In this document: in pieces, positions 1 to 64,000 of the stretch
Layout of the letters: each line of letters opens with the position of its first letter
Numbering within the stretch: the first letter of the stretch is position 1
From: Arthrobacter sp. H35-D1
GTDB taxonomy: Bacteria > Actinomycetota > Actinomycetes > Actinomycetales > Micrococcaceae
Length of the DNA stretch: 64,000 nt
Assembly: GCF_030063185.1 (NCBI RefSeq)
Contig: NZ_JASISP010000001.1
Span: 248,001-312,000 of the forward strand
Direction of reading: 5' to 3'
The notes under the pieces: model-generated
What the model saw: the letters and a program-made list of their open reading frames with translations, nothing else
The model's database searches: none
What the model was told of the DNA's origin: nothing
Program-made: the position numbers and the translations under genes

Positions 1-1
1 C

Positions 2-76
2 GGCGCTGACTACACCCAAGGCGCCAAGGGCGTTGACGGCGGCGCAGTCCGCCTGGTGGGCAACTACGCTTCCTAA
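2..76 (+). CDS. C-terminal end of an unidentified protein (partial)
   Basis: Only the last 24 codons are inside the window. Reading from base 2 gives an open frame ending in VRLVGNYAS and a TAA at 74-76. A strong hairpin 15 bases further on supports a real gene end here. The residues are too few and too generic to name a family, so no function is offered. The gene continues to the left of the window. Confidence 0.55.
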   Translation, partial: GADYTQGAKGVDGGAVRLVGNYAS

Positions 77-90
77 TTTTCACGTTCGAC

Positions 91-121
91 GGCGGCCCCC
101 ACCTTCCGGGTGGGGGCCGCC
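91..121 (+). terminator. Hairpin terminator after the partial gene
   Basis: A perfect 13-bp GC-rich stem (91-103 with 109-121) closes a 5-nt loop, 15 nt after the stop codon. There is no T-run behind it, which is common for terminators in high-GC Actinobacteria. It most likely ends the transcript of the gene finishing at 76. Confidence 0.7.
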
Positions 122-138
122 GCTGTCTGAGCTGACAG

Positions 139-200
139 ATGCCGCAGTTTGACGGAAATGCCAGGGTTTGTTCCATGGCATTTCCGTCAAACTGCGGCAT
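139..200. repeat. Long perfect inverted repeat A (25-bp arms)
   Basis: Bases 139-163 are the exact reverse complement of 176-200, around a 12-nt loop. It lies between two genes that converge on it (one ending at 76 on +, DUF3073 ending at 425 on -). No T-tract is attached on either side beyond 'tttag'. The stem is longer and more perfect than a terminator needs and has no sequence relation to the other three elements of this type at 21219, 34629 and 62082. Confidence 0.85.
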
Positions 201-211
201 TTTAGCCTAGA

Positions 212-348
212 CGGGCGTGGGAGCCGGCGGCTGGGCCCCTCGGGGAGGGCGTGGTGGGCCCACACCGGCGAGGGCTGGGCCCACGCGCCCGAGGGGCCCC
301 AAGGGCGGCTCGCCCGCGAGCCAACCTTGGGGAGGGCGTGGGGAACAA
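212..348. repeat. GC-rich gene-free stretch with direct and inverted repeats
   Basis: No convincing gene fits here; the small open frames run through repeats. A direct repeat (about 237-252 and 329-344, core GGGGAGGGCGTGG) frames inverted pieces: GGGCCCCTCGG at 233-243 is the complement of 288-298, and CCCCAAGG near 296 pairs with CCTTGGGG near 327, with GGCTCG/CGAGCC nested inside. This would fold into a large structured RNA or DNA element. Function unknown. Confidence 0.5.
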
Positions 349-424
349 CAAAATCCCCACACGCCGCGACAGCTTTTTGGCTGTGCGTCATGCAGGGTTT
401 GTTGCGTTTGGTGTCTAATCGTCC

Positions 425-655
425 CTAGCCAATGCGGCGGGTGTCCACGTCGTCGTCGTCCTCAAACTGATCCGCATACTTGTCTTCATATGCCGAATAG
501 TCCGGCTCTGCAGGAATCTCACTGTGATGGCTCGGGGCTCGCCGAGTAGTCGCACCGAGCTCTTTTTGCAGAGCTGAATAATCAGTGTTCGGGGAGTAGT
601 ACTTAATGTCCCGAGCCTGCTTGGTTGCTTTCGCCTTTTGACGGCCGCGCCCCAT
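425..655 (-). CDS. DUF3073 domain protein
   Basis: A 76-residue protein beginning MGRGRQKAKATKQARDIKYY and continuing SPNTDYSALQKEL, which is the conserved core of the actinobacterial DUF3073 family; the basic N-terminus is followed by an acidic tail (FEDDDDVD). Its length is normal for the family. A purine-rich stretch (AAAAAGGGGG) sits just before the ATG at 655, and the likely promoter lies around 740-760. The biochemical role of DUF3073 is not known to me; the basic/acidic layout would suit nucleic-acid binding, but that is only inference. It is transcribed alone, convergent with the gene to the left. Confidence 0.9.
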   Translation of the reverse strand: MGRGRQKAKATKQARDIKYYSPNTDYSALQKELGATTRRAPSHHSEIPAEPDYSAYEDKYADQFEDDDDVDTRRIG

Positions 656-982
656 GGCGTGACCCCCTTTTTACACTTGGACCGGAGGTGGTCGCTCGGG
701 CTAAGAGCGAGGCTCCGGAATATTCGGTCAGTTTGTCGTACTCCTAGATTACATTAGTTCTGCCCCGGTCGCGTCCCACCATGGGGTGTTCTGCCCATAG
801 CCAAACACAAATATTCAGCCTCTCCCTGCGCTTTATTCGGTAGAGTCACGTATGAGCAGAGCATTTATTCCATGAGGCGGCGTGTTTCCAGCATCCACAG
901 AGTGGCTGTCAGCACATCGTTGTCCTCACCACAGGAACAAGTTTTTGCGCCAGGCAAGGCGCAGCACGGAAGGTAAGCCCCC
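656..982. other. Divergent intergenic region between DUF3073 and the septum-family gene
   Basis: About 330 bases with no gene. Both neighbours start from it in opposite directions. On the minus strand a TAATCT-like -10 lies near 747-752, giving a leader of roughly 90 nt for DUF3073. On the plus strand AT-rich patches near 810-850 are the best place for the promoter of the gene at 983, which would then have a long untranslated leader. I see no riboswitch signature. Confidence 0.4.
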
Positions 983-2842
983 ATGAACGAGAGCAGCAAG
1001 GCCAACGAGCAGGCCGACAACGAAAGCGCTCAATCAGTGTCCGGTGAGCCGTCCGCGAACAATCCGGATCCCTCCGTCGCAGGCGTGGACTACGAGTTTG
1101 CCGAGCCGGAACTCGGTGCTGCGGCAATCAGTGACGATGTAGCCGAGCGCGTTGATCTTGAAGCAGCTGAGGCCGAGGCTGCCCGTGTTGGACAAGAGGC
1201 CAAGCTGGCCGCTCAGGGCCTCTCCACTCCCATGGGCCACGAAATTCCCGCCCCGGACTTCAAGAGCCCCGACTTCCAGGCACCTGCAATTCCCGCACCG
1301 GCGGTTGCCGAACCCGAGTCTGCAGCATCGACCGGGTCTGAGTCGGACCCTGATTCTTCGGCCGAGGATAATGTTGACTGGGATTCAGCCTCGACAGTTC
1401 TGCGCACGGACTTCTCGAAGCCTCCGATCGCCAGCAACCCATGGTCGAAGCAAGCTGGGCAGGGGCATCAAAACGAGCCGGCAACCTCGCCCGAGCAGGC
1501 CAACCCCGTGCAGGCCAACCCCGTGCAGCAGGCGGCTCCCGTGCGGCAAAGCGAACCAGAACCCACGCCCGGAGGCCCAGTGGAAACGCCGGAACAGCCC
1601 GCAACACCCGTTGCGCCGCTGCCGCAGGAAGCCCAGCCGCAGTTCCCTGCCCAGCCGCAGTTCCCTGCCCAGCCGCCCGCGATGCCTGCGCCGCAGTCCG
1701 CATCGCCCGCAGCAGCTGACTCAACCGACCCGGCAGAGACCACCGGTCCGTCCGGGACTGAAGCTGGCACGGCTGCAGCCGCTGGCGCAGGCGCCGCAGC
1801 AGCACACAATGCCCCCGCACCGCATATTGGCGCAGGCATTGACGACGGTCATGGTTGGCGCCGCCCGGAAACCCCTTGGCAGCAATCCGGCACTCCGTGG
1901 CAACCCAAAGCCAATGCCTGGCAGTCCCCATCGCAACTTGCCCGCGGCGAAGAAGAAGCTGCCGCCCGTTCAGCCGCCGCTGCAAGCGGCTCTGCAGCTG
2001 GCGGCCCCCCGGATGCGGGTGCGCCGTCGGAATTCGGATCTCCGCAGGACCAACAGGCACCTGCAGCCGGGCAGCCTCCCTACGGAGCGCAGCCCCAGCC
2101 GGGGCCACAGCCCTACGGTGGAATGCCGCAAGCAGGAGCGCCCGGAGTTCCCCCTGTTCCGGGATACCCCGGCGGACCGCAAGGCCCCGGCGGACCGCAA
2201 GGCCCCGGCTACGGCGGCCCCGGCGGACCGCAAGGCCCCGGCGGACCGCAAGGCCCCGGCTCATCCTCCGGCAGCAACAAGAAGAAGCTTTTCATTGTGC
2301 TCGGCGTCGTTGTGGTCGGGTTGGGGCTGATCGCCCTGTTTGTGTGGCTGCTGGTCAGCTTGTTCTCTTCCGGCATTGCGAAGGTGGCGTCCCCAGTATC
2401 GGTGGAAACCTCACAGCTCGCGGACCCGCAGAGCACGCCTGCCAGTCCCGGTGTTGATGCAGCGGACCCCGATGCAGACGTCATCTTGCCCGCCGTGTCG
2501 CCGTTGAAGTGGCTTGAAGGGGACTGTCTGCGCGATTTCAAGGACGTTTCCACTGACGCCGACGTCGTGTTTTGCAACAGCCCGCACAACGCCGAATTGG
2601 TCGGCGTCTACTACTACGGCGAGGACGAGAAATTCCCCGGAGCCGAAGCGCTCAAAGCCCGGGCCGTCAAGGTTTGCGACAGCGTGGAATTCACTTCCGA
2701 TGCCTCCGGCATCAAGACATTGAAGCAATCCACGGCTTACCCCTCCGAAGCAAGCTGGAATACCAATGACGACCGTCGGGTTGATTGCATGGTGTCGGAC
2801 ACCCGAGACGGAAACCTCTTGGAATCATCAATCATCAAGTAG
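983..2842 (+). CDS. Pro/Gln/Ala-rich single-pass membrane protein, septum-formation family C-terminus
   Basis: This 619-residue protein has three parts. Residues 1-430 are low complexity and presumably disordered, acidic at first and then rich in Pro, Gln, Ala and Gly, with short repeats. Residues about 436-458 (LFIVLGVVVVGLGLIALFVW) form one transmembrane helix preceded by NKKK. Residues about 505-619 form an outside domain with LKWLEGDCLRDF, CNSPHNAEL, FPG and further Cys residues, the Cys/Pro-His pattern of the actinobacterial septum formation (DUF4190-associated) domain. A cell-envelope or division role is inferred from that family. The start ATG at 983 follows GGAAGG at a suitable distance. 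It converges with clpB. Confidence 0.8.
   Translation: MNESSKANEQADNESAQSVSGEPSANNPDPSVAGVDYEFAEPELGAAAISDDVAERVDLEAAEAEAARVGQEAKLAAQGLSTPMGHEIPAPDFKSPDFQAPAIPAPAVAEPESAASTGSESDPDSSAEDNVDWDSASTVLRTDFSKPPIASNPWSKQAGQGHQNEPATSPEQANPVQANPVQQAAPVRQSEPEPTPGGPVETPEQPATPVAPLPQEAQPQFPAQPQFPAQPPAMPAPQSASPAAADSTDPAETTGPSGTEAGTAAAAGAGAAAAHNAPAPHIGAGIDDGHGWRRPETPWQQSGTPWQPKANAWQSPSQLARGEEEAAARSAAAASGSAAGGPPDAGAPSEFGSPQDQQAPAAGQPPYGAQPQPGPQPYGGMPQAGAPGVPPVPGYPGGPQGPGGPQGPGYGGPGGPQGPGGPQGPGSSSGSNKKKLFIVLGVVVVGLGLIALFVWLLVSLFSSGIAKVASPVSVETSQLADPQSTPASPGVDAADPDADVILPAVSPLKWLEGDCLRDFKDVSTDADVVFCNSPHNAELVGVYYYGEDEKFPGAEALKARAVKVCDSVEFTSDASGIKTLKQSTAYPSEASWNTNDDRRVDCMVSDTRDGNLLESSIIK
2171..2257 (+). repeat. 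18-bp tandem repeat coding for GGPQGP
   Basis: Four copies of an 18-bp unit (2171-2188, 2189-2206, 2222-2239, 2240-2257), the pairs separated by 15 bp, encode GGPQGP motifs just in front of the transmembrane helix. Copies are identical, so length change by slippage would stay in frame. Confidence 0.85.
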
Positions 2843-2865
2843 CAAAAACCCGGGTGCTCGAGGTT

Positions 2866-2916
2866 GCCGGTGGGTGAGCTTGTCCAGATCTTGGTCTCGG
2901 CAAGCCAACCACCGGC
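2866..2916. terminator. Imperfect hairpin between convergent genes
   Basis: GCCGGTGGGTGAGCTTG at 2866-2882 is nearly complementary to CAAGCCAACCACCGGC at 2901-2916 with one bulge. It lies between the stop of the septum-family gene (2842) and the stop of clpB (2941), so it can serve as terminator for both. Its GGTGG..GAGCTTG arms resemble the larger element at 36253-36330. Confidence 0.55.
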
Positions 2917-2940
2917 GATGGGTTCGAGGCGCCGGTGCGG

Positions 2941-5556
2941 CTACTTGCGGCTGACGGTCAAGCCCGATCCGCTGGCTGCATCCAGGTCCAGCTCGTCAAA
3001 GTCCTCCGCCGTGTCCACCACGACGGTGTCGCCATCGACAATGGCACCGGCCAGGATCTCCCTTGCCAGCCGGTCGCCGATCTGCCGCTGCACCAGCCTG
3101 CGCAACGGACGTGCACCGTATGCCGGGTCGTAACCGGTCATCGCCAGCCACGCCTTTGCGGCATCGCTCACCTCAAGGCTCAGCCGGCGCTCGTACAGGC
3201 GGGCGGCCAGCGCCTGCACCTGCAGTTCAACAATCCGCGAGAGCTCTTCGATGCTGAGCGCGTCAAACATGACGATCTCATCGAGGCGGTTGAGGAATTC
3301 AGGCTTGAAGGACGACTCCACGACGGCCATGACCGCCTTGTGCTTGTCTTCGTCGGCCAGGTTTGGGTTGACCAGGAACTGTGAGCCCAGGTTGGAAGTC
3401 AGCACCACGATGACGTTTCGGAAGTCCACCGTGCGGCCCTGCCCGTCCGTGAGCCGGCCGTCGTCGAACACCTGCAACAGGACGTCAAAGACTTCCGGGT
3501 GGGCTTTCTCCACCTCGTCCAGCAGCACCACCGAATACGGACGACGGCGCACGGCCTCGGTCAGCTGCCCACCCTCGTCGTAACCGACATATCCGGGAGG
3601 GGCGCCCACCAGCCGGGATACGGAGTGCTTCTCCGAGTACTCGCTCATGTCGATGCGGATCATGGCCCGCTCGTCGTCGAAAAGAAAATCGGCAAGCGCC
3701 TTCGCCAGCTCCGTCTTGCCCACGCCGGTGGGGCCCAGGAACAGGAACGAGCCGGTGGGGCGGTTCGGGTCGCTGATGCCGGCACGGGCGCGGCGGACGG
3801 CGTCGGACACGGCAGTCACGGCCTTGCTCTGGCCGATCAACCGGGAACCGATCACCTGCTCCATCTGCAGCAGCTTCGCACTTTCACCCTGCAGCATGCG
3901 CCCGGCAGGAATACCGGTCCAAGCTGAAATAACCTCCGCGATGTCATCGGCCGTGACCTCTTCGGCAACCATTAGATCAAGCTTGTCGGCAGATTCTTCT
4001 TCTGCGGCGGCAGCGTCGAGTTCACGCTGGACGGCGGGCATCTCACCATAGAGAACTCGGGACGCCCGTTCCAAGTCGCCGTCGCGCTGGGCCTTGTCCG
4101 CCACCGAGCGCAACTCATCGAGCTTGGCCTTGAGGTCGCCCACGCGGTTCAGGCCCGCCTTTTCAGCTTCCCAGCGCGCGTTCAACCCTGCGAGTTCCTC
4201 CTTCTTGTCGGCCATGTCGGCGCGCAAGGCATCGAGCCTTTCAATCGAGGCGGCATCCGTCTCGCCGCTGAGCGCAAGTTCCTCCATGGTCAGCCGGTCC
4301 ACCGAGCGGCGCAGCTGGTCGATCTCTTCCGGGGCGGAGTCAATTTCCATGCGCAGTCGGGATGCCGCCTCGTCCATCAGGTCGATGGCCTTGTCGGGCA
4401 GCTGTCGACCGCTGATATAGCGGTTTGACAGCGTGGCCGCTGCGACCAGGGCAGAGTCGGCGATGGCCACCTTGTGATGCGCCTCGTAGCGTTCCTTCAG
4501 GCCGCGCAAAATGCCGATGGTGTCGTCAACGCTGGGCTCGCCCACATAAACCTGCTGGAAGCGGCGCTCCAGCGCCGGGTCCTTTTCAATGTTCTCGCGG
4601 TACTCATCGAGGGTGGTGGCACCGATCAGGCGCAGTTCGCCGCGGGCCAGCATGGGCTTGAGCATGTTGCCGGCATCCATGGAACCCTCGGAAGCGCCGG
4701 CGCCGACCACAGTGTGAATTTCGTCGATGAACGTGACTATTTGTCCGTCGGAGGCCTTGATTTCCTCCAGCACCGCCTTGAGCCGCTCCTCAAACTCGCC
4801 GCGGTACTTTGCACCGGCCACCATGGCCGAGAGGTCAAGGCTGATCAAGGACTTTCCGCGCAGCGATTCAGGCACGTCGCCGGCCACCATGCGCTGGGCA
4901 AGGCCTTCAACAACAGCCGTCTTCCCGACCCCGGGATCACCAATGAGCACAGGGTTGTTCTTCGTCCGACGGCTCAAAACCTGCACCACCCGGCGAATTT
5001 CCGCGTCTCGGCCAATCACGGGGTCAAGCTTGCCCGAACGTGCCACGGCCGTCATGTCCACGCCGAACTTCTCCAGCGCCTGGAACGTGTTTTCCGGATC
5101 CGGGTTGCTGACCTTGCCGTCGCCGCGCACGGAAGGCAGCGCGGCATCAAGCGCAGCCTTCGTGGCACCAGCCGTGCGCAGGGCACCCCCTGTAGCTCCG
5201 GCGTCGTCCGCCAACCCCAGCAGCAGGTGTTCGGTGGAGACGTAGCTGTCCCCCATGCGCTCGGCCAGCTGCTGGGCTGCCGCCACCACCACCAGGGTGT
5301 TGCGGCTGAGCTGGGCTTGCGCCACGGAGGTCCCGGACGACGACGGGAGGTTGCGAATGGCGGTGCTGGCGCCGACACTGACCTCGTCGGGGTCGACGCC
5401 AGCAGCCTTCAGGAGCGCGACGGCCACGCCCTGGCGCTGGTCCATGAGTGCCTTGAGCAGGTGGGCCGGCTCCACCGTGGGGTTGCCGGCGGTCGAGGCG
5501 TTCATGGCGGCGGCGGAAAGAGCCTCCTGGCTCTTTGTGGTGAATTTGGCGTCCAA
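2941..5556 (-). CDS. clpB: ATP-dependent protein disaggregase ClpB
   Basis: An 871-residue Hsp100 chaperone that works with DnaK to pull apart protein aggregates in the cytoplasm. It has the Clp N-domain (about 1-150), a first AAA+ domain with GDPGVGKT at 206-213, the long coiled-coil middle domain (about 400-530) that separates ClpB from ClpC, and a second AAA+ domain with [11 protein letters not shown] near 605. Length is typical. Translation starts at a TTG (5556) preceded by GAAAGGA. An HspR operator sits directly upstream at 5607-5627, overlapping a probable -35, so it should be induced by heat together with dnaK. Confidence 0.98.
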
Positions 5557-5606
5557 GAGGGGTCCTTTCGGTCGAGCAGCGTGCGCTGCTTGGTCACTTC
5601 TATAAA

Positions 5607-5627
5607 GTTGAGTCTACTACGCTCAAG
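5607..5627 (-). promoter_or_regulatory. HAIR operator for HspR upstream of clpB
   Basis: GTTGAG-T-N7-GCTCAAG matches the HAIR consensus CTTGAGT-N7-ACTCAAG at nearly every position. On the clpB strand its TTGAGC half serves as a plausible -35 with TATAGA about 16 nt further as -10, so bound HspR would block polymerase. The regulator HspR is encoded at 34690-35130. Confidence 0.85.
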
Positions 5628-5679
5628 TTTACTTTGGGAGGGTTTATTCCCGCGATTCCATCGCTGGCAAAAATTCCCC

Positions 5680-5710
5680 TTGACCTTGACGCAACGTCAA
5701 CCCCTACGCT
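5680..5710 (+). promoter_or_regulatory. MerR-type promoter with 19-bp spacer and operator palindrome
   Basis: TTGACC (5680-5685) and TACGCT (5705-5710) are separated by 19 bp, the overlong spacer typical of promoters twisted into shape by MerR-family activators. Inside the spacer lies the palindrome TTGACGCAACGTCAA (5686-5700), the likely binding site of the protein encoded just behind it, implying autoregulation. The -10 is 7 nt from the ATG, so the transcript is essentially leaderless. Confidence 0.8.
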
Positions 5711-5717
5711 GAAGTTT

Positions 5718-6476
5718 ATGGACCTTTCAATCCAAGAAGTCGCCACCCTGACGGGCACCACCAGCCGCACCCTGCGTCACTACGACGCGATCGGACTCCT
5801 GCCGCCCACCCGGATTGCCGGCAACGGCTACCGCCACTACGACCACGCGGCCCTGGTGCGGCTGCAACGCATTTTATTGCTGCGGGAACTGGGGCTGGGC
5901 CTGCCTGCCATTGCCGAAGTTCTGACGCATCAGAGTACCCCGGCACGGGCATTGCTAAGCCACGTCAGCTTGCTGCGGGCGGAACAGGAACGGCTCGGGC
6001 GGCAGATAGCAGCCGTCGAAAGGACCATTGAAACCGTTTCAAAAGGAGAGGAAACCATGACTGGGAACATGTTCGACGGCTTTGACCACACGCAGTACCG
6101 GGAGGAGGTGGAAGATCGTTGGGGCAAGGAAGCCTACGCCGACAGCGATGCCTATTGGCGCGGGAAGGACTCCGCAGGGAAGTCGCTGTGGAAAGAAAAC
6201 GTTGCAACCTTGAACGGTGCATGGATTGCAGCATGCGCCAGTGGCGCAGCCCCTGATTCTGCAGCGGCGCAGGGCTTGGCCAGGCGCCACGTTCAGTGGC
6301 TGGCATCCATCCCGGGAACACCTGCGGCCAAGCCCGACGGGGATGTTCGCGGCTACGTGCTGGGTGTGGCAGAAATGTATGTGGCCGATGCCCGGTTCGC
6401 CGCAAATTACGGCGGGGCGAAAGGCGCCGGCTTTGTCCGCGACGCGCTGGCCATCCATGTGGAACGGGAACTTTAG
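5718..6476 (+). CDS. MerR-family regulator with TipAS antibiotic-sensing domain
   Basis: This 252-residue protein has an N-terminal MerR helix-turn-helix (DLSIQEVATLTGTTSRTLRH, HYDAIGLLPP), a dimerising coiled coil around 75-118, and a TipAS domain from about 125 on (MFDGFDHTQYREEVEDRWG ... FAANYGGAKGAGFVRDAL). TipAL-type proteins bind cyclic thiopeptide antibiotics and activate multidrug resistance genes and themselves. I chose the ATG at 5718 because MDLSIQEVA begins the domain and lies 7 nt behind the -10; an earlier in-frame ATG at 5634 would translate through the promoter. No adjacent efflux pump is evident, so its targets may lie elsewhere. It is divergent from clpB. Confidence 0.93.
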   Translation: MDLSIQEVATLTGTTSRTLRHYDAIGLLPPTRIAGNGYRHYDHAALVRLQRILLLRELGLGLPAIAEVLTHQSTPARALLSHVSLLRAEQERLGRQIAAVERTIETVSKGEETMTGNMFDGFDHTQYREEVEDRWGKEAYADSDAYWRGKDSAGKSLWKENVATLNGAWIAACASGAAPDSAAAQGLARRHVQWLASIPGTPAAKPDGDVRGYVLGVAEMYVADARFAANYGGAKGAGFVRDALAIHVEREL

Positions 6477-6528
6477 GCGGGGCCGGCGCCAGCTCCGGCC
6501 AAGGCAGGCGACCTTCGAGCTGACCCGC

Positions 6529-7218
6529 TCAGCCGGGCTTGCGCGCAGTCCAAATCATGTTCGTGCCCAGGAGTTTGGCCTTGACGTGGACGTCGGTGAA
6601 ACCGGCCCGCTCAAAACGGCGCCTCAGCGCTTCGGGCCCCATGAAGCCGAGGGTGGACTCGACGAGGTACTTGTAGGCGCCCCGATCCCGTCCGATGAGC
6701 GTCCCGAGCGTCGGCACCACCACCCGCATGCCCAGCCGCACCAACGGGCCCAGAAGGCCGGAAGGCGGAGATGTCTCAATCGCTGCGACGACGCCGCCGG
6801 GCTTGAGGACGCGGAACTGTTCGGCAAGGACCTGGTCCAAGTCGCTGACGTTGCGCAGCAGGTAGCCGTGCGTGACGGCGTCGAAGGCGCCGTCGTCGAA
6901 GGGCAGCTCGTGGGCGTCGGCGAATTGCCAGTCAATGCCCGCATTGCCCTCGATGCTGCGGGCCATCGCGAGCATGGCCGCGGAGAAGTCCGCCCCGATG
7001 ATGGCGCTCTCCGGGCTCTGTTCGCGGACGGCCCTGGCGATGACACCGGTCCCCGTGGCCAGGTCCAGAAAGTTATCGCCTCCGCCGGAGGTGGCACATT
7101 GCGCCAACTCCCGGCACCAGCGCTTGTGGGAGCCCAATGTCATGAGACGGTTCATCAAGTCATAGCGCCGGGCGATGCCGTTGAAAGTGGCCTGGACAGT
7201 AGAGTCTTCGTTTCGCAT
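6529..7218 (-). CDS. UbiE/MenG-like SAM-dependent methyltransferase
   Basis: A class I methyltransferase of about 229 residues. The N-terminus VQATFNGIARRYDLMNRLMTLGSHKRW (shown in parts: ARRYDLMNRLMTLG) matches the ubiquinone/menaquinone methylases, and LDLATGTGVIAR is the SAM-binding glycine loop; a later PGG turn follows. MenG converts demethylmenaquinone to menaquinone, the quinone used by the nitrate reductase further along. I prefer the ATG at 7218 (AAGG spaced before it) over a GTG at 7233. It stands alone, not in a men cluster, so it may be a paralogue acting on another substrate. Confidence 0.8.
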   Translation of the reverse strand: MRNEDSTVQATFNGIARRYDLMNRLMTLGSHKRWCRELAQCATSGGGDNFLDLATGTGVIARAVREQSPESAIIGADFSAAMLAMARSIEGNAGIDWQFADAHELPFDDGAFDAVTHGYLLRNVSDLDQVLAEQFRVLKPGGVVAAIETSPPSGLLGPLVRLGMRVVVPTLGTLIGRDRGAYKYLVESTLGFMGPEALRRRFERAGFTDVHVKAKLLGTNMIWTARKPG

Positions 7219-7320
7219 TGCGCCGGCCTTCACTTGGTTTGCTGGACTGAAACGAGTCTATGCGGGCCGCACCGCCGGGACCCTATCCGCCGAGCAGCCG
7301 GCTCCCCGGCCACACCGGCC

Positions 7321-7326
7321 TAAACT
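7321..7326 (+). promoter_or_regulatory. -10 box (TAAACT) of the DUF4031-HD gene
   Basis: TAAACT ends 6 nt before the ATG at 7333, and no ribosome binding site fits in between: a leaderless start. Confidence 0.6.
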
Positions 7327-7332
7327 GGGGCC

Positions 7333-8226
7333 ATGATCTTCATCGATCCGCCCTATTGGCCGGCGCACGGCACGGTGTTCTCGCACCTGATTTCGGACAC
7401 CTCCGTCTCCGAGCTCCACGACTTTGCCGCAGCCAACGGCATCTCCAAACGAGCATTCGACCTTGACCACTACGACGTCCCGCAACGACTCTACAAAAAA
7501 CTGGTCGCGGCGGGGGCAGCGCCGCTCTCCGGCAAGGAGCTGGCCCGCACCCTGATCACCTCAGGCCTGCGAATCAGGGCCAAGTACCGCATCAAGTCCG
7601 TGGGATCGGTTCTGGAAATGCGCTGGAATGCGCTCATGCCCCACCACGTCGAGCTGGGAACGGAGCTGCTGGCCTGCTGGAACGAACCGCACCGGCACTA
7701 CCATTCCGCCACCCACCTGCTGGCAGTGTTGGAGGCCCTGGATCAGCTTGCCCACCGCAACGTGCCACGGCCCGTGGCGCTGGCCGCATGGTTTCACGAC
7801 GCCGTGTACCGCGGCACCGCCACTGACGAGGAAGACTCGGCAGTCTTGGCACAGTTGAGTCTTGAAGGCGTAGTTTCGCCGGGTGAAGCCGCCGAGATCG
7901 CCCGTCTTGTCCGCCTGACCGCCACGCATTCCCCTGCCACGGCAGACGAGGCCGGGCACCTCCTGTGCGACGCCGACCTAGCTGTGCTGGGTGGACCGCC
8001 CGACGCATACTTCCGCTACGTTTCGGGCGTCCGCCAGGACTATGCCCACGTGTCGGCGAACGATTTCGCCAAGGGAAGGGCCGTCGTCGTGCGCCGATTG
8101 TTGGCACTGGAGCCACTGTTTCACACACAGAGGGGCCGCGAATTGTGGGCCAGCCAGGCGCGGTTGAATCTCACTCAAGAATTGGTACAACTGAACCAAA
8201 ACAACGAAAGCAGGCTTTCCCCGTGA
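7333..8226 (+). CDS. DUF4031 domain fused to an HD-type domain
   Basis: In this 297-residue protein residues 1-88 match DUF4031 (MIFIDPPYWPAHGTVFSHLI, DHYDVP). From about 95 a predicted metal-dependent HD phosphohydrolase-like helical domain follows, with HYHSATHLL at 122-130, the FHDAVY signature at 154-159 and a further CDADL near 217. HD proteins of this type commonly act on nucleotides or nucleic acids; no substrate can be named here. The GTG of the next gene overlaps its stop codon by 4 nt, so the two are translationally coupled. The gene begins 6 nt behind a -10 box. Confidence 0.85.
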   Translation: MIFIDPPYWPAHGTVFSHLISDTSVSELHDFAAANGISKRAFDLDHYDVPQRLYKKLVAAGAAPLSGKELARTLITSGLRIRAKYRIKSVGSVLEMRWNALMPHHVELGTELLACWNEPHRHYHSATHLLAVLEALDQLAHRNVPRPVALAAWFHDAVYRGTATDEEDSAVLAQLSLEGVVSPGEAAEIARLVRLTATHSPATADEAGHLLCDADLAVLGGPPDAYFRYVSGVRQDYAHVSANDFAKGRAVVVRRLLALEPLFHTQRGRELWASQARLNLTQELVQLNQNNESRLSP

Positions 8227-8666
8227 CTGACTTCATTTCCCTGCCCGGCATGCCGTCCATGGCCATTGCAGAGTTCGCATTCCCCGGGCCGCTGCGCGAT
8301 CAACTGGTGGCGGCGATCCTCGACGGGTCCAAGACGTCCACCACCACCACACTCATTGAATATGAGATTGAGCAGGAGGAGCTGCCCGTCATTGGCCAAA
8401 GGGAGGTGGTAGTTGATTCGGACGGCAAAGGGGTTGCCGTCATTGAAACCACGGAGGTTCGCCATGCCCGGCTGGCGGACGTCGACCTGCAGCACGTCAT
8501 CGACGAAGGAGAGGGCGACACCACCGTGGCACAGTGGCGGGAGGGACATGAACACTTTTGGCACTCCGCCGAGATGCGCAATGCCATGGGCGACCCTGAC
8601 TTCACGGTGGATGACGACACCGTGCTGGTGCTGCAACGTTTCAAGCTGGTCTCCCGGCTTTCCTGA
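8223..8666 (+). CDS. ASCH domain protein
   Basis: A 147-residue protein with the ASCH (PUA-like) fold: FPGPLRDQLVAAILDGSKTS followed by LPVIGQREVVVDSDG and a tail with GDTTVAQWREGHEHFW. ASCH proteins are thought to bind RNA or modified nucleosides, and some bacterial members are amidohydrolases of N4-acetylcytidine. I place the start at GTG 8223 because it overlaps the stop of the DUF4031-HD gene as GTGA and opens directly into the conserved domain; the longer open frame from 7965 only shadows that gene. The coupling suggests shared work with the HD protein. Confidence 0.85.
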   Translation: MTDFISLPGMPSMAIAEFAFPGPLRDQLVAAILDGSKTSTTTTLIEYEIEQEELPVIGQREVVVDSDGKGVAVIETTEVRHARLADVDLQHVIDEGEGDTTVAQWREGHEHFWHSAEMRNAMGDPDFTVDDDTVLVLQRFKLVSRLS

Positions 8667-8704
8667 GCCGGGTGGGTAGCAGAATCCTCCCATCTGCGCA
8701 GACG

Positions 8705-8710
8705 GATACT
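8705..8710 (+). promoter_or_regulatory. -10 box (GATACT) of the pentapeptide-type gene
   Basis: GATACT lies 8 nt before the ATG at 8719, another short-leader start. Confidence 0.5.
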
Positions 8711-8718
8711 GTGGTGGC

Positions 8719-9378
8719 ATGGCTTCAAAACCCGCTCCCCGCGCACCCCGCCTCTCCCCCGTCACACTCAAGGGCCTCGAACCCAACGAAGACCGATTCT
8801 TCAGTTCCGGGGACAGCCACGACGGCCAGCTCTTTGACGGAACGGACTTCGCCGGCGCAGACCTCACCTCCACGGACTTTCTGGAATGCGAGTTGCACCG
8901 CGCCACGTTCCACAACGCCCAAATGCGTGGCGTGCGGTTCCGTGACGTCATCCTCGCCGACAGTTTCGCCCCGGTACTGAAGGCGTCGCGGAGCAGCTGG
9001 CGGGATGTTCAAATCACTGCACCGCGGTGGGGATCGGCGGAGCTGTACGACAGTGCTTGGACCAATGTGCGCATTGATGGCGGAAAACTGGATTTTTTGA
9101 ACCTGCGCTCCGCAAAAATCACCGACCTGCAAATCAGCGACTGCATCATTGACGAACTGGATCTGGGCGGCGCCACGGTCACCCGGTTGTCCCTGAAGAA
9201 CTGCCGGATCGGAACCCTTGACCTCCTGCAGGCAACGTTGCAGGACTTTGACATCCGCAGCACTGATTTCCGCACTCTCAACGGCGTGGGATCAATGGCC
9301 GGGACCGTCATGGACGACTACCAGCTCAGCCTCTTGGCCCCGACCCTGGCAGCACATTTGGGCATCACCCTGGCTTAG
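8719..9378 (+). CDS. Pentapeptide-repeat-like protein
   Basis: A 219-residue soluble protein with pentapeptide-type A(D/N)LXX steps: FAGADLTSTDFLECELHRA, then MRGVRFRDVIL, LDFLNLRSAKITDLQ, LDLGGATVTRLSLKNCRIG and a last FDIRSTDFRTLN. These fold into a right-handed four-sided beta helix. Some members mimic DNA and protect gyrase (Qnr, MfpA), but pentapeptide proteins vary greatly and nothing here shows a gyrase role. The N-terminal 45 residues are outside the helix. It has its own leaderless promoter and no obvious functional partner. Confidence 0.8.
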   Translation: MASKPAPRAPRLSPVTLKGLEPNEDRFFSSGDSHDGQLFDGTDFAGADLTSTDFLECELHRATFHNAQMRGVRFRDVILADSFAPVLKASRSSWRDVQITAPRWGSAELYDSAWTNVRIDGGKLDFLNLRSAKITDLQISDCIIDELDLGGATVTRLSLKNCRIGTLDLLQATLQDFDIRSTDFRTLNGVGSMAGTVMDDYQLSLLAPTLAAHLGITLA

Positions 9379-9437
9379 AGCCCGTCGCCGGGAACGCCCC
9401 CATCGTCCCGTCGGGCGCCTCGCCGTCAGCGCACCGC

Positions 9438-9869
9438 TCAGCCGGCGAGCGAGACGCCAACACTGGCCAGCACGCCGAACACCGTGCCCCAAATGATGAT
9501 GGAAATGACCTGCCAGAGGATAACGGCGTTCTTCTGGGCACCGAAGGAAACCATGGCGGCGGAGGTGATCTGGCTGGGCAGGATGGTCTGGCCCATCAAG
9601 CTGACCCCGGCCACGCCGTATTTGTCGAACGCGGCGCGCAGCTTTTGCCGGCGGGGGGTCGATTCCTTGGGCGCCTTCCCCGCAGCAATCTTGGCCCGCA
9701 CCCCGTGCGCACTGAGCACCACTATCAGCATGGAGACAATGTTCCCCGCCACGGCCGCGGCAATGGCCACCGCCGGGTTCAGCCCGCCCAGCACGCCCAC
9801 CACGGAACCAAAGTAGGACTCCACAAACGGAATGGCTCCCACCAGCAGCACCCCGACCCACTGCAGCAT
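9438..9869 (-). CDS. Small multidrug-export family membrane protein
   Basis: A 143-residue hydrophobic protein with about four membrane segments (WVGVLLVGAIPFVES, AVAIAAAVAGNIVSMLIVVL, VISIIIWGTVFGVLASVGV). The AIPFVESYFGS motif and size fit the 'small multi-drug export' family (PF06695). The name is historical; transport of drugs is not shown for most members. The ATG at 9869 has no clear Shine-Dalgarno sequence. It is transcribed away from the two-component genes at 10056. Confidence 0.75.
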   Translation of the reverse strand: MLQWVGVLLVGAIPFVESYFGSVVGVLGGLNPAVAIAAAVAGNIVSMLIVVLSAHGVRAKIAAGKAPKESTPRRQKLRAAFDKYGVAGVSLMGQTILPSQITSAAMVSFGAQKNAVILWQVISIIIWGTVFGVLASVGVSLAG

Positions 9870-10023
9870 GGGGGAAGGGAAGCCGTGAACGCCTGCATTG
9901 ATTCAATCATCGTGACTACTTTCATGGTGCGGAAACGTTGTTGATTCAATTCTGTCGCCGCCGTCCGGGTGGCTGTAGTGCGTTGCTGTCACCCTTCCAC
10001 CAGCGCTTTTCCACGGCGGGACC

Positions 10024-10048
10024 ATGACAAATGTCATTGCTTTAGACT
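10024..10048 (+). promoter_or_regulatory. Promoter and palindromic operator of the two-component pair
   Basis: ATGACAAATGTCAT (10024-10037) is a perfect 14-bp palindrome with a 2-nt centre, of the kind bound by LuxR/NarL-type response regulators. It sits just before the -10 TAGACT (10043-10048), which is 7 nt from the ATG. Autoregulation by the response regulator encoded at 11342 is the likely meaning. Confidence 0.65.
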
Positions 10049-10055
10049 GAGCAGC

Positions 10056-11345
10056 ATGCCCACTTCCGCCACCACCCCTGCAGCTTTGCTCGAGCTGGAC
10101 GACGGCAGCCAGACCGGCTCGCCGCACCCCGCCACGCAGGCCTCCGCCAGGCAGGCTCCGGCGTCACAGGTTCCCGGCCGCAGCGTGAACACCACCTGGG
10201 CCTACACGCTGGGTTCCATCGTTTTTATCCTGTTGGCGCTCGACGCCACGTTGGTCGCCGGGGTCCTGCAGGATTTTTCGCTCAAGCACGACGTCGTCAC
10301 CGGGTTCCTGCTTGCCGCCCTGGTTTGCGCTGTGGCCACGCAGATCCGCTACTGCTGGTTTCTGCGGGCAGGGCTGGGCGGCGGACTTCCCGGCCCTGCC
10401 TGGACCATTGCCCTGCTGGTCCCGTCGGCAGGGGTCTGGCTGCTGGGCCTGCTGACGCCCGCCGATGCCATGCTGACAGCGCTGCCCCTCTGGTTGGCAG
10501 CTTGTTTGCTGGCTTGCCTGCTGCCCCAACGGCAGCGGTGGTTGGCCTTGGCGGCCGGGCTCGCTATTTCACTGCTGCAACCGGCGGCCGGCTTCGTCTT
10601 GAATGGGCAGGCTTCCGGCTTCCCGCCCGACCCCGGCACTTGGATGCTCTTCGCCTACGCCATCTTCATGCCGTTTGTGCTGTTGAGCAGCCTGTGGTGG
10701 TGGCGGGTGGTGGTGGAGCTGGACAGGCATCGCCAAATGGCCGGGGAGCTTGCCGTGGCTCAGGAAAGGCTGCGTTTTGCCGCTGACCTGCACGATATCC
10801 AGGGGCACCATCTGCAAGTCATTGCGCTCAAGTCCGAGCTGGCCGAACGGCTGTTGACCGTCAACGTCGACGCTGCGCGGGAAAATATCCACCAGGCGCG
10901 GCTGATCGCCAAGCAGGCCATGGAAGAGACCCGCTCACTGGTGTCCGGGTACCGCGAGATTGCCTTGGACAACGAGCTGGAAAATGCCTGCGAGGTGCTG
11001 ACGGCCGCCGGCGCCCGGTGCGAGCTGGCGGCGGGGAGCCTGCCCGGCACCGCTGCCGCCCGCCAGACATTGGCCATGGCCGTTCGGGAAGCCACCACCA
11101 ACATCCTCCGCCACAGCAACGCCACCCGGGTCTCCATCGCACTGGCCGATGCCGAGCACGGCTTCACCCTGTCCATCAGCAACAACGGGGTGGCGAGCCA
11201 AGCCCCCTCGACGCGGACTCCCGGCTCAGGCCTCGCCGGCCTGCGGGAGCGCGTCGGGGCGCTGGGCGGAACCCTGACAACAACCACGGATAACGACTGC
11301 TTTGAATTTCTTGTGTGGGTCCCCGGCAAAGGAACAATTGCGTGA
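10056..11345 (+). CDS. DesK/LiaS-like sensor histidine kinase
   Basis: A 429-residue membrane kinase. Residues about 45-230 hold five or six hydrophobic segments. They are followed by a HisKA_3 dimerisation helix with the phospho-acceptor motif FAADLHDIQGHHLQ (His near 247) and a C-terminal HATPase_c domain (VREATTNILRHSNAT for the N box, GSGLAGLRERV for the G box). The start at 10056 lies 7 nt behind a -10 box; the longer frame from 9969 would run through the promoter. Its last codons overlap the response regulator start. Signal unknown; homologous systems sense membrane fluidity or envelope stress. Confidence 0.92.
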   Translation: MPTSATTPAALLELDDGSQTGSPHPATQASARQAPASQVPGRSVNTTWAYTLGSIVFILLALDATLVAGVLQDFSLKHDVVTGFLLAALVCAVATQIRYCWFLRAGLGGGLPGPAWTIALLVPSAGVWLLGLLTPADAMLTALPLWLAACLLACLLPQRQRWLALAAGLAISLLQPAAGFVLNGQASGFPPDPGTWMLFAYAIFMPFVLLSSLWWWRVVVELDRHRQMAGELAVAQERLRFAADLHDIQGHHLQVIALKSELAERLLTVNVDAARENIHQARLIAKQAMEETRSLVSGYREIALDNELENACEVLTAAGARCELAAGSLPGTAAARQTLAMAVREATTNILRHSNATRVSIALADAEHGFTLSISNNGVASQAPSTRTPGSGLAGLRERVGALGGTLTTTTDNDCFEFLVWVPGKGTIA

Positions 11346-11968
11346 ATGAACCACAGGGACCCGGGCGCATTCGGCTGTTGATTGCCGACGACGAACATCT
11401 GATCCGGGGCGCACTCGAGGCGCTCTTGGGCCTGGAGCCGGACATTGAGGTGGTGGCCAGCGCGGACAACGGCGAGACGGCGGCCGAGCTTGCCTTGGCC
11501 TGCGAGCCGGACATTTGCCTGCTGGATCTGGAGATGCCGCGGGCGGACGGGCTGGAGGCGGCTGTGCGCATCCTGTCCACCGTGGACACCCGGGTCATCA
11601 TCGTCACCCGCCATGCCCGTCCCGGGGTGCTTCGGCGTGCCTTGGCATCGCGGGTTTCCGGCTTTGTGCCGAAGTCGACCCCCGCGGAAGACCTGGCTCA
11701 TGTGATCCGGGATGTGGCGGCCGGCAAACGTTACATCGACCCCGAGATCGCAGCAGCGGCATTGACGGCGGAACGCTGCCCGCTAACCGACAGGGAGCTG
11801 GATGCCCTGCGCTTCAGCCGGTCGACCACCAGCGTGGCACAAATTGCCGAACGGCTGCACCTGTCCCCCGGCACCGTGCGCAACTACCTGTCCTCGGCCA
11901 TCATGAAGCTCAACGCCGCCTCCCGGCACGACGCAGCCGAGAAAGCGTGGCAGCAAGGCTGGATTTGA
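11342..11968 (+). CDS. NarL/LuxR-family response regulator
   Basis: A 208-residue regulator with a receiver domain (acid pair D16-D17, phospho-acceptor D62 in CLLDLEMPRADG, Lys K111 in FVPKSTPAED) and a C-terminal LuxR-type helix-turn-helix (LTDRELDALRF ... IAERLHLSPGTVRNYLSSAI). It starts at a GTG overlapping the kinase stop (GTGA), so kinase and regulator are made together. The palindrome upstream of the kinase gene is the best candidate binding site. Receiver and DNA-binding residues look complete. Confidence 0.93.
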   Translation: MNEPQGPGRIRLLIADDEHLIRGALEALLGLEPDIEVVASADNGETAAELALACEPDICLLDLEMPRADGLEAAVRILSTVDTRVIIVTRHARPGVLRRALASRVSGFVPKSTPAEDLAHVIRDVAAGKRYIDPEIAAAALTAERCPLTDRELDALRFSRSTTSVAQIAERLHLSPGTVRNYLSSAIMKLNAASRHDAAEKAWQQGWI

Positions 11969-12004
11969 TCGCTGCCGACCGTGGCGGAGCCGATATCAGT
12001 GCCG

Positions 12005-12010
12005 TACGCT
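12005..12010 (+). promoter_or_regulatory. -10 box (TACGCT) of the cold-shock-like gene
   Basis: TACGCT ends 6 nt before the ATG at 12017, identical in sequence and near-identical in spacing to the boxes at 5705 and 39127. Confidence 0.55.
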
Positions 12011-12016
12011 GGCGAC

Positions 12017-12472
12017 ATGGCAGACCACCGGATGTCGGGCACAGGGATGGCAAGCCAGGGAACCGTGCGCTCATGGAACGACGAAGACGGCTGGGGAGTC
12101 ATCGACAGCGAGCCGACCCCTGGCGGCTGCTGGGCGCATTTTGCCGACGTGGCCATCGTCGGCCACAGGACGCTGTTGCCGGGACAGCAGGTCGAGTTCC
12201 AGTGGGAGTCCGCCGACCAGGACGGGTTTGCTTTCCGTGCCACACGCGTGTGGCCTGTGCGGGCACCCAGCCCGTCGCCGACGCGCCAGCGGAGGCGCCC
12301 GGCGGGGCCTATTCCTCCAGCCTCAGGATCACGTTGGACGAGAATTGAGCGCACCATAAAGCCGCTTGCCCCCGGATACCCTTGCCCCGCAGCCCAAAGT
12401 ACGGCAGCATTTTTGAAGGCAGCACCCGCCTGGAGAGCATCCGGGGAGACACATTCAAGGGAAGGCGTGTAA
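12017..12472 (+). CDS. Cold-shock-domain-like protein, probably frameshifted near its C-terminus
   Basis: Residues about 13-80 form a cold-shock (OB-fold) domain: [37 protein letters not shown] and [11 protein letters not shown]. The open frame then runs on to 12472 through an Arg/Pro-rich stretch unlike this family. In the next frame the same DNA reads [12 protein letters not shown] and then [13 protein letters not shown] with a stop at 12346-12348, which looks like the natural ending of these actinobacterial proteins. A single-base change around 12255-12280 would restore it, so either the gene is broken at its tail or the sequence has an indel error. The ATG at 12017 sits 6 nt behind a -10. 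Confidence 0.65.
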
Positions 12473-12476
12473 CACC

Positions 12477-13460
<984 letters not shown>

Positions 13461-13500
13461 CCCCCCAGCAAGCAGTCCAGCCTGGCAGGCAGGCGTCCGT

Positions 13501-13531
13501 GGGTCCGGGGATGGGTTCCATCCCCGGACCC
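13501..13531 (+). terminator. Perfect 14-bp hairpin terminator
   Basis: 13501-13514 pairs exactly with 13518-13531 around a 3-nt loop, 40 nt after the aldo/keto reductase stop and 8 nt before the -10 box of the next gene. No T-run. Confidence 0.85.
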
Positions 13532-13538
13532 TCTCGCC

Positions 13539-13544
13539 TAGACT
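13539..13544 (+). promoter_or_regulatory. -10 box (TAGACT) of the sialidase gene
   Basis: TAGACT ends 6 nt before the GTG start at 13551, with no room for a ribosome binding site. Confidence 0.6.
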
Positions 13545-13550
13545 TGATAC

Positions 13551-15263
13551 GTGAACCTACGTCCTACCTCTTGTGAGCATGTTCTTGCGCGCCGCGGCGT
13601 TGCCGGACACCGCCAGTACCGCATCCCCGCCTTGGCCGTGTCCACACGGGGCACCATCCTCGCCGCCTATGACGGCCGCCCCAATCTGGACGACCTGCCC
13701 AGCCCCATCGACCTGCTCATCCGCCGAAGCACCGACAACGGGCACACGTGGGGCCCCCAGCAGGCGGTGCGGACAGGCAGCGGGCTCGACGGTTACGGCG
13801 ACCCCAGCCTGCTCGTCGACACGGCGACCGGTCGCATTTTTATGTTCCATGCGGCAGGCACGCACGCGGGCTTCTTTGAAGCTGTTGCGGGGCTGGAGGA
13901 CGAGGACGCCATCCAGCACGCGGACCTGAGTTTTTCCGACGACGACGGCGCCACCTGGGAACATCGCCGCCTCACCGGCATGCTCAAGCGCGACGGCATG
14001 ACAGGCCTGTTTGCCGCCGCCGGCGCGGGTATCCAAATCCACACCGGCGCGTTCACCGGTCGTCTGGTGCAGCAGTTTGTGGTCTTGTTCCACGGCGAGA
14101 TCTTGTCCGCCAGCGCGTACAGCGACGACCACGGCGACACGTGGACGCTGGGTGAACTGATCGCCGGGGGCAATGAAAACAAGGTGGTCGCCCGCACAGA
14201 CGGCAGCCTGCTCATGCACTCGCGCGCCACCCCTTTCAGGCTCACGGCGGTCTCCAGCGACGGCGGCCAGTCCTACTCCCCCGCCCAGCCCCATCCCGAG
14301 CTGCCCGATCCCAGCGACAACGGCTCGGTGGCGCGCTTTGACGGCCTGCCCAACGTAACCTCGCTGGCGAGCCCGGAGACCGAACACTGGCTTATCGCCA
14401 CCCACAACCACGACTCCCTGTTGCGCCGGAACACCCTGTTGAAGCTGTCGCAGGACGACGGGGCAACGTGGCCTTTCGCCGTCGTGCTGTGTGCGGGAAG
14501 TTCGCAGTATTCCACCGCCACCCGCCTGCCCAGCGGCCGCATCGGGGTGTTGTACGAGCGCCAGGGCTACCAGGAAATCGTGTTCACCACTGTGGAGCCA
14601 GAGGAGTTGCTGGCTTCCCCCGCCGCTGCCCTGACGCACGACGCCGACACCTCCATGGCGGGCGCAGTCGGCTTGAGCGTGGTGTTGCGTTCCATCACGC
14701 CCGGCCGGCCCGCCGTCTGGGAGAGCGTCGGCGAGAGCTTTGTGCTGGCCCAGACCGATGGGGACTGGGATCCCGCCACGTGGAAGGAAGTGGGGCAGGA
14801 CTATTCTGCGGATATGCCGCAAGTCCTCTCCAACCGCGAGTCGCAGGACGTGAATTACGGCTCCGTGGTTCCTGGCTACAAGGCAGGGGACGTGCTGGCG
14901 TTCAGCGGCCGCGTGGAAGACTTTGCGGACGGCGCTGCACTTTCCGTTGCCGTGCGCCTTGGCCATCTGGTGGATGGTGGTGTGCCTTTCAAACGCGGAC
15001 CTGCGTTTGGCGGCGCGTCGGCCGGAGGTGCAGCTGCCGGGGAAACCATTGTTGACTGGGAGCCGCTGGATGCCGGTGCGGTCCGGGGTTTTGCGGCCAC
15101 CTACACGATGACTGAAACGGATGTGGCGGCCACGTCGTTGACGCTGGTGTTCACCGTGGGCGTTGATACTGGTTCCAGCTCAGCCTGCGCCCGCCGGGCC
15201 TTCACCTTTGACGTTGCCTCAGGGGATATCGGAACGTCGGGGGCCAGCAGCACGGCAGGCTGA
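13551..15263 (+). CDS. Exo-alpha-sialidase-like BNR-repeat glycosidase
   Basis: A 570-residue protein with sialidase hallmarks: the YRIPAL (RIP) motif near residue 23 and Asp boxes S-X-D-X-G-X-T-W at STDNGHTW, SDDDGATW, SDDHGDTW and SQDDGATW plus a degenerate SSDGGQSY. These build a six-bladed propeller that removes terminal sialic acid. Residues beyond about 380 form an extra C-terminal beta-rich region of unclear type. There is no signal peptide, so it would act inside the cell unless exported another way. GTG start, leaderless. No nan transport or catabolic genes are adjacent. Confidence 0.85.
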   Translation: MNLRPTSCEHVLARRGVAGHRQYRIPALAVSTRGTILAAYDGRPNLDDLPSPIDLLIRRSTDNGHTWGPQQAVRTGSGLDGYGDPSLLVDTATGRIFMFHAAGTHAGFFEAVAGLEDEDAIQHADLSFSDDDGATWEHRRLTGMLKRDGMTGLFAAAGAGIQIHTGAFTGRLVQQFVVLFHGEILSASAYSDDHGDTWTLGELIAGGNENKVVARTDGSLLMHSRATPFRLTAVSSDGGQSYSPAQPHPELPDPSDNGSVARFDGLPNVTSLASPETEHWLIATHNHDSLLRRNTLLKLSQDDGATWPFAVVLCAGSSQYSTATRLPSGRIGVLYERQGYQEIVFTTVEPEELLASPAAALTHDADTSMAGAVGLSVVLRSITPGRPAVWESVGESFVLAQTDGDWDPATWKEVGQDYSADMPQVLSNRESQDVNYGSVVPGYKAGDVLAFSGRVEDFADGAALSVAVRLGHLVDGGVPFKRGPAFGGASAGGAAAGETIVDWEPLDAGAVRGFAATYTMTETDVAATSLTLVFTVGVDTGSSSACARRAFTFDVASGDIGTSGASSTAG

Positions 15264-15301
15264 CCCTGCTGGCCGCTCCGACATGATGCTTGCCGTTGCA
15301 C

Positions 15302-15826
15302 TCAATCAGGTCCAGGCCTCTTGTGGGCGTCGTCGAAGTCCTCAAGCGCTTTGCCAATGGCGTGGTCGGCACCGGCGGCAGTGTGGGCGGCCTTGAGTGT
15401 TTCGGCAGTGACATTGAACCCCGAGACTCTCGCCTGCAGTTGGGCCAAGGCGGCGACAAGCATGCTTTCCTGTTCTGCGAGGGCGTCGCGTTGCGCCACC
15501 AGGTCCACCATCTGCTCGCCCATGATGTGATGGCGCCCCAAGGCAGTTTGGGCGGCGGCGCCGTCCCCTGTGGCCTGTGACTTTTCCGCTTGCTCCGCCA
15601 AGGCGTCCAACGCGTGCTGCAAATCTTCAGCCTGCAGATCCAGCCGCTGCCGGCTGACCGAAACATCGGCCACGCCGCGGCGCATCTTTTGCACGGCGGC
15701 CTGCTGCTTGAGCTGGGCTTCACCCAAAGTGAGCTGGTCGCGGGAGGAGGCCCCGGCGTCGTCCTTGTTTTGCTGCTTGGACTTGCGCGGCTTGAAAGCA
15801 GCGGCAATCCGGGCGAAAAAGCTCAT
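15302..15826 (-). CDS. PspA/IM30-like coiled-coil protein
   Basis: A 174-residue, almost entirely helical protein beginning MSFFARIAAAFKPRKSKQ, an amphipathic membrane-binding start, followed by a coiled coil with heptads (LKQQAAVQKMRRGV, LDALAEQAEKSQAT, LAEQESMLVAALAQL). This resembles short phage-shock/ESCRT-III-like proteins that protect membranes. The identity is by overall pattern, not a strict motif, and it is shorter than classic PspA (about 220). Its ATG overlaps the stop of the upstream membrane gene (ATGA), so the two are coupled. Confidence 0.65.
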   Translation of the reverse strand: MSFFARIAAAFKPRKSKQQNKDDAGASSRDQLTLGEAQLKQQAAVQKMRRGVADVSVSRQRLDLQAEDLQHALDALAEQAEKSQATGDGAAAQTALGRHHIMGEQMVDLVAQRDALAEQESMLVAALAQLQARVSGFNVTAETLKAAHTAAGADHAIGKALEDFDDAHKRPGPD

Positions 15827-16410
15827 GGGCCTGGCTGGTCGGTGCCGAGATCGGTGTACGTCTTGGACCATTTCTTCAGCATGGCTGCCTCGATCTCAAG
15901 GGTGCGGGTGAGGTCCTTCAAATCAACGTCGCCCGCTGGCGCGGCGGCACTGGCCAGGGCGTTGCGCAGCCCCTTGGCGGTTTGCGTAATCTGTTCCACC
16001 TGCACACCGAGGGTTTTCGCGTACAGCGACTGGACAGCTGGGTCGGGCTCCTGCTGAGCCACCAAAAGCTGGTGCTCCATGAGCGTTCCGGTCTGCTGGA
16101 GGGTGTTGAAGATCGACTCCAAATTGCCGGTGTACTGGCGGGTGCCCTGTGCCGCGTCGAGGGAACGGCGGGTGGCTTGCAGCGAGTCCGCCAGCTCCAC
16201 ACGCTGCTTGAGGATCTCCCCCATGGGCCCTGTGGTGGAGTCCGCCCGAACCTTCAAGGCACTGCGCTTGGCGGATTCGTATTTGGGCTTGGAAATCTTC
16301 ACAAGGCTCACCACCCCGCGTGAAACCAACACCCCCACGGTGATGGCCACGCCAACAACAATGGCGATGATCACCAGCATGAGGATCAAGAAGACGGTGC
16401 CGAAGTCCAT
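15823..16410 (-). CDS. Membrane-anchored coiled-coil protein of unknown function
   Basis: A 195-residue protein with one N-terminal transmembrane helix (about 5-30, VFLILMLVIIAIVVGVAITV) and a long cytoplasmic helical region. I do not recognise a named family. It overlaps the PspA-like gene by 4 nt, and both proteins are coiled coils, so a membrane-tethered partner for the PspA-like protein is a reasonable inference. It is divergent from the YccF gene. Confidence 0.8.
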   Translation of the reverse strand: MDFGTVFLILMLVIIAIVVGVAITVGVLVSRGVVSLVKISKPKYESAKRSALKVRADSTTGPMGEILKQRVELADSLQATRRSLDAAQGTRQYTGNLESIFNTLQQTGTLMEHQLLVAQQEPDPAVQSLYAKTLGVQVEQITQTAKGLRNALASAAAPAGDVDLKDLTRTLEIEAAMLKKWSKTYTDLGTDQPGP

Positions 16411-16566
16411 GGAATCGTCGGTTTCCTTGCCTTTGAGCTGCGCTGACTACTGGTCAAAATTAGCGTAGCACCGGTGGCTGTCCCGGGTGTGGGCACGCTC
16501 TGCTTGCTGGAGCGGATTCAGGGTTTTCACCGGGTTTCCGTTGAGGCAATTGTGGGTGCGGCAGGG

Positions 16567-16572
16567 CAGAAT
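16567..16572 (+). promoter_or_regulatory. -10 box (CAGAAT) of the YccF gene
   Basis: CAGAAT ends 6 nt before the ATG at 16579, the same spacing as the TANNNT leaderless boxes. Confidence 0.45.
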
Positions 16573-16578
16573 GGAACG

Positions 16579-16980
16579 ATGAAGACCATTTTGAATGTCA
16601 TTTGGCTGGTGTTGGGCGGTTTCTGGCTCGCGTTGGGCTATTGCCTGGCTGGCATTGTTTGCTGCCTGCTCATTGTGACGATTCCGTGGGGCATCGCCTC
16701 CTTCCGCATTGCCAACTACGCGCTGTGGCCCTTTGGCAGGACAGTGGTGGACAAACCCGGCGGCACAGGCATCGCCAGCACCCTGGGCAATGTCATCTGG
16801 CTGCTGGTGGCCGGAATTTGGATTGTCATTGCCCACGTCACCACGGCTTTTGCCATGGCCATCACCATCATTGGCATCCCGTTGGCCATCGCCAACCTGA
16901 AGATGATCCCCATTTCGCTCATGCCCCTCGGAAAGGAAATCGTCCCCACCAACCAGCCGTTCGTGAAAATCTACCGTTGA
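16579..16980 (+). CDS. YccF domain membrane protein
   Basis: A 133-residue protein made of two similar halves, each with a hydrophobic pair followed by the conserved phrase: IPWGIASFRIANYALWPFGR in the first half and IGIPLAIANLKMIPISLMPL in the second, the duplicated YccF domain. It should sit in the membrane; its function is unknown in the family. The start at 16579 opens directly into the first helix (MKTILNVIWLVLGG). Confidence 0.9.
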   Translation: MKTILNVIWLVLGGFWLALGYCLAGIVCCLLIVTIPWGIASFRIANYALWPFGRTVVDKPGGTGIASTLGNVIWLLVAGIWIVIAHVTTAFAMAITIIGIPLAIANLKMIPISLMPLGKEIVPTNQPFVKIYR

Positions 16981-17061
16981 CCCGGGGCAATCCGCCTGCC
17001 CGGTCCGGGGCGGGAGCTGCCCGGCGGCAACGCCCAACGCCCTGTCCAGGGCAATTCCGCG

Positions 17062-17067
17062 TAAGCT
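17062..17067 (+). promoter_or_regulatory. -10 box (TAAGCT) of the small membrane gene
   Basis: TAAGCT ends 6 nt before the ATG at 17074. Confidence 0.55.
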
Positions 17068-17073
17068 GGTGCC

Positions 17074-17307
17074 ATGCGCAATAAGACCGACTGGCTGGAC
17101 ATCCTTGTCAGCTTCGCCAGCTTCGCCGCCATGATCCTGGTGCTCACGTTTACCCGCTTCAACCTGCCCATCAAGATTGTGCTGGCCTTTGCCGTGTCCC
17201 TGGCCATCACGGGCGGCTGGTCGTACTACAAACGCAAGGTCCGCCGTCGTCCTTCCGATCCCAAGCGCCTGCACGTGTACAGCGTGAAGAATGTGGACGA
17301 AAAATAG
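17074..17307 (+). CDS. Small two-helix membrane protein
   Basis: A 77-residue protein with two hydrophobic helices (about 9-25 and 33-51) and a basic tail KRKVRRRPSDPKR that should face the cytoplasm. I do not recognise a family with certainty; the layout resembles small DUF-type actinobacterial membrane proteins. Its TAG stop shares one base with the GTG of the HutD gene, so the two are translated together. Confidence 0.7.
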   Translation: MRNKTDWLDILVSFASFAAMILVLTFTRFNLPIKIVLAFAVSLAITGGWSYYKRKVRRRPSDPKRLHVYSVKNVDEK

Positions 17308-17933
17308 TGCAGATCATCCGCTACGCCTCCCTGAAGGCCATGCCTTGGGCGGGCGGGGCCACGCGGCAAATTGCGGCTGGCCCCGACGACGCCGCCAGCT
17401 GGGATTGGCGGTTAAGCCTGGCCGACGTGGCCAAGGCCGGCCCGTTTTCACCGCTGCCCGGCATTGACAGGATCATCACAGTGGTCGAGGGCGAGCTCAT
17501 TGCCCTGACTGTCGACGGTGTTGAGCAAGCCTTGGAAAAGTACCGACCCTTCCGCTTTTCCGGCGACTCCGAGACCTCCGCCACCTTGCCCACCGGCGCC
17601 CTGAAGGACCTGAACCTGATGACCCGGCGCGGTGCTTTCAAGGGCTACGCCGCCATCATCGAGCTCTCGAAAAAGCGGCCCCATCCCGTTTTTGCCGACC
17701 AGTTCGCCGTGCTGCTGCAAGGTTCGGCCACGGTTTCCCCAGCGGCCGTCGAGCCCGCCGACGTTGACCCCGTCGTCACAACGCTGGATTCCACCGACGA
17801 CTCCGGAGCCGCCGCCGTGCCGCCCGTCGTCGAGTCGCTGGGAAAGTTCGACACCGTCGTCGGCGCCGACGCAGCGCCCGAAATTTCCGGACGCGGCTTC
17901 CTTGCCGTGCTGAGCGTCGACGCAGCTTCCTAG
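17307..17933 (+). CDS. HutD/Ves-family cupin-like protein
   Basis: A 208-residue protein of the HutD family: an N-terminus with MPWAGGATRQIA, WDWRLSLADVAKAGPFSPLPG and RIITVVEGELIALTV, then LKDLNLMTRRG. HutD is often linked to histidine use and has a double-cupin-type fold, but its activity is not established; no hut genes are visible here. The last 60 residues are Ala/Val/Asp-rich and not part of the conserved fold. It starts at a GTG that overlaps the previous stop by one base. Confidence 0.85.
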   Translation: MQIIRYASLKAMPWAGGATRQIAAGPDDAASWDWRLSLADVAKAGPFSPLPGIDRIITVVEGELIALTVDGVEQALEKYRPFRFSGDSETSATLPTGALKDLNLMTRRGAFKGYAAIIELSKKRPHPVFADQFAVLLQGSATVSPAAVEPADVDPVVTTLDSTDDSGAAAVPPVVESLGKFDTVVGADAAPEISGRGFLAVLSVDAAS

Positions 17934-17955
17934 CTTCCCCGCCGCGGGCCGGAGT

Positions 17956-18000
17956 TTTCCGGCGTCGAGCTTTCCGGCGTCGAGCTTTCCGGCGTCGGCC
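17956..18000. repeat. 15-bp tandem repeat, three copies
   Basis: Units TTTCCGGCGTCGAGC at 17956-17970 and 17971-17985 are identical and the third (17986-18000) differs in its last three positions. It lies 23 nt after the HutD stop in non-coding DNA. A second locus with three 15-bp units, of different sequence, lies at 30838. Confidence 0.85.
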
Positions 18001-18099
18001 TGAAGTCTGGCGCGAATGCGGCGGGTTTTCATCCCCTGGCCTGAGGCCTCCTTGCCATCCATCCCCCTAAACTGGCTGTTTCGGGGGAAGGGTTTCAGC

Positions 18100-18885
18100 A
18101 TGAAGAACAGGATTCGCACGGCGCTGGCGGGGTTTGCGGTGGCGGCTGCACTGGCCAGTGTCAGCGCCTGCGCTGCCGCACCAACCAGCACCTATACCAA
18201 CGCCTCGGGCCAGGAAGTAACCGTGAATTGGCGGGACTATCCGCTCCACGCCTATAGGACGCCCGATGAGGTGCTGACCGCTCCGGTGAAGGAGGATAGC
18301 GAGGAAATCTCTGCTGCTATTCTCTCCGAGATCAAGACAGCGTTGGGCAGAGAATTCAATCTCGAGTGGAACGCACGCGGCGAGCAGGGCTGGTACCCGT
18401 CCTCGGGCAACGGCTACGGCGGCGAAGCCATGACCACCACCTGGAACTCTGTTGGCTGGAACAGCAACACTGTACCGGCCGGCACTGCGGAGTGGGAAAG
18501 GATCATGGCCATCATCAGCCGCATCACCCGCGCACACGGACTGGGTGCGGTGCAGGTCACCCATCATGGCGACACTTTCAAGAATGATCCTGAGTGGCAG
18601 AAGGATCTGCTGGAAGAGTACGGCACGGCCGACCCACAAAAGCTCTGGTGGTGGGACGGCACGGCCCATTCAGGCATGCAATGGCTCTCCGTCTACATAG
18701 TCGATGTCGCCCGGGACCCCACGGGAGCGGCCGCCAAGGACTACGAAGAGTCCAAACTCCCGCCGCGCTCCATTTCCATCAGTTACGGCGTCACCACGGT
18801 GCCGCGTGCCGATCGAGCCGCCTTGGCGAAGGCCCTGGAACCATTCGCCGGCCTGACACCGCCAACACCCACCACTTCGGACTGA
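18100..18885 (+). CDS. Secreted lipoprotein of unknown function
   Basis: A 261-residue protein with a lipoprotein signal: MKNRIRTALAGFAVAAALAS followed by the lipobox VSAC with Cys near 24. The mature part has conserved-looking Trp-rich stretches (GWYPSSGNGYGGEAM, LWWWDGTAH) but no family I can name. GGGGAAGGG precedes the ATG at 18100 and TAAACT at 18069-18074 is a candidate -10, so this gene has a normal leader, unlike several neighbours. It is monocistronic. Confidence 0.85.
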   Translation: MKNRIRTALAGFAVAAALASVSACAAAPTSTYTNASGQEVTVNWRDYPLHAYRTPDEVLTAPVKEDSEEISAAILSEIKTALGREFNLEWNARGEQGWYPSSGNGYGGEAMTTTWNSVGWNSNTVPAGTAEWERIMAIISRITRAHGLGAVQVTHHGDTFKNDPEWQKDLLEEYGTADPQKLWWWDGTAHSGMQWLSVYIVDVARDPTGAAAKDYEESKLPPRSISISYGVTTVPRADRAALAKALEPFAGLTPPTPTTSD

Positions 18886-19116
18886 ATACGCGCAGCGTAC
18901 CGCCGCGAGCCCGCCGCTGCCCCGCACGACCGCGTCCGGCCAGCGAAACCGCCGTTGGGCAGCCGCGGGGTCGCGGGGTAGTCGCGGGCAGGCGGCCAAG
19001 ACGCGGCCTCGAGACGGCGAGTGCCGCGGCCAAGACGCGGCTTCGGCAGTACCCGGCGCGGTTCAGCAGCGCCGGGCACGGATTCGGCAACGATAGTCGC
19101 GGATTTGGCAGCAAAA
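18886..19116. other. Gene-free GC-rich spacer
   Basis: About 230 bases between the lipoprotein gene and the terminator at 19117. No credible gene. The phrase GCGGCCAAGACGCGGC occurs twice (about 18989 and 19026) with related pieces nearby, so it looks like degenerate repeat DNA. Confidence 0.4.
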
Positions 19117-19172
19117 AGCCCGCAGCATGCGCAGGATCGTCAAGTTCAACGATTCTGCGCGTGCTGCGGGCT
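19117..19172. terminator. Bidirectional terminator between lipoprotein and DEAD-box genes
   Basis: 24-nt arms (19117-19140 and 19149-19172) pair with two mismatches around an 8-nt loop. An A-run (AAAAA) flanks the left side and a T-rich piece (GCTTGTTT) the right, so it can stop transcription from both converging genes. Confidence 0.85.
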
Positions 19173-19207
19173 GCTTGTTTGGCGCTGCCTAACGGATCAG
19201 ACCCGGG

Positions 19208-20872
19208 TTAGCGGGTGCGGCGCTGGTTCGATGCAGGTGCCGTGGCACGGCGGGGTCCGCTGGAGCGGCCCGGACGGGACTGGCCCCCACCGTTGGCGTT
19301 GTAGCTTCCGCCGGAGGTGCCACCGGTGTTCGAGGACCAGGCCACGCTGGCGCCGCTGCGAGCTCCCTCGCGAGCACCTTCACGTGAGCCGCCGGCATGG
19401 GGGGCGCGCTTGCCGCGGGCCACATCGTTCTCGCGTGCCGGGCGGCCTTCACCGGAGCGGGCTGGACGGCCCTCGCCGGAACGTGCAGGGCGACCGGAGC
19501 TTGCCGGACGGCCGGTACCTGAACGCTCGCCGGCATCGGCGGAGACGCGACCGCGTCCGCCGCGTCCGCCGCGACCTCCGGCCGTGGGGGCTGCGCCGGT
19601 GCGTGCACGCTTGCGCTGGGCATTGGCGCCAGTTGACGCTCCGCCACCCTGGGCAGGTGCCTTGGCCGCGAGCAATGCGGCACGGGTGCGTGGATCAATC
19701 TTGTCGGCAACGTCGCCCACCAAGTTGGCAACCACCGGTGAGCTGGACGTGACGCGCTCAAAGTTCACGTCCACGCCGGCCGCTCGCATGAGCTTCTTCA
19801 CGTCGCTCTGCTGCTCGGGCAGCGTCAAGGTGACGACGACGCCGTCGGATCCGGCACGGGCGGTGCGGCCTGAACGGTGCAGGTAGGCCTTGTGCTCTGT
19901 GGGCGGGTCGACGTGGATGACCAGTTCAATGTCGTCAACGTGCACGCCGCGGGCGGCAACGTCGGTGGCGACCAAGACGCGGACGCCTCCGGTGGAGAAC
20001 TCGGCCAGGTTCCTGTCGCGGGCGTTCTGGGAGAGGTTTCCGTGCAGGTCGACGGCGGGGATGCCGGCGTCGGTCAAGGTCTTGGCCAGCTTGCGGGCGT
20101 GGTGTTTGGTGCGCATGAACAGGATCCGGCGGCCCTCGCCCGATGCCAGCTCAACAATGACCTGCTTCTTCACGGTCTGGTCGTTGACCACTAGGACGTG
20201 GTGTTCCATGGTGGAAACCGCGGCTGTGGGCTCGTCGACCGAGTGGGTGAGCTGGTTGGAGAGGTAACGCTGGACGATCTTGTCCACGCCGTTATCCAAC
20301 GTTGCGGAGAACAGCATGCGCTGGCCCTGCGTGGGAGTGGTGTCCAGCAGACGCTTCACAACCGGCAGGAAGCCGAGGTCAGCCATGTGGTCGGCCTCGT
20401 CCAGGACGGTGATCTCAACGCTTTCCAGCGACACGATGCGCTGCTTCATGAGGTCTTCCAGGCGGCCCGGGCAGGCGATGACAATGTCGACGCCGGCGCG
20501 CAGGGCCTTTTCCTGGCGAGCCTGTGACACGCCGCCGTAAATGACTGTGGTGTTCAAGCCCATGGCCTTGGCGAGGGGCTCGATGGTGTTGTTCAGCTGG
20601 GTGGCCAGCTCACGGGTCGGGGCGAGGACCAGGCCCATGGGGCGGCCGGGCTTGCGGAAGTACGGAGCTTCGCGCTCGGCCAAGCGGGCCACGAGCGGGA
20701 TGGCGAAGGCAATGGTCTTGCCGGAGCCGGTGCGGCCGCGGCCCAACACGTCCCGGCCTGCCAGCGTGTCCGGCAAGGTCTTGACCTGAATGGGGAATGC
20801 TTCCTCAATGCCCTGAGCGGCGAGTGAAGCAACGATTTCCTTGGGCGCACCAAGGGCAGCAAAAGTTGTCAT
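19208..20872 (-). CDS. DEAD-box RNA helicase with RG-rich tail
   Basis: A 554-residue ATP-dependent RNA helicase. Motif Q region FAALGAPKEIVASLAAQGIE, Walker A GRTGSGKT, motif II DEAD (VLDEADHMADLGF), SAT (LFSATLDNG) and motif VI HRSGRTARAG are all intact. Residues about 415-554 form a basic, Gly/Arg/Ser-rich tail (GGRGGRGGRGR, repeated RPARSGEG) for loose RNA binding, as in RhlE/CshA-type helicases active in cold growth or ribosome assembly. I chose ATG 20872 (MTTFAALG) because the longer frame to 20944 adds sequence outside the family. The promoter probably lies near 21040-21060 on the minus strand, implying a leader over 150 nt. Confidence 0.93.
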   Translation of the reverse strand: MTTFAALGAPKEIVASLAAQGIEEAFPIQVKTLPDTLAGRDVLGRGRTGSGKTIAFAIPLVARLAEREAPYFRKPGRPMGLVLAPTRELATQLNNTIEPLAKAMGLNTTVIYGGVSQARQEKALRAGVDIVIACPGRLEDLMKQRIVSLESVEITVLDEADHMADLGFLPVVKRLLDTTPTQGQRMLFSATLDNGVDKIVQRYLSNQLTHSVDEPTAAVSTMEHHVLVVNDQTVKKQVIVELASGEGRRILFMRTKHHARKLAKTLTDAGIPAVDLHGNLSQNARDRNLAEFSTGGVRVLVATDVAARGVHVDDIELVIHVDPPTEHKAYLHRSGRTARAGSDGVVVTLTLPEQQSDVKKLMRAAGVDVNFERVTSSSPVVANLVGDVADKIDPRTRAALLAAKAPAQGGGASTGANAQRKRARTGAAPTAGGRGGRGGRGRVSADAGERSGTGRPASSGRPARSGEGRPARSGEGRPARENDVARGKRAPHAGGSREGAREGARSGASVAWSSNTGGTSGGSYNANGGGQSRPGRSSGPRRATAPASNQRRTR

Positions 20873-21218
20873 GTAAAGAGAGAATCTTTCGTAAGGCGGT
20901 TCAACGTCCCACGGGCAGTTTTGACCGCGGGTTCGCCGATTCAATGCCAGAGCGAGTCAACCGCGGGATGCTTTGAAGCAAATTCGTTGCGGGACAAGAT
21001 GCATGCGTTCATCGACGCAGAATGCGCGATACGCACATTAAGTATTCCCATACTAGCAGCGGCACGACGCCGGAGCCTCACCTTAGTGCCGCAAATCACG
21101 TTTTGTGCCGCCGTGCCACAACGCCGCGGGGCTCCACGGCCAGCGTGCCGGCACATCCAGCCGCAGGTTCATACTGCAGCTGATGCGACTTATCCACGAC
21201 TTTTCAGACCCAATCCCC
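20873..21218. other. Leader of the helicase gene and repeat-rich spacer
   Basis: No gene. The left part (to about 21050) would be the helicase 5' leader, with TAGTAT- and TAATGT-like boxes on the minus strand near 21035-21060. The right part contains, at about 21165-21190, TTCATACTGCAGCTGATGC, nearly the reverse complement of the conserved end of the tandem units at 21271-21407. Confidence 0.5.
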
Positions 21219-21277
21219 TTCATATGGCAGCAAATGCGGGTTACTCGCGTCGGCACCCGCATTTGCTGCCATATGAA
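21219..21277. repeat. Long perfect inverted repeat B (23-bp arms)
   Basis: 21219-21241 is the exact reverse complement of 21255-21277 around a 13-nt loop. It differs in sequence from the similar elements at 139, 34629 and 62082. Unlike those it lies between divergent genes (helicase and trmB), and its right arm overlaps the start of the first 41-bp tandem unit. Confidence 0.9.
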
Positions 21278-21407
21278 CCGAGGCGACTGTCCAGCACCCG
21301 CATCAGCTGCAATACGGACTGAGGCGGCCCTCCAGCACCTGCATCAGCTGCAATACGGACTGAGGCGGCCCTCCAGCACCTGCATCAGCTGCAATATGAA
21401 CCGAGGC
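21271..21407. repeat. 41-bp tandem repeat, three units plus a partial fourth
   Basis: Units 21271-21311, 21312-21352 and 21353-21393 are directly joined; units 2 and 3 are identical and unit 1 differs at a few positions (ATATGAACC for ATACGGACT). A 14-base start of a fourth unit (21394-21407) has the unit 1 form. Every unit contains the palindrome CAGCTG. A 41-bp period cannot be coding and there are no spacers, so it is not CRISPR. Confidence 0.9.
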
Positions 21408-21489
21408 CGAGGCAATCGTGCATCCGCGGGGGACCGCCGGCAGTCCGGAGCCTGAAATTCTAAAACCAGGGCGGCCCGGAAATCCCCGG

Positions 21490-21495
21490 TACCCT
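21490..21495 (+). promoter_or_regulatory. -10 box (TACCCT) of trmB
   Basis: TACCCT ends 7 nt before the ATG at 21503, in line with the leaderless pattern in this window, though AAAGGG just before the ATG could also act as a ribosome site. Confidence 0.45.
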
Positions 21496-21502
21496 TAAAG
21501 GG

Positions 21503-22483
21503 ATGAATGATATCCAAGCCTCCGGCCCCGAATCCCCCGCAACTGCTGCCGACACTGCCCAGCCGCACCACAGCCAGTTGGAGGGACACGAGCCAGAGCA
21601 GAGCGCACACGAGCAGAGCTCAGCGGAAAAGGCGCCGCGCACCCAGGACGGCTCGTCCCGGCCCGTCACTCCGGGAACCCAGGCTGCCGAGGGCACGTAC
21701 CGCAGGCAGACAGTGTCGTTTGTGCGCCGTGGCACCCGTCTGCAGGGCAAGCGCCAGAAAGCTTGGGATGACCACTCCGCCTACCTGGCCGTGGACATCC
21801 CCCGCCACATTGCCGACACGTCCGTCCATCCGGAGTACGTCTTTGACGCTGCAGAGGAATTTGGCCGCACGGCCCCGCTCGTCGTCGAAATCGGCTCCGG
21901 CCTGGGCGATGCCATTGTCCATGCCGCCATGGAAAATCCGGACAAGGACTTCCTTGCCGTAGAGGTCTACACCCCCGGCCTGGCCCAGACCATCCAGAAG
22001 CTCGTCGCCAACAAGATCCGCAACGTCCGCGTGGTCCAAGCCAACGCACCCGAGGTTCTGAACTCCATGCTGCCGGGAGGTTCCGTGAGCGAAGTTTGGG
22101 TCTTCTTCCCCGACCCTTGGCATAAGACAAAACACAACAAGCGCCGCATGGTCAAGGACGCCTTCGCCCCGCTCGTGGCCCGCGTCCTCGCCCCCGGTGG
22201 CATCTGGCGCCTGGCAACCGACTGGTCCGCCTACGCCGAGCAGATGCTCGAAGTGGGCACCGCCTCAGCCGACTTCACCAACGTGCACGACGGCGAGCGC
22301 ACGGGCGCGGCCAGCCCCCTCACCGCGGCGCGGCGCAGCGGGGTGGATTGCGAACAAAGCGATGAGACCGACGTGGTGGGCGGCTGGGCCCCGCGTTTTG
22401 ACGGTCGCATCCTGACCAGCTTTGAGAACAAGGCGCACAAGGCCGGGCGCGTCATCTTCGATCTGGGCTTCCGTCGCAACTGA
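21503..22483 (+). CDS. trmB: tRNA (guanine-N7)-methyltransferase TrmB
   Basis: A 326-residue enzyme that methylates G46 of tRNA at N7. The SAM-binding loop VVEIGSGLGDAI, the family signature VFFPDPWHKTKHNKRRMV and the late LATDWSAYAEQML are present. About 60 extra N-terminal residues (Ala/Pro/Glu-rich) come before the conserved RRQTVSFVRRG, a common actinobacterial extension and presumably disordered. It stands alone with a terminator behind it. Confidence 0.96.
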   Translation: MNDIQASGPESPATAADTAQPHHSQLEGHEPEQSAHEQSSAEKAPRTQDGSSRPVTPGTQAAEGTYRRQTVSFVRRGTRLQGKRQKAWDDHSAYLAVDIPRHIADTSVHPEYVFDAAEEFGRTAPLVVEIGSGLGDAIVHAAMENPDKDFLAVEVYTPGLAQTIQKLVANKIRNVRVVQANAPEVLNSMLPGGSVSEVWVFFPDPWHKTKHNKRRMVKDAFAPLVARVLAPGGIWRLATDWSAYAEQMLEVGTASADFTNVHDGERTGAASPLTAARRSGVDCEQSDETDVVGGWAPRFDGRILTSFENKAHKAGRVIFDLGFRRN

Positions 22484-22504
22484 CACAGCTGGCTGACACA
22501 ACAA

Positions 22505-22540
22505 GCGCGCAGGGCCCGTCCGGGGACCCTGCGTGTTTTG
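22505..22540 (+). terminator. Terminator after trmB
   Basis: GCGCGCAGGG (22505-22514) pairs with CCCTGCGTG (22527-22535), followed by TTTTGTATT, a recognisable intrinsic terminator 20 nt after the stop. Confidence 0.8.
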
Positions 22541-22736
22541 TATTAGCACAAACCCGGCAACACCGCAATGGCTGCGTAAAAATAGCTGGATTAAAAGTAA
22601 TATTTGAATGGGTTTTCGACCCTCAAACACAAAAGTCGCATATTCTAGGCAACAAATAGAGTCGAATTACGGCAGCGATCTGTTGACTAATCGAACGGCC
22701 CTAGAATTGGCCTTGAACTCCCCATAGGGTGGGGCC
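22541..22736 (+). promoter_or_regulatory. Upstream region of the nar operon
   Basis: This stretch is visibly richer in A+T than its surroundings. The -10 TAGGGT (22725-22730) ends 6 nt before the narG ATG. TTGACTAATCGAA at 22683-22695 resembles, imperfectly, the TTGA-N-TCAA type of site bound by FNR/CRP-family regulators, which would suit oxygen control. No regulator gene lies beside the operon. Confidence 0.45.
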
Positions 22737-25700
22737 ATGAGTGCTGAACCTTTTGTCGCAGGGGTCGATGGACCGGCGTCGGACGCCATGTTGAAGCTTG
22801 GCCGTTTCTTTACGAAATGGGACGAGACCGATGATTCCCGTGCGGTTTTCCGCGAGGGTGGCCGGGCGGGCGATATTTTCTATCGCGACCGGTGGAGCCA
22901 CGACAAGGTGGTGCGTTCAACCCACGGCGTGAACTGCACGGGCTCGTGCTCGTGGAAGGTCTATGTGAAGGACGGCATCATCACCTGGGAGTCGCAGCAA
23001 ACCGACTACCCCTCGGTGGGTCCCGACAGCCCCGAATACGAGCCCCGCGGCTGCCCCCGCGGCGCCGCATTTTCCTGGTACACCTACTCCCCCACAAGGG
23101 TTCGCTTCCCTTACGCCCGCGGTGTGCTCGTGGACCTGTACCGCGAGGCAAAGTCCCGCCTCAAGGATCCCGTCCTGGCTTTCGCCGAGGTGGCAGGCGA
23201 TCCGGAGAAGCGCCGCCGCTACCAGAACGCCCGCGGCAAGGGCGGCCTGGTCCGCACCTCGTGGGCCGAGGCGCTGGAAATCGCTTCCGCGGCTCACGTG
23301 AACACCATTAAGACGTACGGCCCCGACCGCTGCTCCGGCTTCTCCCCGATCCCGGCCATGTCCATGGTCAGCCACACCATCGGCACCCGTTTTGTCCAGC
23401 TCGTGGGCGGCGTCATGACGTCCTTCTACGACTGGTACGCGGACCTTCCCGTGGCCAGCCCGCAGGTCTTCGGCGACCAGACGGACGTCCCCGAGTCCGG
23501 CGACTGGTGGGATGCCACCTACCTGATGATGTGGGGCTCCAACGTCCCCGTCACCCGCACCCCAGATGCGCACTGGATGACTGAGGTCCGCTACCGCGGC
23601 ACGAAGGTCATCGCCATCAGCCCCGACTACGCGGACAACACCAAGTTCGCCGACGAATGGCTCCCGGCCCAGGCTGGCACCGACGCCGCTCTCGCCATGG
23701 GCATGGGTCACGTGACGCTCAAGGAATTCTTCGTGGACCGGCAGGTCCCATTCTTCCAGAGCTACGTGCGCCAGTTCACCGACCTTCCCTTCCTGGTGCG
23801 TTTGGAGAAGAACGACGACGGGACGTACAACGCCGGGAAATTCCTCACCGCCGCCTTCGTCCCCGGCAACGAGAACGAAGAAGACGCAGCCTTCAAAACG
23901 ATGCTCTTTGACAAGGTCTCCGGGCAGGCCATCATCCCCAACGGAACGCTGGGACACCGCTATTCCAAGACCGGGGAGGGCAAGTGGAACCTTGACCTGA
24001 CGGGCATCGAACCGGCCTTGAGCCTGGATGAAGTCTCCACCGAGTCCGCGGAAATCCTGCTGCCGTGCTTTGAGGATCCGGGCGGGGCAGGCACCGTGCT
24101 GCGCCGCGGAGTCCCCACCACAATGGTGGGCGAACACCTTGTCACCACCGTGTACGACCTCATGCTGGCCCAATACGGCGTGGGCCGCGCAGGTCTTCCC
24201 GGCGACTGGGCCAAGGACTACAACGACACCAGCACCCCGTACACCCCCGCCTGGCAGGAGGAGATCACCTCCGTTCCTGCCCAGGCGTGCATCCGCATTG
24301 CCCGCGAATTTGCCCGCAACGCAGAACAGTCCAAGGGCCGCTCCATGATCATCATGGGTGCCGGCATCTGCCAGTGGTTCCACGGCGACACCACCTACCG
24401 CGCCATTTTGGCCCTTGTCATGCTGACCGGATGCATGGGTCGCAACGGCGGCGGCTGGGCCCATTATGTGGGCCAGGAAAAGACGCGCCCGCTCACCGGC
24501 TGGGTGTCTCTTGCCAACGCCCTCGACTGGTCTCGCCCGCCGCGGACCATGATCGGCACCGGCTATTGGTACATGCACACGGACCAGTGGCGCCAGGACG
24601 GGTACTCGGCGGATGCACTGAAGTCGCCCCTGTCCACGGGCGCGCTGGACGGCATGCATACGGCCGACGCCCTGGCACAGTCCGCCCGGCTGGGCTGGAT
24701 GCCGTTCTACCCGTTCTTTGACAAAAACCCATTGGACGTCGCCGATCAGGCGGAGGCGGCCGTTGCCGCCGGCGAGGCTCCGGATGAAAAAACGTGGGTT
24801 GCACAGTCGCTGAAGAGCCGCAATCTGGACCTCGCCATCGAGGACATTGACGCCCCGGAGAACTGGCCGCGAACCTTGATCCTGTGGCGCTCAAACCTGT
24901 TCGGCTCCTCAGCCAAGGGCAACGAGTACTTCCTGCGCAACCTGCTGGGCACGCACAACAATGTGATGGGCCAGGACAGCGAGTCCTCATTGAAGCCAAA
25001 GACCGTCAAGTGGCACGAGAAAGGCCCGGAAGGAAAGCTTGACTTCCTGATGTCCGCGGACTTCCGGATGACAAGCACCACCCTGCTGTCCGACGTCGTA
25101 TTCCCCGCGGCCACCTGGTACGAGAAGCACGACCTCTCCTCCACCGACATGCACCCGTTTGTGCACGCATTCACCCCGGCCATCGACCCGCCATGGGAAA
25201 CCAAGACCGACTTTGAGATGTTCCACCTGCTGGCTGAGGAATTCTCCCGCCAGGCGGCAGTGCATCTGGGCACCCGCAAGGACCTGGTGACCGTGCCGAT
25301 GATCCACGACACCGTGGGCCAGATCGCCCAGCCCGGCGGCGTGGTCCGCGACTGGCGCGAAGACGGCATCGACGGCGTGCCGGGGCAGAACATGCCCAAC
25401 TTCACCATTGTGGAGCGCGACTACACGGCCATCGCCCACAAGCTGGCCGCCGTCGGGCCCCTGGCCGACAAGCTCGGCTTCACCGTCAAGGACGTCAACT
25501 ACAAGCTGGACAAGGCGCTCAACCATCTGGCCAAGGCGAACGGCGTCATGATGGGCGGTTACGCGCACGGGCGCCCGGCCATCGACACTGACGCGAAAAT
25601 GGCCGAGGCCATCCTGACATTCTCCGGCACCTGCAACGGCCAGCTGGCCGTCAGTGGCTTCAAGGAATTGGAGAAGCGCACTGGTGTGAAACTGGCGGAC

Positions 25701-26450
25701 CTGGCCGAGGGCAGCGAAGAAAAACATATTTCCTTCGCCATGACCCAGGCCGGGCCGGTGCCGGTGATCACCTCCCCGGAATGGTCCGGTTCGGAAACGG
25801 GAGGGCGGCGCTATTCACCGTTCACCCAGAACATTGAGCGGCTCAAGCCTTTCCACACGCTGACCGGTCGCATGCATTTCTTTCTGGACCACGACTGGAT
25901 CATCGACATTGGCGAGGCCTTGCCGATCTACCGTCCGCCGCTGGATATGCAGCGGCTGTTTGGGGAACCGAAGTTCGGCCCCAACGGGGAGAAGGAGGTG
26001 GTGGTGCGCTACCTGACCCCGCACTCCAAGTGGTCCATCCACTCCGAATACCAGGACAACCTGCTCATGCTCTCGCTCTCCCGTGGTGGCCCCACCGTGT
26101 GGATGAGCCCGCAAGACGCCAAATCCATCAAGGTCAAGGACAACGATTGGGTGGAGGCCGTGAACATGAACGGCGTGTTCGTGGCCCGCGCCGTGGTCAG
26201 CCACCGCATGCCGGAAGGTGTGGTGTACGTCTACCACGCGCAAGAGCGCACCATCGATGTGCCCAAGTCCGAGGCCACCGGCCGCCGCGGTGGCATCCAC
26301 AACTCTTTGACCCGGTTGCTGGTCAAGCCGTCTCACCTGATTGGCGCCTATGGTCAGCTGACCTACGCGTTCAACTACCTTGGCCCCACCGGAAACCAGC
26401 GAGACAACGTTTCCACTATCCGCCGTCGTTCCCAGGAGGTGCAGTACTAA
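22737..26450 (+). CDS. narG: Respiratory nitrate reductase, alpha subunit NarG
   Basis: The 1237-residue catalytic subunit that reduces nitrate to nitrite on a bis-MGD molybdenum cofactor at the inner face of the membrane. The FS0 iron-sulfur ligands are visible (H63, C67, C71, C106) and the Mo-binding Asp lies at about 277 in the phrase NVPVTRTPDAH. There is no twin-arginine signal, as expected for the cytoplasm-facing NarG type. Length matches the family. It is the first gene of narGHJI-narK; its TAA shares its last base with the narH ATG. Confidence 0.98.
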   Translation: MSAEPFVAGVDGPASDAMLKLGRFFTKWDETDDSRAVFREGGRAGDIFYRDRWSHDKVVRSTHGVNCTGSCSWKVYVKDGIITWESQQTDYPSVGPDSPEYEPRGCPRGAAFSWYTYSPTRVRFPYARGVLVDLYREAKSRLKDPVLAFAEVAGDPEKRRRYQNARGKGGLVRTSWAEALEIASAAHVNTIKTYGPDRCSGFSPIPAMSMVSHTIGTRFVQLVGGVMTSFYDWYADLPVASPQVFGDQTDVPESGDWWDATYLMMWGSNVPVTRTPDAHWMTEVRYRGTKVIAISPDYADNTKFADEWLPAQAGTDAALAMGMGHVTLKEFFVDRQVPFFQSYVRQFTDLPFLVRLEKNDDGTYNAGKFLTAAFVPGNENEEDAAFKTMLFDKVSGQAIIPNGTLGHRYSKTGEGKWNLDLTGIEPALSLDEVSTESAEILLPCFEDPGGAGTVLRRGVPTTMVGEHLVTTVYDLMLAQYGVGRAGLPGDWAKDYNDTSTPYTPAWQEEITSVPAQACIRIAREFARNAEQSKGRSMIIMGAGICQWFHGDTTYRAILALVMLTGCMGRNGGGWAHYVGQEKTRPLTGWVSLANALDWSRPPRTMIGTGYWYMHTDQWRQDGYSADALKSPLSTGALDGMHTADALAQSARLGWMPFYPFFDKNPLDVADQAEAAVAAGEAPDEKTWVAQSLKSRNLDLAIEDIDAPENWPRTLILWRSNLFGSSAKGNEYFLRNLLGTHNNVMGQDSESSLKPKTVKWHEKGPEGKLDFLMSADFRMTSTTLLSDVVFPAATWYEKHDLSSTDMHPFVHAFTPAIDPPWETKTDFEMFHLLAEEFSRQAAVHLGTRKDLVTVPMIHDTVGQIAQPGGVVRDWREDGIDGVPGQNMPNFTIVERDYTAIAHKLAAVGPLADKLGFTVKDVNYKLDKALNHLAKANGVMMGGYAHGRPAIDTDAKMAEAILTFSGTCNGQLAVSGFKELEKRTGVKLADLAEGSEEKHISFAMTQAGPVPVITSPEWSGSETGGRRYSPFTQNIERLKPFHTLTGRMHFFLDHDWIIDIGEALPIYRPPLDMQRLFGEPKFGPNGEKEVVVRYLTPHSKWSIHSEYQDNLLMLSLSRGGPTVWMSPQDAKSIKVKDNDWVEAVNMNGVFVARAVVSHRMPEGVVYVYHAQERTIDVPKSEATGRRGGIHNSLTRLLVKPSHLIGAYGQLTYAFNYLGPTGNQRDNVSTIRRRSQEVQY

Positions 26451-28171
26451 TGCGTGTAATGGCTCAAATGGGCATGGTCATGAATCTGGACAAGTGCATT
26501 GGCTGTCACACGTGTTCCGTCACGTGCAAGCAGGCATGGACCAACCGGGCAGGGGTGGAATACGTCTGGTTCAACAATGTTGAGACCCGCCCCGGGCAGG
26601 GATACCCGCGTCGCTACGAGGACCAGGAAAAATGGAAAGGCGGCTGGGAGCTGAACAAGCGCGGCCGCCTCAAGCTCAAGGCCGGCGGGCGTGTGAAGAA
26701 GCTGTTCGGTCTCTTCGCCAGTCCCCTCCAGCCCGAGCTCAAGGACTACTACGAGCCCTGGACCTACGACTACAAGACCCTTGTTGACGCGCCCCTGGGT
26801 GATGACTTTCCGGTGGCCAGGCCCAAATCCCTCATCACCGGCAAGGACACGAAGATCACGTGGAGCGCCAACTGGGACGACGACCTGGGCGGCACCGAGG
26901 AAATGGGCCATTTGGACCCGATCGTGGAGAAGGTGCGCCGCGAGTCCGAGGACAAGATCAAGTTTGAGTTCGAGCAGACGTTCATGTTCTACCTGCCGCG
27001 CATTTGCGAGCACTGCCTGAACCCCTCCTGCATGGCCTCGTGCCCTTCCGGCGCCATTTACAAGCGGGTGGAGGACGGCATTGTTCTGGTCGATCAGGAC
27101 CAGTGCCGCGGCTGGCGCCAGTGCATGACGGGTTGCCCGTACAAGAAGATCTACTTCAACCACAAGACCGGCAAGGCCGAGAAGTGCACGTTCTGCTACC
27201 CGCGCATTGAAGTGGGCCTGCCCACCGTGTGCTCGGAAACCTGCGTTGGCCGGCTGCGGTACTTGGGGCTTTTCCTGTACGACGCCGATGCCGTCACCGC
27301 AGCTGCCTCCGTCACCGACCCGCAGCACCTGTACCAGGCACAGATGGATGTGCTGCTGGACCCCAACGACCCGGCCGTCATTGCAGCGGCCCGCGAACAG
27401 GGCATCCAGGAGGACTGGATCGACGCGGCCCAGAAATCGCCGGTGTATGCCCTGACAAAGGTGTACAAGCTAGCTCTTCCGCTGCACCCGGAATACCGGA
27501 CCATGCCCATGGTTTGGTACATTCCGCCGCTGTCGCCCGTCGTTGACCTGCTGCGCGAACAGGGCCACGACGCGGAGGATTCGGGGGTGCTGTTCGGCGC
27601 CATCGATTCCTTGCGCATCCCGGTGGAGTACCTGGCGGAGCTGTTCACGGCCGGGGACACCGAACTTGTCACCGAAGTGCTGCGGAAGCTCGCCGCCATG
27701 CGGGCTTACATGCGCGGCATCTCGCTGGGCAACGATCCCGACGAGTCCATTCCCGCCTCGGTGGGCATGGACGGGGAAACCATGTATGAGATGTACCGGC
27801 TCATGGCCATCGCCAAGTACGACGAGCGCTACGTGATTCCCAAGGCGCACGCCGAACAGGCACATGACCTCGAGGAGATGGGTTGCTCCCTGGACTTCGA
27901 CGGCGGTCCGGGCATGGGCGCCATGGGAGACTCCCCGTTCGGGGAAGCAAGCGGACGCCCCACCCCTGTTGCCGTGGAAACCTTCAATGCACTCAAGGAC
28001 CGCCAAACCTCCGACTCGGTGGCGGGGGCTGAAACACTGCGCGGCCGGGTGAACCTGCTCAACTGGGACGGCAACGGCGCACCGGCCGGCCTGTTCCCGC
28101 AACATCACCCCACCGAACCACCGCGCGAGGATGACCGCGAGGATGCGCTGGAAGGCGGTGGGGGTTCATGA
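26450..28171 (+). CDS. narH: Respiratory nitrate reductase, beta subunit NarH
   Basis: A 573-residue electron-transfer subunit with four iron-sulfur clusters passing electrons from NarI to NarG. Cys motifs: CIGCHTCSVTC near 15-25, CEHCLNPSCMASCP near 185, CRGWRQCMTGCP (where Trp replaces one Cys, the hallmark of the 3Fe-4S cluster in NarH) and CTFCYPR. The ATG at 26450 opens MRVMAQMGMVMNLDKC and is the first possible start after narG; the longer upstream frame is only a shadow. Coupled with narG and narJ by overlapping codons. Confidence 0.98.
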   Translation: MRVMAQMGMVMNLDKCIGCHTCSVTCKQAWTNRAGVEYVWFNNVETRPGQGYPRRYEDQEKWKGGWELNKRGRLKLKAGGRVKKLFGLFASPLQPELKDYYEPWTYDYKTLVDAPLGDDFPVARPKSLITGKDTKITWSANWDDDLGGTEEMGHLDPIVEKVRRESEDKIKFEFEQTFMFYLPRICEHCLNPSCMASCPSGAIYKRVEDGIVLVDQDQCRGWRQCMTGCPYKKIYFNHKTGKAEKCTFCYPRIEVGLPTVCSETCVGRLRYLGLFLYDADAVTAAASVTDPQHLYQAQMDVLLDPNDPAVIAAAREQGIQEDWIDAAQKSPVYALTKVYKLALPLHPEYRTMPMVWYIPPLSPVVDLLREQGHDAEDSGVLFGAIDSLRIPVEYLAELFTAGDTELVTEVLRKLAAMRAYMRGISLGNDPDESIPASVGMDGETMYEMYRLMAIAKYDERYVIPKAHAEQAHDLEEMGCSLDFDGGPGMGAMGDSPFGEASGRPTPVAVETFNALKDRQTSDSVAGAETLRGRVNLLNWDGNGAPAGLFPQHHPTEPPREDDREDALEGGGGS

Positions 28172-28788
28172 GCCGCAAGGACCAGATCACCTTCCTGGCG
28201 GCGGCGTGGTGCCTGTCCTACCCGGATGAACAGCTCCTTGAACGGGTGCCACTCATGCGGGCGGCCCTCGGCGAGTTCCCCGGAGCGCTGGCCCCGTTCG
28301 CCGTCGTCCTTGATTCCCTGGAAAACAAGGAACTCATGGCGCTGCAGAGCCAGTACGTCGCAGAATTCGATCTCGGCAAACGCCATGCCCTGCACCTGTC
28401 CTACTGGACCGACGGAGACACCCGCCGCCGCGGCGAGGTCCTGGGCGCTTTCAAAAAGGTGTACCGCGGCTCCGACACACTCGTCAATACTCGCGGGGAA
28501 CTGCCTGACTTCCTGCCCATGGTGCTGGAGTACGCAGCCACCGTCGACCTCGCCACAGGCAAGGAATTGTTGCAGCAGTACAGGCCCAGCCTTGAGCTGA
28601 TCAAGTTCGGGCTGCTGCGGGACAACTTGGCCCACACGGAGATCGTGCAGGCTGTTTGCAGCACCCTGCCCGGGGTGTCCCCGGCAGATGAACAAGCCGT
28701 CATGCGGATGGCAGGTTTCGGTCCGCCCACCGAATCGGTCGGCCTTGACCCTTACGACCCGCGACTGCTGCCCATGAGAGGGGCATGA
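28168..28788 (+). CDS. narJ: Nitrate reductase assembly chaperone NarJ
   Basis: A 206-residue all-helical protein of the TorD/NarJ family, opening ITFLAAAWCLSYPDEQLLE and containing LHLSYWTDGDTRRRG. It binds apo-NarG and helps insert the molybdenum cofactor before the complex attaches to NarI; it is not part of the mature enzyme. Its ATG overlaps the narH stop (ATGA). Confidence 0.96.
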   Translation: MSRKDQITFLAAAWCLSYPDEQLLERVPLMRAALGEFPGALAPFAVVLDSLENKELMALQSQYVAEFDLGKRHALHLSYWTDGDTRRRGEVLGAFKKVYRGSDTLVNTRGELPDFLPMVLEYAATVDLATGKELLQQYRPSLELIKFGLLRDNLAHTEIVQAVCSTLPGVSPADEQAVMRMAGFGPPTESVGLDPYDPRLLPMRGA

Positions 28789-28791
28789 GAA

Positions 28792-29538
28792 ATGGACATC
28801 TTTTTGTGGGGTGTGCTGCCGTACGTCATGGTTGTCATTCTGGTGGGGGGATCCCTCTGGCGCTACAAGTACGACCAGTTCGGCTGGACCACCCGTTCCT
28901 CCCAGCTCTACGAGTCAAAGTTGCTGCGCATTGGCTCCCCCGTCTTTCACTTTGGGCTGTTGGCAGTCATCGCCGGGCACTTCTTTGGCTTGGTGATTCC
29001 CAAGTCGTGGACTGAGGCTGTGGGGATGAGCGAAGACCTCTACCACTTCAACGCCTTGTTCGTCGGCACGATTGCAGGGGTTGGCACGCTCGGCGGAATC
29101 GTCTTGTTGATCTACCGCCGTCGCAAGACGGGACCCGTTTTCATGGCCACCACCAAGAACGACAAACTCATGTATGTGGTGCTGGTGGCAGCCATTGTGT
29201 TCGGCCTGTGGACAACGCTTGCCAGCGTGTTCTTTGACGAACACGGCGTCACCTACCGGGAAACAGTCTCCCCGTGGTTCCGCTCACTGTTCATCTTCCA
29301 GCCGGATGTGGCCTCCATGGCGGCGGCACCGCTGTCGTTCCACATGCACACGATTGTGGGCATGCTGCTGTTTATGGTGTGGCCTTTCACTCGCCTTGTC
29401 CACGCTTTCACAGCCCCCCTGCACTACTTGTTCCGCCCTTACATCGTGTACCGCTCGCGGGACAAGGGCCCCACCGTGGCCAACCAGCACGGCTGGTCAG
29501 ATGTGGGTACCCGCGACAGCGACACCCGACACCGCTAA
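28792..29538 (+). CDS. narI: Nitrate reductase cytochrome b subunit NarI
   Basis: A 248-residue membrane protein with five helices that oxidises menaquinol and anchors NarGH. The four haem ligands can be assigned: H53 and H63 in VFHFGLLAVIAGHF, H186 and H204 in FHMHTIVG and RLVHAF, with the same 10- and 18-residue spacing as in E. coli NarI. It begins 3 nt after narJ. The C-terminal tail after the last helix is hydrophilic and ends in DTRHR. Confidence 0.97.
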   Translation: MDIFLWGVLPYVMVVILVGGSLWRYKYDQFGWTTRSSQLYESKLLRIGSPVFHFGLLAVIAGHFFGLVIPKSWTEAVGMSEDLYHFNALFVGTIAGVGTLGGIVLLIYRRRKTGPVFMATTKNDKLMYVVLVAAIVFGLWTTLASVFFDEHGVTYRETVSPWFRSLFIFQPDVASMAAAPLSFHMHTIVGMLLFMVWPFTRLVHAFTAPLHYLFRPYIVYRSRDKGPTVANQHGWSDVGTRDSDTRHR

Positions 29539-29550
29539 TCAGGAGCGACC

Positions 29551-30804
29551 ATGGCACGAAACGCAACGGCAAGCGCGCCTCCCCAACAAGCCCTCCAGGG
29601 CCAGGCCATGAACCTGATCCTGGCCACGGCAGCCTCGGTGGTTGCCTTCTGGGCTTGGAACGCCATTGCAACTCTGAGCACGTACTACGCCAAAAACATG
29701 GAACTGTCCTCGGGGACCATGGGTATTTTGGTGGCAATGCCCATCTTTGTGGGTTCGCTGGGCCGCATTGTGGTGGGCGCCATGACGGACAAATATGGTG
29801 GACGGGCACTGTTCACCTTTGTTTTGTTGGCCACCATCCCCACAGTGCTGCTCGTGGCGCTGGGCGGGTCGCTGAACTCCTTCGCGATTGTTCTCATTGG
29901 CGGCTTCCTGCTCGGTGTGGCGGGCACTGTGTTTGCCGTCGGTATTCCCTTTGTCAGCGCCTGGTACCCACCGTCCAGGCGCGGCTTTGCCACCGGTGTC
30001 TTTGGTGCCGGCATGGGCGGAACCGCCTTGGCCGCCTTCCTGAACCCGCGCTTAGTGCAGTCCATTGGCTACGTGCCCACACACCTCCTCATTGCCGCGC
30101 TGCTGGCCGTCATGGCGGCCCTTGTCTGGTTCTTCATGAAGAATTCACCCGACTGGAAGCCCAGCAAAACTCCCGTCATGCCCGAGCTCATTGAGGCCTC
30201 AAAGCTGGCTGTCACGTGGAAATTATGCTTCCTGTATGCAGTGGTCTTTGGCGGCTTTGTTTCGTTCGCGACGTATCTGCCCACCTACCTGCGCGACGTC
30301 TACGAGTTTGACCCGAGCTCGGCCGGTGCCCGAACGGCCGGCTTTGCCTTGGCGGCAGTCCTCGCCCGCCCCGTTGGCGGCGTATTGGCAGATAAAATTG
30401 GTTCCAAGCCCGTGGTGCTGGCTTCCTTGGTGGGCGTGGCCATTTTGGGCTTCGTTGTGGCGCTTGAACCGGCAGCCGACGTTGAGGCGGGCCCCATATT
30501 CATTGGCTTGGCCGCAGCACTTGGCCTGGGCACCGGTGGCGTGTTTGCGTGGGTGGGCAAACTCTCCCCGGAGGGCAGGATGGGAACCATCGGAGGCATT
30601 GTCAGTGCCGCCGGCGGTCTGGGCGGTTACTTCCCACCGCTTGTTATGGGCCTGACGTACAACCCTGACGCTGCGAACTACAAGTACGCCATTGGGCTCT
30701 CGTTGCTTGTCATTACATCCATTGTGGCGCTGCTCTTCACACTGTTCTTCGTCAGGACCCCAGCCAAGGATCCTTCCAAGGATCCTTCAGCGGCCAAAAC
30801 CTAG
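29551..30804 (+). CDS. narK: Nitrate/nitrite transporter of the NarK family
   Basis: A 417-residue major facilitator protein with 12 predicted helices. It has the MFS loop GRIVVGAMTDKYGGR after helix 2 and two Gly-rich nitrate-signature-like helices (GAGMGGTALAAFLNPR and VSAAGGLGGYFPPLVMG). It imports nitrate and/or exports nitrite for the reductase encoded just upstream (12-nt gap, AGGAGCG before the ATG). The C-terminus carries a short direct duplication (KDPSKDPS). A hairpin directly behind closes the operon. Confidence 0.95.
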   Translation: MARNATASAPPQQALQGQAMNLILATAASVVAFWAWNAIATLSTYYAKNMELSSGTMGILVAMPIFVGSLGRIVVGAMTDKYGGRALFTFVLLATIPTVLLVALGGSLNSFAIVLIGGFLLGVAGTVFAVGIPFVSAWYPPSRRGFATGVFGAGMGGTALAAFLNPRLVQSIGYVPTHLLIAALLAVMAALVWFFMKNSPDWKPSKTPVMPELIEASKLAVTWKLCFLYAVVFGGFVSFATYLPTYLRDVYEFDPSSAGARTAGFALAAVLARPVGGVLADKIGSKPVVLASLVGVAILGFVVALEPAADVEAGPIFIGLAAALGLGTGGVFAWVGKLSPEGRMGTIGGIVSAAGGLGGYFPPLVMGLTYNPDAANYKYAIGLSLLVITSIVALLFTLFFVRTPAKDPSKDPSAAKT

Positions 30805-30809
30805 CCTCT

Positions 30810-30840
30810 GCCCCCTGCCCGCTGTCAGCGAGTAGGGGGC
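30810..30840 (+). terminator. Hairpin at the end of the nar operon
   Basis: GCCCCCT (30810-30816) pairs with AGGGGGC (30834-30840), with CGCTG/CAGCG pairing inside, 6 nt after the narK stop. No T-run. Confidence 0.65.
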
Positions 30841-30882
30841 GGCCTGTCTTGTGGCGGCCTGTCTTGTGGCGGCCTGTCTTGT
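30838..30882. repeat. 15-bp tandem repeat, three identical copies
   Basis: GGCGGCCTGTCTTGT is repeated exactly at 30838-30852, 30853-30867 and 30868-30882, in the gap between narK and the SNF2 gene and just upstream of the latter's promoter. Confidence 0.9.
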
Positions 30883-30913
30883 CTCTGGGTAAACATGCGT
30901 CCTCAATCCTGCG

Positions 30914-30919
30914 TAAGAT
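30914..30919 (+). promoter_or_regulatory. -10 box (TAAGAT) of the SNF2 gene
   Basis: TAAGAT ends 8 nt before the in-frame GTG at 30928, which decides the start chosen for this gene. Confidence 0.5.
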
Positions 30920-30927
30920 TGATAGAT

Positions 30928-33900
30928 GTGGTTCGCAGTTCCGAGCCATCCCCAACCGACAGGTGGAAAAGTTTCGTGACGCACTCCTCCGCTGCTTCCC
31001 GTTTGCTGACGCGAATCGCCGGATTCACCGATAATTCCATTGCCGCCGGCCGCGCCTACGCAGACCAGAATCGTGTCAGCGACATCGTGCTGGAGCCCGA
31101 CACCGGCCTGCTGTCCGGCATCGTGCAGGGCACACAGGCCTACAAGACAACCGCGAAACTCGTGCGCGAGCACGACGGCGTCATTGCCTGCCGCGTGGGA
31201 ATCTGCCACTGTCCCATACGGCAAAACTGCAAGCACGTGGTGGCTTTGATTGCCGCTGCAGAAAACGATGCGTCGTTTACGGACTTCTTTGTTCCGGAAG
31301 AACAGCCGAGGGAACCTACGTTCCTTGAGACACTGTTGGCCAAGGCCAAGGACAGCAAATCCGCCCCCGTAATTCCGGTCGCTGGAGACACTGAAACACC
31401 CGCCGAATCTTGGGAAGCAGCGCTGTCAGCCCTGCTTCCGCCAGCCGCTTCCACCCCCAGCCGGGACGCACCCGCACTGGGACTGCAATTTGAACTTCAT
31501 GTGCCCCCGCCTCGTTTTTCCTACCGCGGCCGCGGCAACACAGTTCCTTCGGAACCCGTCCTGAACGTTCGCCCGGTGGTGATGGGCACGCGCGGGAAGT
31601 GGGTCAAGTCCGGCGTCAGTTGGGCCACCCTGGGCTACCTGAGCTATGGCGGGGAACATGACCCCAAGCAGCTGGAATGGCTCAGTGAATTCCTTTCCTC
31701 GCACAGCCCCCGGCAGTATGTGCATGGAAATGCCGGTGCTTGGCTGACACTGAACAACTTTGCCGGACGCAACCTGTGGCAGTTGCTCTCCGGCGCACAC
31801 AAGAGCGGGATAGCCCTTGTCCACGCAGGCAGCGGGGAACCTGTGCGCGTTGCCGGGCGTGAGGCAACCCTGCAATTCGATGTCACCCAAGCCGACTCCG
31901 GCGGACTCGAGGTGGGGCCGCTCATTGAGGTGGAAGGCGCCCCCGTCAAGGCCGGGATCGTCGGCAAGCTGGGCGACCCCGCCAGCGGTCTGTTTTTCAG
32001 CGACGAAACCGAGCCAGGCAGCCAAGGCGGGAATACCGCCCCGGGCCGCAACGCCGTCGTGCGTGGAAACATCACCGTGGCACCCCTGGCTGCGGACGCT
32101 TCGCCCCAACTGCTTGATTTCGCCCTGCGCGGGGAGACCGTCCAGATCCCGGAGCAGGCCAGGGAGAAGTTCCTGACCCAGTTTTATCCCCAGCTCAAGC
32201 AGTCCGCACCGGTGGTTTCCGCCGACCACTCGGTGGAGCTGCCCGCCTATGTGGAGCCCACGTTGTCCCTTCTGGCGGCGTACGGAACCGACCACACGGT
32301 GCGTCTGCATTGGGAGTGGCACTATCCGGTGGGCACCCGAACAACCTCGCTGCCGCTGTGGCCGGAGCTGGGCGAGAACGCCGTCCGCGACACTGGCGCA
32401 GAGGCACGGCTGGTGGAGAGCGTGGGCCAGCCGTGGGAGGACATTACCGCCATGGGCGTGGCCGCCAACCATGCGTGGGGCGAACCGTCGCTGGCCGCGT
32501 CGGTCCAGCTGACCGATCTGGACACGCTGACGTTGACCGAAACCGTGCTGCCCAGGTTGTCGACGCTGCCCGGTGTCACAGTGGAAACCACCGGTGACAT
32601 CGCCAGCTACCGCGAGGTCACCGAGGCGCCAGTGGTGACGATCTCCACGAAGGCCACTGATGAGCGCGACTGGTTTGACCTGGGCATTGTGATCACGCTG
32701 GAAGGCCAATACGTCTCCTTCGCCGCAGTGTTTTCCGCACTGGCGGCCGGGCAGTCGCGCATGCTGCTGCCCAGCGGCGCGCACTTTTCCCTGGACCGCC
32801 CCGAGCTCCATCAGCTGCGTGAATTGATCGAAGAAGCGCGCAGCCTCAATGACAACAAGGACGGCGAGCTGAGAATCAGCCGTTTCCAAGCTGGCTTGTG
32901 GGACGAGCTGGCCCAGCTGGGCATTGTTGACGAACAGGCGCAGGCCTGGCGAAAGGCCGTCTCGGGGCTGCTCGACGGCGGGCCTCCCGAGGCATTGCCC
33001 GCCCCGGAAACCTTGAACGCGACTCTGCGCCCATACCAGCTTGACGGCTTCAACTGGCTGCACTTTTTGTACACTTACGGCCTTGGCGGCGTGTTGGCGG
33101 ATGACATGGGCTTGGGCAAGACCGTCCAGGCCCTGGCGCTGATGTGCCAGGTCAAGGCCGGCGCCGAGGCCGAGTCCGCAGCACTCGCTGCCAACCCGGC
33201 TGAGTCCAACGCGGCTGAGTCCACCCCGGCCGCGTCCACCGCAATCGTTTCCGGGTCGGGCTCGGGGACGGGGACGGGGACGGGGACGGGGACGGGCTCG
33301 GGGACGGGGACGGGGACGGGCTCGGGGACGGGGACGGGGACGGGCCAAGGCTCGGCGCGCCGGCCATTCCTGGTGGTGGCTCCCACCTCCGTGGTGGGCA
33401 ACTGGGCCAGTGAAAGTGCAAAGTTTGCACCCGGCTTGCAGGCTGTCACTGTTGGCGAGACCTTTGCCAAGAGCGGCTTGGACTCCGCCACGTTTTTCGC
33501 GGGGGCAGACATCGTCATCACGTCCTACGCCCTGTTCCGCATTGATTTTGCCGAGTACGCCATGCACCCCTTCGCGGGGTTGATCCTGGACGAGGCGCAG
33601 TTCGTCAAAAACCACCAGTCCAAGGCTTACCAGTGCGCGCGCAAGATCAAGGCCCCGTTCAAGCTGGCCGTGACGGGCACGCCCATGGAAAACAACCTCA
33701 TGGAACTGTGGGCCCTGCTCTCCATCGTGGCACCCGGGCTGTTCCCCAGCCCCAAGCGCTTTGCCGAGTTTTATCAGCGCCCCATTGAGAAGAACGCGGA
33801 CGCCGAGCTGCTGGTCAAGCTCCGTGCCCGGGTCAAGCCGCTCATGCTGCGCCGCACCAAGGAAGCCGTCATCGCCGATTTGCCGGCCAAACAGGAACAG

Positions 33901-34599
33901 ATCCTGGACGTGGAGCTGAATCCGCGCCATCACAAGATCTACCAGACACACTTGCAACGCGAACGGGCCAAAATTTTGGGGCTGCTCGAGGACGTGAACA
34001 AGAACCGCTTCACCATCTTCCAGTCCTTGACCCTGCTGCGCCAGCTCAGTCTCGACGTGACACTTGTCGACGAGGGACAGACTGGTGTCCGCTCCTCGAA
34101 GTTGGATGTGTTGTTCGAACAGCTGGAAGATGTGGTCAAGGAGGGGCACCGCGCCTTGATCTTCAGCCAGTTCACCGGCTTCCTGGGCAAGGTCAGGGAC
34201 AGGCTTGTCGCCGAAGGCATCGACTTCACGTATCTGGACGGTGGCACCCGGAACAGGGCCGCCGTCGTGGATGATTTCAAGACCGGCACGGCACCGTTGT
34301 TCCTGATCAGTCTCAAGGCCGGCGGTTTTGGCTTGAACCTGACCGAGGCCGACTACGTGTTCATTCTTGACCCGTGGTGGAACCCCGCGTCCGAGGCGCA
34401 GGCCGTGGACCGCACGCACCGCATTGGGCAGAAGAAGAACGTGATGGTGTACCGGCTGGTTGCCAAGGACACCATCGAGGAAAAGGTCATGGCGTTGAAG
34501 GCCAAGAAGTCGCAGCTTTTCTCAGATGTGATGAGCGGGGATTCGCTGGCCGGCGGCGCATTGACGGCCACGGACTTGGCCGGCCTCTTCCGCGACTAG
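30928..34599 (+). CDS. SWIM zinc-finger SNF2-family DEAD/DEAH helicase
   Basis: A 1223-residue protein. A SWIM zinc finger lies at the N-terminus (C93, C95, C101, H103 in [11 protein letters not shown]). After a long middle region come the SNF2 ATPase lobes: Walker [10 protein letters not shown] near 725, [12 protein letters not shown], the DEAQ box near 885, TGTPMENN, and the second lobe with IFSQFTGF and DRTHRIGQ. Bacterial HepA/RapA-type proteins move along DNA or free stalled RNA polymerase. Between Walker A and motif Ia it has about 65 extra residues of Ala/Ser and then GT/GS repeats, coded by a GGGGAC microsatellite. Start GTG 30928 rests on the -10; a GTG at 30976 is possible. Confidence 0.93.
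33264..33341 (+). repeat. GGGGAC hexamer microsatellite inside the SNF2 gene
   Basis: Eleven GGGGAC units in the order 5, 3, 3, separated by GGGCTC, giving a 24-bp higher-order period. It encodes alternating Gly-Thr with Gly-Ser interruptions. Runs of four G every two bases make the coding strand an obvious G-quadruplex former. Being a multiple of 3, gain or loss of units would change length without shifting frame. Confidence 0.95.
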
Positions 34600-34628
34600 G
34601 CAGGAGTCTGCGCACCTGAAAGCATCCA

Positions 34629-34689
34629 CGACACAGCTATGGTGATCCGCTCCCGAAAATACCGGGAGCGGATCACCATAGCTGTGTCG
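34629..34689. repeat. Long perfect inverted repeat C (27-bp arms)
   Basis: 34629-34655 is the exact reverse complement of 34663-34689 around a 7-nt loop. It fills the gap between the SNF2 stop (34599) and hspR, whose stop codon begins at the very next base (34690). It can terminate both converging transcripts. No T-run and no similarity to elements A, B or D. Confidence 0.9.
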
Positions 34690-35130
34690 CTACCGCTGGG
34701 GGCGCCAGATCACGACGGCTTGGCTGCGCGGACGTGGACGCTTGCCCCTGGTCAATGCCACGATGTCCCCGCCGGTGAGGCCTGCGGCGAACACGCGGCT
34801 GTTGGCCCGTGGCGGGCGCGATGCCACTTCGCTCGATGCGGCTTCGAGGGCATCGCTGAGTTCCAGCACCTTGGCACGCAGGGCATCCACCTGGTTCTCA
34901 AGCTCCATAATGCGCCGGATCCCCTCCAGCGACACACCCTCGTGGGACAGTCGCTGAACTTCACGCAACATGTCGACGTCGTGTTGGGAATAGCGCCGCG
35001 CCCGGCCGGGGGCGCGGCTGGGCTTCACGATGCCCAACCTGTCATATTGCCGCAGTGTTTGCGGGTGCATCTCCGCCAGCTCGGCCGCCACGGAGATCAC
35101 AAAGATGGGTGAGTATGGATCAATCTGCAT
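34690..35130 (-). CDS. hspR: Heat-shock repressor HspR
   Basis: A 146-residue MerR-like repressor with helix-turn-helix ISVAAELAEMHPQTLRQYDR, wing GRARRYSQHDVDMLREVQRL and a coiled coil (LENQVDALRAKVLELSDAL). It binds HAIR sites and needs DnaK as co-repressor in the systems studied. It is the last gene of dnaK-grpE-dnaJ-hspR, closing a feedback loop. ATG 35130 follows AAAGGAGATCACC; upstream residues in the same frame are not part of the family. HAIR sites are seen here upstream of dnaK (two) and clpB (one). Confidence 0.96.
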   Translation of the reverse strand: MQIDPYSPIFVISVAAELAEMHPQTLRQYDRLGIVKPSRAPGRARRYSQHDVDMLREVQRLSHEGVSLEGIRRIMELENQVDALRAKVLELSDALEAASSEVASRPPRANSRVFAAGLTGGDIVALTRGKRPRPRSQAVVIWRPQR

Positions 35131-35181
35131 GGTGATCTCCTTTCTAGGCGGAGCGCTTGGTGGGCCCACAAGCGCGGGGGC

Positions 35182-35207
35182 CCCGACCCGAGCTTGCGAG
35201 GGTTGGG
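35182..35207. repeat. Small hairpin with a GAGCTTGCGA loop between dnaJ and hspR
   Basis: CCCGACCC (35182-35189) pairs with GGGTTGGG (35200-35207) through one G-T, leaving the loop GAGCTTGCGA. The same loop core, with other flanks, recurs (as complement) twice in the 57-bp repeat at 43725. It lies just before the hspR leader and may lower hspR expression relative to the chaperones. Confidence 0.5.
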
Positions 35208-35219
35208 AGCGCTTGGGGA

Positions 35220-36218
35220 TTACAGTTTGGCCTTGTTCTTCAACGAAGCACGGGGATCGCTCTCGGCGGTAGCCGCGGCAAAGGCGCGGACGGCTTCTTC
35301 TGCTTCCTTGCTGAGTTTCTGCGGAACCGTCACGTCTATGGTGACGAGCAGGTCGCCTTCGCTCTTGGACGTTTTGACACCCGCACCCTTGACCCGGAGC
35401 GTCCGCCCGGACGGTGTCCCGGCAGGTACGCGGACCCGCACCATGTCCCCAGTCAACGTGGGAACGCTGATGTCGGCACCCAAGGCGGCCTCGGCGAAGG
35501 TCACGGGGACGTGAATTCGAATGTTGTTGCCGTCCCGGACGAAAAAGTCGTGCGGCTTGACGTGGACGCTGACCATCAAGTCACCGGCACCGGCAGCACC
35601 TGACTGGCCTTTGCCCTTGACACGCACCTTTTGGCCGTCCTTGATCCCCGCAGGGATGCGTACGTCGATGACTTCACCGTTGGGTTCACGCAAGGCGATC
35701 TTCGTGCCGTTGATCGACCCGGCGAAGGAGATGGTGGTGCTGGCCGTTCGGTCGGCACCCTTGGTTGCAGGTGGCTGGTAGCCGCCGAACCCGCCACCGC
35801 CGCCTCCACCAAACCCGCCCCCGCCAAACAGGTCGGCAAACTCGGGTGGGAGACCCGAACCGCCATATCCTGGATTGCTGCGGGGTGCGCTGCGGCCGCC
35901 ACCGAAGATGTCGCCAAAGACGTCTTCGAAGCCGCCGCCGCCATTGTGTCCGCCGGAGCCGCCTGCGCTGAAGCGGGCGCCGCCGCCCATGGCCCGGATG
36001 GCGTCGTACTGCTCGCGGTCTTCCTTGCTTGAGAGCACGGAATACGCTTCGGAGACGTTCTTGAAAGTCTTTTCCGCTTTGGGATCCCCGGAGTTGGTAT
36101 CCGGGTGGTACTTGCGAGCCAATTTCCGGTATGCCTTTTTAATGTCGGCATCCGACGCATCTTTGGCCACACCGAGAATTTTGTAGAAGTCCTTGTCTAC
36201 CCAGTCCTGACTTGCCAA
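35220..36218 (-). CDS. dnaJ: DnaJ-family co-chaperone lacking the zinc-finger domain
   Basis: A 332-residue J protein. The J domain (about 9-75) has the HPD motif in RKYHPDTN that stimulates DnaK ATPase. A long Gly/Phe-rich linker follows ([15 protein letters not shown]), then the C-terminal substrate-binding domains. The four CxxCxGxG repeats of classic DnaJ are absent, so this is the type II/CbpA-like form that Actinobacteria often keep in the dnaK operon. It starts with TTG (36218) after AAAGGAGG. A second, type I DnaJ is expected elsewhere in the genome. Confidence 0.95.
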
Positions 36219-36252
36219 GACGCCTCCTTTCCAAGAGTTGTGGAGTAATGCT

Positions 36253-36330
36253 GGTGGTCGAGTGCCTGGCGGTGGAGCTCGTCGATACTGCTAGGTCTCG
36301 ACAAACTCGACCGCCGGACGCTCGACCACC
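36253..36330. repeat. Imperfect 35-bp inverted repeat between grpE and dnaJ
   Basis: Arms 36253-36287 and 36296-36330 match as inverted copies at most positions around an 8-nt loop; both begin GGTGGTCGAG and carry GAG-TYGTCGA inside. It resembles the smaller hairpin at 2866. Placed within the operon, it could stop part of the transcripts or mark an RNA processing site, so that dnaK and grpE exceed dnaJ and hspR. Confidence 0.7.
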
Positions 36331-36339
36331 GGGGTTCTG

Positions 36340-36918
36340 CTATTCGGGCACTGCCACGATTACCTGTGCGGCGCGCAGGATGCGTTCGCCGGACTTGTAG
36401 CCGTTGCGCAGCACCTGACTGACCGTGTCGATTTCGACTTCGGCCGAGGGCTGCTGGATGAGCGCCTCGTGAACGGTCGGGTCAAAAGCAACACCGGTGG
36501 TGTTAATCTTTTCCAGTCCATACGTTGTCAATGCTGCTTCCAGCTTGTTCGCGATGGCCGCGAACGGGCCGTCGGTGAGGTCGCCGTGGGCACGTGCCGC
36601 ATCTATATCGTCGATCACCGGAAGTATTGAGTTCAGCACGCCGATAACAGCCATCTGCCCGGCAACTGCCCGGTCGCGCTCTACGCGCTTGCGGTAGTTG
36701 ACGTACTCGGCCTGCAGGCGGAGAAGGTCGTTCTTCAACTCCGCTGCCTGGTCTCCGCCGCCTTGGGCGACGGATTCCTCGGCGGGGATCTCAACGTCGT
36801 TGAGAATGTCCTCCGCCTGGGACAGTGCGTCACCTTCAGGCTCGACCACCGGCTCTCCCTTGGTCTCTTCCACCGGATCCACCGGCTCTCTATCTTCGGG
36901 ATTCACAGACTCAGCCAT
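36340..36918 (-). CDS. grpE: Nucleotide exchange factor GrpE
   Basis: A 192-residue protein that releases ADP from DnaK. It has an acidic disordered start (about 1-60), the long dimer coiled coil (LKNDLLRLQAEYVNYRKRVE) and the C-terminal beta domain with DPTVHEALIQQPSAEV and VLRNGYKSGERILRAAQV. The ATG lies 2 nt behind the dnaK stop, so the two are coupled. Confidence 0.97.
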   Translation of the reverse strand: MAESVNPEDREPVDPVEETKGEPVVEPEGDALSQAEDILNDVEIPAEESVAQGGGDQAAELKNDLLRLQAEYVNYRKRVERDRAVAGQMAVIGVLNSILPVIDDIDAARAHGDLTDGPFAAIANKLEAALTTYGLEKINTTGVAFDPTVHEALIQQPSAEVEIDTVSQVLRNGYKSGERILRAAQVIVAVPE

Positions 36919-36920
36919 TG

Positions 36921-38885
<1,965 letters not shown>

Positions 38886-38887
<2 letters not shown>

Positions 38888-38913
38888 TTTACTCAGCCTC
38901 GCCTTCATGTCAA
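38886..38913 (-). promoter_or_regulatory. dnaK operon promoter
   Basis: On the minus strand TTGACA (38913-38908) is followed after 16 nt by TAAAGT (38891-38886), a good housekeeping-type promoter lying between two HAIR operators. The leader to the ATG is about 85 nt. Confidence 0.75.
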
Positions 38914-38918
38914 ATGGA

Positions 38919-38939
38919 GTTGAGCGTAGTTGGCTCAAC
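38919..38939 (-). promoter_or_regulatory. First HAIR operator upstream of the dnaK promoter
   Basis: TTGAGC-N7-GCTCAA in the span 38919-38939 matches the HAIR consensus. It sits 5 nt upstream of the -35 box. Confidence 0.85.
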
Positions 38940-39126
38940 TTTCACTTTGGGCGAACAAGTGCGACGCCGGACGGTCGGCTTTCGTACTGCAGCCGCGTTC
39001 CGTTGTCTGGTAACGATGCGCAGGAACAGGAATGGCGCAAGGTTGGCGGACAACGGTGCGCCACTACAACTTTTCCTGCCTCCGTCCAGAATTTGATTGG
39101 CTCTGGTCGTGGCACTGCCGCTGGCG

Positions 39127-39132
39127 TACGCT
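39127..39132 (+). promoter_or_regulatory. -10 box (TACGCT) of the methyltransferase gene
   Basis: TACGCT ends 7 nt before the ATG at 39140. Confidence 0.55.
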
Positions 39133-39139
39133 GCTTTCC

Positions 39140-39982
39140 ATGAGCGAGCAAACGCCCCCATCGCAGCATTCCAGCGTGCAACACGCAGATGTCTACACGC
39201 ACGGACACCAGGAAAGTGTATTGCGCTCACACGCGGCGCGGACGGCAGGGAATTCCGCAGGCCATCTGGTTCCGCATCTGCAACCCGGGCAACACATCCT
39301 GGACGTGGGTTCCGGGCCGGGCACCATCACCGCCGATTTCGCCCGGCTGGTGGCTCCCGGCAGGGTGCTGGGCCTGGACCGGTCGCCGGACGTTGTTGCG
39401 GCTGCGCGCCGGCTGGCAGGGAAACAGCACCTGAACAACCTCAGTTTTGCCGTGGGGGACATTTACCGGCTGGACTTCCCCGATGGCAGCTTTGACGTGG
39501 TCCACGCCCATCAGGTCCTGCAACACCTGAGCGACCCTGTCGCGGCCCTGAAGGAACTGCGCCGCGTGGCAAAGCCCGGCGGCATCGTGGCCCTGCGCGA
39601 GGCCGACTTCCACGGCATGTCCTGGTACCCGGCACAGCCTGAACTGGATGAGTGGATGGACCTCTACCAGCTGGTGGCCAGGCACAACCACGCCGAACCT
39701 GACGCCGGGCGGCGCCTGCTGCACTGGGCGCGGGCGGCAGGATTCACCAATGTCACGCCGTCCAGCAGCAACTGGCTGTATGCAACGCCCGAACAGTGCC
39801 GCTGGCTTTCCGCCGACTGGGCCGACCGCGTGGAGAAGTCCTCGCTTGCCGAACAGGCGTTAACGTACGGCTTGGCGGACGAGGCGCAGCTCGCGCACAT
39901 CGCCGAGGGGTGGCGCGCCTGGGGCGCTGCGCAGGACGGCTGGTTTGTGATGCCGAACGCGGAGATCATCGCCCTGGCTTAG
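39140..39982 (+). CDS. Class I SAM-dependent methyltransferase
   Basis: A 280-residue enzyme with motif I HILDVGSGPGTITADFARL, the acidic DRSPDVV for SAM ribose binding, GDIYRLDFPDGSFDVVHAHQ and the PGG turn (VAKPGGIVALREAD). Domain order is that of the UbiE/small-molecule O-/C-methyltransferases, but the substrate is not evident. The start at 39140 follows its -10 closely; upstream codons in the same frame fall in the dnaK promoter region. Monocistronic or weakly joined to the SRPBCC gene 56 nt downstream. Confidence 0.9.
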   Translation: MSEQTPPSQHSSVQHADVYTHGHQESVLRSHAARTAGNSAGHLVPHLQPGQHILDVGSGPGTITADFARLVAPGRVLGLDRSPDVVAAARRLAGKQHLNNLSFAVGDIYRLDFPDGSFDVVHAHQVLQHLSDPVAALKELRRVAKPGGIVALREADFHGMSWYPAQPELDEWMDLYQLVARHNHAEPDAGRRLLHWARAAGFTNVTPSSSNWLYATPEQCRWLSADWADRVEKSSLAEQALTYGLADEAQLAHIAEGWRAWGAAQDGWFVMPNAEIIALA

Positions 39983-40038
39983 TTTCCGCTGCCCATCTGA
40001 AGTCACAGCCACCCCGAACCCACCACTGGAGGAATCCC

Positions 40039-40509
40039 ATGAACACCACCGCGGCACCCGAGCCGACCACTGCGCAGTTGTATCAGATCTTCATCAAGGC
40101 GGCACCTGAGGCGATCTGGGACGCTGTCACCAAACCCGAATACTCCGAGCTCTACTTCTTCGGATCTCGGGTTGAGACCACGGGCGAAGTCGGGGCTCCC
40201 TTCCGCTACCACTCCCCGGACGGCGCATCCCTGTGGGCCGATGAGAGCGTGGTCGAATCCAAACGGCCGCGGCGGCTCGTCACAGGATGGCGCTCCCTCT
40301 ACGACCCGGACCTCGTTGATGAACCATCAAGCCGGGTCTCGTGGGAGATCGAGCCGCAGGACGGAGGGTTCGCTCTGGTGACTCTCACCCACGACCAACT
40401 CGAAAATTCGCCCGGAACCGCCGCCAACGTTGCAGGAGTCGGTTGGATGATGGTGCTCAGCGGGCTGAAGTCCGTACTGGAAACCGGATCGGGCCTCGCC
40501 GGGAGCTAG
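40039..40509 (+). CDS. SRPBCC/AHSA1-type protein
   Basis: A 156-residue protein with the START-like fold: IFIKAAPEAIWDAVTKPEY, a middle GEVGAPFRYHSPDG and a C-terminal helix (GVGWMMVLSGLKSVLE). Such Activator-of-Hsp90-homologue proteins bind hydrophobic ligands in a deep cavity and are often encoded beside ArsR-family regulators. Here an ars cluster follows on the opposite strand, but the regulator at 42133 is clearly arsenic-type, so I would not link them. CTGGAGGA precedes the ATG. Confidence 0.88.
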   Translation: MNTTAAPEPTTAQLYQIFIKAAPEAIWDAVTKPEYSELYFFGSRVETTGEVGAPFRYHSPDGASLWADESVVESKRPRRLVTGWRSLYDPDLVDEPSSRVSWEIEPQDGGFALVTLTHDQLENSPGTAANVAGVGWMMVLSGLKSVLETGSGLAGS

Positions 40510-40539
40510 TGCATCCCCGGCCCCCGCGCCAACTTTCCT

Positions 40540-40947
40540 TCAGGCGGGCAGCAGCTCCGCGATCAGGGCCAGGACCCGTGCCTTGATGTCGTCACGGATG
40601 GGCCGGACGGCGTCCACACCCTGGCCAGCCGGGTCCTCAAGCGCCCAGTCTTCGTAGCGCTTGCCGGCAAAGACGGGGCAGCTGTCGCCGCAGCCCATGG
40701 TGATGACGACGTCGGACTCCTGCACCGCCTGCGTGGTGAGGATGTTCGGGGCCTCCGCGGAGATGTCGATGCCTTCCTCGGCCATTGCCGCCACCGCGGC
40801 CGGGTTTACCGACGGCGCCGGGGCCGAGCCGGCCGAGCGGACGTCGATGGCCCCGCCGGCCAGCTCGGCCAGGTAGGCGGCCGCCATTTGGGAGCGTCCG
40901 GCATTGTGCACACACACGAACAGGACGGAGGGTTTTTGCACAGTCAT
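40540..40947 (-). CDS. arsC: Arsenate reductase, low-molecular-weight phosphatase type
   Basis: A 135-residue enzyme reducing arsenate to arsenite so that it can be exported. The P-loop CVHNAGRSQ has the nucleophile Cys12, and the downstream TMGCGDSCPVFAGKRYEDW holds the resolving Cys pair. The family may use thioredoxin or mycothiol; Actinobacteria often use mycothiol, which sequence alone does not decide. Its ATG overlaps the acr3 stop, so it is the second gene of an acr3-arsC unit. Confidence 0.93.
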   Translation of the reverse strand: MTVQKPSVLFVCVHNAGRSQMAAAYLAELAGGAIDVRSAGSAPAPSVNPAAVAAMAEEGIDISAEAPNILTTQAVQESDVVITMGCGDSCPVFAGKRYEDWALEDPAGQGVDAVRPIRDDIKARVLALIAELLPA

Positions 40948-42035
40948 GGCGATTCCTTATTGGTGAAGTAGCGTTTACGTGCCCACAGTGCCGCATAGAC
41001 CAGGGCAACGAGGACGGGAACTTCAATCAGCGGACCCACCACGCCGGCAAGCGCCTGCCCGCTTGTCACGCCGTAGGTGCCAATCGCCACGGCGATGGCC
41101 AGTTCAAAATTGTTCCCCGACGCGGTAAATGCCAGGGTGGTGGTTTTGGCATAGCCAAGCCCCAGAAAACGCCCGATCAGCATTCCCGCAGCGAACACAA
41201 CTGTGAAATACACCAGCAGCGGAAGGGCGATCCGGGCAACGTCGAGCGGCCGGGACGTGATGGTGTCCCCTTGCAGTGCGAAGAGCAGCACGATCGTGAA
41301 CAGCAGTCCGTAGAGGGCCCACGGTCCCAGTTTGGGCAGGAACGTGTCTTCGTACCATTGGCGCCCTTTGGCCTTTTCCCCCAAGGTCCGGGTCAGAAAG
41401 CCAGCCAGCAGCGGGATGCCCAAGAACACCAGCACCGAGACCGTGACGGCCCAGAAGGAAAAGTCTGCCGTGGTGGTGGGAAGCCCCAGCCATCCAGGCA
41501 GCACCTGAAGGTAGAACCAGCCGAGGGCGCCAAAAGCTACCACCTGGAAGACGGAGTTGAGCAGAACCAGCACGGCAGCGGCTTCGCGGTCGCCACAGGC
41601 AAGGTCGTTCCAAATCATGACCATGGCGATGCAGCGGGCCAGGCCCACAATAATCAGTCCTGTCCTGTATTCGGGCAGGTCCGGGAGGAATATCCATGCG
41701 AGCGCGAACATGAAGGCCGGCGCCAGCAGCCAGTTCAGCACCAAGGACGTGATCAACAGTTTCCGGTCCGCGACCACGCGGGACGTCTCGCTGTAACGCA
41801 CCTTGGCCAGTACCGGATACATCATGACCAACAAACCAACCGCTATCGGCAGTGAAATGGAGCCGATCTTCACTGTGTCGAGGGCTGCGTTCAGGCCCGG
41901 TATGAACTTGCCCAGCAACAGTCCCCCGGCCATTGCCGCGATGATCCAGAGCGCAAGGTATCTGTCCAAGGTGGACAGCTTTCGGGCTGCGGCCATGTTC
42001 CCGGCCGCAGCTATGGTGCTGCTTTTCGTGCTCAC
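40944..42035 (-). CDS. acr3: Arsenite exporter of the ACR3 family
   Basis: A 363-residue membrane protein with about ten helices that pumps arsenite out of the cell. The conserved Cys in LARCIAMVMIWNDLACGD is present, as are LSTLDRYLALWI at the start and GNNFELAIAVAIGTYG. I chose GTG 42035, which has GAGGAG 5 nt before it and gives the usual family length; the open frame upstream to 42485 runs through arsR on the other strand. Divergent from arsR, sharing its operator region. Confidence 0.95.
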   Translation of the reverse strand: MSTKSSTIAAAGNMAAARKLSTLDRYLALWIIAAMAGGLLLGKFIPGLNAALDTVKIGSISLPIAVGLLVMMYPVLAKVRYSETSRVVADRKLLITSLVLNWLLAPAFMFALAWIFLPDLPEYRTGLIIVGLARCIAMVMIWNDLACGDREAAAVLVLLNSVFQVVAFGALGWFYLQVLPGWLGLPTTTADFSFWAVTVSVLVFLGIPLLAGFLTRTLGEKAKGRQWYEDTFLPKLGPWALYGLLFTIVLLFALQGDTITSRPLDVARIALPLLVYFTVVFAAGMLIGRFLGLGYAKTTTLAFTASGNNFELAIAVAIGTYGVTSGQALAGVVGPLIEVPVLVALVYAALWARKRYFTNKESP

Positions 42036-42059
42036 GCTACTCCTCAAGGCACAACAGTC

Positions 42060-42079
42060 ATCGATCGACATCCATCGAT
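42060..42079. promoter_or_regulatory. Probable ArsR operator between acr3 and arsR
   Basis: ATCGAT-N8-ATCGAT at 42060-42079 is a symmetric site in the divergent promoter region; a related CATCGA half lies near 42098-42103. A TTGACC at 42088-42093 may be a -35. The arsenic-sensing repressor encoded at 42133 is the natural ligand. Confidence 0.65.
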
Positions 42080-42120
42080 AGAAAGTATTGACCGATACAT
42101 CGACAACTGTCAATACAAGA

Positions 42121-42126
42121 CATAAT
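42121..42126 (+). promoter_or_regulatory. -10 box (CATAAT) of arsR
   Basis: CATAAT ends 6 nt before the ATG at 42133, supporting that start over the one at 42088. Confidence 0.45.
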
Positions 42127-42132
42127 GGGTAC

Positions 42133-42552
42133 ATGGACATTACGTCGTCGCTTGAACCGAGCACCCATCCGGAGGCTGGGCCGGGCCCCGAGCCCACCGG
42201 CTGCGAGCCAACCGCCAGGAACGCGCTCAGTGCCGTTGATGCCCAGGCGAAGGCCAGCTTGCTCAAGGCCCTGGCCGACCCCAACCGCCTGCGTCTACTC
42301 TCCATCGTCAAGTCCGGTGCTAACAAGTCCGGCACCGTCGAGTCCGGGGTCGTCAATTCGGGAAGCCGCGCCGAGGCCTGCGTCTGCGAGCTCACCGGGC
42401 CGCTGGGGTTGGGCCAGCCCACCGTTTCCCACCACCTGAAAATCCTTGTGGATGCCGGGCTCCTCACCCGCGAAAAGCGTGGCACCTGGGCGTACTACTC
42501 GTTGGTTCCCGGCGCTTTGGAGGCTGCTTCGCAGAGCATTCTCGCGCTGTAG
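42133..42552 (+). CDS. arsR: ArsR-family arsenic-sensing repressor with an insertion
   Basis: A 139-residue winged-helix repressor: LLKALADPNRLRLLSIV, then the metalloid-binding CVCEL (C83, C85), then QPTVSHHLKILVDAGLLTREKRGTWAYY. Between the helix ending at 60 and the Cys motif there are about 20 extra residues made of a loose repeat (KSGANKSGTVESGVVNSG) that ordinary ArsR proteins lack, just before the sensing site. It represses itself and acr3-arsC until arsenite binds. The -10 of the next gene overlaps its stop codon. Confidence 0.92.
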   Translation: MDITSSLEPSTHPEAGPGPEPTGCEPTARNALSAVDAQAKASLLKALADPNRLRLLSIVKSGANKSGTVESGVVNSGSRAEACVCELTGPLGLGQPTVSHHLKILVDAGLLTREKRGTWAYYSLVPGALEAASQSILAL

Positions 42553-42555
42553 GCT
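42550..42555 (+). promoter_or_regulatory. -10 box (TAGGCT) of the LysE gene overlapping the arsR stop
   Basis: TAGGCT includes the TAG stop of arsR and ends 6 nt before the GTG at 42562, so the exporter gene can be transcribed independently of arsR. Confidence 0.5.
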
Positions 42556-42561
42556 TGGCTG

Positions 42562-43182
42562 GTGCAATTTTCCCTTTGGCTGGCCCTTGCCGGCGCCGGC
42601 GCCATGATCAGCCTGACCCCGGGCGCAGGCGCCATCAACACCATGTCCAACGCCCTTGCTTCGGGTTTCCGCCGCTCCTTTTGGGGCATCCTGGGCCAAC
42701 AGCTGGCCCTTGTTATCCACGTGGTCATCGTGGCAGCCGGGGTGGGTATCCTGGTCTCCAGCTCACCGTTCCTGTTCGCCATGATCCGCTACATCGGTGC
42801 CGCTTATCTGGTGTACCTGGGCGTCAGGAAGCTGCTGGCCAAGGCGGAGAAGAACGACGGCGGCAACGCACCCACCTCCGTCGAGTCCGGCTTCTCGATG
42901 TTCCGCCGCGGGCTCTGGGTCAACCTGCTCAACCCCAAGGCGATTGTCTTCTTTTTGGCATTCATGCCGCAGTTCATCCGCCCGCAGGATCCGTTGCTGC
43001 CCCAGTACCTCATCCTGACCGCCACCGTGGTCTTCATTGACGTCGTCGTCATGTGGTTCATTTTTGCCGCCGGTGCCAAGCAGCTCAAGCGCCTGACCAC
43101 CAGCGAGCGCGGGCAACTGATGCTCAACAGGGTCTTTGGCGCGCTGTTCATTGGCGTTGGCATCTTGTTGGCCCTCGTGTAG
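42562..43182 (+). CDS. LysE/RhtB-family exporter
   Basis: A 206-residue membrane protein with six helices. The N-terminal phrase MISLTPGAGAINTMSNAL matches the LysE signature (TPGP-like), and FRRGLWVNLLNPKAIVFFLAFMPQFI is the highly conserved family segment. These proteins export amino acids or related metabolites; the substrate is not predictable. GTG start 9 nt after the arsR stop, probably leaderless. Confidence 0.93.
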   Translation: MQFSLWLALAGAGAMISLTPGAGAINTMSNALASGFRRSFWGILGQQLALVIHVVIVAAGVGILVSSSPFLFAMIRYIGAAYLVYLGVRKLLAKAEKNDGGNAPTSVESGFSMFRRGLWVNLLNPKAIVFFLAFMPQFIRPQDPLLPQYLILTATVVFIDVVVMWFIFAAGAKQLKRLTTSERGQLMLNRVFGALFIGVGILLALV

Positions 43183-43222
43183 CTGCAGCAGCCGTCCCGC
43201 ACGGAGCCGTCGGCGGCGCCGA

Positions 43223-43228
43223 TAGACT
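43223..43228 (+). promoter_or_regulatory. -10 box (TAGACT) of the phosphatase gene
   Basis: TAGACT ends 6 nt before the ATG at 43235. Confidence 0.55.
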
Positions 43229-43234
43229 GGTTCA

Positions 43235-43720
43235 ATGACCACCCCCTACCGGATCATTACCGTCTGCACCGGCAATATTTGCCGCTCCCCCATGGCCGAG
43301 TTCATGCTGGCGGATGCGGCCGCGGAGGCCGGGCTGGACATGGTTGTCGACTCTGCCGGAACGTCGGCTTGGGAGACCGGGAACCCGATTGACCCGCGAG
43401 CCAAGGCCGTTCTGGCGCGACACGGCATTGCCACCTCGGAGCATGCGGCACGTAAATTCAACCCGGCGTGGTTTGGTCAACGGGAACTGATCCTGGCCCT
43501 GGACACCGACCACTTCGACGCCCTCCGGGCCCTCGCCCCCAACGCCGAAGCAGCCGACAAGGTACGCATGCTGCGCTCCTTCGACCCCGAGGTGGCCCTT
43601 GCCCAGCCACGGCAGCAAGGCATTTACGACCCCTGGTTCGGGAGTGCGAAGGACTTCGATGTCAGCTGGGACTTGATCTCCGCGGCCATTCCCGGCATCC
43701 TGGCGCACGCGCGTGGCTAG
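43235..43720 (+). CDS. Low-molecular-weight protein tyrosine phosphatase
   Basis: A 161-residue phosphatase with the P-loop CTGNICRS (nucleophile C11, R17) near the N-terminus and the general-acid loop YDPWFG with Asp before Pro near residue 131. This is the enzyme type, not the arsenate reductase type found at 40540, since the second Cys cluster is missing. Targets in Actinobacteria include tyrosine-phosphorylated envelope proteins; none is known here. Its last codons overlap the maximal frame of the next gene. Confidence 0.94.
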   Translation: MTTPYRIITVCTGNICRSPMAEFMLADAAAEAGLDMVVDSAGTSAWETGNPIDPRAKAVLARHGIATSEHAARKFNPAWFGQRELILALDTDHFDALRALAPNAEAADKVRMLRSFDPEVALAQPRQQGIYDPWFGSAKDFDVSWDLISAAIPGILAHARG

Positions 43721-46172
43721 TCCCCAGCACCTCCCACCGCTCGCAAGCTCACAGCGGGACCCTCGGAGCAGTGGCCCCACCCAGCACCTCCCACCGCTCG
43801 CAAGCTCACAGCGGGACCCTCGGAGCAGTGGCCCCACCCAACGCCCGGTGATCATCGCCGTCGACGGCCGTTCCGGCGCCGGAAAAACCACTGTAGCCGT
43901 GGAACTGGCGGCCCTGCTCCGCCGCCATCGCACGGTTTCGCTCTTCCACCTTGAAGACATTTACCCGGGCTGGGACGGACTGGCAGGCGGCGTGGAGCGG
44001 TACATCGGATCCGTTCTGGAACCCCTGCACCAAGGCCTGCCTGCCACCTGGACCGCATGGGATTGGGAAGCCAGGAACGACGGCGCCTCCCGCACCACCG
44101 CTGTTGCCCCAGTGGTGCTCGTGGAAGGAGTTGGGTCCTCACACGGCCGTGCCATCGACTACCTCGACGCCGTGATTTGGGTCGATGCCCCCCGGCAGGC
44201 CCGCAAGCAACGCGCCCTTGAGCGCGACGGCGAGACCTATGCACCTTTTTGGGACGCCTGGGCGGAGCAGGAAGAACGCCTGCTCGGCGGGGAAAGCAAA
44301 GCAGGCAAGGATGGCAAGGCAGGCAAAAACAGCCTGGGCGGTGGCCTCGGAGAAGACGCCACCGGAGCCGCCTGGGCAGACATTGTTGTGGACGGCACCC
44401 ATGGCGTGGCGCAGGCCCCGAATTCAATTCTCGACGCACTCACCCAGCTCCCTGCCCTCGAACACGTGCTGGGCCCGGAGCTGGCACGGCGCCGCGGCTT
44501 GGAGTTTTCTGCCGACCGCATTGCCGGGCTGCCTGATGCCGCACAACTTTTTCATGCCTTGTACGGCGCTGCCGACAATGCCGTGTGGCTGGACAGCTCC
44601 ATAACGGAAGAAACCGCAAGGACTGCCCCGGGAACGGCACCAATCGCCGCCGGCCGGGCACGATTTTCCATCATGGCCGATCCCTCCGGCAGTTTCGGCC
44701 AGCTGGCCCGGCATGAGTCGGCTGTGACAACTGTTTCGGCCGGGCAGGTGACAACACGCATCGGCGGCCCATTTTTCAGTTGGCTGGATTCGGTGTGGGG
44801 CCGCAAGGCCGTGCGTGCCCCTGAGCATTATCCCGGCGATTTCACCCTCGGCTGGCTGGGTTATTTGGGCTACGAGCTCAAGGCCGAAACGGGCGGCGCC
44901 GCCCGTGAGGCAAGCTCGGTGCCCGCATCCGGTATCGTGGGCGGCGCAGCCCCTCCCGCCGCGCCACTGCCTGCGCCTACACTGTCCGCACTTGCACCGT
45001 CCGCGCCGACACTTTTCGCACCTGCACCGGCACTGACCCCGGCTCCGCTGCCAGCTGCCGCACTGCTCTTTGCCGGCTTGGCGGTGGTGCTCGACCACCA
45101 GGAAAACTGTCTCTACGTCCTGTCCCTGACAAGCGCCCACCTTCCCGCCTCAACTGTCGAAGCAGAAGAATTCCTGGCCAGGGTCACGGCTGCCTTTCAC
45201 GCCGCGAAACATGCTGGCGCACAAACCGCTTCCACCCGGACCACAGCTCCTGCCACCTGCCAGTCAGCCCTGCCGCCAGCCAGCCAGCCAATCCTGCCGC
45301 CGGCCGGCACTCCCGCTCCCCGCTTCACCGCCCGTGACGGTCAACAGCGCTACAAGGCGATGATCGCCGCGGCGCAAGAGCAGATCCACGACGGCAACAC
45401 CTACGAAGTCTGCCTGACAACCCAATTGGAAGCGCGCACTGCCGCGAAGGTGGACGCGTGGGCGGCCTACCAGGCGCTGCGGAAGCGCAGCCCTGCACCG
45501 TTTGCGGCGTTCATGAAGCTCGATTCGACGAGTGTTTGCAGCACGTCGCCCGAACGTTTCCTGTGCATCGCCCCGGAGGGTCTCATGCGGGCCGAACCCA
45601 TCAAGGGCACCCGCCGCCGCGACGCCAACTCGGAAGCAGACGCTGCGCTCAAGCGGGATCTTGCCACGTCGCTGAAGGACCGTGCCGAGAACATCATGAT
45701 CGTGGATCTGTTGCGCAACGACCTCTCCCGTTTCGCCCTGCCCGAATCGTTGACGGTCCCCCGGCTGTGCGCCATCGAAAGCTACACCACAGTGCACCAG
45801 ATGGTCAGCACCATCGAAGCGCAACTGGCGCCGGGCAGCTCGCGCGCCCAAGCCGTCGCCGCAGCTTTCCCGGCCGGATCCATGACGGGCGCGCCGAAAA
45901 TAAGCACCATGGCCATTCTCGACACTCTCGAGGCCGGGCCCCGCGGCATCTACTCGGGTGCCATCGGCTATTTTTCACTCAATGCCGCCATGGATTTGTC
46001 GGTGGTGATCCGCACGCTGGTTCTCCAAGACACCCACGACGGCGGCACGCAGCTGTCGCTGGGAATCGGCGGAGCCATCACGGCCGATTCCGACGACGAA
46101 GCCGAATGGCAGGAGATCCAAGCCAAGGCCTACGGCGTCCTGTCCACCCTTGGGGCCGATTTTCCCCTTTGA
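43713..46172 (+). CDS. pabB: P-loop kinase-like domain fused to aminodeoxychorismate synthase component I (PabB)
   Basis: Up to 819 residues. An N-terminal P-loop domain resembling uridine kinases (IIAVDGRSGAGKTT, VVLVEGVGSS, VIWVDAPRQARKQRALER) is joined through Ala/Pro-rich stretches to a chorismate-binding domain: YKAMIAAAQEQIHDGNTYEV, SPERFL, the PabB-specific Lys in EPIKGTRRR (about 630) and FPAGSMTGAPK (about 721). PabB aminates chorismate for p-aminobenzoate and folate; the glutaminase partner is not here, but a PabC-like lyase is at 48552. The maximal frame starts at GTG 43713 and runs through the 57-bp repeat; GTG 43848, just before the P-loop, is an equally good and perhaps truer start. 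Confidence 0.85.
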   Translation: MASPQHLPPLASSQRDPRSSGPTQHLPPLASSQRDPRSSGPTQRPVIIAVDGRSGAGKTTVAVELAALLRRHRTVSLFHLEDIYPGWDGLAGGVERYIGSVLEPLHQGLPATWTAWDWEARNDGASRTTAVAPVVLVEGVGSSHGRAIDYLDAVIWVDAPRQARKQRALERDGETYAPFWDAWAEQEERLLGGESKAGKDGKAGKNSLGGGLGEDATGAAWADIVVDGTHGVAQAPNSILDALTQLPALEHVLGPELARRRGLEFSADRIAGLPDAAQLFHALYGAADNAVWLDSSITEETARTAPGTAPIAAGRARFSIMADPSGSFGQLARHESAVTTVSAGQVTTRIGGPFFSWLDSVWGRKAVRAPEHYPGDFTLGWLGYLGYELKAETGGAAREASSVPASGIVGGAAPPAAPLPAPTLSALAPSAPTLFAPAPALTPAPLPAAALLFAGLAVVLDHQENCLYVLSLTSAHLPASTVEAEEFLARVTAAFHAAKHAGAQTASTRTTAPATCQSALPPASQPILPPAGTPAPRFTARDGQQRYKAMIAAAQEQIHDGNTYEVCLTTQLEARTAAKVDAWAAYQALRKRSPAPFAAFMKLDSTSVCSTSPERFLCIAPEGLMRAEPIKGTRRRDANSEADAALKRDLATSLKDRAENIMIVDLLRNDLSRFALPESLTVPRLCAIESYTTVHQMVSTIEAQLAPGSSRAQAVAAAFPAGSMTGAPKISTMAILDTLEAGPRGIYSGAIGYFSLNAAMDLSVVIRTLVLQDTHDGGTQLSLGIGGAITADSDDEAEWQEIQAKAYGVLSTLGADFPL
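43725..43838 (+). repeat. Exact 57-bp tandem duplication
   Basis: 43725-43781 is repeated without a change at 43782-43838. The unit is 19 codons long, so the reading frame of the following gene stays open through both copies. Each copy contains CCGCTCGCAAGCTC, complement of the GAGCTTGCGAG core of the hairpin at 35182, suggesting intergenic repeat DNA rather than true protein sequence. Confidence 0.95.
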
Positions 46173-46286
46173 CGCCCACATCCCACTGCACACCCGCACA
46201 TTCCCCGCACGTTCGTACGTTGAGTGCTTATGGGGCGTATTCACTGCCCTTTTGAGCGCCAAAGCTGCGTATTTGCGCCAACGGCA

Positions 46287-47765
46287 CTATTGCAACGTGG
46301 CTGTCAGGCGTGCCACATTGTCTACATAGCGGGCCAGCATGGGCCGTTTGACCCACTCGTCCAAGTGCAGTTCACGTGAAATGGAACGGTAGTGGTCCTC
46401 CACGGCGTGCATTTGCCGCACCACATCGGGATCGATCATCATGACGGTGACTTCAAGGTTGAGCGAAAAACTGCGCATGTCCATGTTGGAAGAGCCAATC
46501 ACGGCCACATCGGAATCCACCGTGAAGTGCTTGGCATGCAGGACCAACGGCTTGGGATACAAGTAGATCCGGACCCCGGCCCTCAGCAACGCTTCGTAAT
46601 ATGAGCGCTGGGCGTGGTGAACAAGGAACTGGTCTCCCACCTCTGAAACGAAAAGCTCCACAACAACCCCGCGTTGGGCAGCAGTGGTGATCGCGTAGAG
46701 CAGTGAGTCGTCGGGGACGAAATAGGGGCTGGAGATGGTGATGCATTCCTCCGCCGAGTACAACAGGGTGTTGAACAAGCGCAGGTTGTTTTCGGTGATG
46801 AACCCGGGGCCGCTGGGCACCACCTGGCACAGCGGACCACTGGCGAAGGAGTCCCAGTGGTACGTTGCCAACTGTGATTCAAGGGATTCTTCCGTCTCCG
46901 CGGACCAATCAGTGGCAAACATGACGTTCAAGGTACCCACGATGGGGCCCTCCAAACGGGACATCAATTCAACCCATTGACGCCCTACCTTGTGGTTCCG
47001 TTTTTTGCGGTAGGAAGGCTCAATGATGTTCTGGGAACCAGTGAAGCCGACCCTTCCATCAACCACAAGAATCTTGCGGTGGTTGCGCAGGTCGGGCCTG
47101 CGCCACTGGCCTTTGACGGGCAGCAGGGGCAGCATGCGCCGCCACTCGATCTGGCTTGCGTTGAGCCGGCGGATCATCTTCCGGAACCCAGCCACCCGCA
47201 ATGACCCAATATGGTCAAAGAGCACCCGAACCCGCACCCCGCGCTCGGCGGCCGCCTCCAGTTCGGTGAACAGCCGGTCGGTGTAGTCATCCGAGCTCAT
47301 GATGTAAAACTCGGCATTCACGAAGTTGGTGGCCCGGCCAACTTCATCGGCCATGGCATCCAGCGATTCCCGATAGCCCTCAATCAGCTGAACCGAGTTG
47401 CCTCCCAAAGCCGGAAAATAGCCCAAGTTTTGGTTCAGTTCGATGGCGGATTTCACCCAGGCGGGACCGTTGTACACCGGCACCAGGGCAGCAACGTCCC
47501 TGGTGCCTTCAAGAATGCGCAGGTTGACCGCGTCCTGCGCCTCCCGCCGTCTTCTTGAAAGCCGAAAATTGCCAAACATAAGAAATAAAAGCAGGCCAAC
47601 ATAAGGCAGGAAGAAAATGCACAAAAGCCACGCCATGGCTGTGGTGGGGCGTCGGTTGCCAGGGATGACACCAAGAACCACTATTCGAATGGCAAGGTCC
47701 GCCAACAAGAGGAACACCGAGAGCCAGGCACTTCCAATTGGCAGGCTGAATGCCGTCCAAAACAC
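46287..47765 (-). CDS. cls: Cardiolipin synthase, phospholipase D type
   Basis: A 492-residue membrane enzyme that joins two phosphatidylglycerols to cardiolipin. Two N-terminal transmembrane helices (about 5-65) are followed by two PLD domains, each with HxKxxxxD: NHRKILVVDGRVGFTGS and LHAKHFTVDSDVAVIGSSN. It starts at GTG 47765 with GGGGAGG 6 nt before it. It converges with the PabB gene, and the gap between them (46173-46286) shows no strong terminator. Confidence 0.95.
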   Translation of the reverse strand: MFWTAFSLPIGSAWLSVFLLLADLAIRIVVLGVIPGNRRPTTAMAWLLCIFFLPYVGLLLFLMFGNFRLSRRRREAQDAVNLRILEGTRDVAALVPVYNGPAWVKSAIELNQNLGYFPALGGNSVQLIEGYRESLDAMADEVGRATNFVNAEFYIMSSDDYTDRLFTELEAAAERGVRVRVLFDHIGSLRVAGFRKMIRRLNASQIEWRRMLPLLPVKGQWRRPDLRNHRKILVVDGRVGFTGSQNIIEPSYRKKRNHKVGRQWVELMSRLEGPIVGTLNVMFATDWSAETEESLESQLATYHWDSFASGPLCQVVPSGPGFITENNLRLFNTLLYSAEECITISSPYFVPDDSLLYAITTAAQRGVVVELFVSEVGDQFLVHHAQRSYYEALLRAGVRIYLYPKPLVLHAKHFTVDSDVAVIGSSNMDMRSFSLNLEVTVMMIDPDVVRQMHAVEDHYRSISRELHLDEWVKRPMLARYVDNVARLTATLQ

Positions 47766-47929
47766 GCAAGCCTCCCCTAATAAAAGTCCTAAATCTCAGA
47801 CATTTCGCCATTGCAGGTGAGAATATTCTATGCGTAATTGCTGCTTCCATGGAGCCTCCGCAAAAGCGCACGTCGCTCGGTCTAGGATGAGCTTGACTTT
47901 CAGCTCACCCCACGGAAGGAAAACTCGTC

Positions 47930-48523
47930 ATGAGCAGCACCGAAAACCCCGAATTCACAGCCGATATTTTTGCCCTTGATCCCCAAAAACTTGCCGGCAA
48001 GGCCATTAAGGGATTGCGTGTGGCATTCGCCATTAGTGGTGCGGCAGCATTGATTTTGGGTATTGTCCTGTTGCTGTGGCCAACAAAAACACTCGCCGTG
48101 GTGGCTGTTTTCCTTGGTATTAATTTCCTTATCGCAGGCGCAGTCAGGGTGGGGTTGGGCGTCTTCAGCCACGGCCTCTCCGCGGGCTTGCGTATCCTTG
48201 ACGTGTTCTTGGGTCTGTTGATTCTGGTGGCGGGAGTCATCACGCTGCGCAATGCCGCCGCCACCGGGGAAGCGCTGTTGATTTTCACCGTCATCTTTAT
48301 CGGTATGGGCTGGATCATTGAAGGCATCATCGCCATCGCTGAAGCAGGAAAGGCGTCCACCCGCACCTGGGCCATTGTGTTCGGGGTACTCAGTGTCCTG
48401 GCAGGCATCGTCGTTTTGGTGGTCCCCGTATGGACGGCGCAGTGGCTGCTGCTGGTGACCGCCATCATGCTCATTCTCTTGGGCATAGTTGGCCTGGTTC
48501 GGGCTTTCACCTTTGGCAAGTAA
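47930..48523 (+). CDS. HdeD/DUF308-family membrane protein
   Basis: A 197-residue protein with six hydrophobic helices in the HdeD pattern (three repeated helix pairs with short polar turns, for example LLWPTKTLAVVAVFLGINFLIAG and VFLGLLILVAGVITL). HdeD in E. coli contributes to acid resistance at high cell density; the role in Actinobacteria is unknown. GGAAGGA lies 12 nt before the ATG and TAGGAT (47883-47888) is a likely -10, so this gene has a normal leader. Confidence 0.88.
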   Translation: MSSTENPEFTADIFALDPQKLAGKAIKGLRVAFAISGAAALILGIVLLLWPTKTLAVVAVFLGINFLIAGAVRVGLGVFSHGLSAGLRILDVFLGLLILVAGVITLRNAAATGEALLIFTVIFIGMGWIIEGIIAIAEAGKASTRTWAIVFGVLSVLAGIVVLVVPVWTAQWLLLVTAIMLILLGIVGLVRAFTFGK

Positions 48524-48538
48524 GTTTTGCAAGCCAGC

Positions 48539-48544
48539 TAAGCT
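48539..48544 (+). promoter_or_regulatory. -10 box (TAAGCT) of the PabC-like gene
   Basis: TAAGCT ends 7 nt before the ATG at 48552, inside the 28-nt gap behind the HdeD-like gene. Confidence 0.5.
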
Positions 48545-48551
48545 CTAGAGC

Positions 48552-49481
48552 ATGACAGTTTTGGTGTTCCTGGATCCCGTCCACCCCGCAGGCCGTCTGG
48601 TCGACGCCTCGTCCCCCGCCATTCTGGCCACGGACCAGGGTGTCACGCGGGGGGACGGAATTTTTGAGTCCATGCTGGCTGTCAACGACGTGCCGCGCAA
48701 AGTCCAAGCGCACCTTGCCCGGCTGGCCGACTCCGCCCGCATCATGGATTTGCAGATACCGCCCGAAGAGGCTTGGCACGCAGCCATGGCGACCGCACTC
48801 ACTGCCTACTCGGCAGGCGTCGGCGCAAAGAGCCAAACCGCGGAAAACCAGGCTGCCGAAGAACAGGCTGTCGTGAGGCTCATTGCCACCCGCGGGCCGG
48901 AAGGGGCCAATGCAGCCACTGCATGGGTGCAGGTTTCGGCCATCTCGCCAGCCTTGGCACAGCAGCGGGCCAAGGGCCTCGATGTAGTTTTACTCGACCG
49001 CGGCTATGACAGCCAAGTGGCAGCCCGGGCCCCGTGGCTGCTGCTGGGGGCAAAAACCCTCTCCTACGCCATAAATATGGCAGCACTGCGCCATGCCCGC
49101 AGCTTGGGCGCGGATGACGTGATCTTCACCAGCGCCGACTCCCTGGTGTTGGAGGGTGCGACGTCGTCGGTGCTGTTGGCGCATGTTTCGGACGACTCCG
49201 GTGTCCCCGTCAAGCGGCTCATCACCCCGCACTTGGACACCGGGATTCTGCCCGGCACCACGCAGGGCGCGCTCTTCGCAGCAGCCAAGGCGGCCGGGTG
49301 GGAGTTGGGCTACGGTCCGGTCACCCCGGCGGATCTGCAGGATGCCGACGCTGTCTGGCTCATTTCCAGCCTCCGCCTGCTGGCCCCCGTCAACACGATC
49401 GACGGACAGGGCGTTGGCATCCCGGAGGTCCGGGCACAGCTCACCAAGGAGCTCAGCTCGCTGCTGGCACAGGCGTTGTAG
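48552..49481 (+). CDS. pabC: Class IV aminotransferase, probably aminodeoxychorismate lyase
   Basis: A 309-residue PLP enzyme. The opening TDQGVTRGDGIFESM, the PLP Lys (K168 in LLGAKTLSYAINM), LEGATSSVLL and TGILPGTTQGAL are the landmarks of the class IV fold. The nearby PabB fusion supports the lyase that releases p-aminobenzoate and pyruvate, although a D-amino-acid or branched-chain transaminase cannot be excluded. There is an inserted low-complexity stretch near 90-108 (KSQTAENQAAEEQA). Its 3' end overlaps the convergent gene at 49453 by 29 bp. Confidence 0.85.
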   Translation: MTVLVFLDPVHPAGRLVDASSPAILATDQGVTRGDGIFESMLAVNDVPRKVQAHLARLADSARIMDLQIPPEEAWHAAMATALTAYSAGVGAKSQTAENQAAEEQAVVRLIATRGPEGANAATAWVQVSAISPALAQQRAKGLDVVLLDRGYDSQVAARAPWLLLGAKTLSYAINMAALRHARSLGADDVIFTSADSLVLEGATSSVLLAHVSDDSGVPVKRLITPHLDTGILPGTTQGALFAAAKAAGWELGYGPVTPADLQDADAVWLISSLRLLAPVNTIDGQGVGIPEVRAQLTKELSSLLAQAL

Positions 49482-50094
49482 CCGTCCCCCCACGCATTTT
49501 GTTTCCCAGCACCATGAGCAACAGGGTCACCAGGACAAAGCCCACCGCAATGACGAGGCAGGTCACAAGCACTGCTCCGTAGCCGCCGTCGGCCGGGTTC
49601 AGGAACGGGTAGGCATACCAGTTGATGGCTGCCCCGCGGATGAGCGAGTATGCCAGGTAGACCAGCGGAAATGCCACAGCAATGCCCACCCGTTTCAGCG
49701 CGATGTGGTGGCGCGGCGGCTGGATGAACCAGTCTGCCACCACGACGACCGGCATGACATAGTGCAGCCACGTGTTGATCCAAGGCAACAGCGAACCCAA
49801 GTCAACATCGCGCAACAACGCACTAAACACCAGTCCCACCAGGGCCATGCACACCACTGAAATGCAGCGCAGCAAATCCCAGAGCGGGCCGGTGTCCTTC
49901 CCGCGCCATGTCAGCACGGCTTCCACCACGAGTACGACGGCGGCAAAAATGTTGGACAGGTTTGTGAAGTAGCTGAAGAAGTTCAGCACGCTGAAGCCGT
50001 GGCCAACGTGAATGCCCAGCTGGATGGCAACGGCCGTGAGCGTTGCCGCTCCAAAGGCGAACCGTACGGCGGCAAATGCGCGGCGGAATGTCAT
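49453..50094 (-). CDS. Pr6Pr family integral membrane protein
   Basis: A 213-residue protein with six membrane helices and the landmarks of the Pr6Pr (FAR-17a/AIG1-like) family: FFSYFTNLSNIFAAVVLVVEA, WINTWLHYVMPVVVVADWFI, FPLVYLAYSLIRG and WYAYPFLNP. Function unknown; eukaryotic relatives hydrolyse fatty-acid esters and conserved Thr/His residues in the helices would fit. I chose ATG 50094 (MTFRRAF); CATGAT 6 nt before it could be a leaderless -10. Confidence 0.85.
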   Translation of the reverse strand: MTFRRAFAAVRFAFGAATLTAVAIQLGIHVGHGFSVLNFFSYFTNLSNIFAAVVLVVEAVLTWRGKDTGPLWDLLRCISVVCMALVGLVFSALLRDVDLGSLLPWINTWLHYVMPVVVVADWFIQPPRHHIALKRVGIAVAFPLVYLAYSLIRGAAINWYAYPFLNPADGGYGAVLVTCLVIAVGFVLVTLLLMVLGNKMRGGTATTPVPAAS

Positions 50095-50205
50095 GGGTAC
50101 ATCATGCCAGCGCACGCTGCGACCGGATAGGCGGACGCCCGTCATGTTGCGCCATACAGGCCCGGCGATGGGTCCCGCCACGGTTGGATGTGTTAGTTTC
50201 AAAAG

Positions 50206-50322
50206 GAGTAATGAGTTCCAGCGCCAAGCCCTGACTTGCTGGACGGCAACCCTCTTTCCGGCGGGGTGCCTCAGGTGAATACTCGGCAAACCCGGCTATC
50301 AATGGCTGGGCAATGCAAGCGT
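50206..50322 (+). ncRNA. SAM-IV riboswitch
   Basis: The stretch AATGAGTTCCAGCGCCAAGC (50210-50229) through CGGCAACCCTC and GGCGGGGTGCC to GGTGAATACTC has the conserved SAM-IV core seen before methionine genes in Actinobacteria. GAGTA (50206) pairs with TACTC (50280) as P1, and a further hairpin (ACCCGGC..GCTGGG) follows at 50290-50311, as expected for the SAM-IV 3' pseudoknot stem. It should turn off the DUF1737-rhodanese-metZ operon when S-adenosylmethionine is plentiful. Confidence 0.88.
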
Positions 50323-50416
50323 GAACATTTTTTGCGGTGGGCTTCGAGTGCCGACTCTTGGGCACCGCCACCAGCTCCCGCTTGCAACCAACAGCGACTT
50401 GCAACGAGGAGTACCC

Positions 50417-50677
50417 ATGTCCGCGGACGAATCCCCCTTGGCCTACCGGCTGATCACCGGCCCCGACGACCGCTCATTTTGTGAGCGTATTTCCACAGCA
50501 CTCGCCGAAGGGTATGTGCTGCACGGCGCACCTGCCGTGACCTTCAACGGCGCCACCGTCATCTGCGCACAGGCCGTCATCCTCCCGCAGGCAGTGGCCA
50601 CCAGCGACGCAGCCGTGGCCACGGCCGTGGACGACCTGGACGCCGACCTGGAGTTCGCCGGAGAGGGCATCGCATGA
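50417..50677 (+). CDS. DUF1737 protein
   Basis: An 86-residue protein with the family core YRLITGPDDRSFCERISTAL followed by EGYVLHGAPAVTFNG. The function of DUF1737 is not known to me. Its position as the first gene after a SAM riboswitch, overlapping the rhodanese gene (ATGA) and followed by metZ, suggests a small helper in sulfur or methionine metabolism. CGAGGAG before the ATG at 50417 fixes the start; the longer frame begins inside the riboswitch. Confidence 0.85.
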   Translation: MSADESPLAYRLITGPDDRSFCERISTALAEGYVLHGAPAVTFNGATVICAQAVILPQAVATSDAAVATAVDDLDADLEFAGEGIA

Positions 50678-51066
50678 ACTACGCAGGAGACCTTTCCCCC
50701 ACCGCAGCTTGGGAACAGATTGCTGCCGGAGCTGTCCTGGTGGACGTGCGCACCGAGGGCGAGTGGGACCACATTGGCGTCCCCGACGTCTCCACTCTCG
50801 ACGTCGAGCCTGTCTTCATCCAGTGGAACTTGGGCAGCGGTACCAACAACCCGCAGTTCCTGGCCGACCTGCAGGCTGCAGTGCCCACCAACAAGCCCCT
50901 CGTGGTTTTGTGCCGTTCCGGCGCCCGCTCCATCGCAGCCGCAGAGGCAGCAACAGCCGCAGGCTACACGGCCTACAACGTGCTGGAGGGCTTCGAAGGT
51001 GTGCCCGACCGCTATGGCGACAGGGTTGTGAACGGCTGGAGAAACAGCCAGCTGCCCTGGCACTAG
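50674..51066 (+). CDS. Single-domain rhodanese (sulfurtransferase)
   Basis: A 130-residue rhodanese. The active-site Cys80 lies in VVLCRSGARS, the loop that carries persulfide sulfur, and VLVDVRTEGEWDHIG is the CH2A-type signature. It would hand sulfur from thiosulfate or persulfide to an acceptor. Translationally coupled to DUF1737 and 64 nt before metZ, so a role in feeding sulfide or persulfide to MetZ is a reasonable inference. Confidence 0.9.
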   Translation: MNYAGDLSPTAAWEQIAAGAVLVDVRTEGEWDHIGVPDVSTLDVEPVFIQWNLGSGTNNPQFLADLQAAVPTNKPLVVLCRSGARSIAAAEAATAAGYTAYNVLEGFEGVPDRYGDRVVNGWRNSQLPWH

Positions 51067-51130
51067 CCACGCACCCGCCCCGCACCCGCCACCCCGGCGC
51101 AAGCCCCCAGCGAAAGCCAAGGATACGCAA

Positions 51131-52342
51131 TTGAGCAACTTTAACGAGCACGCGGCCACATGGGCCGAGGACACGCAGGCCGTGCGCGGCGGTCTTGACC
51201 GCAGCCACTTCGCGGAAACCTCGGAAGCCATCTACCTGAACTCCGGATTTGTCTTTGAATCGGCCGAGGCTGCCGAGCAGGCGTTTACCGGAGAAGTCGA
51301 CAGGTTTGTATACTCCCGCTATGGAAACCCGTCGGTGGCCACCTTCCAAGAGCGGTTGCGCCTGCTCGAAGGCAAGGAAGCATGCTTTGCCACGGCTTCA
51401 GGGATGTCCGCGGTCTTCACCGCCCTCGGCGCCCTGTTGGGTGCCGGCGACAGAGTTGTGGCCTCACGTTCACTGTTTGGTTCGTGCTTTGTAATCCTGA
51501 ACGAACTGCTGCCGCGTTGGGGCGTGGAGACGGTGTTTGTGGACGGCCCCGATATTGCGCAGTGGCGCGAGGCGCTCTCGGTTCCCACCACGGCTGTCTT
51601 TTTTGAGTCCCCTTCCAACCCCATGCAGGAAATCATTGATGTGCAGGCCGTGTGCGACTTGGCCCATGCTGCGGGCGCCCAAGTGGTGGCCGACAACGTC
51701 TTTGCCACCCCGCTGTTGCAGCGCTGCGGCGACTTTGGCGCGGACATCATTGTGTATTCCGGCACCAAGCACATTGACGGTCAGGGCCGCGTGCTGGGAG
51801 GCGCCATCCTGGGCACCAAGGAGTTCATCGACGGCCCCGTCAAGAACCTCATGCGCCACACCGGGCCGGCCTTGTCAGCCTTCAACGCCTGGGTGCTGAC
51901 AAAGGGGCTGGAAACCATGAGCCTGCGCGTGAGCCATTCCTGCAACAACGCACTGGCTCTCGGCGAGTTCTTGGAGGCACAGCCGCAGATCAGCCGCGTG
52001 CTGTACCCGCACCTGCCGTCCCACCCGCAGCATGAGCTGGCCAAAAAGCAGATGAAGGCCGGCGGCACCGTGCTGACCTTCGAACTGGCCAAACCGGCCG
52101 GCGGCACCACCAAGGATGCCGCCTTCAAGCTGCTCAATGCGCTGGAGATTATTGACATCTCCAACAACCTCGGCGATGCAAAGTCCCTCATCACCCACCC
52201 GGCCACCACCACGCACCGCGCCATGGGCCCGGAAGGCCGTGCAGCCATCGGCCTGGCCGACGGCTTCCTGCGCCTGTCCGTGGGCTTGGAGGACGTGGGA
52301 GACCTGCGCGCGGACTTGGCGCGGGCCCTGGCCGCGATCTGA
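51131..52342 (+). CDS. metZ: O-succinylhomoserine (or O-acetylhomoserine) sulfhydrylase MetZ
   Basis: A 403-residue PLP enzyme of the Cys/Met metabolism family that makes homocysteine directly from an activated homoserine and sulfide. YSRYGNPSVATFQERL near 56, the PLP Lys K213 in YSGTKHIDGQGR, and THPATTTHRAMGPEGRAAIG near the end are family landmarks; the GNPS/GQGR pattern fits MetZ better than cystathionine gamma-synthase. It starts with TTG (51131) after AAGGA. It is the last gene of the SAM-IV-controlled operon. Confidence 0.93.
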   Translation: MSNFNEHAATWAEDTQAVRGGLDRSHFAETSEAIYLNSGFVFESAEAAEQAFTGEVDRFVYSRYGNPSVATFQERLRLLEGKEACFATASGMSAVFTALGALLGAGDRVVASRSLFGSCFVILNELLPRWGVETVFVDGPDIAQWREALSVPTTAVFFESPSNPMQEIIDVQAVCDLAHAAGAQVVADNVFATPLLQRCGDFGADIIVYSGTKHIDGQGRVLGGAILGTKEFIDGPVKNLMRHTGPALSAFNAWVLTKGLETMSLRVSHSCNNALALGEFLEAQPQISRVLYPHLPSHPQHELAKKQMKAGGTVLTFELAKPAGGTTKDAAFKLLNALEIIDISNNLGDAKSLITHPATTTHRAMGPEGRAAIGLADGFLRLSVGLEDVGDLRADLARALAAI

Positions 52343-52369
52343 GCCTCCCCGGGGCCCGATGCTGCCGAT

Positions 52370-52404
52370 CGACAATGCTGCCCCGGAGTTTCAGGTCATT
52401 GTCG
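52370..52404. terminator. Weak hairpin between metZ and the membrane gene
   Basis: CGACAATG (52370-52377) pairs exactly with CATTGTCG (52397-52404) across a 19-nt loop, between converging genes. Stability is modest, so this is only a candidate. Confidence 0.35.
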
Positions 52405-52417
52405 GGTGAGAACCCGG

Positions 52418-53005
52418 TCAGGCTAGAACCCACCAAGCGCCGCCAATGCAGCCTGCCGCGAGCCCGCCGGCCACGCAGGCACTCTGGAAATGTGCCGTCT
52501 TTCGCCGATGAAAGTCCTTGGCGTGGAACGTCACTGTAATGGCAAAAGTGACCAGCAGCAGCACGCCGCTAGCCACGAATGCACCAAACGTGACGGCGTT
52601 GAGCCGGTCCATGAAGAGGAAGCCGTGCCCCACCACCAGCAGGGTGAACACCCCCGCAACCGGCCACACCCACTTGCGCAGATCCCTGCGCCGTGGCGGC
52701 TTTCCGTCCCCTTCGGTGCTGAGCGCGGCATAGAAACGCAAAAATTCCAGATTCATGACGACGGCCGCGAAGGAGCATGCGGCAACGAGCACCACGTACA
52801 GCGGGATGGACAGCAACGGCACGTCGGTTTTAAACCCCGTGGCCCAAAGCAGGCCGGGGACCCAGGACAAGATCCAGTGGATGACCGAGTTGCCGACATT
52901 CCACAGGGGAATGAAGATTACGAGAGCTATAAACCACAGCAGCTTGTCAAAGGTGAATCGCAAATAATTCAAGCCGTTCCTCCGTCCAGGTCTGCCGATC
53001 ACCAT
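52418..53005 (-). CDS. Four-helix membrane protein of unknown function
   Basis: A 195-residue protein with about five hydrophobic stretches (LLWFIALVIFIPLWNVG, IPLYVVLVAACSFAAVVMNLEF, VWPVAGVFTLLVVGHGFLFM, AFVASGVLLLVTFAITVTF, ACVAGGLAAGCIGGAWWVL). I recognise no family. ATG 53005 lies 15 nt behind the MurA-like gene stop on the same strand; the open frame further upstream is a shadow of that gene. It may be co-transcribed with it. Confidence 0.75.
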   Translation of the reverse strand: MVIGRPGRRNGLNYLRFTFDKLLWFIALVIFIPLWNVGNSVIHWILSWVPGLLWATGFKTDVPLLSIPLYVVLVAACSFAAVVMNLEFLRFYAALSTEGDGKPPRRRDLRKWVWPVAGVFTLLVVGHGFLFMDRLNAVTFGAFVASGVLLLVTFAITVTFHAKDFHRRKTAHFQSACVAGGLAAGCIGGAWWVLA

Positions 53006-53019
53006 GTGTGGCGGCGCTG

Positions 53020-54552
53020 CTAGTCCTGGAAGTACTCGATCTCTGCCCCTACGGTGTTCAGCCGCTCGGCCAAATCCTCGTAGCCGCGTTCGATGACATA
53101 GATGTTGCGCAGCTCGGACGTGCCCTTGGCGGCAAGCATGGCCAGCAGGATGCAGGCGGCGGGGCGCAGCGCAGGCGGGCAGCCAATTTCCGCCGCGCGC
53201 CATGCGGCGGGGCCGGTGATGTCGATGCGGTGCGGATCCAGCAGGCGGACGCTGCCGCCAAGACGGTTCAGCTCCGTCAGGTAGACGGCGCGGTTCTCGT
53301 ACACCCAGTCGTGGATCAGCGTGGTGCCCTCGGCGCAGGAGGCTATGACGGCGAAGAACGGCAGGTTGTCAATGTTCAACCCCGGGAAGGGCATGGGATG
53401 GATTTTGTCCTGTGGAGCCTTGAGCTCGGACGGCAGCGTGGTGATGTCCACGAGGCGGGTTTTTCCATTGCGGGCTGTGTACTCGGCGGATTTGAGGTAG
53501 CGCAGGCCCATCTGTTCCAGGACCTTGAGCTCAATCTCCATGAACTCGATGGGCACCCGGCGCACCGTGACCTCGGATTTTGTCACAATGCCGGCAGTGA
53601 TGAGGCTCATGGCCTCGATGGGGTCTTCGGAAGGCGCGTATTCAATGTCCACGTCGATCCGGGACTTCCCGGTGATGGTCAACGTGGTTGAGCCGACGCC
53701 CTCCACGCCGACGCCCAGACCCTGCAGGTAAAAGCACAGGTCCTGCACCATGTAGTTGGGGCTGGCGTTGCGGATCACGGTGGTGCCTTCGCGGTGCGCG
53801 GCGGCCATGATGGCGTTTTCCGTGACGGTGTCACCGCGCTCGGTCAGCACAAACGTCCTGTCCAGCGTGTCGCTGACAGGGTTGTGCACCTGATAGAAAC
53901 CGTCGTGGGCATTGACGTTCAGCCCAAACTCCCGCAGGGCCTGCATGTGCGGTTCCACTGTACGGGTGCCGAGGTCGCAGCCGCCGGCATAGGGGATGCG
54001 GTAGGTATTTACCTCGTCCAGCAGTGGGCCCAGCAGCATGATGACGCTGCGGGTGCGCTTGGCTGCGGCGATGTCCATGGCTGCCAAGTCCAGCACGGCC
54101 GGGCGGCGGATCTGCAGGTCATTGTCTTCCAGCCAGCTGCACTCGACACCAATGGATGTCAGCAGTTCAACAATGCGGTTGACCTCTTCGATGCGGGCCA
54201 AGCGGCGCAAAGTGGTGGTGCCGCGGTTCAGCAGGCTGGCGCACAAAAGTGCCACTCCGGCGTTCTTGCTGGTGTTGACGTCGACGCTGCCGGAGAGTTG
54301 TCGGCCGCCGTGGACGCGCAGGTGGGTGACGGCGTTCTTTGAGACGGCACCCACATTGAAAAGATGTGCTTCCAGCAAGGCCTCCATGCGTTGGATCATT
54401 TTCAGGCTGAGGTTTTGCTTGCCCTGTTCCATCCTGGCGACCGCGCTTTGGCTTGTGCCCAACTGGGTTGCCAATTCGCCTTGGGTCCAGCCCTTTTCAT
54501 TGCGTGCATCGCGCACCAATACGCCAACGGATTCTGCAGCCACTTGTGTCAT
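53020..54552 (-). CDS. murA: UDP-N-acetylglucosamine enolpyruvyl transferase (MurA-like) with N-terminal HTH
   Basis: A 510-residue protein. Residues about 10-65 form an XRE-type helix-turn-helix (VLVRDARNEKGWTQGELATQ, LGTSQSAVARMEQGKQ). From about 85 the EPT fold follows: LSGSVDVNTSKNAGVALLCA, the catalytic Cys192 in YAGGCDLGTR (equivalent to C115 of E. coli MurA), NIDNLPFFAVIASCAEG and RGYEDLAERL. MurA makes the first committed precursor of peptidoglycan. The GGCDLGTR motif and the HTH mark it as a second, divergent MurA, not necessarily the housekeeping one. ATG 54552 is preceded by AT-rich DNA. Confidence 0.9.
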   Translation of the reverse strand: MTQVAAESVGVLVRDARNEKGWTQGELATQLGTSQSAVARMEQGKQNLSLKMIQRMEALLEAHLFNVGAVSKNAVTHLRVHGGRQLSGSVDVNTSKNAGVALLCASLLNRGTTTLRRLARIEEVNRIVELLTSIGVECSWLEDNDLQIRRPAVLDLAAMDIAAAKRTRSVIMLLGPLLDEVNTYRIPYAGGCDLGTRTVEPHMQALREFGLNVNAHDGFYQVHNPVSDTLDRTFVLTERGDTVTENAIMAAAHREGTTVIRNASPNYMVQDLCFYLQGLGVGVEGVGSTTLTITGKSRIDVDIEYAPSEDPIEAMSLITAGIVTKSEVTVRRVPIEFMEIELKVLEQMGLRYLKSAEYTARNGKTRLVDITTLPSELKAPQDKIHPMPFPGLNIDNLPFFAVIASCAEGTTLIHDWVYENRAVYLTELNRLGGSVRLLDPHRIDITGPAAWRAAEIGCPPALRPAACILLAMLAAKGTSELRNIYVIERGYEDLAERLNTVGAEIEYFQD

Positions 54553-54790
54553 AAGGACTTTTATATCACAGGACGCATATTCTTCTGGAATAATGTGATC
54601 TTTTGGACAATTTGTACCGAAATTGAAGCGAATTAACCGCCCCATGCGATAAACGGCACTCCGCCAGCACTGCCGAGGGCGGGTCCACCCCAACGCTACC
54701 CCGGCCCCGGCAGTGCAAAACGAACCACGCCGAACATTTCGCCCTCGGCTTGACCAAACAGCAAACCCAAGCGTCTGTGGCCGAACAGCC
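54553..54790. other. Spacer between murA and ykoC
   Basis: About 240 bases without a gene. The right of murA (54553-54640) is notably AT-rich, with AATATG and GATATA boxes on the minus strand and an imperfect symmetry (GTCCTGTGATATAAAAGTCCT), a plausible place for autoregulation by the HTH of the MurA-like protein. The rest (54640-54790) is GC-rich with nothing recognisable. Confidence 0.4.
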
Positions 54791-55588
54791 TTAGCCGAAT
54801 ATCGGGTTCCAGCTGCCGAGCACGACGGCGGACACCACCGACACGGCTGCGATCACCAATCCTCCGGCAACCACCCACGCGTCGTGCGGGGCGAACCTCG
54901 ATTCCCGGGCCCAGGTGCGCGGGCCGGCCCCAAAGCCCTTGGCCTCCATGGTGACGGCCAGCCTCGAGGCGCGGCGCACGGCTTGCACGAGCAGTGCCAT
55001 GGCCTGGCCCAGTTGGGCCCTCAGCCCGCGGAACAGTCCAGGTTCCGCGCCCACTCCGCGGGCGCGGCGTGCCATGCCCAACGTCTGCCATTCGGCGACG
55101 AGCAGTCCCACCAGACGCATGGCAGCCAGCGCCCCGAGCACAAAGCGGTGTGGCAGCCGCAGCTTTTGCGCAAGGGCATCGGCCAGGTCGGTGGGGTCGG
55201 TGGAGGCCAAGACGATGATGGCGGGAAGGGCGATGGCCAGCCCGCGCAAGGCAATCGCAACACCGGCCTCAAGTGACCCGCTGGTAAACGTCACTGGACC
55301 CAGCGAGAGCAACATCTCCCCGGTTTTGGGCGCCAACAAGGCCGTGCCGTAACCTCCCACGACGGCTGCCATGAGGATCGGCCAGCCGCGCAGCAAAAGC
55401 ATCCGCACGCTGAGCCCGGCCAGCGGCAGCAAGGCGCATTCAAGCACCAAGGCCACCGTTGACGACACCCAGTCGACGCTTGTCAGGAGCACGATCGTGA
55501 TGGCCATGCCGGCGCCCAGCTTGGCCAATGGATTTGTGCGGGCCAGCCAGGCGCGGGAGCGCGGGGCGGCCATGATGTCAACGCTCAT
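54791..55588 (-). CDS. ykoC: ECF transporter transmembrane (T) component, YkoC type
   Basis: A 265-residue membrane protein with five or six helices. The two coupling motifs of EcfT proteins are visible, as RRARG (MARRARGVGAEP) and RRASRLAVTMEAKGFGAG, which bind the ATPases. Together with YkoD and YkoE it forms an energy-coupling-factor importer for thiamine or its hydroxymethylpyrimidine precursor. Its ATG overlaps the ykoD stop by 4 nt; last gene of the operon. Confidence 0.92.
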   Translation of the reverse strand: MSVDIMAAPRSRAWLARTNPLAKLGAGMAITIVLLTSVDWVSSTVALVLECALLPLAGLSVRMLLLRGWPILMAAVVGGYGTALLAPKTGEMLLSLGPVTFTSGSLEAGVAIALRGLAIALPAIIVLASTDPTDLADALAQKLRLPHRFVLGALAAMRLVGLLVAEWQTLGMARRARGVGAEPGLFRGLRAQLGQAMALLVQAVRRASRLAVTMEAKGFGAGPRTWARESRFAPHDAWVVAGGLVIAAVSVVSAVVLGSWNPIFG

Positions 55589-57222
55589 CGCCGCACCGCC
55601 CCTCCGTTTGTCGACGTCTTCGCCGCGTCCGCCAGCGGTGCCCCCTGCGAGCCCGAGATCCGCGCGGAGACGTCATGGTCTCCAAGCCCGACGGGGTGCG
55701 AGGTGCCGCCGAGCACAAGCCGGTCCCCTCCCAAAACAGCGTTGAAGGCAGCGTCGTGTGTCACCGAAACGACGGCCGTGCCGGCGTCCAAAAGCTCCGT
55801 GAGCAAGGATGCGAGCTCCGCCCACGTATTGGCGTCTTGGCCAAACGTGGGCTCGTCCAGGATCAGCACCTGCGGACTCGCAGCCAGCACAGTGGCCACC
55901 GACAACCTCCGCTTTTCACCTCCGGAGAGGGTAAACGGGTTTGCCTGCGCCAGATGTTCCAGCCGCAGTCGCACCAACAAGTCCTCCACGGAGTCCTCGC
56001 CCTGGCCCAGCAGTCGCGGGGCAAAAAGCAGCTCATCGCGCACCGTGCCCGCCACAAATTGGTGTTCAGGTTCCTGGAACACCGTGCCAATCCGGCTGAT
56101 CAGCTCGCGGCCGCGCCACTTCAGCGGCGAAGTTGACCCCCCGCGGGCCAACGCCGGGGTCGCCTCCAACAGCCCGCCCACAGGGGCCAGCAGTCCGGCC
56201 AGCGTCAGTGCCAGCGTCGATTTTCCCGACCCGTTGGGACCTGTCACGCTCAGCGCCTGGCCAGCGTTGATGTGCACATCGGGCACGACGGCGGCCGGAA
56301 CCACCGGGTGCCGTCGCCGTCCCTTCGTGCGGGAGACGGCAAGGGCTTGCGCTTCGAGCAAGAGCTGCGCTCCGGCGTCGAGCTTCCCCGGCCCCGCTGT
56401 CCCCACCTTGGGGATAGCAGGGGTGCGCGGCCGCACTGCGGGGATATGGCCGGGGATCCAGATCCCGGCGGCCGCCAGCAACTCCCGGCTCTGTGCCAGC
56501 ACGGTGGCAGGTGGGCCGTCGAACAGCACGCCGCCGGGCTCTCCCAGAGCAGCGGGGGCCAGCACCACGATCCTGTCCACCACTTCCAGCCACACCGAGA
56601 CGCGGTGTTCCACAACGACCAGCGTGGCTCCGGTTTCATCAAGGGTGCGGCGCACCGCGTCGCGGACCTCCACCACGCCGGCCGGGTCGAGGTTGGCGGT
56701 GGGCTCATCCAGCAGCAGCAGGCCGGGGCGCATGGCCAGGATGCCGGCCAGGCCGAGACGTTGTTTCTGCCCGCCCGACAGGGTCGAGCTGGAATGGTCA
56801 AGAGGCAAGTTCAGGCCCACGGCTTCAAGGGCCTCCGGCACCCGGCGCCAGATTTCCTCCCGGGGAACCGCCAAGTTCTCCGCTCCGAAAGCAACGTCGT
56901 CGCCAATGCGTGAGAGCACCACCTGGGCGTCGGGGTCCTGCTGCATGAGTCCGGCACGGCCGCGTGATTCCGCCACCGGCCTGCCGTCAACGAGCAGGTC
57001 GCCGCTCTCGCTGGCGTCCTCATCGGCACCCAGGACACCGGCCAAGGCGTGCAGAAGCGTGGATTTTCCGGCTCCGGAGGGACCCAACAACAGCACCCGT
57101 TCCCCGGGCTCAACCACCAGGTCAAGCCCTTGCACGGCACGGTTGCGCCGGCCTGAATGCTGCCACCCCCAGCCCTTCGCTTGTATCCGCACCGGGGAGC
57201 ACCGGTTTTGCGCGGTTGCCAT
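55585..57222 (-). CDS. ykoD: ECF transporter double ATPase, YkoD type
   Basis: A 545-residue protein with two fused ABC ATPase domains: Walker A GPSGAGKST at 47-55, signature LSGGQKQRLGLAG and Walker B LLLLDEPTANLDP in the first; GPNGSGKST near 325, LSGGEKRRLSVAT and VLILDEPTFGQD in the second. It drives uptake through YkoC/YkoE. ATG 57222 is 2 nt behind the ykoE stop. The linker between domains (about 260-305) is Pro/Ala-rich. Confidence 0.95.
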   Translation of the reverse strand: MATAQNRCSPVRIQAKGWGWQHSGRRNRAVQGLDLVVEPGERVLLLGPSGAGKSTLLHALAGVLGADEDASESGDLLVDGRPVAESRGRAGLMQQDPDAQVVLSRIGDDVAFGAENLAVPREEIWRRVPEALEAVGLNLPLDHSSSTLSGGQKQRLGLAGILAMRPGLLLLDEPTANLDPAGVVEVRDAVRRTLDETGATLVVVEHRVSVWLEVVDRIVVLAPAALGEPGGVLFDGPPATVLAQSRELLAAAGIWIPGHIPAVRPRTPAIPKVGTAGPGKLDAGAQLLLEAQALAVSRTKGRRRHPVVPAAVVPDVHINAGQALSVTGPNGSGKSTLALTLAGLLAPVGGLLEATPALARGGSTSPLKWRGRELISRIGTVFQEPEHQFVAGTVRDELLFAPRLLGQGEDSVEDLLVRLRLEHLAQANPFTLSGGEKRRLSVATVLAASPQVLILDEPTFGQDANTWAELASLLTELLDAGTAVVSVTHDAAFNAVLGGDRLVLGGTSHPVGLGDHDVSARISGSQGAPLADAAKTSTNGGAVRR

Positions 57223-57224
57223 GG

Positions 57225-57872
57225 CTAGACCGCTCGTTCGGTGGCGGCACGGCGCGAGGCCAGGTTGGCAAGCGCCCCTGTCCGTGCCAGGCCGCGCACG
57301 GCGAGCCATGAAACCAGCCCGGCGATGACGGCACCGGAGACCATGGCCAGCACAATGTAAACGAGTTTCCACTGCAGTGCCCACGCGACGTTGTAGACAA
57401 GGCTGTCATTCAAGCCCAGCGCCAAACCGGAGAAGGCGCCAGCCAGCAAGGCCACCGGCAGGGTGAACTTGCGGTAACGGAAGGCCGCAAAGACCAGCTC
57501 GGCACCCAGCCCCTGCACCAAGCCGGAAAGCAGCACGGTGAAGCCAAAGTGCGTGCCCAAAAACCCCTCGACAGTTGCGGCAATCAGCTCGCAATAAAGT
57601 GCTGCGCCGGGCTTGCGGATCACCAGGCCGCCCAGCACGCCGGCGATCAGCCAGCCGCCGCCATACAGGGCAGCGACGGGCGGGAAGGCGACCGTGAAGG
57701 CGGCGATAAAACCGTAGCCAGCGGACCAAAGCCAGAAAATGACGCCCACGGCAACGCCGAGAACGGACACCACCACGATGTCCACCACCCGCCAGCTACT
57801 TTTGGGTGTGGCTTGATTGCGCGGTGATTGATGGTTGGCAGCGGTGTTTTCGCCCGCCATTGACTTGCTCAT
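57225..57872 (-). CDS. ykoE: ECF transporter substrate-binding (S) component, YkoE type
   Basis: A 215-residue membrane protein with six helices matching YkoE: IVVVSVLGVAVGVIFWLW, ALYGGGWLIAGVLGGLVIRK, FGFTVLLSGLVQGLGAELVF and GLALGLNDSLVYN. It binds the substrate, thought to be thiamine or hydroxymethylpyrimidine, outside the cell. A strong AAAGGAGG lies 6 nt before the ATG at 57872. First gene behind the TPP riboswitch, which supports the substrate assignment. Confidence 0.95.
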   Translation of the reverse strand: MSKSMAGENTAANHQSPRNQATPKSSWRVVDIVVVSVLGVAVGVIFWLWSAGYGFIAAFTVAFPPVAALYGGGWLIAGVLGGLVIRKPGAALYCELIAATVEGFLGTHFGFTVLLSGLVQGLGAELVFAAFRYRKFTLPVALLAGAFSGLALGLNDSLVYNVAWALQWKLVYIVLAMVSGAVIAGLVSWLAVRGLARTGALANLASRRAATERAV

Positions 57873-57927
57873 GTTTCCTCCTTTTCAGGAGGGGCGGCTG
57901 CCGCGGTATTTCCGCGCAGCCGAAGAG

Positions 57928-58030
57928 AAGCTCGACTCCCTTCGCCGGTACTAGCCGGAGCAGGTTCGAGGGTCTGCGGTTAAACCGCACTCTCAGCGCT
58001 CTCACCCAAGTCGGGTGGACGCTCCCCTGT
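57928..58030 (-). ncRNA. TPP riboswitch (THI element)
   Basis: On the minus strand the THI motifs appear in order: GGGGAGCGTCC, GCTGAGAGTGCGG (the CTGAGA that binds the pyrimidine) and then ACCCTCGAACCTGCTCCGG with CTAGTACCGGCGAAGGGAG (the pyrophosphate-binding half). It ends about 55 nt before the ykoE ATG, so thiamine pyrophosphate should shut the importer operon down, probably at the level of translation or termination. Confidence 0.95.
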
Positions 58031-58192
58031 CGTGTTGAATTGCGGTATCAGTTTACCCCCGACCAAGGCCTGGCGGTAATACCCGCACTCACAATCAGTA
58101 ACTTAGCCGCGTTGGCGCCCTGCGGGCAAGTCCAATTCGCTGCCCGGGATTGCCATGTTGCGTTGCGCCCTGGCGGCGACTGGATGAACCAA

Positions 58193-58233
58193 GGGCGCTG
58201 CGGGAACCCCGTGAAGGAGTTCCCGCAGCGCCC
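58193..58233. terminator. Perfect 15-bp hairpin after the GH84 gene
   Basis: 58193-58207 pairs exactly with 58219-58233 around an 11-nt loop, 36 nt beyond the stop of the minus-strand glycosidase gene. Confidence 0.8.
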
Positions 58234-58268
58234 AGGCTCCGGTCGTGCCGAGTGCCTACCCGTGCCGG

Positions 58269-61200
58269 TTAGTGCCGGGCGGGCTTGCGGCGACGGGCCA
58301 ACAGCAGTCCCCCGAGCAGAAGCACCAAGGCGATTCCACCCGCTGATCCCATGGCGAACCCTGTATGGGCCAGATCGTCGCCAGTGTTGTCGCTTGGCGT
58401 ACCGGTCCCGCTGGTGGGGGCTTTTGTTGCCGTCGCAGTCGGTGCGCCAGTGTCAATGGGTGTTGCGCTGGACGTCCCGGTTGCTGTCGGCGTCGGGGCA
58501 CCCGTGGCGGTTGCCGTGCTTGTCGGCGTCGGGGCACCCGTGGCGGTTGCCGTGCTTGTCGGGGTCGGCTCAACTGCTTCACCAATGTACGGCCCGTCGC
58601 CAACGGGCCCGGTGGCGCGCAGGCCCAATTCGTAGACGACAGGCTTGGCAGCCGGGTTCGCCACGGTTCCGGGCGTGAACAAGATGCGCACACCGGAGAT
58701 CCCCGCCTGGGTCAGGACTGCTTCCTGGAAGCTCACCTCCGGATCCAGGGCACCCAGGGTGACCCATTCGCCGTCGACCTTCACTTGCAGGTCGCCGTTG
58801 ATGTGGCCAACAACGGCCACCGACTTCATGGCCTCCGGCGCATCAAGGGTGTGTGTCAGATGCGAACCCGCAACGGGCACATCGGCTGATTCAAATGCCG
58901 TGTCAATGTTGGCGTCGAAAGCACTTGCAGCGCCTGTGCCGTTCGCGCCTGCAAGGTCCGTGCTCAACTTCTTGCTCGCATCGAAGGCTTGGAACCCACG
59001 GACCTTCACCCACTGGCCACCAGGGTTCGGGGCAGTTGCAACCATGCGGATATAGCGGGCGCTGACGGGTGTGTCGAAGCTCTGCTCGATGCGTGGCTTG
59101 CTCTCAAATGTTCCGGCGGGAGTCCACGTTGCATTGTCAGCTGAATATTCAATGCGCGCGTTGTAGAACATATCACCGGTGTTGGTGTCGGAGTCGGACT
59201 GCTGGATCAAAACCTTGCCCACCTCCTTCACCTCACCCAAGTCAATGGTGACGGTGGAGCCGACCACGGGTGGGGCGCTTGACCACCAAAGGGTGCTGTC
59301 ATCGCCGTCGACCATCCGTTCGACGTTGTTGTCCTGGTAGGTGGGCAGGGACGAGGACGCGGTGGCCGTGTAGCTGTTGGCCGATGCCACAGGAGTCAGG
59401 TTCAGCCACGTGTTGTAGCGCTCCTGTGCCGCTGTTGTGAAGATTTCAAAAACGCCGTCGCCGACGGAGGGAACAATGACATTGGGGACGGTGCCGACGT
59501 TGTTCGGTCCAACATCGGAAACAGTGGCGCGCTTGGCCAAAGCCATCTCCGTTGCGGCTTCCAGGGCCGTGTCGGTGGCGAGAACGCCATTGCCGGCCTT
59601 GATGGCCTCCAGCATGGAAATTTGTTCTTCCATGGCGGTGGCCCAGTGGGCGGCGGCGTCAATCCACGGCTTGGAATCGTCGTAGAAGCCTGCCATGGCC
59701 ATGTTTTCAAGAGTTGCCGGGCCTGCCTTGATGATGGCCAGCCGGTCCTTCAACGGCTGCATTCCTGCAGCGTCGTCAGCGTCAAGGGCGGTCCAGAAGG
59801 CAGCGACGTCTGCGCTCAGGGCAGGAGCAGTCTGCGAGCTTGGGCGGTAGGGCTTCCAGCTCTGGTTCAGGTCTACGAAAGTAACAAGTGACTTGCGGAT
59901 GGCTGCATCGTTGCCGGCAAGCTCGGTAATGATGGCTGACTGCGTGGTTGCCGCATCGTAGGCCGGACTGTTCCACGAGTAGTCGCCAAAACCAGCCAAG
60001 GCGATCATGGAGGCATAGGCCTCGATCATCGGGTTGGAGGTGATGCCGTCGATGTGTTTGTACAGGTTGGGGTCGCGACCTTCCAGCGGGTTCAGGAACA
60101 GTCGTCCGCGTTGGCCGTCGTTGACCGGCAGATTGTCCCAGATGTAGAAGTGCTCGGCGTTGTAGGTGTCCACGGCCCGGATCACTGAGTCCTCGGTGAT
60201 GGCGTCCGAGAAAACGCCCTCGCCTGTCCACTGGATCAGGATGGACTCATCCGTCATCAGACCAAATTGGTCCTTGTACGGGTCGGGGCCGGAGCCGGCG
60301 TAGTTGGTCGGCACTGTCTGCAGCGGCTGCAGATTGTGGACCTTGACGTAGTCATTGACAATGCGGTTCAGGTAGAAGGCCTGCCCGTCGGCCAGCTTGC
60401 GGAAACCGGCACTGGTGAACTTGGCCTTGTCGGCAGCACAATTCAACTGCGGGTTGATGTCATCCAAGGCAATGTAGAAGCTGCTGACCCCAATGTTGCG
60501 CAGCTGGTCAAACTTGGCCACGGTTGCGGCGAAGTCGCCGTCGTCCGAGTAGCAAACATCGTTGCCTGGGGACAGGGCAAAGGTGAAGTTCACGTGGTTG
60601 GCATTGGCCTCGTCGACCAGTTCCTTCAGATTTGCCAATTCCGCTGCCGGGTAAAGATCACGCCACTTTGAACGGAGGTAATTGTCGTCCTTGGGCGTGT
60701 AAATGTAGGTGTTCATTTTGTGTTCGCCGTAGAAATCAAGCTGGTCCAGGCGCGCCTGGTGCGACCACGGAATGCCATAGAAACCTTCGATGGCGCCGCG
60801 GATGGACATCAACGGCCAGTCCTTGACCTGCATGGCCGGGGCTGCACCGTCGGCCACCACCTGACTCAAGCTCTGCACCGCATAGAAAGTGCCCGTGGCG
60901 TCCTTGCCATTGAGGACAAGTTTGGGCTTTCCTTCGATGCTGCCCGTGGCAATCACGTAGCCGTCTGCTGCCAAGGCGTCGGCGCTCGTGGCGCCTACGG
61001 CAGTGAGCGCGGCAGGCAGTGCGGCATTCCCGGCCGTGGTGCCCATGACCACAGTGGCATCCGCGGCGGCGGCGCCGTCCACGAACGTGGCGGTTCCGCC
61101 GGCCTTGCCAATGACTTGGTCCAGCAGGTTCTTGGCCGCAGGATCCGTGGCGGCACCGACGGAAACCGTTACGTTGCCGGTCAGCGGCACCGCAACTCCC

Positions 61201-61358
61201 GTGTCGCTTGATTCCTGGGGCGTGGGCAGGATCTCCGCCGGCGTTGTCTCCGCTTGGGCGCTCGGCAGGGATCCTGGCGACAGTGCCGCCATTCCTCCTC
61301 CGGTCATGATCGCCAAGGCCAGCGCCCCGGTGGCAACGTGCTTGAAAGTACGGTTCAC
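58269..61358 (-). CDS. Cell-wall-anchored GH84 beta-N-acetylglucosaminidase
   Basis: A 1029-residue surface enzyme. A signal peptide (1-36, ending SAQA) leads into a GH20b-like N-domain and a GH84 catalytic barrel (IRGAIEGFYGIPWSHQARLD, catalytic Asp pair D299-D300 in YIALDDINPQ). An F5/8-type carbohydrate-binding domain follows (near 680-810, ASSSLPTYQDNNVERMVDGD), then a second beta domain, a Thr/Pro/Ala stalk with 36-bp repeats, and the anchor LAHTG, helix and KPARH tail, an LAxTG signal for sortase E. It should cleave GlcNAc from glycans outside the cell. GTG 61358 has GAGGGGAAAAGT before it; the longer frame adds no signal. Confidence 0.93.
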   Translation of the reverse strand: MNRTFKHVATGALALAIMTGGGMAALSPGSLPSAQAETTPAEILPTPQESSDTGVAVPLTGNVTVSVGAATDPAAKNLLDQVIGKAGGTATFVDGAAAADATVVMGTTAGNAALPAALTAVGATSADALAADGYVIATGSIEGKPKLVLNGKDATGTFYAVQSLSQVVADGAAPAMQVKDWPLMSIRGAIEGFYGIPWSHQARLDQLDFYGEHKMNTYIYTPKDDNYLRSKWRDLYPAAELANLKELVDEANANHVNFTFALSPGNDVCYSDDGDFAATVAKFDQLRNIGVSSFYIALDDINPQLNCAADKAKFTSAGFRKLADGQAFYLNRIVNDYVKVHNLQPLQTVPTNYAGSGPDPYKDQFGLMTDESILIQWTGEGVFSDAITEDSVIRAVDTYNAEHFYIWDNLPVNDGQRGRLFLNPLEGRDPNLYKHIDGITSNPMIEAYASMIALAGFGDYSWNSPAYDAATTQSAIITELAGNDAAIRKSLVTFVDLNQSWKPYRPSSQTAPALSADVAAFWTALDADDAAGMQPLKDRLAIIKAGPATLENMAMAGFYDDSKPWIDAAAHWATAMEEQISMLEAIKAGNGVLATDTALEAATEMALAKRATVSDVGPNNVGTVPNVIVPSVGDGVFEIFTTAAQERYNTWLNLTPVASANSYTATASSSLPTYQDNNVERMVDGDDSTLWWSSAPPVVGSTVTIDLGEVKEVGKVLIQQSDSDTNTGDMFYNARIEYSADNATWTPAGTFESKPRIEQSFDTPVSARYIRMVATAPNPGGQWVKVRGFQAFDASKKLSTDLAGANGTGAASAFDANIDTAFESADVPVAGSHLTHTLDAPEAMKSVAVVGHINGDLQVKVDGEWVTLGALDPEVSFQEAVLTQAGISGVRILFTPGTVANPAAKPVVYELGLRATGPVGDGPYIGEAVEPTPTSTATATGAPTPTSTATATGAPTPTATGTSSATPIDTGAPTATATKAPTSGTGTPSDNTGDDLAHTGFAMGSAGGIALVLLLGGLLLARRRKPARH
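58486..58557 (-). repeat. 36-bp tandem repeat in the stalk of the GH84 protein
   Basis: Two identical 36-bp units (58486-58521 and 58522-58557) with partial copies on both sides encode a Pro/Thr/Ala stalk (GAPTPTSTATAT) that lifts the enzyme off the wall. In-frame length variation is expected. Confidence 0.9.
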
Positions 61359-61784
61359 ACTTTTCCCCTCAGTATTGTGCAAGTAGGCGGAAATCCTCGC
61401 GATGATATGGATCACATTTTTGCGCCGACTTGTCGAACTCTACTGATGTGGGACAGATCACGTCAAGGAATAACTGTGGACATCGCTTTTATTTCGCACG
61501 CCTTGCCGGGTTGAAGTTCCCAATTCCACGGGGCTGAGGGGGTAGAGACCCTGGGCGGCAATCCCGGCGGGCGCCTGAATGCAGTCCTCCCCTTCAGGAA
61601 TGCGTTTGTGCCCTTCTCTTCCGCAGGAGGAATGTCACCAACGAAGCCACCACGAACCCTTCTCCAGACAATCCGGCGTCGGGCGTGTTCCCAGGGCGGA
61701 AATGCTTGCAGGCCGAGCGGGAACAGCTAGGCTGACCCTAAGGTTTTTTGCCCCGACGGGCCCGCCAACCACTGAGGAGTCCCT
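61359..61784. other. Divergent spacer between GH84 and DUF4235 genes
   Basis: About 425 bases without a gene. The GH84 promoter should lie near 61370-61430 on the minus strand (ACAATA-like -10). On the plus strand TAGGCT (61728-61733) is a fair -10 for DUF4235, followed by a 50-nt leader. Nothing else is recognisable. Confidence 0.4.
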
Positions 61785-62045
61785 ATGAACATCGTCTTCA
61801 AATTGCTTGCAACCGGAGTGAGCCTGGGCGCAGGATTCGTCGCCAGCAAGCTCGTGGACACGGTCTGGGAAAAGAGCACGGGAAACGAGCCCCCGAAGGA
61901 CGGGGCGGACTTGGAGAACAGCCTCCGTTCGGCCCTGACGTTTGCCTTGGTTTCTTCGATCGTTGCCGCCATCATTCAGACCTTGGTGGGGCGCACCACG
62001 CAAAAAGCCATCGCGCGCTTCAACAAGCACCCCGAAGAGGTCTAA
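61785..62045 (+). CDS. DUF4235 small membrane protein
   Basis: An 86-residue protein with hydrophobic helices at about 4-20 (VFKLLATGVSLGAGFVASKL) and 49-68 (LTFALVSSIVAAIIQTLVG), the DUF4235 pattern in which VWEKSTG..PP lies between. Common in Actinobacteria; function unknown. GAGGAG precedes the ATG at a good distance. Confidence 0.92.
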   Translation: MNIVFKLLATGVSLGAGFVASKLVDTVWEKSTGNEPPKDGADLENSLRSALTFALVSSIVAAIIQTLVGRTTQKAIARFNKHPEEV

Positions 62046-62081
62046 ACGCACGGTGCACCAACCGCTACGGCTGCAGACCGC

Positions 62082-62142
62082 CGCGAGATGCCAGTTGTGG
62101 TGCCCAAAACGCAGGTTAGGGCGCCACAACTGGCATCTCGCG
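62082..62142. repeat. Long inverted repeat D (24-bp arms)
   Basis: 62082-62105 and 62119-62142 are inverted copies around a 13-nt loop with a single difference that still pairs as G-U in RNA. It lies between DUF4235 (ending 62045) and the convergent mrpG (ending 62163). Its arm sequence is unrelated to elements A, B and C. Confidence 0.9.
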
Positions 62143-62162
62143 CGGTAATTTCTCCAGGCGAC

Positions 62163-62528
62163 TCAGGAGTTCGTGGACTCGTCTTCGACGACCGCCGCTA
62201 CGACTTCGTCGAGCTCGTCAACGCTGAGCATTTCGGGGCGGCGGTGCTTGGTGCGGTACCCGGCCCGGCCCACCATGTGGGCGGAGACCGGCACTGTGAG
62301 CAGCTGAAACATCCACGCCACCAGCAGCAGCGGCACCAAAGCCCATGCACGCAGTTGCAGGCCCATGGCCACAAGCATGAGGAGCAGGCCCAGAACTTGG
62401 GGCTTCGTGGCTGCGTGCATGCGGCTCATCAAGTCCGGGAAGCGTAATATTCCAATGGCTGCCGCCAAGCTCATCAAGGCGCCCACCACCAAGCAGACTC
62501 CCGTCAGCACATCGATCAGCGTGTTCAT
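62163..62528 (-). CDS. mrpG: Mrp Na+/H+ antiporter subunit G
   Basis: A 121-residue membrane protein with three helices: VLTGVCLVVGALMSLAAAIG, then FPDLMSRMHAATKPQVLG, the MrpG/MnhG signature, and LLLVAWMFQLLTVPVSAHM. A small essential part of the multi-subunit Mrp cation/proton antiporter. Last gene of the visible operon; its ATG overlaps mrpF by 4 nt. The acidic C-terminus (LDEVVAAVVEDE) is typical for actinobacterial members. Confidence 0.95.
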   Translation of the reverse strand: MNTLIDVLTGVCLVVGALMSLAAAIGILRFPDLMSRMHAATKPQVLGLLLMLVAMGLQLRAWALVPLLLVAWMFQLLTVPVSAHMVGRAGYRTKHRRPEMLSVDELDEVVAAVVEDESTNS

Positions 62529-62791
62529 CCTTCCTCCCTTTTGTGCGCAACGAAGCGGGCAACGGTGACGGAGCCAACAAAGCCAATGACGCTCAGCACC
62601 ACCAGCAGCGCCAAGTTGCCCGTGTGCTCATTGAGGGCCATCTCCGTGGCCAGTCCAGCCCCAAAAATGGCCAGCAAAACGTCGGCGGCAATGACGCGGT
62701 CAAGGAGCGAGGGTCCCTTGGCGATGCGGTAAATGGTGCCCAAGGCTGCCAGTGAGAGCATCACGGCAACCGCTATGACTACTATGTTCAT
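62525..62791 (-). CDS. mrpF: Mrp Na+/H+ antiporter subunit F
   Basis: An 88-residue protein with three helices and the MrpF core YRIAKGPSLLDRVIAADVLL. Coupled by 4-nt overlaps to mrpE in front and mrpG behind, giving the classic E-F-G order. Confidence 0.96.
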   Translation of the reverse strand: MNIVVIAVAVMLSLAALGTIYRIAKGPSLLDRVIAADVLLAIFGAGLATEMALNEHTGNLALLVVLSVIGFVGSVTVARFVAHKREEG

Positions 62792-63477
62792 GGCTGCTTC
62801 TCCCCCGCCTCGGTGTGACCGGGCGCGCCGGCGTCAGGCTCAGGCCCGGCAGCAGGCTCGGGCAATGATTCGAAGACTGACTGCGCATAGGTGCGCACGG
62901 GCGACCCTGTCTGTTCCGCCTGCACTGCAGCCAGCTCCCCCTTGGTGCCCATGACTTGGATCAGTCTGGCTTCAATGTCCTGAATCCCCCGCCGCACCAC
63001 GGCCACGCTCTCCGGCGTGGGCGCGTTCATGGCATGGACATACAAGGTTGCAGCACCCCTGTCCACCTCCACCACAAGGGATCCGGGAATAAGGGAAAGC
63101 ACGTGCCCAACAGCTGTCATGAGCAAATCGGACGGACTGCGCAGCGGCACTGCAATGACGGCGTTGCGGATCCGCGGCCCCTTGGCAAGGGCCCAGTACA
63201 ACACCTGGAAACTGGCAACTGTGACCTGCTTGATGAACCACAGCAAGAATGCCAGTGCACGCAGCAAGCTGAAGCGCCCGCTGAGCTCAACGGGCGGAAG
63301 GTAAAACGCCTGCGCCACGGCGACGGCAATCAGCGCACCAAAGAGCAGGTTTCCGGCGCTAAAATCCCGCCACAGGGCGCCCCATACGAGGACCAGCCAA
63401 ATGAGCAGGGGAAGCTTTTGCATGGCCTTCAGCGGGTGCTTGGTCTCCACTGCCTTCTTGTTCACCGCCCGGTTCAT
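62788..63477 (-). CDS. mrpE: Mrp Na+/H+ antiporter subunit E
   Basis: A 229-residue protein with two or three N-terminal helices and the MrpE landmarks (FLLWFIKQVTVASFQVLYW, LLMTAVGHVLSLIPGSLVVEVD, LYVHAMNAP). The last 60 residues form an Ala/Pro/Glu-rich cytoplasmic tail longer than in Bacillus MrpE. Its ATG overlaps the mrpD stop. Confidence 0.95.
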   Translation of the reverse strand: MNRAVNKKAVETKHPLKAMQKLPLLIWLVLVWGALWRDFSAGNLLFGALIAVAVAQAFYLPPVELSGRFSLLRALAFLLWFIKQVTVASFQVLYWALAKGPRIRNAVIAVPLRSPSDLLMTAVGHVLSLIPGSLVVEVDRGAATLYVHAMNAPTPESVAVVRRGIQDIEARLIQVMGTKGELAAVQAEQTGSPVRTYAQSVFESLPEPAAGPEPDAGAPGHTEAGEKQP

Positions 63478-64000
63478 GGCGTCGCCGCCCCTTCGCCAAG
63501 GACCGCTTCGATGTATGGCGTGCGGTCAAGCATGCTGGCCGCCGCATCCTGGCTCAGCTCAAAGAGCGGCCCGGCAAACACCGTCATGGCCAAGCCCAGC
63601 ACTACAAGCCCCGCAGTTGAATACAACATCATTCTTGGCAAGATATGGATCTCATTGTCACCCGAGAAACGACCCTCCGTGGCATCCACATGCTTGCTGG
63701 TGCGCAGCGCGCGCATGCTCGGTATACCCGAGGCATCCGGTGCAGTGGCCAGCAGCACCGGGTCTGGATCCTCGGCGTCGAACGTGCTGCGCCAAAACAC
63801 GCGGTTCCACACCCGCGCCACGACCAACAAGGTCAGCAGGCTTGCCGCCACGGCTCCCACCACCAGCACATACGCCATCGCAGAACCGTCGGCCACCCCG
63901 GCCTGCAACAATCCCAACTTGCCCAAGAACCCGGAGAACGGTGGGATCCCGGCCAGGTTCATGGCCGGGATGAAGTACAGCACGGCCAGGACGGGGGACA
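63474..64000 (-). CDS. mrpD: Mrp Na+/H+ antiporter subunit D (C-terminal part)
   Basis: Only the last 175 residues or so are in the window; the gene continues past 64000. The phrase NLAGIPPFSGFLGKLGLLQAG is the conserved segment shared by MrpA/MrpD and the proton-pumping NuoL/M/N subunits, followed by the last helices. The short ATG-started frame from 63983 is not the true start. The rest of the operon (mrpA/B, C) should lie to the right. Confidence 0.94.
   Translation of the reverse strand, partial: SPVLAVLYFIPAMNLAGIPPFSGFLGKLGLLQAGVADGSAMAYVLVVGAVAASLLTLLVVARVWNRVFWRSTFDAEDPDPVLLATAPDASGIPSMRALRTSKHVDATEGRFSGDNEIHILPRMMLYSTAGLVVLGLAMTVFAGPLFELSQDAAASMLDRTPYIEAVLGEGAATP

Follow-up and report, generated by a model that had tools for sequence, protein, structure and literature searches.

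PabB (TIGR00553), with solved relatives 8hx6 and 1k0e (E. coli), carries a full chorismate-binding domain and an active-site lysine in a PIKGT motif, where TrpE has PIAGT or PIAGS. Uridine-cytidine kinases (PF00485; 3asy and 1uej) combine a P-loop kinase fold with an E-G motif, an arginine lid and an acidic residue at the D-x-x-Y position. In thiamine salvage the first phosphorylation falls to ThiK, a thiamine kinase, or to ThiN, the usual pyrophosphokinase for thiamine. PRK06547 (NF005115) is named ‘hypothetical protein’ in NCBIfam, without a stated function, and its members stand alone in most of the genomes that carry it. On the uptake side, the substrate listed for the transporter YkoEDC is thiamine or its pyrimidine precursor HMP (PMC6593275, PMC5613172). 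In a transcriptome study of Corynebacterium glutamicum, a TPP riboswitch was observed in the 5′-UTR of the operon head cg1227, which belongs to an ABC transporter; a thiamine role was offered there as speculation (PMC3890552).

The gene described here joins a PRK06547-type kinase domain to PabB in Arthrobacter sp. H35-D1 (Micrococcaceae). It lies in a stretch of 64,000 nucleotides, hereafter the window (contig NZ_JASISP010000001.1, positions 248,001 to 312,000), whose own numbering is used throughout. The product is probably a two-enzyme vitamin protein, made of a salvage kinase for thiamine or a thiamine precursor and of PabB, with the kinase substrate suggested by gene context. Its PabB half has the full chorismate-binding domain and the PIKGT lysine of TIGR00553 proteins, and differs from them by the N-terminal kinase domain and a Pro/Ala-rich insert; unlike the PabA–PabB type, its glutaminase is a separate protein. 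The kinase half shares with uridine-cytidine kinases the fold, the E-G motif, the arginine lid and the acidic residue, but identity in structural alignments is about 18–25%, and the tryptophans of its G-W, D-W and W-x-x-W motifs are the kinase family's own. With ThiK and ThiN it would have in common the role alone; as far as known, their fold is a different one.

The fusion gene and its PabB half

The gene, its parts and its neighbours are the following.

43235..43720, + strand: low-molecular-weight phosphotyrosine phosphatase gene, upstream syntenic neighbour (PF01451, E = 5e-34)
43713..46172, + strand: kinase (PRK06547 family)–PabB fusion gene, 819 aa with GTG 43713 as start, 774 aa with GTG 43848
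43723-43836, + strand: two perfect head-to-tail 57-bp copies at the 5′ end of the fusion ORF, outside both domains (read from the sequence)
43848..44297, + strand: P-loop kinase domain of uridine-kinase fold (NF005115, E = 2e-41; structural model; fold search)
43866-43889, + strand: Walker A motif GRSGAGKT (read from the sequence)
44652..44888, + strand: PabB N-terminal region (weak Anth_synt_I_N match, PF04715, E = 1.4e-5)
45342..46127, + strand: PabB chorismate-binding domain (PF00425 Chorismate_bind, E = 5e-84; TIGR00553 match)
45597-45611, + strand: PIKGT, active-site lysine motif of aminodeoxychorismate synthase (read from the sequence)
48552..49481, + strand: pabC, aminodeoxychorismate lyase, downstream of the fusion (NF005886, 265.9 bits; cut-off 253)

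In the ORF list of the window, the frame 43713..46172 opens with a GTG. This start is uncertain: GTG 43713 overlaps the phosphatase stop codon, and about 38 codons after it derive from the perfect 57-bp tandem duplication. GTG 43848 is the alternative start, and the kinase domain begins at 43848 under either choice. Tandem pairs of the ∼57-bp element are found at three sites of the genome (window 43723-43836, C1:30235-30357 and C33:238987-239106); the copies are near-identical inside each pair and diverged from site to site.

The PabB half scores above the TIGR00553 pabB equivalog cut-off (332.2 versus 328.4 bits). It is the sole PabB of the genome: PIAGS replaces PIKGT in the next chorismate-binding protein, which resembles TrpE. 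One TrpG/PabA-type glutaminase over the cut-off is encoded elsewhere in the genome. The PabB half would make 4-amino-4-deoxychorismate from chorismate, with ammonia from this separate glutaminase, and the downstream PabC would complete p-aminobenzoate. In the AlphaFold model of the fused chain both domains are confident (mean pLDDT 86, pTM 0.87).

Other features of the window, with gene names assigned by eye, concern sulfur and arsenic. A SAM-IV riboswitch (78 bits; 50207-50327, + strand) lies upstream of a rhodanese-like gene and of a gene for a sulfhydrylase-like PLP enzyme at 51131. An apparent cluster for arsenic resistance at 40540-42552 comprises genes that resemble those for arsenate reductase, the ACR3 transporter and the ArsR regulator.

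The kinase family, its fold and its thiamine neighbours

The kinase half matches NF005115/PRK06547 over almost the whole profile (E = 2e-41); its 141.3 bits fall short of the 173 bits curated as cut-off for the whole protein, and it is described here as homologous to the PRK06547 family. Pfam matches to the same half are PF13238 (6e-6) and PF00485 (2e-5), with the PF00485 gathering score narrowly passed by the domain alone (24.7 versus 22). At a threshold of E ≤ 1e-10, the family occurs in 192 of 297 genomes sampled across the class Actinomycetes, mostly as a stand-alone protein of ∼200 aa. The motifs of the kinase half are GRSGAGKT, the acidic LEDIYPGW, EGVG and an arginine lid (RQARKQRALERDG). 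Among 67 aligned members including that of the window, the P-loop, D/E-x-x-Y-x-G-W, D-W, E-G-V-G, the R-D-G lid and W-x-x-W are invariant or nearly so. Walker A residues G7, G10, G12 and K13 never vary; R126, W42, W73 and W138 are present in 67/67, and the residue at the uridine kinase base position (E/D36) is acidic in every one of them.

The predicted model of the kinase domain is confident (pLDDT 88.5). Among solved structures, uridine-cytidine kinases come closest to it in fold (Foldseek 8e-10; VIA Z 18, rmsd 2.4), an assignment with which the sequence profiles agree, and no thiamine kinase figures among the best 50 matches of the alignment-based fold comparison. The score against the uridine kinase equivalog TIGR00235 (udk) is far under its cut-off, and the fold therefore leaves the substrate unsettled. 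ThiN (TIGR01378) and ThiK (TIGR02721) profiles do not match the kinase half, and whole-genome searches place neither at the fusion locus.

A putative thiamine uptake operon is present in the window itself.

54791..55588, − strand: ykoC-like gene, ECF transporter T component (ORF; resembles the CbiQ-family gene of locus L217)
55585..57222, − strand: ykoD-like gene, double ECF ATPase (ORF; start set by eye)
57225..57872, − strand: ykoE-like gene, ECF substrate-binding component (PF09819, 8e-40)
57920..58038, − strand: TPP riboswitch ahead of ykoEDC (RF00059, 59.5 bits; gathering 54.3)

This operon lies 8.6 kb downstream of the fusion and converges on the kinase-pabB-pabC cluster; no TPP riboswitch shows up in the Rfam search immediately ahead of the fusion gene. 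Profile searches of the whole genome detected ThiL and gave no ThiN, ThiK or ThiC above cut-off. The bacterium probably depends on external B1 vitamers; it has a riboswitch-controlled importer and, in ThiL, the means to convert thiamine phosphate to TPP. Apart from the fusion, the genome would have no recognised enzyme to phosphorylate thiamine taken up for salvage, since neither ThiN nor ThiK is above cut-off. Across the class, ThiN is above cut-off in 0 of the 297 genomes; weaker matches cover mostly ∼45 residues of ∼400-aa proteins, which are not ThiN and are probably SteA-like.

Stand-alone members of the family also point to thiamine uptake. In a context scan of 80 kinase loci from named genomes, ykoC lies directly upstream on the same strand in 27 loci (Microbacteriaceae, the Mycobacteriaceae genera Mycobacterium and Mycolicibacterium, and Corynebacterium) with ykoE ahead of it in 26, and thiP preceded by thiB is upstream in three (two Leucobacter, one Cellulomonadaceae); these counts are not independent, the operon evidence being drawn in large part from the single family Microbacteriaceae. 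Pfam and NCBIfam confirm YkoE (PF09819), the ECF ATPase, the T component and the thiamine-type binding protein at kinase loci. Rfam places a TPP riboswitch ahead of ykoE or thiB in 20 of 30 such operons, and in 0 of 20 scanned kinase loci that are devoid of thiamine-uptake genes. C. glutamicum has a PRK06547 protein above cut-off and YkoE, without ThiN. In the independent class sample the kinase accompanies YkoE in 74 of 88 YkoE genomes (odds ratio 4.1, p = 3e-6), with a kinase set that includes weak, possibly paralogous matches such as those of genus g61; YkoE is absent from 118 kinase-bearing genomes, and the kinase from 14 YkoE genomes. In six genomes of family f4, kinase and YkoE are found within ∼3 kb on the same strand. 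Presence of the kinase is not correlated with loss of ThiC (p = 0.81).

Additional neighbourhoods were seen in single lineages. At a Mycobacterium locus (L222:4510-5436) an NMT1/THI5-like binding protein (PF09084, 3e-45) is encoded next after the kinase, which also hints at a pyrimidine/thiamine context. In two reduced genomes of family f32 (L132 and L133) the kinase sits in a conserved neighbourhood of carotenoid-synthesis and protein-kinase genes, and adjoins a membrane protein of ∼197 aa (c56) that resembles, by eye, PnuC-type vitamin transporters.

Alternative substrates have to be weighed against thiamine. A kinase half that acts on HMP, or on the thiazole, and duplicates ThiD or ThiM appears unlikely. 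Such an activity would suit a listing in which YkoEDC imports HMP and another transporter type serves thiamine (PMC6593275), and TPP-riboswitch operons are compatible with HMP as well as with thiamine. However, the transporter that precedes the kinase in Leucobacter and in a Cellulomonadaceae genome, thiB-thiP, is annotated for thiamine, and an HMP kinase would leave the genome with no known enzyme for salvaged thiamine, ThiN and ThiK being below cut-off.

Rather improbable, too, is a substrate such as uridine, cytidine, nicotinamide riboside or pantothenate, whether nucleoside or other small metabolite, the thiamine neighbours then being inherited synteny. The closest solved folds are indeed uridine-cytidine kinases, and thiamine genes are missing from the surroundings of many kinase loci, for instance from the carotenoid/protein-kinase neighbourhood of a reduced genome. 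Against this stand the uridine kinase equivalog score (26.8 of 220 bits) and the association of the kinase with two unrelated types of thiamine transporter under TPP riboswitches, for which synteny alone is an insufficient explanation. The nucleoside, pantothenate or folate-precursor substrates suggested for assay in the preliminary description of the locus are likewise not where gene context points. Thiamine remains the preferred candidate substrate.

Conservation and separation of the two halves

The kinase domain was detected in 141 of 148 sampled Micrococcaceae genomes. In 93 of the 141, from 21 genera, kinase and PabB occupy a single open frame; complete single-contig genomes are among them, as are all seven genomes sampled from the genus to which the window belongs. 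An alignment of 48 fused proteins shows no variation in the Walker A motif, the lid arginines, the tryptophans or PIKGT. These data bear out the preliminary description, which had reported a P-loop kinase domain fused to PabB at 43713-46172, an intact P-loop (GRSGAGKTT), a likely lid and an intact catalytic PabB lysine. Its question as to whether both halves are always fused receives a divided answer: fusion extends over the 21 Micrococcaceae genera, but in other actinobacteria the kinase is common without PabB. No kinase–folate gene neighbourhood was found outside Micrococcaceae. Chorismate-binding genes a few kb from the kinase in families f2 and f3 carry PIAGT or PIAGS, and are therefore TrpE rather than PabB.

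Within the family either half can occur apart from the other. Genera g3, g6 (Kocuria), g11 (Galactobacter), g12, g15, g16, g17 and g22 encode the kinase as a gene of its own, mostly at the same locus, where dnaK and the phosphatase gene precede it and cardiolipin synthase and/or pabC follow; PabB is encoded elsewhere in these genera, often in a longer ORF, or none is found above the TrpE level. Conversely, genus g13 has PabB and no kinase match. In the PabB tree, two g13 PabBs nest in the fused PabB clade (support 99/99). In the kinase tree, the unfused kinases of g6, g11, g12, g16 and genome G131 fall among the fused ones, and those of g2, g3, g15, g17 and g22 branch outside them. The simplest reading of these trees, whose within-family branch supports are mixed, would be one fusion event in Micrococcaceae followed by loss of either half. 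The fusion most likely arose through a lost stop between neighbouring genes, and later lineages would have lost the kinase half or the PabB half.

Two genomes of genus g4, G082 (L157) and G133 (L159), have a frame broken within or before the PabB half, and the other sampled g4 members are fused; the breaks look like frameshifts, due to sequencing error or decay. In Ornithinimicrobium cavernae (L187:3455-4471), a kinase of the same family stands behind a domain that is NUDIX-like by eye, possibly another fusion.

The preliminary description had also considered that the P-loop domain may be regulatory. An N-terminal domain that senses ATP on behalf of PabB would accord with a one-chain fusion kept in 21 genera, and is nonetheless very unlikely. 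PabB of g13 does without the kinase, several genera keep the kinase without an adjacent PabB, and the full conservation of catalytic residues in fused and unfused copies alike makes a purely regulatory P-loop improbable. Survival of each half without the other makes the kinase an unlikely PabB regulator or folate enzyme. An assembly or annotation artefact joining two genes, the caveat raised in the preliminary description, is hardly conceivable despite the two broken g4 frames, given one frame in 93 genomes, complete ones included, and no separate genes in the sampled members of the genus. The fusion is genuine, and the protein probably combines two independent enzymes.

A proposed role in vitamin salvage

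Taking the preferred reading, the N-terminal half would be an active small-molecule kinase of uridine-kinase fold. It would most likely phosphorylate thiamine imported by the TPP-riboswitch-controlled YkoEDC, HMP being the less likely substrate, and ThiL would then complete TPP from the kinase product. Thiamine kinase activity is thus a candidate activity, suggested by operon and riboswitch context. Nothing in the fusion sequence appears to require coupling of the two activities. The link between cofactor phosphorylation and p-aminobenzoate synthesis put forward in the preliminary description survives in part: the kinase does occur in thiamine-uptake operons elsewhere, but the connection does not run via folate, the halves separating both ways.

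For the family as a whole, PRK06547 may well be an unrecognised thiamine kinase of uridine-kinase fold, unrelated to ThiK and ThiN, which would close a missing salvage step across much of the class Actinomycetes; joined to PabB, it would give Micrococcaceae a bifunctional B1/B9 enzyme. The searched literature, outside which most subscription journals lie, yielded no description of the fusion, of a PRK06547 function or of an actinobacterial thiamine kinase. As far as this literature goes, the fusion with PabB is a new, conserved two-vitamin architecture.

The candidate thiamine-salvage kinase for Actinomycetes is a more interesting outcome than the fusion. Small, common and unnamed, and encoded in operons headed by TPP riboswitches, this kinase is a candidate for thiamine phosphorylation in these bacteria that lends itself to direct testing. 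If the proposal is true, predictions of vitamin auxotrophy would become sharper for actinobacteria of soil, freshwater and skin.
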